NCBI GenBank assembly: GCA_024231775.1
Contig: JAAEQG010000665.1
Span: 1-34,513 of the forward strand
DNA: 34,513 nt
Source of the DNA: a bacterium
GTDB lineage: Bacteria; Planctomycetota; Phycisphaerae; UBA1845
Reading direction: 5' to 3'
Within the stretch, counting starts at the first letter, position 1. The number at the start of each line of letters is the position of its first letter. A program made the translations under genes and the position numbers. Shown one piece after another: positions 1-34,513 of this stretch. The notes beneath the pieces were generated by a model that saw only the letters and a list, made by a program, of their open reading frames with translations, made no database searches and was not told where the DNA came from.

Positions 1-876
1 GAAGAGATGGTGCTCCACACCCGGGTGAAGCCCGTCGCCGACCCGCCGGAACCTGACCAGACTGCCGTTCGGCCCGTCCCAGGCATCCCAGGCCAATACG
101 CCCCCTCCGTCGTCTGTCCACTGCCGGACCGCGAACCAATCGGCGTAGACCGACCCGCGCCCCCGCGCGCAAACGTCCCGCCACGCCCAGAATTCCCGGC
201 CAACGTGGTTGAACACCCCGTCCACCACCACCCGAAGACCCTGCCCGTGGGCCTCAGCAAGGAATCCCAGAAAGACGCGGTCGCTCTCAGTCCACTGCCA
301 GGTCAGAGGGTCCTCAGTCTCCCCCCCTATCTGGGTCCTGCTGTCGCGAACGCCATAGGTGTCGTCAATGTGACGGTAGTCTGAGGTGTCGTATTTATGT
401 TCGCTGGGGGCGCAGAAGACGGGGTTGAGGTAAAGTGTATTAACGCCCAGGCTGCGAAGATAGGGCAGTTTCTCGCGAAGTCCCTGCAAATCACCGCCGT
501 AGCGACGCCCGAACAGACGCTCCCGTAGCGGACCAACCTCGCCCGGTCCCAACTCCGCCCACGCGTCGGTCCAGGGAAGCGTGCCGGGCGGGTCGTTTGC
601 GGTGCTCCCGTTGCGATACCTGGAAACCAGCACCTGATACCAGATCGCATCCGCCGCCCAGGACGGACCGGGAACGCCTGCGGATGCTCCCTCACCCTCG
701 CTCGGCTGCGCTTCCCGCTGAGGTGCAGCCGCCCCCTCCGCGCACGCCGCCCGCAGACCCCAGCCCACCTGCGAACCCGCCCCGACCACCAGGACCGGCA
801 ACAGTCCCCAGCAGACCCGCACCAACGATCTCCGGGGGCGGCATCCAACCACAGAAACCTGTCCATTGTGCGGCAC
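1..876 (-). CDS. Secreted GH13 alpha-amylase family glycosidase, N-terminal part (runs off window edge)
   Basis: The frame is open from a GTG at 876 to the window edge, giving about 292 residues without a stop. The N-terminus reads as a signal peptide (Arg-rich start, then a Leu/Val/Gly-rich core around residues 25-40). Family marks of glycoside hydrolase 13 follow in order: AIWYQVLVSRYRNG at about residue 76, LYLNPVF-APSEHKYDTSDY at about 156, and conserved region I, DGVFNH, at residues 219-224. The Tyr-Asp-Thr segment and the GVEHHLF sequence near the edge resemble the cyclomaltodextrinase/neopullulanase branch. The catalytic Asp and Glu (regions II and III) lie beyond the window and cannot be checked. 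The likely role is extracytoplasmic hydrolysis of alpha-glucans. The GTG start is chosen because TAG lies upstream in frame at 916-918 and no ATG is available before the signal peptide; GTG at 852 is an alternative. Confidence 0.85.
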   Translation of the reverse strand, partial: MPHNGQVSVVGCRPRRSLVRVCWGLLPVLVVGAGSQVGWGLRAACAEGAAAPQREAQPSEGEGASAGVPGPSWAADAIWYQVLVSRYRNGSTANDPPGTLPWTDAWAELGPGEVGPLRERLFGRRYGGDLQGLREKLPYLRSLGVNTLYLNPVFCAPSEHKYDTSDYRHIDDTYGVRDSRTQIGGETEDPLTWQWTESDRVFLGFLAEAHGQGLRVVVDGVFNHVGREFWAWRDVCARGRGSVYADWFAVRQWTDDGGGVLAWDAWDGPNGSLVRFRRVGDGLHPGVEHHLF

Positions 877-1006
877 GCCACATCCTCCTCGCCGAGAGCA
901 AACATAGCAGTTGAGCTATCGCCGCCAAACACTATACTAGTGGAGACCCGAACCGCTCCTCAAGGCGCGAAGGGGTCGATTGGTTGGACCGGCCTGGAGA
1001 CCGAAC

Positions 1007-1552
1007 ATGGACGACAACAGCTTCCTCCTGCAACAGTTCATCACCCTCAGAGACGAGATCAAGACGATCAAGGCTCGTCTGTTCTGGATCGTCGCGATGG
1101 GCCTGTTCGGCGTGCCGCTGATCACCTACCTGGCGGAGAGCCTCGGACAGACCGGTTTGCTGATGCCCATGATCCCCTACGTGGTGCTGGTGGTGATCGT
1201 GATGTTCATCGCCGAGCAGACGGCGTTGATGCGTGCCGGTCAGTACATCCGCTGCAACATCGAGCCCAAAGTCACCGACGCGCTCCAGTGGGAATCCTGG
1301 TTAGAGAAGCGCGAGAGCGTGCGCATGCTGGACAAGCACTTCTTCGCCGTCTTCGTGCTGGTTTTCTTCGTGTACTACTTCATGGCCATCGGTTCCGCGG
1401 TGCGGAGCCTCATGGCGGAAACGGCGGAAGACGCCAGTCGTCAAATGTGGATGATCGCTGCGGTGGTGACCTACAGCATCGGTGGAATCTGGGCTTTATC
1501 TACCCTCCTGCACCACTGGCGCTCCGCAACCGGAACCTCCGCGGAGGAGTAA
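1007..1552 (+). CDS. Membrane protein of unknown function, four predicted spans
   Basis: I do not recognise a named family. The 181-residue product starts MDDNSFLLQQF, and GGAG lies nine bases before this ATG; an earlier in-frame TTG at 980 has no ribosome-binding site. Hydrophobic segments fall at about residues 27-45 (WIVAMGLFGVPLITYLAE), 52-73, 114-132 (FFAVFVLVFFVYYFMAIG) and 147-167. A short N-terminal region and a soluble middle stretch (residues 75-110, rich in Glu, Arg and Trp) lie between them. The C-terminus is short and ends in Glu-Glu. The gene stands alone on its strand, between the divergent amylase and the convergent crotonase. The function is not inferable from context. Confidence 0.8.
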   Translation: MDDNSFLLQQFITLRDEIKTIKARLFWIVAMGLFGVPLITYLAESLGQTGLLMPMIPYVVLVVIVMFIAEQTALMRAGQYIRCNIEPKVTDALQWESWLEKRESVRMLDKHFFAVFVLVFFVYYFMAIGSAVRSLMAETAEDASRQMWMIAAVVTYSIGGIWALSTLLHHWRSATGTSAEE

Positions 1553-1573
1553 CCACCAGGACCTCCGCTGGGG

Positions 1574-1673
1574 GCCATACTCATCCCGGAGGGTGAGCAT
1601 GTCGCCGGGCCAATCATGGCCACGCTCCGCAGTGGCCATGCCACCCTGCATCTTGTCTCCGATAGCCAAAGCG
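1574..1673 (-). repeat. 100-bp two-hairpin interspersed repeat, copy A
   Basis: The minus strand matches plus-strand 23531-23630 over 100 positions with 14 mismatches and no gap by hand count. Read on the minus strand it holds two palindromes: CATGGCCAC / GTGGCCATG (nine pairs, 8-base loop) and CATGCTCA / TGAGTATG (eight pairs including one G-T, 10-base loop). It sits between the 3' ends of the membrane-protein gene and the crotonase gene. A small open frame crosses it in both copies, but no ribosome-binding site supports translation. Confidence 0.8.
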
Positions 1674-1739
1674 CCGGCGCCCCCGCAGATGACTGCTTTC
1701 GTCACCCCGGACACAGGCTGCGCATGCGTTGAGATTGCC

Positions 1740-2478
1740 TTAGCGATCCGCGAAGCGCCCGTGCAGGCGGGCCAGAATGCGCTCGACGGACTCTGGGGCG
1801 GATGCGGCGCCGATTAGATCGTCCAACTCGCCGCGCGACCAGGATAGATGCGCCGCCTTCTCTGGCGTCGCCCTCGAGTGGGGCAAGATCCTCGACCAGG
1901 GCACCGAAAAAGTAGAATGTCCCCTTTCTTGCTCGTCCACCAGCGCGTTGACTGCGCCGCCTTGGGTAGCCTCGTCCGCGCTCACTTCCCGCCCGATCCA
2001 CGATTCGATCACTGATCGCGAAACGGGCCGGCGGGCGGCGATGACCGGAATGAGTACGTTCACCAGCGAGCGGTAGTCCGGTTCTCCGGGAAGCACGAAC
2101 CTGGCCGCCGAGGTTGCCACCGTCGCCGTCGTACACAGGGCCAGCCCGACGCCCCCCCCCATACGCAGGCGCCTGCACCACGCTGACCGTGGGTGCGGGG
2201 TGGCTGGCCAGCGTTTCGAACAGCTCGACCAACAGCCGCAGATGTTCGCGCGGAGAACCGGCGGCGTACACTTCCTGAAGGTCCAGCCCGGTGCCGAACG
2301 CCGGTCCGCTTCCGCTTAGCACCACAGTCGATTCGGGGACGCTGGTGACCGCCTCGATCAAGCTGCGTAGCAGCCCGATGCTCAGACAGTTCCGCTTCTC
2401 CGGACGGTTGAGCATCAACCGGCGCACGCTCCGGTCAGACTCGCGCGTATCCGTAATGTCCAGATGATTGTGCAGCAT
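1740..2478 (-). CDS. Enoyl-CoA hydratase/isomerase (crotonase) family protein, frameshifted
   Basis: Two overlapping frames together encode one crotonase-fold protein. The first frame starts with ATG at 2478 and contains LNRPEKRN, GSGPAFGTGLDLQEV (the oxyanion-hole loop) and APAYGGG. At the nine-G run (2152-2160) the frame is lost; the continuation GGGVGLALCTTATVATSA is in another frame and runs to the TAA at 1740. Eight G instead of nine would restore a protein of about 245 residues, the usual size. In classical hydratases the first catalytic Glu follows the third Gly (GGGCE); here the segment is GGGVG, and the second Glu region is not recognisable either, so activity may be unusual or lost. 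The gene starts 35 bp after the thioredoxin-domain gene on the same strand and is probably co-transcribed. The break could be a homopolymer sequencing error or a real mutation. Confidence 0.75.
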
Positions 2479-2513
2479 CGAGGCTCAGTCCCCTGCAGGA
2501 GCATGTCGCCGCT

Positions 2514-4475
2514 TCACGGCTTCTTGCCGGAGGGAGCCTTGGATTGATCGAGCAGCCTGCGCACCTGCTCCACCATGTCCTGGCCACGAAGATCGATCGC
2601 GATCAGCTTCCCCCCCGGGCCGATCAGGAATGTGGCTGGAATGGCGGAGGCGCCGTAGGCGTCCGCCATCCGCGTCGCCCCCCCCTGCTCCCCGTACACC
2701 TGCGGCCAGGCGATCTTCTTATCGGTGATGAACTTGCTCAGGGCTTTCTCATCGAAGTCGAGCGATACCCCGAGGATGGCGAAGTCCGCACGAGTCCCCA
2801 AGGCCTTGTGCAGTTCGACCACATGAGGAATCTCCAACACGCAAGGTCCGCACCACGTCGCCCAGAAGTCGATGAACAGGTACTTGCCCTTGAAGTCGGC
2901 GAGTTTCACCTTCTTCCCGGCGAGCGTGGTGGCTTCAAAGTCCGGCGCCGCCTCTCCCACCTTGAGCTTGGGGCCTGACCCGGACGGTCCACCGGCCTGC
3001 TCCTCCTCGAAGCGGAAGCGCAGGTCGGTCTGACCGCCGCGCACGGTCTGGTTGTCGAGCGGCTTAAAGCCCGGGGCTGCGACACTGACGAGGAACGGAT
3101 CCGTCGGCGCGTCCAGGATCACAAAGCGGCCTTCAATATCGGACATGGACTGCAGCCCCAGCGTGCGATAGCCCTTCCATTCCCCGGCGGCGATGTGGGC
3201 GCCGCGCACCGGCTTACCCTCCGGATCGACCACCGTCCCGCCGACGGGCGAGCCGGGAACCAGAACCACGTCCAACGTCAGAGGCGTCTGCGGATCGGCT
3301 TGGACCACGAACAGCCGCGGAGCATGCTCCGCCAAATGCACGGTCACCACAGCCTCGCCCGCGGGGATTCCGGAGAGCACGTACTCACCGTCGAAGTCGG
3401 ACCATTCCGTAACCACCATCTCGTCAGAGGAACGACCGACGGACAGGCGCGCACTGCTCAACGGCTTACCTGTCGATGAACTGACCTTTCCGCGGATCGT
3501 CGCGGCTTTGACCATAATCAGCCGGTGGGTCGAGTCGGTCTTCTCGGGCGGCAGAGCCAGTTCACGGTCGAATGTGACAGAGGACACGTAGTCGGGATGG
3601 GTCAGTCGGACCCCAACCTTGGTGGCATCGAGACTGAGCCCGCGGACGGTCACGTGGCCCTGCGAATCCGTTGCGGCGGTCCGATAATCGTGGCCGTCTT
3701 CAATCAGCACCTCAACGATCACCTGGGCAATCGGCTGGCCGTCGGCCGTCTCCACGGAGAGGGCGACCACGCGCTCCGGTTTGAGCGATAGAAGGACATC
3801 TCCGCCCGGGGCGATCGGCGGATGGTCCCGCACCTCGATCGTCACCTGCGGTACGCCTCCCTCGGCGCTCTCGACGGCTGAGACCTTGATCCTCCGCACC
3901 AAGCGCGCATACCCCTCAGCCTCCACAACCAGTTGAGCCTGGACCGGCGACAGCCCCCCCACCTCAAACCGACCGTCCGCACCGGTCTCGGCGGTCCACT
4001 CGTTGTAAGCTGCCGCAATGCTGACTCGCGCCCCCGCCACGGGTGCGTCGCCCAAGTGGCTGCGCACCACGCCTTTCACCTCGAAGTTGCCCTGGAACTG
4101 GTGATCGATATACGGCGGATGCTCCCCGGCAATGCTCTCGACTTCGATTTCGTGCGGCTGATACCCTGGCTTGCTGATCACCACGATGAGCTTGCCATGG
4201 ATCGGCTGATCGTGACGCACCTGAAAGTCGCCCATCTCCACGGTGATCGCGGACGCGACTTCCCGTCGCCCGGTCTCCTCAGGAACATAGACGCGCACGG
4301 TGGCTCCGGACACCCCCGCCCCGACGTAGTCGAAGATCTGGCCTTCGACGATGATGTGCGCAGGCGGTTGAACGTCCGCAGCCTGGCCCTGGGCGGTAGC
4401 GGGTTCCGAATCAGGCGGACCTGCCACACTCAAGAATCCCATACCGAGCACAGGCAATAGAGCTACTCTGATCAT
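2514..4475 (-). CDS. Secreted carboxypeptidase-regulatory-like repeat protein with C-terminal TlpA thioredoxin domain
   Basis: The product has 653 residues. A signal peptide (MIRVALLPVLGMGFLSVA) is followed by several beta-sandwich segments of the carboxypeptidase regulatory-like type: GQIFDYVGAGVSGATVRVYV, GVVRSHLGDAPVAGARVSI, GKVSSSTGKPLSSARLSVG and GTVVDPEGKPVRGAHIA. The last 150 residues form an AhpC/TlpA-type thioredoxin domain with VGEAAPDFEATTLAGKKVKL and WCGPC (Cys542 and Cys545), then a cis-Pro site in SAIPATFLIG. Such domains act in thiol-disulfide exchange outside the cytoplasm. The ATG at 4475 is preferred over the upstream frame extension to 4541, because GGAGAGG lies just upstream of it and the signal peptide then begins correctly. 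It lies 87 bp downstream of a prepilin gene on the same strand. The fusion of surface repeats with TlpA is typical of planctomycetes; the substrate is unknown. Confidence 0.88.
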   Translation of the reverse strand: MIRVALLPVLGMGFLSVAGPPDSEPATAQGQAADVQPPAHIIVEGQIFDYVGAGVSGATVRVYVPEETGRREVASAITVEMGDFQVRHDQPIHGKLIVVISKPGYQPHEIEVESIAGEHPPYIDHQFQGNFEVKGVVRSHLGDAPVAGARVSIAAAYNEWTAETGADGRFEVGGLSPVQAQLVVEAEGYARLVRRIKVSAVESAEGGVPQVTIEVRDHPPIAPGGDVLLSLKPERVVALSVETADGQPIAQVIVEVLIEDGHDYRTAATDSQGHVTVRGLSLDATKVGVRLTHPDYVSSVTFDRELALPPEKTDSTHRLIMVKAATIRGKVSSSTGKPLSSARLSVGRSSDEMVVTEWSDFDGEYVLSGIPAGEAVVTVHLAEHAPRLFVVQADPQTPLTLDVVLVPGSPVGGTVVDPEGKPVRGAHIAAGEWKGYRTLGLQSMSDIEGRFVILDAPTDPFLVSVAAPGFKPLDNQTVRGGQTDLRFRFEEEQAGGPSGSGPKLKVGEAAPDFEATTLAGKKVKLADFKGKYLFIDFWATWCGPCVLEIPHVVELHKALGTRADFAILGVSLDFDEKALSKFITDKKIAWPQVYGEQGGATRMADAYGASAIPATFLIGPGGKLIAIDLRGQDMVEQVRRLLDQSKAPSGKKP

Positions 4476-4562
4476 AGGACCTCTCCAACAGGATCCCGCT
4501 GCCCATCCACCATTGGCACCTAGAATATCCGGAGCCGCCACATCCGGCCATGCGTCCCGGGA

Positions 4563-5372
4563 TCATGGCGTCCCGGAGAGTTGGGGAGCATCCGCGGGCG
4601 AACCCACATACGCGTAATCCGCACGGGTCAGGATCTGGTCGATGGCCCTCGCCACCGAAGCGTACTGAGGAAAGGCCTCCGCAGGGATCGCGAACATCCG
4701 CCGGGCGTCGCCGAAGCCGGTCGTAGAACCGTCCCGAAAGAGCACGTTGGCCCGAAGCGCCCGGTGATTCGTATGACCGAAGGGACCCGGTCCGAGGCTG
4801 TTGGTGTCCAGGGCCAAGGCCTCAACGCGTAGGTGCTGGGCACCAACACGGTAGCTCCCCAGTTGGTCTAACCTTCCGGTCGCGGCGCTCTTGGGAAGAT
4901 GGTCCAGTTGACGGTAGAGATACGATCCATACGCCCGCTGATCCGTACCGATTCGAGGCTGCTCGTGGATGATGTTCAGGTTGTCATCCGCGGGGCAGAA
5001 GAAGTGCCCACTCTCGACCACGGTCGCGCCCAGCAAGCGGCCCAGACCGTTGTACTCCCGCGGATGCTGCGTTGGGGCGAACGGCAGATCAGCCCCGATC
5101 CATAGCTGATTGGTGGCGAAGTCCTGCGCCTCGAAATCCTCGGCCGGTTCCGGCGCCGGTCCTCGAGGTATCCACCCCCGGTTCTCGTTCACGTAGAGAT
5201 GAATGGAGGTCCCCACCTGTCGCAGATTGGCGGCGCACACCGTCAGCTTGGCCTGCTCCCGAGCCGAGCGTAACGACGGTAGCAGCACCGCCAACAACAG
5301 GGCGATGATCGTAATCGTCACCAGCAACTCCACGAGGGTGAAACCGCCCTGATCTTGGGTCCCGCGGCGCAT
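4563..5372 (-). CDS. Type II secretion/prepilin-like protein with N-terminal methylation motif
   Basis: The product has 269 residues. A short basic leader (MRRGTQDQG) precedes the prepilin motif G-FTLVELL and a hydrophobic helix (VTITIIALLLAVLLPSL), which marks processing by a prepilin peptidase. SAREQAKLTVCAANLRQVG and the later CPADDN and NVLFRDGS segments are typical of the large planctomycete family of pseudopilin-like proteins with a C-terminal DG motif. The ATG at 5372 has GGGAGG five bases upstream; the TTG directly before it is less likely. It is the first gene of a probable three-gene operon running to 1740. These proteins are usually present in many copies per genome, and the role of any single one is not established. 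Confidence 0.88.
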   Translation of the reverse strand: MRRGTQDQGGFTLVELLVTITIIALLLAVLLPSLRSAREQAKLTVCAANLRQVGTSIHLYVNENRGWIPRGPAPEPAEDFEAQDFATNQLWIGADLPFAPTQHPREYNGLGRLLGATVVESGHFFCPADDNLNIIHEQPRIGTDQRAYGSYLYRQLDHLPKSAATGRLDQLGSYRVGAQHLRVEALALDTNSLGPGPFGHTNHRALRANVLFRDGSTTGFGDARRMFAIPAEAFPQYASVARAIDQILTRADYAYVGSPADAPQLSGTP

Positions 5373-5457
5373 CAAACCTCCCTGTAAGGATATGTCGATA
5401 TCCGGTTCTTGTTACAAGCCTGACACTCATTCCGCATGACTTCACGCCGAGCGCGTA

Positions 5458-5465
5458 ATTATAAT
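5458..5465. promoter_or_regulatory. Candidate -10 element in the divergent spacer 5373-5631
   Basis: The 259-bp spacer separates the prepilin operon (-) from the Cys-rich gene (+). The AT-rich patch ATTATAAT gives a TATAAT hexamer on the minus strand (5458-5463), 86 bp before the prepilin start, and an overlapping TATAAT on the plus strand (5460-5465), 167 bp before the other gene. No good -35 hexamer is visible for either, so this is only a candidate. TATATT at 5556-5561 is another plus-strand possibility. Confidence 0.25.
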
Positions 5466-5631
5466 ACGGCAGCGGTGAGAGCCTATCCACCGCTACGGGC
5501 CGGGGATAACCAAGCGCGGAGATTTCTATCAGCCATCGGATGCTGACCCCCTGAGTATATTCTGATGCCGACCCTGTTGGCGTGGACATCTGGGAATGAA
5601 CTATTCCCCTAACCTCAAGGAGCTGTGGATC

Positions 5632-6621
5632 ATGAAGAAGTGGACTACTCTGGCTGCGATCGCGGCACTCGTGTTTGCTGGGAGCGCCTTCGCTTGCGAT
5701 GGCAAAGCCCAACTGGTCAGTGGAAAGGCGGACAACGCCATCGACGCGGCTGCGGCGAAGGTGCTGAATACTCTTCCGCACCTGGTCTATCGCGTTGGCG
5801 AGTTCGAGACCCCATGCATCGGTACCGCCACGACCAAAGCCGGCGAAAGCGGGACCATCCAGTACAAGGTCGGCGACGCGACCTTCGATTGCCGTGGAAA
5901 GGCCATGGCCCGAATGGCCGCCGATCTCGAGGACCAAGCCGCCCAGATGCTGGCCGTAGCCTACTCCGTCGGCGGGGAGTGCTTCCACTGCCCCACGACG
6001 GCCAAGACCACGGCGTCAGATACCGGGCAGAAGCTCATGTACCGCCTGGCTGGGTTCGACTTCGCCACCCGCGGCGAAGCGAACGCCGTCGCCAAGATCG
6101 TCTCCGAAGCCGTAGCCGGCATGGCCCAGACGGCCTCCAGTAAGGAGAACTGTTGCGGCAAGTGCGGAGGCGCCAAGACCGCCGGCAAGTCCGGTTGCAG
6201 CAAGAGCTGTTCCAAGACCAAGGCCCAGACGGCCTCCGGTAAGAAAGACTGCTGCGGTAAGTGTGGAGGCGACAAGGCCGCCAGCAAGGCCGGTTGCAGC
6301 AAGAGCTGCTCGAAGACCAAAGCCCATACGGCTTCCGGCAAGAAAGACTGCTGCGGCAAGTGCGGAGGCGACAAGACCGCCGCCAAGGCCGGTTGCAGCA
6401 AGAGCTGCGGCAAGTGCGGAGGCGACAAGGCCGCCGGCAAGTCCGGTTGCAGCAAGAGCTGCGCGAAGACCAAGGCCCAGACGGCCTCCGCCCGCTCGAA
6501 GTGCTCGCAGTCCGGCCCCGCCGATTGCTGCACTAAGGCTGACTCCCGCGTCGATGCAGCCATGGACAAGTTGGAGCTGATCGTGCGGTCCGCGGCGGCG
6601 GCGCGCACCAGCATAGGATAG
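5632..6621 (+). CDS. Secreted cysteine-rich protein with tandem CCGKCGG/GCSKSC repeats
   Basis: The product has 329 residues. MKKWTTLAAIAALVFAGSAFA is a clear signal peptide, and AAGGAG lies nine bases before the ATG, which rules out the in-frame ATG at 5596. Residues 22-165 are a globular part with two related Tyr-x-Val/Leu-Gly segments (YKVGDATFDCRGKAMARMA and YRLAGFDFATRGEANAVA) and a GGECFHCP motif. Residues 167-283 are a Lys- and Cys-rich tandem repeat whose unit reads about TAS-GKKDCCGKCGG-DK-A-K-GCSKSC-KTKAQ. A short C-terminal helix follows. Paired Cys with Gly and Lys spacing suggests metal binding or disulfide-knot folding, but there is no direct evidence of a ligand. It is probably a monocistronic unit, with a strong hairpin just downstream. 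Confidence 0.88.
   Translation: MKKWTTLAAIAALVFAGSAFACDGKAQLVSGKADNAIDAAAAKVLNTLPHLVYRVGEFETPCIGTATTKAGESGTIQYKVGDATFDCRGKAMARMAADLEDQAAQMLAVAYSVGGECFHCPTTAKTTASDTGQKLMYRLAGFDFATRGEANAVAKIVSEAVAGMAQTASSKENCCGKCGGAKTAGKSGCSKSCSKTKAQTASGKKDCCGKCGGDKAASKAGCSKSCSKTKAHTASGKKDCCGKCGGDKTAAKAGCSKSCGKCGGDKAAGKSGCSKSCAKTKAQTASARSKCSQSGPADCCTKADSRVDAAMDKLELIVRSAAAARTSIG
6130..6480 (+). repeat. Tandem 99-bp coding repeat inside the Cys-rich protein gene
   Basis: Two full 99-bp units (6130-6228 and 6229-6327) are followed by an 81-bp unit lacking its 3' end (6328-6408) and a 72-bp unit lacking its 5' end (6409-6480). A new unit start (ACGGCCTCC) begins at 6481. All steps are multiples of three, so the frame is kept. 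The junction at 6408/6409 falls inside GCSKSC-GKCGG, as expected from unequal crossing-over or slippage. Confidence 0.9.
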
Positions 6622-6641
6622 CCTGACCAGCGCACAGCACC

Positions 6642-6680
6642 CGGTGCCCCGTCCCTTGCGCATCAAGGAACGGGGCACCG
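6642..6680 (+). terminator. Terminator-like hairpin after the Cys-rich gene
   Basis: CGGTGCCCCGT pairs with ACGGGGCACCG, extended by CCTTG / CAAGG around a short CGCAT loop, giving about 16 pairs with one or two mismatches. It starts 20 bp after the stop codon of the Cys-rich gene. Only TT follows the stem, so it may be a Rho-independent terminator with a weak U-tract or simply a transcript-stabilising hairpin. Confidence 0.5.
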
Positions 6681-6732
6681 TTCTGCGCGACGGTGTGGTT
6701 CCTCACCCTCTCATAGTGTGGGTGCTGGAGTG

Positions 6733-6884
6733 AAGTGGACGCGGTTGTCGTGTCGGAACTTCAGGGACAACCAGCGCGGCGACAACTATTCGCTCTGGCG
6801 TACGACCTGGGGAACTTCCCGCGGCGGTTGGCGCTGCCGCGGTCGGTGAATCACTGGTCGCTCACCACACTGCGGGAGAAGCTG
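6733..6884 (+). pseudogene. Remnant of an IS1380-type transposase C-terminal region
   Basis: Two consecutive reading frames carry fragments of the conserved C-terminal region of IS1380-like DDE transposases. KWTRLSCRNFRDNQ (6733-6774) is in one frame; after a frameshift, QLFALAYDLGNFPRRLALP and HWSLTTLREKL follow in the next. The family normally continues with a conserved KIGAKVVRH-like segment, which is absent here. No upstream catalytic region is visible, so this is a decayed tail and not a working element. No terminal inverted repeats were found. Confidence 0.65.
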
Positions 6885-7346
6885 ATGCTGCGCAGAGACC
6901 CAGCAAAACCGTGGCTCCGAAGGCGGGAACGCCCAGATTGGCGTCACGGCGTGCCTGGAGGGCGACTCGGGGGGCAAGGGCAGCGGCAAGATAGGCGTTT
7001 TTCGCTTGGATCAGGAGGCTCGTCTGGGTACGATGGCGACTTGAGGTCTGACGAATGGGAAAACCTATTCCAAAGCTCCCTTTTCTCCTTCTTCCTAGCC
7101 CGTGAGGACGACAGCGCAGATAGAGAAACCAGCCGCGTCCCCGCGTTTCAGACCCCGATGGATCACTCGGACGGGCACAAGACGCGGCAGAAACGCTACT
7201 CTCGCTTGAATCGAGATGGTCATCGTGGTACGACTGCGGCTTCAAGTGTGATAAACTGGCAGTCGGGTTGGGTGTCCGCCCAGGGCCGATCAAGAGCGAA
7301 TGCCGTTCTGGCGCCTCTCCCATCGCGGGGAGGGGCAGGAGGTAGC
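6885..7346. other. Non-coding spacer with a diverged 50-bp direct repeat
   Basis: I see no credible gene here; the long frames lack ribosome-binding sites and have unnatural composition. Two stretches, about 7005-7062 and 7197-7255, look alike. Both contain CGCTTG-ATC, then GGTACGA, GCG-CTT and AAG/AGG-TGTGA, at roughly 70% identity by eye. The second copy can fold by CTTGAA / TTCAAG. The spacer lies between the transposase remnant and the start of the dockerin-like gene and may be decayed mobile DNA. Confidence 0.4.
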
Positions 7347-7375
7347 ATGATGAAGTCGATCCAGATTCTGGGCAG

Positions 7376-8533
7376 ATGTTTTCGGCGCTGATAGTGTCCG
7401 GTCTAGCCACCTCGATGAGCTTCGGGAACGGGCTGGCCACGGAACCTCGTACAGATACGAGCTCGATCGGATTCGACGTCGAGAGCGTGGCGGCGCCCGA
7501 CATTACCTCGACCATCCAGCAGCTTGTTGACGAACAGGTCAATGATGCCTTGAATGAGGTGTTTTCGGTGGCGCCGGCGTCGACATGTAACCCCGCGTGC
7601 GACTGGTGCTGGTGCGGGACGAGTTATGAAGACAGCTGCCCAATAGAATGGTTCTATGACGATCAGTGCGATTGCGGTTGCCAGTTCTGCGATGCTTGGT
7701 GCGAATGCGGCATTCAGGATTGCATCGGTGGTCCCATCGGTGCTTGCTGTGGTCCGAACCAGCAGACACCGGTGTGTTTCGATTGGGATGAGGCTGAATG
7801 CTGGGTTATGAGCGGCGCGTACATGGGCGACGCAACGACCTGTGCTGGAGTCGACTGCACGACTCGGTGCGCCGCGAAATGCGTCAGGTGCTGGGTGGGG
7901 ACTACTGGGGAGAATAACTGTGATCCCGCACGGAACGGCGACGGCGTATGCGATTGCGGGTGCCAGTTCGACGACGCCATTGACTGCGCCGACGCGGCTC
8001 TGGAATCGTCGTTGCCGGCTTGCGATGATAGCCTGTGGCGCCTCTCCAACAACTTCATCCGACTGACCTTCGCCAGCGCGATCAGTGACCCCGGCGGGGC
8101 GATACAGATTCGCACCCTGGACAGCGGAGGCACCTACGGCGCCACCGACTACTCGTCGAACTTCACCTTCACCGTGGTGGACGACGGCTTCGGTGCCATG
8201 CGCGTGCTCGAAATCCGGGAGAACGGTTCTTCGCTACTGCCCAACACAACGTGGATCGGCGTCTACGCGGATTCTGGCGCCTGGTCCGGCGTGGAGAGCT
8301 TCAGCGTGCACTACATGGTTCAGGTCGGCGACGTGAGCAACGACGGTAACGTGACGTTCAGCGCCGACGCCGGTACGATCTATGCCCACGTTGGGGAGAC
8401 CGGCGCGCCGGACGACACCCGGTGGGACGTGAACGGCGATCACAACATCACGTTCTCCGCCGACGCCGGTGCGGTTTACGGGACGGTAGGGGCGACCCCA
8501 GTGGCCAAGCCCCTCGGACACGTGTGCCCCTAA
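7376..8533 (+). CDS. Secreted Cys-rich protein with C-terminal dockerin-like calcium repeats
   Basis: The product as drawn has 385 residues. Residues 65-215 are very Cys-rich, with CDWCWCGT, CDCGCQFCDAWCECG and CDCGCQFDDAIDCAD segments that look internally duplicated. A beta-rich region follows at about 220-315. The last 70 residues carry two related loops, VGDVSNDGNVTFSADAG and WDVNGDHNITFSADAG, each followed by a helix; this is the duplicated EF-hand-like plan of type I dockerins. The frame as given starts with ATG 7376, which has no ribosome-binding site. AGGAGG precedes ATG 7347/7350 in another frame, encoding MMKSIQILGRCF and then a stop at 7391. Adding one T to the TTTT at 7379 would join them into a normal signal peptide. 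The start is therefore uncertain, and the gene may carry a frameshift or a sequence error. Confidence 0.75.
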   Translation: MFSALIVSGLATSMSFGNGLATEPRTDTSSIGFDVESVAAPDITSTIQQLVDEQVNDALNEVFSVAPASTCNPACDWCWCGTSYEDSCPIEWFYDDQCDCGCQFCDAWCECGIQDCIGGPIGACCGPNQQTPVCFDWDEAECWVMSGAYMGDATTCAGVDCTTRCAAKCVRCWVGTTGENNCDPARNGDGVCDCGCQFDDAIDCADAALESSLPACDDSLWRLSNNFIRLTFASAISDPGGAIQIRTLDSGGTYGATDYSSNFTFTVVDDGFGAMRVLEIRENGSSLLPNTTWIGVYADSGAWSGVESFSVHYMVQVGDVSNDGNVTFSADAGTIYAHVGETGAPDDTRWDVNGDHNITFSADAGAVYGTVGATPVAKPLGHVCP

Positions 8534-8714
8534 CAACGTCGCCGTGACCGATTCGGTCAGGGGGTTCAGGGGTCGAACCTGGACCCTGGCGCATCAGCGC
8601 CCCAGAAGACCGTCGGCATCCGCCACCCGGGGAGGATCGATGCCGGGAACGTACGCGATGCCGCGGTGCGCTTCACCGGCGACAAGACGGTCAAAGGTGG
8701 CTTCCCCCTGGCGG

Positions 8715-9713
8715 TTAGCTTGTGTCGGTCAGCCAGGGCATGAGTTGGCGGACGGCGCGCCCGGCGGATTCGATTTCGCTGGACGCATCACGTTCGTGGA
8801 GATCCTTCATGCGGCTGCGCCCGGCGCGACACTCCTGAATCCACTCGCGGGCGAAGGCCCCCGACCGAATCTCCTCCAGAACCCGGCGCATTTCCTGGCG
8901 GGTGGCTTGGTTGACCATCCGCGGGCCGCGGGTGAGGTCGCCGTATTCCGCGGTGTTGGAGACCCGCGCCCGCATACCACTCATCCCCGCCGCGTAGACC
9001 AGATCGACCACTTGCTTTAGTTCGTGAACGCACTCCAGGTAGGCGAATTCAGGAGCGTAGCCGGCTTCCACCAGGGTCTCGAAGGCGGCTTTCATCAGGG
9101 AGGTTACGCCGCCGCAGAGTATCGTCTGCTCGCCGAACAGGTCGGTTTCGGTTTCGTCGGCGAAGGTGGTCTCGATCACCCCCGCGCGGGCTGAGCCGAT
9201 CCCCGCCGCCCAGGCCAGGGCCAGAGGAAGCGCCCCGCCGGAAGCGTCGCGCTCCACCGCCACCAGGGAAGGCAAGCCCTTGTTCTCCAGGTAGAGCGAG
9301 CGCAGCAACGAGCCCGGCCCTTTCGGGGCGACCATGATGACATCAACACCTGGGGGCGGGTCGATGAACTGAAAGCGGATGTTGAACCCGTGGACAAAGC
9401 CCAAGGCCCGGCCGGGTTGCAGCACCGGAGCGACGGAATCGGCATAGGTTTCAGCGGCGGTTTCGTCGGGCAGGGTGAGGATGATCAGATCCGCGGGGAC
9501 GACGGCTTCGGATACCGGTTGAGGTGCGAAGCCATCGGCGGTGGCCTGGGCGAAACCGGCTCCCGGGCGTTGACCGACCTCCACGCGAAAGCCGGAGTCG
9601 CGCAGGTTGAGCGCGTGGGCGCGACCCTGGTTGCCGTAGCCCACCACGCAGAGGGCTCGCCCGTGGAGCGGTTCGAGGCTGATGTCCTTATCACGGTAGA
9701 TCCTCAGGCTCAT
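8715..9713 (-). CDS. ilvC: Ketol-acid reductoisomerase (class I)
   Basis: The product has 332 residues, the class I length. IlvC converts 2-acetolactate or acetohydroxybutyrate to dihydroxy acids with NADPH and magnesium, in branched-chain amino acid synthesis in the cytosol. The Rossmann motif GYGNQG lies at residues 25-30. The magnesium-binding Asp191 and Glu195 are in DETETDLFGEQ, and the second Glu pair is in LECVHELK. SNTAEYGDLTRGPR carries the substrate-binding Ser. MSLRIYRDKDIS at 9713 is chosen, with a G-rich ribosome-binding site upstream; the open frame to 9809 is an artefact. It stands alone: no ilvB, ilvN or ilvD neighbours are visible. It is convergent with the dockerin-like gene and divergent from mgtE. 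Confidence 0.95.
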   Translation of the reverse strand: MSLRIYRDKDISLEPLHGRALCVVGYGNQGRAHALNLRDSGFRVEVGQRPGAGFAQATADGFAPQPVSEAVVPADLIILTLPDETAAETYADSVAPVLQPGRALGFVHGFNIRFQFIDPPPGVDVIMVAPKGPGSLLRSLYLENKGLPSLVAVERDASGGALPLALAWAAGIGSARAGVIETTFADETETDLFGEQTILCGGVTSLMKAAFETLVEAGYAPEFAYLECVHELKQVVDLVYAAGMSGMRARVSNTAEYGDLTRGPRMVNQATRQEMRRVLEEIRSGAFAREWIQECRAGRSRMKDLHERDASSEIESAGRAVRQLMPWLTDTS

Positions 9714-9914
9714 GATCGTTACCCCCTGTTGGCGTACGGTGGTACGAGGTCCGCGGTCTCGATAGGCTTCCGGGGCGGACTGGCGGGGATGGTATCGCAA
9801 AAGCACCAACCCGCCCAGACGGGCCGGTGCCCAAGTGCCGTCGCGTTGCCTTCCGCGGCAACCTCAGCATAATGCGATGCTGACGCAGCCGTGTGGAGAC
9901 GGCGGGAGCGCCTG

Positions 9915-11306
9915 ATGGCTTCTGAAGCTCAAGAACTCTACGACAAGCTGGAGACGCTGCTGGAAGGCGGTGCTGACGGCCAGCTGATTGCCGTGCTGGC
10001 CAACGCCCACCCCGCCGACGTGGCGGAGGCGTTCGAGCTGTTCGATGACCAGGAGCGTTCGCGCCTGGTCTTCGCCATGGACCCGCGGATGACCGCGGAG
10101 GTCATCGTCCTGCTCGACGAAGCCGACCGTGGGGAGGTGGTCGAGGATCTGGACGAAGCGGAGCTGACCCAGATCGTCGCCGCCCTTCCGCCGGATGACG
10201 CCGCCGACGTACTGGGCGAGCTGGACGAGGAGCAACGCGAGGGGATTCTCGAGCAAGTCCCGGACGAGCGTTCCGAAGCTATCGAGGAACTGCTCGAGTA
10301 TCCGGAGGACACCGCCGGCGGGATCATGACCCCGGAGTTGGTGGCTTTGCCGCATACCGCGACCGTGGGTCAGGCCACCGACGCGGTGCGCAAAGCTTGC
10401 GAGGAGGAGGATATTCACTTCGTCTACGTGGTGAAGGACGACGGGCGTCTGCACGGTTTGGTCCCGCTACGGCGCCTGGTGGTCAATCCGTCCACTCGCT
10501 GCCTGGCGGAGATCTGCGAGTCGGACCCGGTGACGGTAGACGTCACGGACGATCAGGAGGACGTGGTCCACACCTTCCGCAAGTACGATGTCTCCTCGGT
10601 TCCGGTGGTGGACGCACAGGGCGTGCTGCTTGGGCGAATCACCCACGACGACGTCATGGACGTGGTCGAAGAGGAGGCTGACGAGGACATCTACCACATG
10701 GCGGGTACGGACCCGGCAGAGCTGGAGACGACCTCGATTGTGCGGGCGGCGCGGATTCGGTTTCAGTGGCTGCTGCCGGCGTTCGTGATGATGTCGGTGT
10801 CCGCGGCGGTCATCATGCTGGCTGAACCCCACCTGAACAAACTGGCGGCGGCGGCGATTATCGCCTTCATTCCGATGATCGGCGCGATGGGTGGTAACTG
10901 CGGGGTGCAGACCTCGACGATCATCATCCGCGGACTCGCTTCGGGGGATCTAGCCGCGGGGAAGCTGTCGTTGGCTTTCTTTCGCGAGGGGAGGATTGCC
11001 CTGCTGATGGCCCCGGTGTGCGGGGCGTTCTCGTATTTCATCGCCCGGCTGACCTTGCCCATGCTCGAGCGCCTCTCGGAAGGTATCAGCCTGGAGGGTT
11101 TTTCGTCCGCCAGCGTGTCGGGTGCGGTGGGCCTGGGGATGGGCGTGGCGATTCTGGTGGCGGCGGGTCTGGGCATCGTACTACCTTTCTTCTTCCGCCG
11201 GATGGGGGTGGACCCGGCGATTGCGTCCGGTCCGATCGTAACGACGTGCAACGATGTGATCAGCGTGACGGCATACCTGCTACTCTCCACCGCGATCGTG
11301 GCGTAG
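9915..11306 (+). CDS. mgtE: Magnesium transporter MgtE
   Basis: The product has 463 residues. MgtE is a homodimeric, magnesium-gated magnesium channel of the inner membrane. The order of parts fits the family: an acidic N domain made of short helical repeats (about 1-125), two CBS domains (about 130-260, with GIMTPELVALP and HGLVPLRRLVV in the first and YDVSSVPVVDAQGVLLGRIT in the second), a plug helix, then five membrane spans. GGNCGVQTSTIIIRGLASG and DPAIASGPIVTTCNDVISV are the family's signature pore segments, including the conserved Asp after TTCN. ATG 9915 has GGGAG six bases upstream; the GTG at 9891 is not needed. It is monocistronic and followed by a tRNA gene. Confidence 0.95.
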   Translation: MASEAQELYDKLETLLEGGADGQLIAVLANAHPADVAEAFELFDDQERSRLVFAMDPRMTAEVIVLLDEADRGEVVEDLDEAELTQIVAALPPDDAADVLGELDEEQREGILEQVPDERSEAIEELLEYPEDTAGGIMTPELVALPHTATVGQATDAVRKACEEEDIHFVYVVKDDGRLHGLVPLRRLVVNPSTRCLAEICESDPVTVDVTDDQEDVVHTFRKYDVSSVPVVDAQGVLLGRITHDDVMDVVEEEADEDIYHMAGTDPAELETTSIVRAARIRFQWLLPAFVMMSVSAAVIMLAEPHLNKLAAAAIIAFIPMIGAMGGNCGVQTSTIIIRGLASGDLAAGKLSLAFFREGRIALLMAPVCGAFSYFIARLTLPMLERLSEGISLEGFSSASVSGAVGLGMGVAILVAAGLGIVLPFFFRRMGVDPAIASGPIVTTCNDVISVTAYLLLSTAIVA

Positions 11307-11342
11307 TCCCGTGTCCGGCCCACCAGTTGCGTCAACTCGCGT

Positions 11343-11370
11343 TTGCGAAACCGCGTGTTTGTGGTATCAA
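11343..11370 (+). promoter_or_regulatory. Candidate sigma-70 promoter of the tRNA-Arg gene
   Basis: TTGCGA (11343-11348) and TATCAA (11365-11370) are spaced 16 bp apart. They would place a start about 6 bp before the mature tRNA 5' end at 11382. Each hexamer matches four of six consensus bases. Confidence 0.4.
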
Positions 11371-11381
11371 GTGTGGTTACA

Positions 11382-11455
11382 GCGCCGGTAGCTCAGTCGG
11401 ATAGAGCACCGGATTTCTAATCCGGCGGTCGCAGGTTCAAGTCCTGCCCGGCGCG
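11382..11455 (+). tRNA. tRNA-Arg, anticodon TCT (reads AGA)
   Basis: The 74-base gene folds as a full cloverleaf. The acceptor GCGCCGG pairs with CCGGCGC (11448-11454), with discriminator G at 11455. The D arm is GCTC/GAGC. The anticodon stem CCGGA/TCCGG encloses the loop TTTCTAA, so the anticodon is TCT. The T arm GCAGG/CCTGC has loop TTCAAGT. CCA is not encoded. It lies between mgtE and lpxA. Confidence 0.97.
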
Positions 11456-11474
11456 TTTACGGCAGCCTGTGACA

Positions 11475-11494
11475 TGTCGCGACCAGACGCGACA
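11475..11494 (+). terminator. Hairpin downstream of tRNA-Arg
   Basis: TGTCGCG pairs perfectly with CGCGACA around a six-base loop, 20 bp after the tRNA. No T-run follows, so a role in tRNA transcript termination or processing is only possible. Confidence 0.3.
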
Positions 11495-11666
11495 AACCCC
11501 CGTGCAAGCGCAGGGCTATGCACGGCGGGCGTTGGAGCATCCGCCACCGTCTTCGTGCCACCGTGCGACCGCTTGAGAAGCATGGGCGCAGACCTTGGCG
11601 CTCGCGCCTTCGCCCGACGTAGGGATTGACCCCAGTTGCCCGCTTCCGAAGGTGCAGAGGAGACGA

Positions 11667-12467
11667 ATGTCCATCCACGCGAGTGCCATTATAGACCGAC
11701 AGGCTGAGCTTGATCCGTCGGTCGAGGTGGGACCTTACGCGGTGATCGAAGGCCCGGTCCGCGTGGGGGCGGATACGAAGATCGGCGCCCATGCCCACCT
11801 TCGCGGTTGGACGCGCATCGGCGAATCGTGCTCGATCCACATGGGCGCGGTCGTGGGGCATGAGCCGCAAGACCTCGCCTTCACCGGTGAGCGCAGCTAC
11901 TGTGAGATCGGCGACGGAACGGTGATTCGCGAGTATGCGACCGTCCATCGGGGCACGGATCCGGAATCCACCACCGTGGTCGGCGCCGAGTGCCTCCTCG
12001 CCGCGACCTCGCACGTGGCCCACAACTGCGTCGTCGGCGATCGGGTAATCATGATGAACGGTGCGATGTTGGCTGGCCACGTGCATGTCGGCGCGGGTGC
12101 GTTCCTCAGCGGCGGCGCCGGAATCCACCAGTTCGTTCATGTCGGCGAACTCGTGATGGTCAGCGGACACGCCGAGATGGTCTGCGACGTCCCGCCGTTT
12201 CTGATGGTATTCGGGCGCAACCGCGTGGCGGGGATCAACCGCGTGGGAATGCGGCGGGCAAACCTGCTTAACGAGGAGATCGAGGAAATCCGCGTGGCGT
12301 TCAAGCGGTTGTACCGCAGCGGCAAACCCCTGCCCGTCACCATCGCCGAACTCGACAAGACCATGGCCACACCGCCCGGACGCCGCATGGTGGAGTTTCT
12401 GCAAGCCAAGCGAAAGCGGCCCCTGATCCGCCCGCGCAGCCGCCGGTCGATCAGCGACGAGGACTAA
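11667..12467 (+). CDS. lpxA: Acyl-ACP--UDP-N-acetylglucosamine O-acyltransferase
   Basis: The product has 266 residues, close to the usual 262. LpxA carries out the first step of lipid A synthesis: it transfers a hydroxyacyl chain from acyl carrier protein to UDP-GlcNAc in the cytosol. The N-terminal two thirds are left-handed beta-helix hexapeptide repeats (AIIDRQAELDPSVEVGPYAV, then VRVGADTKIGAHAHL). The catalytic His is the second of HVAHNC (His119). GGAGIHQFVHVGE and FGRNRVAGINRVGMRR are family-typical, and a helical C-terminal domain follows. ATG 11667 has AGGAG close upstream; the longer frame to 11595 is not needed. It is the main evidence for an LPS-type outer membrane. The 3' end overlaps folP on the other strand by 17 bp. 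No lpxC, lpxD or fabZ genes are adjacent. Confidence 0.95.
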   Translation: MSIHASAIIDRQAELDPSVEVGPYAVIEGPVRVGADTKIGAHAHLRGWTRIGESCSIHMGAVVGHEPQDLAFTGERSYCEIGDGTVIREYATVHRGTDPESTTVVGAECLLAATSHVAHNCVVGDRVIMMNGAMLAGHVHVGAGAFLSGGAGIHQFVHVGELVMVSGHAEMVCDVPPFLMVFGRNRVAGINRVGMRRANLLNEEIEEIRVAFKRLYRSGKPLPVTIAELDKTMATPPGRRMVEFLQAKRKRPLIRPRSRRSISDED

Positions 12468-13293
12468 CTGCCGGCGCCGCCGCCCGCAGCAACGCAACCG
12501 TCTCCGCCACGTCATGCACGCGAACGATCCTCGCCCCTGCCACCGCACCAGCCAACGCACACATCGAAGATCCCGCCAGGATTCCCGAAGCCTCGTTCCC
12601 GACAAACGCCCGGACCATGCTCTTGCGCGAAGCGCCCAGCAGCACGGGAAAACCCAGTTCAACCAACTCGTCAAGCCGCCGGATCAGCGCGCAATTGTGC
12701 TCGACGGTCTTTCCGAATCCGATCCCGGGATCGACGATGATCCGCCCGGGATCGACTCCCGCCGCAATCGCCACATCCGCCCGCGCCGCGAGGAAGGACT
12801 TCACCTCCGTCACAACGTCGGCGTAGTGCGGGGCGCGTTGCATGGTATCCGGCGTGCCCTGCATGTGCATCAACGCGACCACCGCGCCCGACTCCGCCAC
12901 CAGCCGGGCCATCCCCGGATCACCGCCCAGGGCGGTGATGTCGTTCACTACGTCCGCCCCGACCTCCACTGCCGCCGCCGCCACCTGCGCGGATGAGGTA
13001 TCGATGGAGATGACCATCTCCGGGAGCGCCTGCCGAACCGCCTCAATCACCGGGACGGCACGGCGGATCTGCTCCACGGGCTCGACCGGTTCTGCTCCAG
13101 GCCGAGAGGACTCCGGCCCCACGTCGATGATGTCCGCCCCCTCCGCCGCCATTTGGACCGCACGGGCCACCGCAGCGTCGAGTTCCAGGAACTGCCCACC
13201 ATCGCTGAACGAATCCGGGGTGATGTTCAACACGCCCATCACCACCGGCGACCCGGCGGATTCCAATACGCGATGGCCTGCGAACTTCATCAT
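12451..13293 (-). CDS. folP: Dihydropteroate synthase
   Basis: The product has 280 residues, the usual size. FolP condenses p-aminobenzoate with hydroxymethyl-dihydropterin pyrophosphate in folate synthesis and is the sulfonamide target. Conserved blocks are MGVLNITPDSFSDGG (loop 1), GADIIDVGPESSRPGAEPV (loop 2), ISIDTSSAQVAAAAVEVGA, NDITAL, LMHMQGTPDTMQ, IIVDPGIGFGK, LLGASRKSM and RVHDV. The GPESSRPG version differs slightly from the more common GGESTRPG. The start is ATG 13293 (MMKFAGHRV), with AGGGG eight bases upstream. ATG 13320 (MGKVAGAPP) is an alternative with AGGAGG placed rather close. The open frame to 13794 is not real. Confidence 0.93.
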   Translation of the reverse strand: MMKFAGHRVLESAGSPVVMGVLNITPDSFSDGGQFLELDAAVARAVQMAAEGADIIDVGPESSRPGAEPVEPVEQIRRAVPVIEAVRQALPEMVISIDTSSAQVAAAAVEVGADVVNDITALGGDPGMARLVAESGAVVALMHMQGTPDTMQRAPHYADVVTEVKSFLAARADVAIAAGVDPGRIIVDPGIGFGKTVEHNCALIRRLDELVELGFPVLLGASRKSMVRAFVGNEASGILAGSSMCALAGAVAGARIVRVHDVAETVALLRAAAPAVSPRR

Positions 13294-13372
13294 CGGCGGT
13301 GCCCCTGCGACCTTCCCCATCCCCTCCTGACTGGGGAAGAGGATACCTGCCGGCTGCGCTGGGTGGAACCCT

Positions 13373-13516
13373 CCCCCCAGCCTCCGGAACCCCGTGCGAT
13401 TCCGTGATCCGCCGGCGGGCGTATGGTGGCAGCGTCTGTCAAACCAGCCAAGTGGCCACGAAAAAGCCCCAGATTCCGTGTAAGATACACCGTCCTGGTA
13501 CGGACTACCCTTACAT
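13373..13516 (+). repeat. Duplicated upstream module, copy 1 (with vestigial gene start at 13655-13701)
   Basis: This stretch aligns with 14886-15028 over about 144 bp. Shared blocks include CCCCCAGCCTCCGG, CGATTCCG, AGCCA-GTGG, GAAAA, TCCGTGTAAGA and ACGGACTAC-CTT. A second matching block, 13655-13701, aligns with 15048-15094 and covers the ribosome-binding site and first codons of the prepilin gene, but with AAG (13684-13686) where that gene has ATG. It lies between folP and the HAF/PEP-CTERM gene. The 265 bp between the module and that gene hold no other gene. Confidence 0.75.
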
Positions 13517-13780
13517 AGCCACGCGGGGCGACGAGACTCCGCCCTCATACCCCGCACGGACTGTGCGTGCGTCGACGATTCCGGCGCTATGACACTCATT
13601 GGCGGACATGGGGCAGGATCGTCAGTTTCCGCAATGGACCAAGTGTCCGAAACGGCGAATCCCATGCCAGAGGAGGACTGGCCAAGCGGGCAAGTGAGCG
13701 TGCGAGGCATGCGGCCGCAGGGCAAGTAGTGAACAGAACAGAGCGATCCGCCTGTAGATGACCCTTGAGGAGGAGATGAA

Positions 13781-14860
13781 ATGCACCGTGCCAAAACGCT
13801 CCGACCGGGAGCTATGTTGTGCGTCTGTCTGTTGGTGTCGGGTCTGGGAGGTACTGCCCTTGCTGACTACTCCATCGTCGACCTGGGCACGCTGGGCGGG
13901 AACTCCAGTAATGCCCTCGGCATCAACGATCTCGGTCACGTTGCCGGTCACTCCCGCACCGGCGTTGGCACAGAATACCATGCCTTCCTGCACAGCGATG
14001 GCGTCATGCAAGACTTGGGTACGATGGGGGGGGACTGGAGCCGCGCCTACGACGTCAACAACTCCGGCCAAGTGGCGGGAAACGCTGAGAGTCTCTCGGG
14101 GGGTCAGCACGCCTTCCTGTATAGTGATGGCGTGATGACCGATCTGGGCACGTTGGGGGGAACGACGAGCCACGCCAATAGCATCAACGATTCCGGGCAA
14201 ATGGCAGGATTCGCCGCGCTGGCCGACGGAACGCGTACCGCCTTCCTCTACAGCGATGGCGCCATGCAAGACCTGGGTACGCCGGGGGATAGAGGCAGTT
14301 GGGCATGGGGTATCAACAACGCCGGTCACGTCACCGGCTACTCACTTATCGGCGATGACATAGAATACCGTGCCTTCCTGTACAGCGATGGCGTCAAGCA
14401 TGACTTGGGCACACTGGGAGGAACGAAGTCCTTTGGGTGGGCTGTCAACGACCTCGGGCAGGTGGTGGGATGGTCGAGTACGGTGGGCGACGCTGCATCC
14501 CACGCCTTCCTCTACAGCGACGGCGCCATGACCGACCTGGGCGCGATGGGCTGGACGTCCAGTCGCGCCCGGGACATCAACGACGCCGGCCAGGTGGTGG
14601 GATCCGCCTCCTTGACGGGCGTGCAATCCAGCGCCTTCCTGTACAGCGACGGTGTCATGACCGACCTTAACGACCTTGTACCGTCCGGTTCCGGCTGGAG
14701 ACTCGAAGAGGCCTACGGCATCAACGATTCCGGGTGGATCACGGGAAACGGCGTTGCACCAGATGGGAATCGCCGAGGGTTCCTGCTGATTCCTGAGCCC
14801 GCCACTCTCTCGCTGCTCGCCCTTGGCGGACTGCTCGCGGGCAGACCGCGGCGCCAATAG
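13781..14860 (+). CDS. HAF-repeat exported protein with PEP-CTERM sorting signal
   Basis: The product has 359 residues. A signal peptide (ending near GGTALA) is followed by about six repeats of the HAF type. Each contains DLGTLGG or a variant, then IND-GQV-G, then AFLYSDG-M. The repeats span residues 30-320. The C-terminus IPEPATLSLLALGGLLAGRPRRQ is a PEP-CTERM signal: PEP motif, hydrophobic stretch, basic tail. Such signals direct sorting to the cell surface by an exosortase; no exosortase gene is in the window. The ATG has AGGAGGAG eight bases upstream. A CGGCGC-CAATA-GCGCCG hairpin spans the stop codon. The precise role of HAF proteins is not established. Confidence 0.88.
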   Translation: MHRAKTLRPGAMLCVCLLVSGLGGTALADYSIVDLGTLGGNSSNALGINDLGHVAGHSRTGVGTEYHAFLHSDGVMQDLGTMGGDWSRAYDVNNSGQVAGNAESLSGGQHAFLYSDGVMTDLGTLGGTTSHANSINDSGQMAGFAALADGTRTAFLYSDGAMQDLGTPGDRGSWAWGINNAGHVTGYSLIGDDIEYRAFLYSDGVKHDLGTLGGTKSFGWAVNDLGQVVGWSSTVGDAASHAFLYSDGAMTDLGAMGWTSSRARDINDAGQVVGSASLTGVQSSAFLYSDGVMTDLNDLVPSGSGWRLEEAYGINDSGWITGNGVAPDGNRRGFLLIPEPATLSLLALGGLLAGRPRRQ

Positions 14861-14885
14861 CGCCGACATCGCCAATCCCCAGCGT

Positions 14886-15028
14886 CCCCCAGCCTCCGGG
14901 ACACCGCACGATTCCGCAACCTGACAATCGGCTGGCGTTGGCTATTTTCAGCGAGCTAGCCAGGTGGGCGTGAAAAGAAGCCGGACTCCGTGTAAGAATA
15001 CCGGTCTACGCACGGACTACACTTGTAT
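14886..15028 (+). repeat. Duplicated upstream module, copy 2 (leader of the prepilin gene)
   Basis: This is the partner of 13373-13516. Here the module lies directly before the prepilin gene at 15077, in the spacer after the HAF/PEP-CTERM gene. The match resumes at 15048-15094 across AGGAGG and the start codon. A conserved leader before a surface gene could be a promoter or a 5' untranslated regulatory region; no known riboswitch class is recognised. Confidence 0.75.
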
Positions 15029-15076
15029 GGACGGGGGAGGAGAGGCTGCGGATCCCATTTCAGAGGAGGATCAGCC

Positions 15077-16198
15077 ATGCGGGCAAGTGGGCGTCTACGA
15101 GACTCGGTGGGCAGTGCGACACGAAGTCCTTCCATCACCTTTGGGGTCTCCTCCCGGTGGCGGCGACGTAGCGTTGGGCGAATGGATCCGGGCGCCGGCC
15201 GCGCGGTCACGCTGGTCGAACTCCTGGTGGTTGGGGTCGTGGCGTGCATGGTGCTCATGATCCTGCCGGCGTCGCTGCGCGCGGCGCGGGAACAGTGTCG
15301 AAAACCGACGTGCGCCGCACGCTTGGGCTACCTCGCCAAAGCGTGCGCCGTCTACATGGAAGAGTCCGGGGGATGGTTCCCGGGCTCGCCGGCGACGACC
15401 GGACAGCAGCTCTGGCCCGAAGGTGGATCTTCGCTCCCGCCTGACGCGGTGGATACGCCGGGCGACGTGGTGCAGATCTGGGACTGGGCGGCGCCCATCG
15501 CAGCCAAGATGATGCCCCTGGATCCCAACCGCGAGGTCCGTTGGCGCACCCAGCTCATCGAGGGCGTGTTCGCCTGCCCGAGCAATCATTTCGAGGCGGG
15601 GCCTTATCCCCAATCGATCCCCGGCAGTTTCGGCCCGCAGCGCATGGTCAGCTACAACAGCATGCGGAGCATCATGCTGAGAGGGGGAGGGGCCCCCTAC
15701 GGCGACCCGGAGCGGATCTCGCTCCAGTACTTCCACCCGCAAGTAGGGGGAGGCGTGGACATTCCCTCCGGGTACGCCCCGCGTATCGAACTCGTCGGCA
15801 ACCCTTCCAGAAAGGTGTTCCTCGCGGACGGCTCCCGATTCACGGACGCCTATCAGGGGACTATTACCTACAACTACGGCTGGAAACCCACCAGCGGAGG
15901 CGCGTTCTCGTCTGGAGCGCCGACCGACCCCGATATGTTCATGCGGTCCTTCCTGCGGTCGGCTAGGTCTCCCGAGCTCGCCGCCTATTCCTATCGTCAC
16001 GGCTGCGGCGAGTTTCTGGGGTTGAACGCGGGGTTTTTTGACGGACACGTGGAGTGGATGAGCGAAGCGTTGTCGCGCTGGCCTGATCCGTGGTGGCCGC
16101 CGGGCACGATAATCCCCCGGGCGGAGATGAACAGGGATGCCCTGATGCTCGTACGCTTTCACCTGGACAGTAAACAGCGTTACCTGGTCGGCGACTGA
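15077..16198 (+). CDS. Prepilin-like protein with unusually long leader
   Basis: The product has 373 residues. The prepilin motif reads A-VTLVELLVV and not the usual G-FTLVEL, followed by a hydrophobic helix (GVVACMVLMILPASL) and RAAREQCRKPTCAARLGYLAKAC. The rest is the soluble domain of the planctomycete pseudopilin family: CPSNHFE, a SYNSM segment, and NAGFFDGHVEWM near the C-terminus as the DG motif. ATG 15077 has AGGAGG seven bases upstream but gives a 43-residue, Arg-rich leader. ATG 15182 (MDPGAGRA) would give a normal leader of eight residues but has no clear ribosome-binding site. The next gene follows 50 bp later on the same strand. Confidence 0.85.
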   Translation: MRASGRLRDSVGSATRSPSITFGVSSRWRRRSVGRMDPGAGRAVTLVELLVVGVVACMVLMILPASLRAAREQCRKPTCAARLGYLAKACAVYMEESGGWFPGSPATTGQQLWPEGGSSLPPDAVDTPGDVVQIWDWAAPIAAKMMPLDPNREVRWRTQLIEGVFACPSNHFEAGPYPQSIPGSFGPQRMVSYNSMRSIMLRGGGAPYGDPERISLQYFHPQVGGGVDIPSGYAPRIELVGNPSRKVFLADGSRFTDAYQGTITYNYGWKPTSGGAFSSGAPTDPDMFMRSFLRSARSPELAAYSYRHGCGEFLGLNAGFFDGHVEWMSEALSRWPDPWWPPGTIIPRAEMNRDALMLVRFHLDSKQRYLVGD

Positions 16199-16248
16199 GC
16201 GCTGGCGTCGGTGATTGAATGCACAGCATGACAATGGAAGAAGAAGCC

Positions 16249-17199
16249 ATGAACACTTCTCGTCACAATATCAGGCTGCTCCCGGTCCTGGTGGCAGCTT
16301 TGTGCTCGGCGGCCCCCGCCGCTGGGCAGGTCAAAATGCCGCACACCAAATGCGCAGACCAGCAGGAGGTGGGAACCAACGGTTGGAGTACAACCCTGGT
16401 CTTCGACAGGTTCGATCCACTCCTGGGCGTGCTGACCGAGGTGGAGGTCATCCTGATCGCGTCCGCGGAGGGAGAGCTCGAAGCCGAGAACCTCAGCCCT
16501 AGCCTGGGAGGGAGCGATCTGACCGCATCGCTTGACGCGCTGGTATCCGTGGACGGACCGAACTCGGGCTTCGCCCTGGACGCCCAGCCGAATGCCGTCG
16601 CCAGCCCCACGCATGTCGAACCGTTCGATGGGACCTTGGACTACTCCGGACCCAGCGCGGTGGACTGGGGACTGCTCCGGGACGCTTCCACACAAGGTCT
16701 GAGCTTCACCGCACCAGCCGATCTGGCGGCCTTCACCGCAAGCCCGCCGAATACCACCTTCGAGGTCCTCCTGACTGCCACGGGCTCGGTCGATGTCCAG
16801 GGAAGCGCGGGTCCGTCTACGGCGGGCTATCGGTTGACTCCGCAGACGCCGCTGGTTGGGGCGATGGTGGAGGTCGTGTATCACGTAGCGGTGGAGCTGA
16901 CCTGCGACACCAGCGGCCTGCCGGGCGAATGTGACCTGGACTGCAATAGTAACGGTGTGCCGGACGACCTCGACGTGTTCGCCGCCCTCGATCGGAGCCC
17001 GGACTGCAACAGCAATGGCAGACCAGACGAATGCGACCTGGGCGCCATCCTGCCGGCGGGGACGTCGGCGGTACGCACGGTTCTGAGTCAGCCGGGGTCA
17101 GCGTCAGCGGTGTCACTCGACCTGCAGCGCAATTCCCATCCCTGCATCCGTCGGGAGAACGACCACAATGGCAACTGCGTTCCCGACGAGTGCGACTGA
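16249..17199 (+). CDS. Secreted choice-of-anchor-like protein with calcium-binding DCN-NG-PDECD repeats
   Basis: The product has 316 residues. A signal peptide (NIRLLPVLVAALCSAAPAAG) precedes a beta-rich domain of about 200 residues that resembles the choice-of-anchor E type (FDRFDPLLGVLTEVEVILI, then ENLSPSL). The last 90 residues carry three Asp/Asn-rich loops: CDLDCNSNGVPDDLDV, DCNSNGRPDECDL and DHNGNCVPDECD. These match the thrombospondin-3-like calcium loops common in planctomycete exoproteins. The protein ends right after the last loop, without a PEP-CTERM helix. ATG 16249 follows GGAAGAAG; the frame to 16219 is less likely because the signal peptide would be displaced. It probably forms a transcription unit with the prepilin gene 50 bp upstream. 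Confidence 0.83.
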   Translation: MNTSRHNIRLLPVLVAALCSAAPAAGQVKMPHTKCADQQEVGTNGWSTTLVFDRFDPLLGVLTEVEVILIASAEGELEAENLSPSLGGSDLTASLDALVSVDGPNSGFALDAQPNAVASPTHVEPFDGTLDYSGPSAVDWGLLRDASTQGLSFTAPADLAAFTASPPNTTFEVLLTATGSVDVQGSAGPSTAGYRLTPQTPLVGAMVEVVYHVAVELTCDTSGLPGECDLDCNSNGVPDDLDVFAALDRSPDCNSNGRPDECDLGAILPAGTSAVRTVLSQPGSASAVSLDLQRNSHPCIRRENDHNGNCVPDECD

Positions 17200-17370
17200 T
17201 GCTCCCAATCGCTCGAATCTGCGGATCATCCGAGCCGCGCCCGTGAGGAAGCGGAGATACTGGAGACAAGCGTTCCCGCAACCGGACCGCTTCCTGACGG
17301 GCGCGGCTCTGTTCAGGACGCGCCATAGAGCAACGTATGTCAGAGCCGTGGTGCTCTCCGCCGCAAACCC

Positions 17371-19413
17371 CTAGCCGGGCTGGGGCAGGGGGCCGTCGCC
17401 GAATCCGGGCTGGCCGTCGAGGGTGGGTTCTGGGGCGGAAACCGGACGGGCCTGGCCCATGGCATCCGCGTCGGACTCGTCGTCCAGCAGATCCGCCACA
17501 CCCGGACGATCCAGACGTTCCCCGGCGATCAGTTTGGCGACGTCCTCGCCGGTGATGGTCTCGTACTTAACCAGGGCTTCGGCGATGCTCTTCACGTGCT
17601 CGGCGTTCTCCGTGATGATGCGATTTGCCCCGCTGTAGGCTTCGTCGATCAGCCGGCGTACCTCCTGGTCGATCTGGTGGGCAGTCTCGTCCGAATACTC
17701 CTTGGCTCCGGGAAGTTCGATCATCTGGTTCTGACCGGAACTCTCCCCATCGTAGGCGATAAAGCCGAGCTTCTCGTTCATGCCCCATTCCGTGACCATC
17801 CGGCGGGCCAGGTCGGTGGCCTGACGAATATCAGCGGAAGCGCCCGTATTGACATCACCGCAAAAATGCTCTTCGGCGATACGTCCGCCGCATAGCACCC
17901 GCATCACCGCCAGGATGTAGTTGCGGCTTAGGTTGGTGCGATCCTTCTCGGGCAGGGAGAAGGTAGCCCCGCCGAACGGTCCCCGCGGAATGATGCTGAT
18001 CTTGTGTACCGGGTCCGCGTGTTCCTCGAGAGACTGAACCAGGGCGTGGCCCGCCTCGTGGTAGGCGACAGCCAACTGCTCTTTCTCATCGACTTCGCGG
18101 CTGCGCTTGGCCCGCCCCCAGCGAACCTTGTCGCGGGCCTCCTCGAGATCGATCTGCTCGACGAATTCCTTGTTCTCCATCGTCGCCAGGAGGGCGGACT
18201 CATTAATGATCGCCGCCAGGTCCGCACCGGAGAACGTCGGCGTCCCGCGAGCCAAGCGGCGCAGGTCCGCATCCGGCCCGAGCTTGATCTTGCGGGCATG
18301 CACTTTGAGAATCTCGTACCGCCCCTTAACGTCCGGAAGCGACACGAACACCTGGCGATCAAACCGACCCGGACGAATCAGCGCGGGATCGAGCACGTCC
18401 ACCCGGTTGGTAGCGGCGACAACGATTACCTGATCGTCAGTCTCGAAACCGTCCATCTCCACCAGGATCGCGTTGAGCGTCTGCTCGCGTTCATCGTGCC
18501 CGCCACCGGCGAAGCTAGCCCCCCGCCGTCGGCCGACCGCGTCGATCTCATCCAGGAAGATGATACACGGCGAGTTCTCCTTGGCCTGCTTGAACAGGTC
18601 GCGGACCCGCGACGCCCCCACCCCCACGAACATCTCCACGAAATCTGATCCGCTGATGGAGAAGAACGGTACGTCAGCCTCGCCGGCGATGGCCTTGGCC
18701 AGGAGGGTCTTGCCGCACCCCGGCTGCCCCACCAGCAGGACCCCACGCGGAATGCGTCCGCCAAGCCGCTGAAACCGCTTGGGGTTCTTGAGGAACTCGA
18801 TGATCTCGGTGACTTCTTCCTTGGCCTCAGCGATCCCCGCGACGTCGGCGAAGGTCACGTTAGTGTGTTCTTTGGTGGTCACCCGGTGTCGAGAACGACC
18901 GAAGTTGCCCAGCATCCCCCCCCCACCGCCGGCGTTACGGAGCTGGCGGAATACGAAGAACCAGAAGAACGCCACCAGCAACAGCCACGGAAGCAGGGCG
19001 ATCAGCAGGTTCACGAGCTGACTACGCCTCTCGAACTTGATGGTGGCTTCGGGCAGGGCCTGACGCATCTCGGTCATGAACTCGTGGTCCATGGCGGGAA
19101 GGGGATACAGCAGCGTGAACTCGAGATTGGCCTGTTGTGGATCGCGGTCGGTACGCTTGCGCGTCCCGGTGAGGCTATCCTCGCGAATGCGAACAACTTC
19201 GATCTCGTCGTTGTACACCAGGGTCCAGAAGGCGTTGATGTCGATGGTCTTGGGCTTATTGACGTTGCTGGTCAGCAGAACCACCAACATCAAAGCCAAC
19301 CCCAGGAACACCACCCAACTGAGCACCCCGCGCGAGGGCACCTTGAGGTTAGGCCCACCTGGACGCGGACGCTGACTCGGGTTCTCAGGCCCAGGACCCT
19401 CACCTTGCGGCAT
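17371..19413 (-). CDS. ftsH: ATP-dependent zinc metalloprotease FtsH
   Basis: The product has 680 residues. FtsH is a hexameric membrane AAA+ protease that degrades misfolded membrane proteins and short-lived regulators. It has a first membrane span ([17 protein letters not shown], about residues 34-50), a periplasmic domain, and a second span ([20 protein letters not shown], about 135-155). The AAA domain has the Walker A GQPGCGKT (Lys235; the common form is GPPGTGKT), Walker [12 protein letters not shown] and the second region of homology [21 protein letters not shown]. The peptidase domain has HEAGH (His452 and His456). A GGGAG ribosome-binding site precedes ATG 19413. It is the last gene of an operon with the LptE-like and BamD-like genes, 60 bp after the former. 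Confidence 0.97.
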
Positions 19414-19473
19414 ACGGCAGCTCCCTCGAACGATCTACACGGCGCGACTACTCGCCGCAGGATTCTAGGACCA

Positions 19474-19968
19474 TCACCAGCCGGTTTCCATCGACTGCAC
19501 GATGGACCGGGCCATTCCATCTAGCCCGCGGACCATTCCGGTCGAGAACGACTCCCCCACCGGAGGGATGTACTCCGTGGAGTGGATGAACCGATCCCGA
19601 CTCACCAACGTATCCCCGGTCCGCAGGTCCTTCCAGCGGTACGACATCACCACGGTGGCACCTGTCTCCCGTGGCAAGCCGGTCTCGAAATCATCCCCCA
19701 GCGCCCGCTGACGGACCTCGAGAATCTCCCCCGTAAGCAACGTATCGGCCGTTCGCAGCGGCGCAATGCGATACGGAGTGTCCAGCTCGATCCGCTTAAC
19801 CAGCGCTTCGGAAAGCTGAAACTCCAACTCGCGTCGAAACTCCCGCGATTCCAGCATTTCAACGTGCACAGTCTGGATTCCGGACCTGAACGGACGCTGG
19901 GTGGAGTATCCGCACCCGCTGCACAACAGCCCCAGCAAGCCAACCACAACCGAGAATCTGGCGATCAT
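19474..19968 (-). CDS. lptE: LptE-like LPS-assembly lipoprotein
   Basis: The product has 164 residues. The N-terminus MIARFSVVVGLLGLLCSGC has a lipobox with the lipidated Cys at residue 19, followed by GYSTQRPFRSGIQTVHVEML. GYS after the Cys, an early beta strand with IQTVHV, then RELEFQLSEALVKRIE and LLTGEILEVRQRA follow the LptE/RlpB plan. LptE partners LptD in inserting LPS into the outer membrane. Its start overlaps the stop of the BamD-like gene by four bases (ATGA), so translation is probably coupled. The assignment rests on pattern and context; LptE proteins diverge strongly. Confidence 0.7.
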   Translation of the reverse strand: MIARFSVVVGLLGLLCSGCGYSTQRPFRSGIQTVHVEMLESREFRRELEFQLSEALVKRIELDTPYRIAPLRTADTLLTGEILEVRQRALGDDFETGLPRETGATVVMSYRWKDLRTGDTLVSRDRFIHSTEYIPPVGESFSTGMVRGLDGMARSIVQSMETGW

Positions 19969-21044
19969 GAAGCCTCCTTGTCGAGCGACGTCAACGAGGG
20001 TCCTTGCGGCGCTTCCGGCTCGCCAGGCGGGCTCGCCGAGGTTGGGGGCATCCCCATCGTCGATAACCGGTCCGTGGCCTGGCGGGCGGCGATGGTCTCC
20101 GACCAGTGGGTCAACGTGGACCGATAGTAGAACGCAGCCGCCTGAGGATGGCCGGTGCGGCGGTAGTAATCGCCCACACTCACCTCCTTGGCGGCGCGCT
20201 GCTCGCGGATGTGATCCAGGGTAAGCCCGACCCCCTCCTGCTCCGCGATCCCGGGATACTGGGACAGATACTCGAGAAAACGCGCCTCCGCCTCAACCAA
20301 GGGCGCATCGTCGAACTTGATTCCCGGAAACCCCGACAGTGCCGCTTCCGCCCGGCGGCGCATGGCCAGGCGCACGTAACGACTCTTGGGGAACTGCTCG
20401 CGCAGACGAGCATACTCCAACTCCGCCAGGGCGAAGTCCTTCTTACCGTAGAAGTAGTCCGCCTTGGTCTTGATCGCCAGCTCCGCCAGAGCGCTCCCCG
20501 GGTAGTTCGCCGAAATGTCATCCAGAATCTGAATCCCCAAGTCCTCCGCCGGCAGCATGCGCATGCCCCACAGCTTGCGCTTCGTACCGCCGAGGAACAC
20601 TTCCGCGATGTTGAAATCGATACGCAGAGCCTCGTCGGCGGCGCGGCTGGCCCCGTATTGATTCAGGAAGTCCTTGAGGTGAGTGTGGGCGCGGTAGTAG
20701 TTCTTGCGAGCCCGTTCCACATCCGCATGGAGCACCGCTGCTTCAGGATACAACGGGTGCTCCTGTCCGTAGATCTTCAGCCACTTCTTGGTCCGCTTGT
20801 ACGCCGCGCCGTACCGACCCTCGAGATGGTCGATGCGCGCCGCCGCGAGATCACCCTCCGCAGTACCGGCAACAGGCGCCTGACGCTCCACCCACACCCC
20901 ACGGGCATCGTCATACTCCAACGCAGCCACCTTGCCGTCGCGGTCGTCAGCCGCGGCGACCACCGCCGAGAAACCACCCAGCAGCACTCCGCAAAACCGT
21001 GCAATCCGAGCCGATCGAACCGTGCTTAGGCAAGTGATGGTCAT
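19965..21044 (-). CDS. BamD-like outer-membrane assembly tetratricopeptide protein
   Basis: The product from ATG 21044 has 359 residues. A signal peptide (MTITCLSTVRSARIARFCGVLLGGFSAVVAAA) is followed by helical tetratricopeptide-like repeats: RIDHLEGRYGAAYKRTKKWL, YPEAAVLHADVERARKNYYRAHTHLKDFL, YPGSALAELAIKTKADYFYGKKDFALAELEY, FPKSRYVRLAMRRRAEAAL and VGDYYRRTGHPQAAAFYYR. This is the plan of BamD and related outer-membrane assembly factors, although no lipobox is seen. The start is uncertain: ATG 21077 and 21074 lie in frame and the frame is open to 21209. It is the first gene of the envelope operon with the LptE-like gene and ftsH. Confidence 0.75.
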   Translation of the reverse strand: MTITCLSTVRSARIARFCGVLLGGFSAVVAAADDRDGKVAALEYDDARGVWVERQAPVAGTAEGDLAAARIDHLEGRYGAAYKRTKKWLKIYGQEHPLYPEAAVLHADVERARKNYYRAHTHLKDFLNQYGASRAADEALRIDFNIAEVFLGGTKRKLWGMRMLPAEDLGIQILDDISANYPGSALAELAIKTKADYFYGKKDFALAELEYARLREQFPKSRYVRLAMRRRAEAALSGFPGIKFDDAPLVEAEARFLEYLSQYPGIAEQEGVGLTLDHIREQRAAKEVSVGDYYRRTGHPQAAAFYYRSTLTHWSETIAARQATDRLSTMGMPPTSASPPGEPEAPQGPSLTSLDKEAS

Positions 21045-21355
21045 TGGCACAACTACCGCTCCAACCGTAGACATCATGCACCGTTCCGACGTTCTCTGCC
21101 CTGTGCGCGGCATTCTACGAGCGGAGCGGACCAACGGCAACCGCAGGGAGGCGTGACGCAACATGCACCCCAACCGGCAACCGAACGCCCTCGAAAGCGT
21201 AATCGCCATACCATGACCGGGGCGACCCGGTCAGGCGAAGGACGCTCAGCGGCCCCCTGAGCGTAGGGTGCGTGACAGTACGGGCGGGCTTTTGAGCGTT
21301 CTGTCACCGAGCGATCGTCTGCGCGTGAACATCGCTGTGTCTGGACACCCCTCGT

Positions 21356-21536
21356 CGCCCTGAAAGGGCGCACTATGACAGCCCAGGGCAACGCCCTGGG
21401 GCGGGATTGCCCGAAGCAACGTAAGCCCTGAAGGGGCGAAGTTAAGCTATGCCGCCCTGTCAGGGCTCGCGTTTGTCTCAGTCACGAGGCCCCAGGGCGT
21501 TGCCCTGGGCTGGTCTATGACGCCCCGTTGGGGCTT
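21356..21536. repeat. Composite inverted-repeat element of palindromes
   Basis: Two diverged copies of a unit of about 90 bp face each other, meeting near 21441-21450. Each unit carries three palindromes: a CGCCCYGAA-RGGGCG type, the perfect 8-bp stem CCCAGGGC / GCCCTGGG (21382-21400, and inverted at 21491-21509), and a CCCTGA-RGGGCG type. It lies in the 21245-21685 spacer between two genes and shows no coding potential. The arrangement resembles REP/BIME-type elements; no transposase is nearby. Confidence 0.8.
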
Positions 21537-21685
21537 CTCGAGGCGTTGGCAACATGGACGCGCGGTGGCCGCACGGCCCGCCTGAACTGTCATGTACACT
21601 GAACGTACCCGATTCGACCTGAGTATGTGGATTGGCTTACCGACCAGCGGTCGGCCTCGGAGAGTTGAGTAGGGAACCGGGATAA

Positions 21686-21937
21686 TCAATACTGCAGGCG
21701 AGCTTCCCTGGCCCGCCGCAGCTTGGCCTCCAGCTTCACCCGGTGTGCCACCTCGGCGCGATGACGGCCGCGTTGCTGCAAGTAGTTCACCGCCAGCAAA
21801 GCGACGAACAGGACGGCCAAGGCGGCGCCGGCCCACAGCATTATCCTCATCAGATCGCCGTTTGTTCGGCCGGCGAATTCCTTGTGAACAGCATCGACGC
21901 GCTGTATGCTGCTGACAGCCAGCATCTGGAACATCAT
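21686..21937 (-). CDS. Small single-span membrane protein of unknown function
   Basis: The product has 83 residues and starts MMFQMLAVSSIQRVDAV. One hydrophobic segment (IMLWAGAALAVLFVALLAVNYL, about residues 32-53) is followed by a strongly basic C-terminal helix (QQRGRHRAEVAHRVKLEAKLRRAREARLQY) that probably faces the cytoplasm. GGGAG lies about ten bases before the ATG pair, which supports translation. No family is recognised. It stands alone on its strand between the inverted-repeat spacer and sucC. Confidence 0.6.
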   Translation of the reverse strand: MMFQMLAVSSIQRVDAVHKEFAGRTNGDLMRIMLWAGAALAVLFVALLAVNYLQQRGRHRAEVAHRVKLEAKLRRAREARLQY

Positions 21938-22321
21938 CGCGGTTCGCTCCCTCGGGGGGTATATCGGCTCTGACGCGGCGTGAAAGGAGTCCGGACCTCG
22001 CCCAGTCCCGCGCGATAGAGCCTAGCCTCCTCCTGAGGAGAATCCGCTCTTCCACACCAAAGATACGTTATGAATCGCCGCCGTGCCACGCCATCCGGGC
22101 TCTTCCCCCCCAGCGTGGGGAGGGTGTCGGTTGCGGACGCCGAGCCTACCGGTATTATGAGGCCTGCGATCGGCCCGATGGACGGGAGCGGTGGTCGCTC
22201 CTCCAGACCCTCATCCAGCCGAGGGCGATTCAGTCGTTATGGGCTCCGGCGCGGGCTCAGCCAGTACTGGAACGGGGGATTCCGCGTTCCCCAGGAACGA
22301 TTCACCAGCAAAAGGCGCAAC
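21938..22321. other. Spacer upstream of sucC, no gene seen
   Basis: The plus frame that runs from 22070 into sucC has unnatural composition (Arg/Ser/Pro-rich) and no homology to the SucC N-terminus, so it is read as non-coding leader. CTCCTCCTGAGGAG near 22028 can fold. No clear promoter hexamers were found. Confidence 0.4.
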
Positions 22322-23485
22322 ATGAAAGTCCACGAGTATCAGGCACGGCAGTTGTTGCAGGACGCCGGCGTCCCGGTTCCGGCGTCGGAAGTAGTGGAAA
22401 CCGTCAAGGCTGCGATGGCCGCCCATGAGAAGATCGGCGGGACGGTCGTGGTCAAAGCTCAGGTCTTCGCCGGCGGGCGGGGCAAGGCGGGGTTCGTCAA
22501 GCTCTGCAAGACCCCCGCCGAAACCGAGACCGCCGCCAAGTTCATGCTCTCCAACCGCATGGTCTCCAAGCAGACCGGGCCGGAGGGTATCGAAGTGAAG
22601 AAGTTGCTGGTGGCGGACGGCGTGGATATCGACTCCGAGTACTACGTCGGCGTGGTGCTCGACCGAGCCAGACGCACCCCGGTGATGATGGTGTCCCGTG
22701 AGGGCGGCGTCGAAATCGAGGAGGTCGCGGCGCGCAATCCGGATGCCATCGTCAAAGAGTGGTTCCATCCACACCTGGGCCTGCAGAGTTTCCAGATCGC
22801 CAAGCTGATCGGCGCCCTCGGACTGACCGACAAGGAGCAGGCCAAAGCCACCGCAAAGGTGCTCCGTGGATTGGCCAAGATCTTTCTATCCAAGGACTGC
22901 TCGCTCGCCGAGATCAACCCGCTGATACGCACGCCCGACGGGCAGATCCTGGCGATCGATGCGAAGATGAACTTCGATGACTCCGCGATGTTCCGCCACG
23001 CCGACCTCCAGAAGATGCACGACCCCACGGAGGAGAACGAGGCAGAGCTTCGCGCCCAGAAGGCGGATCTCACCTACATCGCTCTGGACGGCAACATCGG
23101 ATGTCTGGTCAACGGAGCCGGTCTGGCGATGTCGACTATGGACATCATCAAGCTCCACGGTGGCGAGCCCGCCAACTTCCTCGATGTCGGCGGATCGGTG
23201 ACCGCCGAGGGAGCCACCGAAGCGTTCCGCATCATCCTCGCCGACCCCAAGGTCAAGGGCGTGTTGGTCAACATCTTCGGCGGAATCGCCAAATGCGATA
23301 CCATCGCCGAGGCTCTGATTAACGCAGCCAAAGAGGTGGGCTTCAACGTGCCCGTGGTCGTGCGCCTGGAGGGCACCAACGTCGAACGCGCCCGGGCCAT
23401 GCTCAAAGAAGCCGCCATCAAGCAACTGATCCCCGCGGACGACCTGACCGACGCCGCCAAGAAAGTCTGCGCCCAGGTAGCCTGA
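22322..23485 (+). CDS. sucC: Succinate--CoA ligase (ADP-forming), beta subunit
   Basis: The product has 387 residues, the standard size. SucC with SucD converts succinyl-CoA to succinate with ATP formation in the TCA cycle. The ATP-grasp N-terminus reads [20 protein letters not shown], with [19 protein letters not shown] for nucleotide binding. [22 protein letters not shown] carries the metal-binding Asn and Asp. The C-terminal domain has [28 protein letters not shown] and [19 protein letters not shown] 22322 matches the universal SucC start; AAGG lies a short distance upstream. Unusually, no sucD follows; the next gene, 390 bp on, encodes an unrelated DUF1579 protein. Confidence 0.95.
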
Positions 23486-23530
23486 CAGACCGCGGCAAAA
23501 CACCAACCGAGTAGCGCCCGGGTGTCCCAA

Positions 23531-23630
23531 CGCTTCGGCGGTGGGAGACAAGATGCAGGGTGCCATGGCCATCGCGCAGCGTGGCCATGATCGAGCTGGC
23601 GGCATGCTCACCCTCCGGGATGAGCATGGC
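23531..23630 (+). repeat. 100-bp two-hairpin interspersed repeat, copy B
   Basis: This copy lies 45 bp after sucC, in the plus orientation. Hairpin 1 is CATGGCCAT / GTGGCCATG (23564-23589, last pair G-T); hairpin 2 is the perfect CATGCTCA / TGAGCATG (23603-23628). A partial third copy of the left end, CGCTTCAGCGGTGGGAGACAA, follows at 23653-23673 (20 of 21 bases equal). The rest of the spacer to 23874 shows nothing else. Confidence 0.8.
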
Positions 23631-23874
23631 ACCCGATGCCCATGTGCCCTATCGCTTCAGCGGTGGGAGACAACCCTTCCGCAGAGCTCGGAACCACTCC
23701 CCGGACAGGTCGTAACCCATCGCCTGAAAATCACTTACGACCACACACCTCATTCGCCCAGAATAATCCATACCGAACATTGACCGAACACCAATGCGGC
23801 GATACACTCCCCGTCGGGTGGGGGACCGGAGAGCCCTCACCGGAATGAAACTCGCTTTGATAAGGAGACAAACC

Positions 23875-24489
23875 ATGATCAGGAAGCTTCAGGCAACCCT
23901 TGCGGCTATCGCCATCGGCGCCGGCCTGCTCGTCGCCGCCCAGGCACACTCGCAGGAAGAGAAGCAGACTCCGCCCAGTATGGAAGAGATGATGAAGCTG
24001 TACGAGCAGCTCAGCGCTCCCGGACCGGAGCACGCCCGCTTCAAAGCAGCGGTGGGCACCTGGAAGACCGTGGCCAAGACCTGGACCGGCCCGGGAGAGC
24101 CCTCCGTCTCAACCGGCGTCAGCGAAATCTCCGTCGTATTCGACGGGCGCTACCTGAAGGAGGACTTCCGGTGTACGCTGATGGACAAAGCCTTCCAGGG
24201 TGTCAACCTACTGGCATATGACAAAGCCAAGAAGAAGTACGTATCCGTATGGCTGGACAATTGGTCCACCGGCTTCATCGTCATGGAAGGCACGCACAAC
24301 CCTGACGCCAAGACCCTGACCATGGAGGGCGAGTATGATGACCTCATGACCGGCCCGACCCGGATGCGCAGCGTACACCGTGAGGTCTCCAAGGACGAGA
24401 GCGTTATGGAGATGTTCCGGGTTGGACCGGACGGACAAGAGCACAAGTCGATGGAGATCACCTACACGCGCACACCCGGACAGAAGTAA
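23875..24489 (+). CDS. Exported DUF1579 family protein
   Basis: The product has 204 residues. MIRKLQATLAAIAIGAGLLVAAQAHS is a signal peptide, and AAGGAG lies just before ATG 23875, ruling out the longer frame to 23794. The mature part matches the DUF1579 plan: FKAAVGTWKTVAKTWTGPGEPS near the start, then FDGRYLKEDF, GVNLLAYDKAKKKYVSVWLDN, and a C-terminal strand MEITYTRTP. The fold is expected to be a lipocalin-like beta barrel. The function of the family is unknown. It lies 66 bp before a DinB-family gene on the same strand, with a small CGGGCGG/CCGCCCG hairpin between them; a joint transcript is likely. Confidence 0.85.
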   Translation: MIRKLQATLAAIAIGAGLLVAAQAHSQEEKQTPPSMEEMMKLYEQLSAPGPEHARFKAAVGTWKTVAKTWTGPGEPSVSTGVSEISVVFDGRYLKEDFRCTLMDKAFQGVNLLAYDKAKKKYVSVWLDNWSTGFIVMEGTHNPDAKTLTMEGEYDDLMTGPTRMRSVHREVSKDESVMEMFRVGPDGQEHKSMEITYTRTPGQK

Positions 24490-24554
24490 TACGACCGGGC
24501 GGTCCCGCCCGCCGGATCATGACGTAAGACCGTACACGCATCGGAGGTTTACAC

Positions 24555-25043
24555 ATGAACGCCAAGGACGTAATCCTGAACTCGATCAACATGGGCCACG
24601 AAATCCTCACGACTTACTTGAGTGACTTCACGGACGCGGACTACATGGTCCGCCCCGTGGAGGGCGCCAACCACGCCGCGTGGCAGCTAGGCCACCTGAT
24701 CACCTCGGAGCGGGAGATGATGACCATGGTGGGCTGCACCATGCCCGACCTACCCGCGGGCTTCGCGGAGTCATACACCAAAGAAACGTCCTCCTCGGAC
24801 GATCCCTCGAAGTTCCACAAGAAGGAACAGTATGTGGCCCTGTTGGAGAAACAGCGGGCAGCCACCCTGGCGGCGCTCGAAGCCCTTCCCGAAAGCGATC
24901 TGGATAAACCGACTCCAGAATCCATGCAAGGGTATGCCCCGACCGTGGGATCTGCTTTCAACATCCTCGGCTTCCACGACGTCATGCACGGCGCCCAGTT
25001 CGTACCGTTGCGCCGCAAGCTCGGAAAACCCGTGCTGATTTAG
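24555..25043 (+). CDS. DinB family protein (putative metal-dependent hydrolase fold)
   Basis: The product has 162 residues, the family's length. DinB/YfiT-like four-helix bundles bind a metal with three His; here these would be His47 (AAWQLGHLITSE), His141 and His145 (GFHDVMHGAQF). Members include thiol transferases such as bacillithiol or mycothiol S-transferases, but the substrate cannot be told from the sequence. The ATG has GGAGG eight bases upstream. It follows the DUF1579 gene on the same strand. Confidence 0.88.
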   Translation: MNAKDVILNSINMGHEILTTYLSDFTDADYMVRPVEGANHAAWQLGHLITSEREMMTMVGCTMPDLPAGFAESYTKETSSSDDPSKFHKKEQYVALLEKQRAATLAALEALPESDLDKPTPESMQGYAPTVGSAFNILGFHDVMHGAQFVPLRRKLGKPVLI

Positions 25044-25462
25044 TACCTGTCCCATCCCCCCCCTCCCCTCCCCGGTCCATACGGCACACCAGGGAGGGGG
25101 GAGGTGGAGGGACGCTGCCCGGGAAGGCGAAACGCCTCCGCGTCCTGGCTACGCCGGGATGAACCCCACCCGGCGCGAGCGCATGAACTTGTGGGATCAC
25201 CTGTGCAGCGCGCCCGCCGGCGCTGCGCTGCGCACCGCGTAGACTTCACCAGCATCGCCCCCACCGTACCCAAGGAGCCCGCGTCGGCGCACGGACACCC
25301 CCGCGCGCAGGCCGCAGCCTATCGGACCTTCCGAATCGCGCTTGGTATTCGGTTGCTCGGTAGATTACCATGTCACCGGCAGGCATCATTCCTGTCCCAC
25401 AGTTTCGGGATAGGCTGCAGTAGGGGGTCAGTACGCACCAACACCAGGCATGAGGGAGTGTG
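25044..25462. other. Spacer with a large C/G-rich stem-loop
   Basis: Soon after the DinB-family stop, CCCCCCTCCC pairs with GGGAGGGGGG around a loop of about 23 bases, ending near 25106. No T-run follows, so its role in termination is uncertain. The remaining 350 bp show no gene; the short frames lack ribosome-binding sites. Confidence 0.4.
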
Positions 25463-26146
25463 ATGTTCAGGCGAGGACACGACACGGCGATTCTAGGGGT
25501 AGTGGTGTTGAGCCTGTCACTGCTGGTTGGATGCAACTCGCCCGGAGCGGGTGGGACCAAGCCCGACGACGCCCGCGTGGGAGACGTGGTCAACATCGAC
25601 GACGATGATACGCCCCCCTCCACCGACGACGCCACCACCTCGGGGATAGCTGACGAGGACGAGAACCCCGACGACGAAGGTAACGCTGATACCAACGGTG
25701 GCAGTACGGAAGACACCAGTCCGCCGACTGAAGACCCTCCGGCCAACACATCGGGCAGCGACGCCACGACCAACGGCCCCGAAGACCCCCTGCACCTGGA
25801 TCTCTCGGGCAGTTGGATGGATGGAGCTCGGGCAATCGAGATCACCCAGACCGGCTTCGAGGTCGAGGCCCTCTACGTCACTCCGTACATCTGCGTCCAT
25901 GATGACGGCTCGGGCGAATCGAGCCAGACCGATCTGGACTTCCGGGGAACCCTGACCGACGGCGAGCTGGTCGGCGAAACCTCTGCCTGCCGAGCCGGGC
26001 TCGGGTACGGGGTCGAGGTGGGTCTCACCTTCACCCCCATCCAGCTCACCGTCAACGAAGACCTGACCGAGCTGACCGGCACCTGGCACAACGCCCTCTT
26101 GAACGAGGATCTCCCGGTGACCATCATCCGCGCTGCCCCCCAGTGA
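25463..26146 (+). CDS. Lipoprotein with acidic linker, function unknown
   Basis: The product has 227 residues. The N-terminus has a basic start, a hydrophobic core and the lipobox LLVGC, so it is probably anchored in a membrane by lipid. Residues 27-110 form a low-complexity linker rich in Asp, Thr, Ser, Pro and Glu (for example DDDDTPPSTDDATTSG). The C-terminal 115 residues form a compact domain (LDLSGSWMDGARAIEITQTG to LTGTWHNALLNEDLPVTI) with GSW and GTW turns that suggest a small lipocalin-like beta barrel. No family is recognised. GAGGGAG precedes the ATG; a GTG directly before it at 25460 is the alternative. Confidence 0.8.
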   Translation: MFRRGHDTAILGVVVLSLSLLVGCNSPGAGGTKPDDARVGDVVNIDDDDTPPSTDDATTSGIADEDENPDDEGNADTNGGSTEDTSPPTEDPPANTSGSDATTNGPEDPLHLDLSGSWMDGARAIEITQTGFEVEALYVTPYICVHDDGSGESSQTDLDFRGTLTDGELVGETSACRAGLGYGVEVGLTFTPIQLTVNEDLTELTGTWHNALLNEDLPVTIIRAAPQ

Positions 26147-26217
26147 CCTTAATGGACCGCCCACCGGAGCCCTAACCACCCCACGCCTGGACACCACCGG
26201 AGCATGGGCATGGCGTA

Positions 26218-26283
26218 GCCGGGTGGCCCATCTCGTTGATTCGCCTCCAGGCCGGGTGGCCCATCTCGTTGATCCGCCTCCAA
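26218..26283 (+). repeat. Tandem 33-bp repeat, two copies
   Basis: 26218-26250 and 26251-26283 match at 31 of 33 positions (GCCGGGTGGCCCATCTCG and onward). A partial third relative, GCCGGGTGCCCCATC, is at 26346-26360. The unit is a multiple of three, but the surrounding frame lacks a ribosome-binding site and a plausible protein. Confidence 0.8.
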
Positions 26284-26354
26284 GCGGATCTCGAGGTGGG
26301 GGACAGACTGGCCGCGAAGATGCTCAAAAGACGCAAGGTTTGTGCGCCGGGTGC

Positions 26355-26381
26355 CCCATCCTTTGTTCAACAAAGGGTGGG
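26355..26381. repeat. Perfect-type hairpin CCCATCCTTTGTT / AACAAAGGGTGGG
   Basis: Thirteen positions on each side pair with one T-G wobble; the innermost two cannot form with a one-base loop. It lies in the gene-free 26147-26813 spacer. The flanking GGTGCCCC and GGGAGC look like the edges of a dispersed palindromic repeat. Confidence 0.55.
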
Positions 26382-26430
26382 AGCTTGCACGGTTTGAGCT
26401 TGCCGATCAGAGTCCGCATCGAACTGATGG

Positions 26431-26504
26431 AGCCGCGGATGCACACGGATCAACGCGGATTGGAGGACACCCCCATCCGCGTCCATCTGCGCCAATCCGC
26501 GGCT
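26431..26504. repeat. Imperfect inverted repeat of CGCGGAT motifs
   Basis: AGCCGCGGAT at 26431 pairs with ATCCGCGGCT at 26495-26504. Inside, further CGGATCAACGCGGAT and ATCCGCGTCCATCTGCG motifs pair imperfectly. This resembles the dispersed intergenic CGCGGAT-type palindromes seen in many bacteria. No gene is seen in the rest of this 667-bp spacer. Confidence 0.6.
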
Positions 26505-26813
26505 GGTCCTTCCCATTACACCGGGCGGCCTATCTTGCTGACCCGCTCCACCACGGTCGCGGATCGGAGAGGAGTCGTGTCGGCACGTCCAAACCGGATC
26601 CGGTATGACTCTCAACCTGCCCGCCACCCGGTTCCAGCCACCGAGGCAGAGCAGGTGACGGGCTGATGGCAACGCCACGGTTGACGCGAATCGCGATCTC
26701 TGCCAGCCTTCCTTAATCAGAGGACCAGCCCGGGCCGACCCCGGGGGCGCTTCCCGCACCGTCCCGCCAGCTCTCGGGTGGATTGGCGCTGGGTGCGGCG
26801 GGCAGGAGTGAAC

Positions 26814-27197
26814 ATGTACAAGCTCTTCCTGATCTTCGTTGGATCTGGTATCGGCGGCGTGCTGCGTTTCATGCTGAGCGGATGGACCAATCGTCTCGCC
26901 GGCGGCACCTTCCCCCTGGGCACGCTTCTGGTCAACGTGAGCGGATGCCTGCTGATCGGCTTCCTGACCGCCGCGTTCTCCGGACGATGGTTGATTCGGG
27001 AGGAGTATCGGATGGCTTTGCTGATCGGAGCGCTTGGCGGTTATACCACGTTCTCTACCTTCGGCTTGGAGACGTTCGCTCTGGTCAACGAAGGCCAGCA
27101 CGTCCGGGCCTTCGTCAACGTGTTTCTAAGCCTGGCGGTGGGCTTGGCCTGCGTTGGGGTTGGCTACCGACTGGCCACATCGTGGTTGGGAGTGTGA
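26814..27197 (+). CDS. crcB: Fluoride channel CrcB/Fluc
   Basis: The product has 127 residues and four membrane spans, the family's size. Fluc proteins form dual-topology dimers that export fluoride across the inner membrane. Signature segments are GSGIGGVLRFML near the N-terminus, FPLGTLLVNVSGCLLIGFL and GALGGYTTFSTFGLET, which includes the conserved Phe and the polar track. ATG 26814 has AGGAG six bases upstream; the longer frame to 26778 is not used. No fluoride riboswitch is recognised upstream. The DUF190 gene starts 5 bp after its stop, a pairing known from many bacteria. Confidence 0.95.
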   Translation: MYKLFLIFVGSGIGGVLRFMLSGWTNRLAGGTFPLGTLLVNVSGCLLIGFLTAAFSGRWLIREEYRMALLIGALGGYTTFSTFGLETFALVNEGQHVRAFVNVFLSLAVGLACVGVGYRLATSWLGV

Positions 27198-27201
27198 GCA
27201 A

Positions 27202-27558
27202 ATGAAGATTCCGCAAGACGGCTGTCTGCTTCGCGTGTTCATCGGCGAGAGCGACCGCTGGGGCAGTCAACCACTGTACGAAGCGATCGTTATGAAAGCC
27301 CGCGAGCTGCACCTGGCTGGGGCTACCGTTCTGCGCGGGCCGATGGGATTCGGTGCCCACAGCCGTCTGCATACCGCCAAGATTCTGTGCCTTTCCGAGG
27401 ATCTGCCGATGGTCATCGAGATCGTGGATAGCCAGAAAAAGATCGACGGTTTCATGCCCCACATAGACGAGATGGTCCGCGAGGGGTTGGTCACCCGCGA
27501 GAACGTGCGGGTCATCAAGTATCGCGCTTCGGCGGACGCCGAGCCCGAGGCTCAGTGA
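27202..27558 (+). CDS. DUF190 family PII-like protein, CrcB partner
   Basis: The product has 118 residues. MKIPQDGCLLRVFIGESDRWGSQPLYEAIVMKARE is the typical DUF190 start, followed by GATVLRGPMGFGAHS, LPMVIEIVDSQKKIDGFMPHIDEMV and EGLVTRENVRVIKY. DUF190 proteins are cytosolic, PII-like trimers often encoded next to crcB, so a regulatory role in fluoride export is likely but unproven. GGGAG within the crcB end serves as the ribosome-binding site, and translation is probably coupled. Confidence 0.92.
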   Translation: MKIPQDGCLLRVFIGESDRWGSQPLYEAIVMKARELHLAGATVLRGPMGFGAHSRLHTAKILCLSEDLPMVIEIVDSQKKIDGFMPHIDEMVREGLVTRENVRVIKYRASADAEPEAQ

Positions 27559-27668
27559 CATTCAAGCTGGCCTCCCTGGAGCGGGACCGGTTTACAGCGC
27601 TTGATTCGGAGGGTAGACTCCCCGCGACGCACGGGTAGACGAAGCGCAGCTTCTTATTGAAAGGATTC

Positions 27669-27770
27669 ATGATGGACAGCTCAGCGGATTCTGCAGTCAC
27701 CGCCATCTCCGGCGTGGTAACACTGTTCGGTCTCCTGGCCTTCTGGCTGCTCTACTTCTGGCGCCGTTAG
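27669..27770 (+). CDS. Small 33-residue single-span protein (candidate)
   Basis: ATG ATG at 27669 and 27672 follow AAAGGA and open a short frame, MMDSSADSAVTAISGVV and onward, ending in FWRR and TAG at 27768-27770. A polar N-terminus precedes a strongly hydrophobic segment (LFGLLAFWLLYFW), then two Arg, as in a membrane protein with its C-terminus in the cytoplasm. It is 111 bp after the DUF190 gene and may share its transcript. No family is recognised. The ribosome-binding site and clean topology argue that it is real, but proof is lacking. Confidence 0.5.
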   Translation: MMDSSADSAVTAISGVVTLFGLLAFWLLYFWRR

Positions 27771-28053
27771 CCAGACCGGCAGCCCGTCATCTGCGGGACC
27801 GGCGCATCGGCCGGACCTAAGGCCCACGCGAGCGGATCGATGGATCCCTAGGCCGAACCAACCGGCCCGCGCCCCGGGACCGGTAGGTGGGGGGTATGTC
27901 CTCGCTACCGTCGCCGCTTGGTCTGTGCGCGCGGCCTGCCGGCTTGGGGAGGATGCGCCGCAGAGGCGCACCCGGACCTCGAGGGCGCTCGAGGCTGGCC
28001 ACTGCGCGAGCCCGCACTCCGGGTGACGACCCTGCCCAAGGGTGACTCCAACC

Positions 28054-28929
28054 ATGACCAAGCCTGGCGGCCAATCGATCCATGAAGTCAACCGCCTGTC
28101 CTGGAACGCAGCCACCGCAGCCCACAACAGCCACAAGCACGACCAGGCTGGGTTTCTGCGCCAGGGCGGCAGTACGCTGTTCCCGGAGGAGATCGATCTG
28201 CTCGGGGAAGTTTCCGGTCGGCGCCTCCTGCACCTCCAGTGCAATGCGGGTCAGGACACGCTGAGCCTCGCTAGTCGCGGCGCGACGGTGACCGGCATCG
28301 ACATCAGTGACGAGGCGATCCGCTTCGCCAGGCAACTGTCCACCGAATCAGGAATACCCGCCACATTCGACCGGACCGACCTTTACGACTGGCTGGAAGC
28401 GCCGCCGGACGGCGACGCCCGCTTTGACATCGTCTTCTGCTCATATGGAGCCATCTGCTGGTTGTCCGATCTCGAACGATGGGCACGCGGCGTCGCCGGA
28501 ATGCTGATTCCCGGCGGCCGTTTCGTGACGCTCGAGTTTCACCCCGCCTCGATGATGTACAACGAACGGCTCGAGCTGGAGTACTCGTATTTCGGCAATG
28601 GCGTACCCCAGAAGTGGGAGGACGGAGTTGACGATTACGTAGCGGCCTCTGAGGACTGCCTGACGCCCTCCGGTTACCAGGACGGAATCGCAGCGTTCTC
28701 CAATCCTCACCCCGTTCACGAGTTCCAGTGGCACCTCGGCGCGATACTCTCGGCACTGTTGAACGCGGGTATGCACATTGCACAGTTCCACGAATACCCA
28801 TTCTCCAACGGAGCCCGCCTGTTCGAGAACATGCGCAAAGAACCGGGCGGCCGCTGGTTCCCCCCCAGCGATTTCCCCGCCATTCCGCTCATGTACGGAA
28901 TTGTGGCAGAGAAGCCTGCGCCCGGTTGA
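28054..28929 (+). CDS. Class I SAM-dependent methyltransferase
   Basis: The product has 291 residues. The SAM-binding motif I reads LLHLQCNAGQDTLSLASRGATVTGIDIS (about residues 58-85), with the acidic Asp at the end of strand 2. FDIVFCSYGAICWLSD is motif II, and GMLIPGGRFVTLEFHP the post-II strand. The C-terminal part (NPHPVHEFQWHLGAILSALLNAGM, then FHEYPFSNG) resembles small-molecule methyltransferases. The substrate is unknown. ATG 28054 (MTKPGGQSIHEVNRLSWNAA) is chosen; GTG 28042 is an alternative, and the ribosome-binding site is weak in both cases. The 283-bp spacer before it holds only small palindromes. Confidence 0.88.
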   Translation: MTKPGGQSIHEVNRLSWNAATAAHNSHKHDQAGFLRQGGSTLFPEEIDLLGEVSGRRLLHLQCNAGQDTLSLASRGATVTGIDISDEAIRFARQLSTESGIPATFDRTDLYDWLEAPPDGDARFDIVFCSYGAICWLSDLERWARGVAGMLIPGGRFVTLEFHPASMMYNERLELEYSYFGNGVPQKWEDGVDDYVAASEDCLTPSGYQDGIAAFSNPHPVHEFQWHLGAILSALLNAGMHIAQFHEYPFSNGARLFENMRKEPGGRWFPPSDFPAIPLMYGIVAEKPAPG

Positions 28930-29083
28930 TTCGTCACCTGCCACACCCGTGTCATACGCATTCTGGCTGGTTCTCGCGCTTGCGCCAGCCCGCTCGACCG
29001 ATGGTCCGCAAGCGGTGTTGCGTGGTATGGGCAATACACGTCACCTCTCAACCTCGTGATCCGCAATCGGGAGCCCCGCCTGG

Positions 29084-31129
29084 CTATTCACCTGATTCGG
29101 TGGCGCCCTCATCGGGCGGCGCAGTGTCCATGGGCAAGTATATCCTGAACGTGGTGCCCCGGCCGACTTCGCTTTCCACGTCGGTGCGCCCGCCGTGGGC
29201 TTGCACAATACGGGCGGCGACGGCTAGCCCCAAGCCGGTTCCCTCACCAGGGTCCTTGGTGGTGAAGAAGGGATTGAAGATCGCCTCCATGTGCTCCTGC
29301 GGAATCCCACAGCCGGTGTCGGAAACGCGAACGTAAACTTGACGGCGTTCGTCGTCACTGCCGGTCTGAATGGTCAGGGCGCCCCGCTCGTGCATCGCAT
29401 GCGCACCGTTGAGGATGATGTTCATGAACACCTGCTGCATCTGCGACTCATCCATGACCGTGTCCGGAAGTCTCCGGTCGAACTCGCGCGTAACGGTGAT
29501 GTCATGGAAGAGGGCCTGCTTCTCCAGGAGCCCCAGCGTCCGCGACACCACGTCGTTGACGTTGGCCGACTCCATATGCGCCTCCCTCTGACGCGAGAAC
29601 TCCAGCAACTCGGTGACGATCTTGCGGCAGCGAATCGCCTGCCGCACGATCTCGTCCAGATCCTCCCGGTGGGGACTGTCCGGCGGCAGGTCTTCCAGCA
29701 CCAGAGACGCAAAGGTGAGAATACCGCCCAGAGGATTGTTGATCTCGTGGGCGACGCCGGCGGCGAGTTGGCCCACCGACGCCAGCCGCTGCTGACGGGC
29801 CACCTGGGTCTGCACGCGCACCAGTTGTTCAGTGCGCTGCTCCACCTTCTGTTCCAGCGTCTTGGCCCACTGCTCGAGCTGGCTCTTCATCTCGCTGATG
29901 CGGTCCAACATGTCGTTAAAAGACATCCCCAGCAGCCCGAGCTCGCTCTGGTCGGTGATCCGCACGCGACGGCTGAGATCCTCCGCCGCCACACTCTGCG
30001 AAACGACCACCATCTCTTCCAGCGGGCGCACCAGGCTGCGGGTGAGCGCATAGGTGACGATCACGATCAGCAGAAAACAGAAGAGAGCGATCGCCGCGAA
30101 GATCAGGGTGACCTCGTCGCGCACGGCGGTGTACGGCCGCTCGAGCATGCCCACCCCCAGCATGCCGATGCGCTCGCCCGCGAGGTTGGCGATGGGTTCG
30201 TAGGCGGTGATATACCAGTCGTCCACCCCGTAGGTGCGCCCGATCCACGGCTCATTCCGCCCGATCACGGTCCGGTAGACATCCGCATCGACCCGCGTCC
30301 CCACGGCGCTCGCCCCATCCGCCGTCGTCAGGTTCGTGGTGATGCGCACGTCCTTCTGGAAGATCGTAGCCACCCCGCGGAACTGTCCCTCGTCGCGCAA
30401 GTCCCGATAGAGCGTTCCATTAATCTGCTGAACAATGCCCGGGGCTGCGGAATCGGCGGTGGCGGTCGAGCGATTGAGCAACTGGCCGGCATACACCACC
30501 GCGATGATGCGCCCGGTCTCGTCGGTCGCGGGCGCGGCAGCCAACAGGGCCATCCCGTCCTGCAGATCTGCCTCCTCTCCAGGCATCTCCCCCGGAACGG
30601 TGCCCGCCTCCGAAAGCCTGACCGCGGCCCGCTGAACCAGGGATGCCCCTTCCTCGGCAAGCACCACCCGAGGGATGATCTCCGTACTGGATGCGGACTC
30701 CCCGAGCAACGCCCGCGCCACCGGCGCCAAGCTCGCCACGACTTCCCCCGTAGTAGTATCACCGGCGGCGCGCATGATCACCGTGCCGGATGCGTCCGTC
30801 ACCGATAGGAAATCGATCTTGCGCTCCTGGCGGATGGCGTGAAGGTAGCCGGAGGCCGCCGCGGGCCGACCGGCGTCCAAAGCCTGCTGAAGGCGACCGC
30901 TGGAGGCTAGCAGCTCGACCGTCTGGTGAAGCTCCTGCAAACGGTGGTTGTAGATGCTCCGCGCCGCCGACAGACCGTAGATCATCTGACGACGGGCCTG
31001 TTCGAGCAACGCCCTGCCCGTCACGTGAATCCCGATCGCGGAGGTCGATAACCCACCCAGAATCAAGATCAGGGAGTAGCTGACCACGATGCGCGACTTA
31101 AGGGAGTGTGTCCAGCGAGGGGCTCTCAT
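29084..31129 (-). CDS. Membrane sensor histidine kinase with double-Cache sensor and HAMP domain
   Basis: The product has 681 residues. A membrane span (about 13-35) is followed by a long extracytoplasmic domain of the double-Cache type (to about residue 330, containing DDWYITAYEPI and LGVGMLERPY). A second span (VTLIFAAIALFCFLLIVIVTYAL), a HAMP linker and a coiled coil (LEQKVEQRTEQLVRVQTQVARQ) come next. The kinase core has HisKA with GVAHEINNPL (His461), then HATPase motifs VFMNIILNGAHAM (N box), VSDTGCGIP (G1) and GTGLGLAVAARIVQAHGG (G2). HEINNPL places it in the NtrB-like group, often paired with sigma-54 regulators, but none is adjacent. It is the last gene of a four-gene signalling operon. 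Confidence 0.92.
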   Translation of the reverse strand: MRAPRWTHSLKSRIVVSYSLILILGGLSTSAIGIHVTGRALLEQARRQMIYGLSAARSIYNHRLQELHQTVELLASSGRLQQALDAGRPAAASGYLHAIRQERKIDFLSVTDASGTVIMRAAGDTTTGEVVASLAPVARALLGESASSTEIIPRVVLAEEGASLVQRAAVRLSEAGTVPGEMPGEEADLQDGMALLAAAPATDETGRIIAVVYAGQLLNRSTATADSAAPGIVQQINGTLYRDLRDEGQFRGVATIFQKDVRITTNLTTADGASAVGTRVDADVYRTVIGRNEPWIGRTYGVDDWYITAYEPIANLAGERIGMLGVGMLERPYTAVRDEVTLIFAAIALFCFLLIVIVTYALTRSLVRPLEEMVVVSQSVAAEDLSRRVRITDQSELGLLGMSFNDMLDRISEMKSQLEQWAKTLEQKVEQRTEQLVRVQTQVARQQRLASVGQLAAGVAHEINNPLGGILTFASLVLEDLPPDSPHREDLDEIVRQAIRCRKIVTELLEFSRQREAHMESANVNDVVSRTLGLLEKQALFHDITVTREFDRRLPDTVMDESQMQQVFMNIILNGAHAMHERGALTIQTGSDDERRQVYVRVSDTGCGIPQEHMEAIFNPFFTTKDPGEGTGLGLAVAARIVQAHGGRTDVESEVGRGTTFRIYLPMDTAPPDEGATESGE

Positions 31130-31168
31130 TCGATGCGGTCAACTCTCCGTGGGGCGTTGGTCACCTGC

Positions 31169-32314
31169 TCATGGACCCGAACCGCTCGGGGACTCCGACA
31201 CCGCGGACGAGCTCCGCGCCAGTACGACCGAGAAGGTCGAGCCAACCCCCGGTTCGCTGGTCAGGGTGATGCGTCCGCAAAGCTCTTCCACGATCTTCTG
31301 GCAGATGGGCAGGCCCATCCCGGTTCCGCTCTGCACTGCGGCGTCCTCCCCCTTGGAGCGAAAGAACTCCTCGAATACACGGGAATGATCTTCGGCGGAG
31401 ATGCCCACCCCGGTGTCGATCACCGAGAGCGTAACCGTGGAATCATCCGCCTCGCCGATCACCCGCACCTCGCCGTCCGGACGATTGTACTTGACCGCGT
31501 TGCCCACCAGATTCGAAAGCACCATGCGCAGGCCGATCGGATCTCCGATCACCGGAGGAAGCTCATCCGGAAGTTCATCGCTCAGGGTAATCCTGCGCTC
31601 CCGGGCGGCGACGGCGTGGGTCTCCAGTACCTCGGCAAGCACGCCCTTCCAATACACCGGTATGCGCTCGGTGGCGAGTTGCCCCCCTTCGACCTTCGAG
31701 ATAGTCAGCCAGTCCCCGATGATCTCCAACATACTGGAGATCTTCTTCCCGGAACGCGCTATCCACTTCAAATGCTCAGGGGAGATCGAGTCACCCGCCT
31801 GATGACACAACACGTCCAGGTACTGCTGCACAGCCCCGAGCGGTGACTGAAGCTGGTGGGACACGAAGGTGACGAACTTGCGCGCCTGAGCCTCCTTCTC
31901 CTGACGCAGACGCTTGGACTCGGTCACCAGTTGGTGATGCTCCATCCCCCGAGCGATGATCACCCGCAGTTCGTCGGCGGTAAACGGCTTGGGGATGAAG
32001 TCGTACGCCCCGCCCTTCATGGATTCCACAGCCGTACTGACCGTAGCGAATCCGGTGATAACAATGACGACCAGGTCCGGATCGATCTTCTTGACCCGCT
32101 CGATCACCTCCATACCGCCCATCTCGGGCATCTTGAGGTCCACCACCAGCAGACTGGCCCCGATCTCCTCGATGCGACGCAAACCCGAGGGACCGTCGGC
32201 GTAGGTCTCCACCTTGTACCCGGTACGACGCAACGCCGCCTGGCATGCTCGGCGCATGGTCTCGTCGTCATCGATGACAATGATCGGCGTATCATCCACG
32301 GCTTGACTGTGCAC
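31169..32314 (-). CDS. Hybrid protein: receiver domain followed by histidine kinase
   Basis: The product has 381 residues and no membrane span. Residues 9-125 are a receiver domain (IVIDDDE, phospho-acceptor Asp59 in VVDLKMPEMGG, Lys109 in PKPF). A short helix (HHQLVTESKRLRQEKEAQARK) leads to HisKA with SHQLQSPLGAVQQYLD (His153) and a HATPase domain with NLVGNAVKYN, VIDTGVGIS and GTGMGLPICQKIVEELCG. The kinase is probably controlled by phosphorylation of its own receiver. At the position after His a Gln replaces the usual Glu, which may lower phosphatase or kinase activity. GTG 32314 is the start, with GGAG about ten bases upstream. It lies 39 bp before the sensor kinase gene. Confidence 0.92.
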   Translation of the reverse strand: MHSQAVDDTPIIVIDDDETMRRACQAALRRTGYKVETYADGPSGLRRIEEIGASLLVVDLKMPEMGGMEVIERVKKIDPDLVVIVITGFATVSTAVESMKGGAYDFIPKPFTADELRVIIARGMEHHQLVTESKRLRQEKEAQARKFVTFVSHQLQSPLGAVQQYLDVLCHQAGDSISPEHLKWIARSGKKISSMLEIIGDWLTISKVEGGQLATERIPVYWKGVLAEVLETHAVAARERRITLSDELPDELPPVIGDPIGLRMVLSNLVGNAVKYNRPDGEVRVIGEADDSTVTLSVIDTGVGISAEDHSRVFEEFFRSKGEDAAVQSGTGMGLPICQKIVEELCGRITLTSEPGVGSTFSVVLARSSSAVSESPSGSGP

Positions 32315-32355
32315 GGTTGGCCACTCCGGATTGACCCATTGACACGCTCGCCGGG

Positions 32356-32757
32356 CTACCCTGCAAGCATGCGCTCGACGCAGGGCAAGAACCGCCCGAT
32401 CTCCAGCGGTTTAGTGAAGTAGGCGTCGGGGGTAATCATCTCTACGTCGCCCGACATGGGGAAGAGCGTCGCGGGATCCTCGGTCACCGAAGAGACCATC
32501 ACCACGGGGATCTCCGCCACGTCCTGATAGTCGTCGCGGAACTTCAGCGCCTGAACCACTGTATACCCTTCCACCGAGCTCTCCATCATGATGTCGAGCA
32601 CGATCAGATCCGGCGGGTGGGCTCGGGCGGTCGCGAGTCCCTGGCGCCCACAGTCCGCCTCGCTGACTTCGTACCCCTCGCCCTCCAGCAGCGCGCGGGT
32701 AGACGCCCGGTAGTCCGCATCATCGTCTATGATCAGAATCTTGGCTTTGGACGGCAT
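32356..32757 (-). CDS. Receiver-only response regulator (copy 2 of a tandem pair)
   Basis: The product has 133 residues, one receiver domain without output domain. The acidic pocket is Asp11-Asp13, the phospho-acceptor Asp55 (DLIVLDIMM), and the conserved Lys116 lies in YFTKPLEIG. An insertion of about ten residues before this Lys (LFPMSGDVEMITPDA) is longer than in standard receivers and shared with the neighbour at 32898-33305. GGAGG lies eight bases before the ATG. Such proteins act in phosphorelays or bind partners when phosphorylated. The REC-kinase gene starts 41 bp downstream. Confidence 0.93.
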   Translation of the reverse strand: MPSKAKILIIDDDADYRASTRALLEGEGYEVSEADCGRQGLATARAHPPDLIVLDIMMESSVEGYTVVQALKFRDDYQDVAEIPVVMVSSVTEDPATLFPMSGDVEMITPDAYFTKPLEIGRFLPCVERMLAG

Positions 32758-32897
32758 CGCGTACGCCTCCGCAGAATGGTTCCTTTGCGACCTTATCCGT
32801 ATGCAACGGCGCCGTCAAGGAGGCCTGCCCACCACCATCCACCCCCGCCCCAGGTGGGGACTGGCCCGAAGAGCGCGCCCCATCGACCGCAGGCCGG

Positions 32898-33305
32898 TCA
32901 GTGATTCAGCAGCTTGCGCACGTTCCCCAGAAACTCGGGGATGTTGAGCGGTTTGGTCATGTACATATCGGGGGTAATGGGACTGGTATCCCCCATCCAG
33001 CCGAACAGGCTGGCGGGGTCCGCCTCCACCGAGGACGCCATCAGAATGGGGACCGGCACAAGCTCGCGAAACTCCGGAAGCTGACGCAAAGCCTGGGTCA
33101 CCGAGTATCCCTCCCCGATACTGTCCATCATCACATCACAGACGATGAGGTCCGGGCGATCCTCTCGAACCGCCGCCAGCCCGTCGCGACCGTTGGGCGC
33201 CTCGCGCACCGTGTATCCCTCGCCCTCCAGGAGTGCCCGGGTCGACGCACGGTAGTCCTCATCGTCGTCGATAATCAAGATGTTGGCCGACTCACCCATC
33301 GCCAT
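32898..33305 (-). CDS. Receiver-only response regulator (copy 1 of a tandem pair)
   Basis: The product has 135 residues. It is a clear paralogue of the next gene: ILIIDDDEDYRASTRALLEGEGY is nearly identical. The pocket is Asp13-Asp15, the phospho-acceptor Asp57 (DLIVCDVMM), and Lys in MYMTKPLNI; the same loop insertion (LFGWMGDTSPITPD) is present. ATG 33305 has GGAG five bases upstream and the frame to 33491 is not used; ATG 33299 is possible. It is the first gene of the signalling operon, 140 bp before copy 2. Confidence 0.92.
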   Translation of the reverse strand: MAMGESANILIIDDDEDYRASTRALLEGEGYTVREAPNGRDGLAAVREDRPDLIVCDVMMDSIGEGYSVTQALRQLPEFRELVPVPILMASSVEADPASLFGWMGDTSPITPDMYMTKPLNIPEFLGNVRKLLNH

Positions 33306-33993
33306 AAACGCTCCACCATAGTGCTCCAGGAGACTAGCGGTCACCCCATCCCCGGTCAAGCTGAGCCGGATCGCAGACTCGGAGGGGCTTTCTTTTCGGG
33401 CAGCGTCTTGCAGCCCGCGGTGGAGTGTGCGGAAACCTGCGCACACCGGGATCCAGCACTCACTCGCCCGAAGCGGTCGGCAGGAACCCATCCCTTACGC
33501 GGCAAGGGGTGGGGTCGTACCTTCCAGCGCAATCGCGCCGTTCCTAACCCCCCTCTCTCAGGTTCTCCTCTCCAGAAGCTGATGAATCTGCTGAAGGCTG
33601 CATCTTTCCATCGACGCTTCGGCAATGGGCTTTCGCTGAAAGTTCCTCACCCCTTTCGGGAATTCCCCTACCTGTGGCGAACCGGCGTGAACGTGACAGC
33701 CGATAGCTGTGGCGGACGGGCCGCTGATGGGGGCTGGGATGGCCGGAGTGAACTTGCACTTAAATGTGCGGCGCGGCACGGGTCTTGCTCATTATGCTCC
33801 ACGGTTGCGAGCGGTCGAGCTTGAGAGCGGCGAGACCGAACGGGTGGTAAACTATCTCCCGTAGCGATATGTGATGCCTGCTGAGGGCGGGAGAGAAGAG
33901 GATTAGGCAAACGTCTCGGCGAGACGACAGCTAAGTACGGAGGTCGCCAGGGTAACACACGCTAATCTGCTGCTCATGCAGCAGGGACAACCA
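33306..33993. other. Gene-free spacer upstream of the signalling operon
   Basis: About 690 bp hold no convincing protein gene on either strand. Several small palindromes are present: CGTCTC-GGC-GAGACG near 33911 and CTGCTG-CTCATG-CAGCAG near 33968. These lie just before the strong terminator at 33994-34077 and could be parts of a structured RNA. Plus-strand promoter hexamers were searched for and none was convincing. Confidence 0.4.
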
Positions 33994-34077
33994 TAGGCCA
34001 ACGGCACTTTGTGCTCTTCCGCATCATTCCCCTCTCCGGCCCGAACCTGGAAGAGCGCCGTTGGCCTACTTTTTTTT
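33994..34077 (+). terminator. Strong Rho-independent terminator not linked to any plus-strand gene
   Basis: TAGGCCAACGGC (33994-34005) pairs with GCCGTTGGCCTA (34057-34068) over 12 perfect pairs. After a seven-base bulge, GCTCTTCC (34013-34020) pairs with GGAAGAGC (34049-34056) over eight more. C and eight T follow directly (34070-34077). This is the best intrinsic terminator in the window. The nearest plus-strand coding gene ends at 28929, so it may end a non-coding transcript. Confidence 0.7.
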
Positions 34078-34257
34078 GCGCAGTGATCCGTCGACCGACA
34101 CGATATCGACGATGCAAAAAACGCGGTTCTCCTCCCAAGAAGTTGCCCAAGCAGGACGATTCGTGGGCTGGAGGAGCACGACGGGCTGAGCGAGTGTCCC
34201 ACCTGTCCCAGCCGTTGGGGGCTCTATCAGACTCCGTCGAGGCTCGGGCAGCATGTC

Positions 34258-34513
34258 TAATCGGCCCCAACGGGGCCAAGGCATTTAGCCAGGGGGGAAC
34301 GCTTGACTTGCGGCTATGCCGCAAGCCAAGAGGGAGCCCCTGGACCAGAACACCCTAACCCTATCGGTGCCCTGAAGGGGCACGGGTGCACGTTGAACGC
34401 TGCGTACGCGATCCGTTCGATTTGTCCGCCGGGAGCTCTTATACCTTAGCTGCCCTCCGGCCCTGCCGGGGCGGGTGCGCTGGGTGGTTCGGTTTCCAGG
34501 GGTTGCGCTGCGC
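34258..34513. repeat. Palindrome-rich dispersed repeat region at the window edge
   Basis: Within 34258-34400 lie GGCCCCAACGGGGCC, CTTGCGGC-TAT-GCCGCAAG and GTGCCC-TGAAG-GGGCAC, plus AGCCAGGGG paired with CCCCTGG at a distance. The CCCTGAAGGGGC core also occurs at 21426-21437. The end of the window (GCCCTGCCGGGGC, then CCAGGGGTTGCGCTGCGC) looks like another unit of the same class. No gene is seen. Confidence 0.6.

Follow-up and report, generated by a model that had tools for sequence, protein, structure and literature searches.

The repeat examined here occurs twice in a 34,513-nucleotide stretch of planctomycete DNA (the window), in both cases in a spacer that follows a coding gene. The copy at 1574-1673 sits between an open reading frame (ORF) ending at 1552 on the plus strand and a convergent minus-strand ORF (1702-2478) with an enoyl-CoA hydratase domain, and the copy at 23531-23630 is located downstream of a succinyl-CoA-ligase-type gene that ends at 23485. 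When the minus strand of the former was re-aligned with the plus strand of the latter, exactly 14 mismatches were found in 100 ungapped positions, as the sequence-only reading had reported together with the placement just after coding genes. The alignment extends to 116 nt (1570-1685 and 23519-23634), with 96 identities and 20 mismatches. Used as a BLAST query against its own genome, the 23.5-kb copy recovers the 1.6-kb copy at E = 3e-28, so the resemblance of the two is not a matter of chance. A third, partial copy preserving only the left end had also been proposed at 23653. The similarity there is real, but it belongs to a separate single-hairpin unit (M0, described below), which the genome also contains in isolation at other sites. 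The features recognized in the window are collected in Table 1.

Table 1. Repeat units of the GGGTGC family located in the window, with the evidence for each.
Feature	Position	Strand	Evidence and remarks
Best composite copy (M0-M1-M2, three hairpins)	23519..23634	+	116 nt in common with 1570-1685 minus; core covariance-model match 104 bits
M0 unit: foot GGGTGT (degenerate GGGTGC) + stem-loop CCCAACGCTTCGGCGGTGGG	23520..23545	+	Fold; alignment with RAYT-adjoining hairpins; 28 strict M0 copies in genome
M1 unit: foot GGGTGC (23558-23563) + stem-loop CATGGCCATCGCGCAGCGTGGCCATG	23558..23589	+	Fold, core alignment
M2 unit, inverted: minus-strand foot GGGTGC (23634-23629) + stem-loop CATGCTCATCCCGGAGGGTGAGCATG	23603..23634	-	Fold, core alignment
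Second composite copy, decayed	1570..1685	-	M0 ~1658-1679 eroded; M1 1615-1640 foot GGGTGG; M2 1576-1601 foot GGGGGC
Free-standing M0 unit, degenerate foot ATGTGC (23642-23647), stem-loop 23648-23667	23642..23667	+	BLAST and repeat comparison
M0-like unit: perfect GGGTGC foot + stem-loop CCCATCCTTTGTTCAACAAAGGGTGGG	26349..26381	+	Hairpin scan; fourth hairpin site in window

Comparison of copies revealed a constant order of hairpins, with M0 followed by M1 and then by M2 in inverted orientation. M0 consists of GGGTGC and CCCATCGCTTCAGCGGTGGG and is joined by the linker AGACAAGATGC to M1, which is composed of GGGTGC and CATGGCCATCGCGCAGCGTGGCCATG and followed by a short spacer starting with ATTGG; M2 reads CATGCTCACCCTCCGGGATGAGCATG plus GCACCC, that is, a GGGTGC foot on the other strand. 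All three hairpins therefore carry one and the same 5' foot, GGGTGC (core GTG[C/G]), directly at the base of the stem. Each of them is also found singly, and some copies are made of M1 and M2 without M0. The M1/M2 pairs fall into two spacer classes, with a core of 81 nt or, with the longer spacer, of about 133 nt. Eighteen cores align end to end with a conserved spacer, as is typical of REPINs and BIMEs, and their boundaries are sharp and coincide with the feet. The family has the generic attributes of REP sequences, being a short, multicopy, mostly extragenic palindrome with a conserved foot directly 5' of the hairpin. However, almost every copy has GTGC as its foot, with GTGG as a variant only, which places the family outside the canonical GT[AG]G definition, and the GGGTGC of the aligned copies is not the foot of CGTC-REPs either.

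The genome that contains the window (6.7 Mb in 1677 contigs, 97.6% complete) holds many more copies, which we counted by searching the assembly and by reading about 0.5 Mb of its contigs directly. At least 55 BLAST matches were recovered, and the covariance model that we built gave 68 matches, about 11 of which represent the palindrome as read from the opposite strand. The strict M0 pattern matched 28 times and the reversed pattern never. Mean pairwise identity among the 18 cores was 0.84, and the nearest relative of a core was mostly 0.82-0.96 identical; one pair reached 0.98, and there the flanks were likewise duplicated. As judged by a crude gene model in which 86% of bases are coding and 14% non-coding, 29 of 44 units are intergenic and 15 lie inside called ORFs, some of them doubtful. 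Several intergenic copies are situated between convergent genes and some between divergent genes. In 503 kb of own-genome contigs, the tetramers that most frequently directly preceded perfect hairpins of at least 8 bp were GTAG (25 cases, 20-fold enriched) and GTGC (18 cases, 8-fold), and the hexamer GGGTGC was enriched 86-fold; many of these contigs had been chosen for holding a repeat copy or a Y1 transposase gene, so the counts should not be taken as an unbiased survey. The tetramer counts indicate that the genome possesses classical GTAG REPs beside the GGGTGC family.

Among the genomes searched, the exact composite was present only in the window's own genome, with weaker matches in congeners (best E about 4e-7). 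The footed M1 hairpin is distributed much more widely, in more than 100 contigs, nearly all from Planctomycetota (Pirellulales, Phycisphaerae, Gemmataceae, Blastopirellula marina). Its pattern also matched three proteobacterial contigs (L064, L139, L142), and isolated hits of this kind in another phylum may be due to chance. The contigs that hold the M1 hairpin hold many other stems behind GGGTGC, for example CATGCCCACG..CGTGGGCATG and CACTGCTGG..CCAGCAGTG. Taken with the copy numbers above, this distribution bears out the dispersed element family suspected from the two window copies, which are far from being the only ones.

The association of these hairpins with transposase genes was sought at Y1 transposase genes (PF01797) from the own genome and from 16 genomes chosen for holding the M1 hairpin. 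None of the six Y1 loci of the own genome had tagged hairpins, and few were seen at IS200-like Y1 genes elsewhere; given this near-absence, the flank search turned to the RAYT subgroup, with RAYT genes from 40 relatives not chosen by the M1 hairpin. All 11 proteins of the RAYT alignment (A2) match the NCBIfam model of REP-associated tyrosine transposases (NF047646). Of 40 RAYT loci, 20 had hairpins with GTG[CG] feet on both sides, inverted relative to each other, whereas none of 68 other Y1 loci had them (p about 5e-11, a value that overstates independence, as several RAYT loci share genomes and the 16 genomes were selected by the M1 hairpin). Examples include L203, L195, L198, L192, L173, L243, L246 and L256. 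The other 20 RAYT loci lacked a strict two-sided match, and 10 of the 12 inspected among them display looser inverted tagged palindromes with the foot GGGTGC, GGGTGG or TGTGCC. When all 256 tetramers were tested at the RAYT loci, the best four were GGTG, GTGC, GGGT and TGCC, which are overlapping registers of GGGTGCC.

Two groups of RAYTs carry the same foot with different stems. Group A comprises matches to A2 at E < 1e-65, or A2 members and their close relatives; group B matches A2 at E of about 1e-22 to 1e-41, with a gene truncated at the end of its contig as the weakest member. The group B genes (L260-L264) are accompanied by CCCATC/CCCACG-type stems, which is the M0 type, and CATG/CACTG-type stems go with the other group. 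In L264, from the same family as the window's genome, a group B RAYT is flanked by GGGTGC plus CCCATCGCTTTAGCGGTGGG and by GGGTGC plus CCCATCGCTTCAGCGGTGGG in the same orientation, and in a genome of the same genus (G017, L266) a group B gene cut by the contig end is adjoined by two M0 hairpins. With M0 of group B type and M1/M2 an inverted pair of group A type, the window element thus combines both types. Alignment of group A RAYTs to 4er8 placed D and R at E100 and H101, the residues that contact the guide in the E. coli RAYT (PMC6006769). The substitutions E100D and H101R could fit a changed foot, but we regard them as a weak hint because GT[AG]G subclasses show them too.

A RAYT of group A or B was not detected in the own genome, where the best match to A2 had E = 2e-8. 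This match is a RAYT-like gene on contig C1093 (L035, L370) with canonical REPs (GTAGCGGCCGGCGTCCCCGCCGGCC) on both sides, and several further GTAG REP types were observed in the same genome. A RAYT-like gene flanked by REP hairpins in the same genome could in principle serve the GGGTGC repeats, but we consider this highly improbable. The flanking hairpins (GTAGCGGCCGGC..) differ from the GGGTGC family in both foot and stem, which assigns the C1093 gene to the GTAG family, and in published RAYTs foot changes abolish or alter cleavage, those at positions 3-4 having the largest effect (PMC8266576). On the simplest interpretation, the GGGTGC repeats have outlived their transposases in this genome, although a cognate gene may possibly be missing through the fragmented assembly. 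With copies mostly 80-93% alike and no cognate RAYT assembled, the family is probably a remnant there. The earlier suggestion that the repeat was mobilized by a distant transposase receives indirect support: tagged hairpins flank RAYTs and not other Y1 genes in relatives, but no cognate RAYT is detectable in the own genome.

The position of both window copies after coding genes, and of several intergenic copies between convergent genes, had made a 3' RNA structure worth considering, that is, a terminator or mRNA-stabilizing element that selection maintains where genes end. The 23.5-kb copy folds into stable hairpins (z ~ -2.9), in keeping with such a role, but they lack a T run or terminator pattern on the gene strand; the terminator scan of this copy returned one weak minus-strand site at 23521-23507 and none overlapping the hairpins on the transcribed strand. 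Moreover, the 1.6-kb copy folds no better than shuffled sequences (z ~ -0.9), some copies lie between divergent genes, and compensatory changes are absent among own-genome copies, which are too alike for covariation to inform. The genes preceding both window copies are kept in two congeners at 74-84% identity, and no repeat aligned at the same gene ends, similarity stopping at or near the stop codon, which argues against a conserved 3' regulatory element. Note that gene order at the two loci differs in the congeners, so that what can be stated is the absence of the repeat and not an empty site. Rfam covariance models at gathering score matched only one tRNA and two Acido-Lenti-1 sequences in the window, none over the repeats; both copies are intergenic and fall in no annotated gene or known RNA family. 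The 3' RNA proposal of the sequence-only reading thus lacks specific support and is very unlikely, although an inserted REP may incidentally affect the RNA. An explanation of the repeat as a MITE of a double-strand (DDE) transposon, with GGGTGCCATG / CATGGCACCC as terminal inverted repeats, would account for a core of about 80 bp bounded by perfect 10-bp outer inverted repeats. These repeats are, however, the feet and stem bases of two hairpins, single hairpins disperse alone as well, and the transposase genes flanked by hairpins with this foot are of the single-strand (Y1/RAYT) kind, all of which makes a DDE origin very unlikely.

On the strength of its anatomy, its genome-wide dispersal, the foot common to differing stems and the presence of hairpins with this foot, inverted, on either side of RAYT genes in relatives, we interpret the element as a member of a REP/REPIN-type non-autonomous family with a non-canonical GGGTGC foot that was spread in trans by RAYTs (probability about 0.8). 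Its mobility we infer; neither transposition nor excision was observed, and no empty site was seen. The REP-type reading would have a RAYT, an HUH single-strand nuclease with one tyrosine, bind foot and hairpin in single-stranded DNA, cut at a dinucleotide specified by the guide, and paste copies elsewhere. RAYTs from E. coli, S. maltophilia and Marinomonas are known to act on single-stranded REP hairpins, with the foot mattering for binding and/or cleavage, and in one of them the foot chooses the dinucleotide that is cut (PMC8266576). By analogy with these enzymes, group A and B RAYTs would act in trans on GGGTGC hairpins. The 116-bp composite could in principle be processed as one unit because it presents GGGTGC-type feet, inverted, at both outer ends, despite the likeness of M0 to the repeats of one RAYT group and of M1/M2 to those of another. 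The linker shared among copies likewise suggests that the composite replicates as a unit.

Parallels with described systems help delimit the family. Like REPs of the GTAG superfamily and their RAYT/TnpA_REP REPtrons (PMC3733652, PMC6006769, PMC8266576), it is built of short palindromes, each with a conserved tetranucleotide as its foot immediately 5' to the stem, is mostly intergenic and multicopy, forms inverted pairs and clusters, and flanks RAYT genes in inverted orientation. It differs in that the foot is GTGC within GGGTGC instead of GT[AG]G and in that no cognate RAYT was detected for the copies of the own genome. Published search rules demand a GTAG or GTGG foot (PMC6006769) and would consequently miss the GTGC majority. 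M1 and M2 constitute an inverted doublet with a conserved spacer, two spacer classes and a unit fold, as in REPINs and BIMEs, whose doublets have been proposed as the moving unit (PMC3116915). However, the stems of M1 and M2 differ, and a third hairpin with another stem type, M0, is joined to many copies. The terminal inverted repeats of TIRYT elements (PMC3733652) are also non-GTAG inverted repeats around tyrosine transposase genes and multicopy in some genomes; as described in the main text of that study, some are set apart by the motif GGGGWSAS instead of GGGTGC, and some of the R. baltica repeats could be identical to ours. In the accessible literature we found no earlier description of a GGGTGC repeat, and the literal motif GGGTGCC likewise returned nothing relevant.

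The REP interpretation accounts for a common planctomycete repeat and ties it to RAYT genes. As a tentative extension, for which we would give slightly less than even odds, the GGGTGC foot may define a further, phylum-wide REP superfamily in Planctomycetota, with two or more RAYT groups that have this foot in common and differ in stem. In the window's genome, units of both groups would have fused, spread as one element and persisted without transposases. A composite built from the units of two RAYT groups offers a way to ask whether RAYTs recognize foot, stem or both. Furthermore, the GTGC foot is a natural variant for which the cross-pairing rule for positions 3-4 predicts cutting at GC and not at CT.

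Other repeats and Y1 genes were encountered along the way. The two Acido-Lenti-1 matches (RF01687, listed as an sRNA gene) form an inverted pair 135 bp apart at 21356-21400 (minus strand) and 21491-21535 (plus strand). There are 75 occurrences in the own genome, many paired at the same 135-bp offset. Y1 transposase genes are bracketed by Acido-Lenti-1 in L146, L147 and L149 and have it on a single side in L153, L161 and L031. Rather than an sRNA, Acido-Lenti-1 appears to be the terminal hairpin of a Y1 element and of that element's short derivative. Two Y1/RAYT domains lie in frame within other genes. One is located in a Ham1/RdgB-type nucleotidase (ORF 598-2127 of L172; Pfam finds Ham1p_like in two stretches with Y1_Tnp between them) and is bordered by repeats encoding the peptides GTGFQPV and HRLEAGP (GTGGGACCGGCTTCCAGCCGGT hairpins). 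The other is in an MmeI-like restriction-modification ORF of the own genome (L036, contig C1064), with GTAGCCCAGCCGCCCCCGGCTGGG hairpins on either side, within the reading frame. In the window itself, a tandem 33-bp repeat (GCCGGGTGGCCCATCTCGTTGAT..) occupies 26218-26283, and the similar GGGTGGCCCATCTCGTTGATC borders a REP cluster on contig C1000 (L016/L020). Finally, six copies of a ~130-bp unit, spaced by 129-132 bp and apparently coding, extend over 13880-14681 and fit a protein of short tandem repeats.
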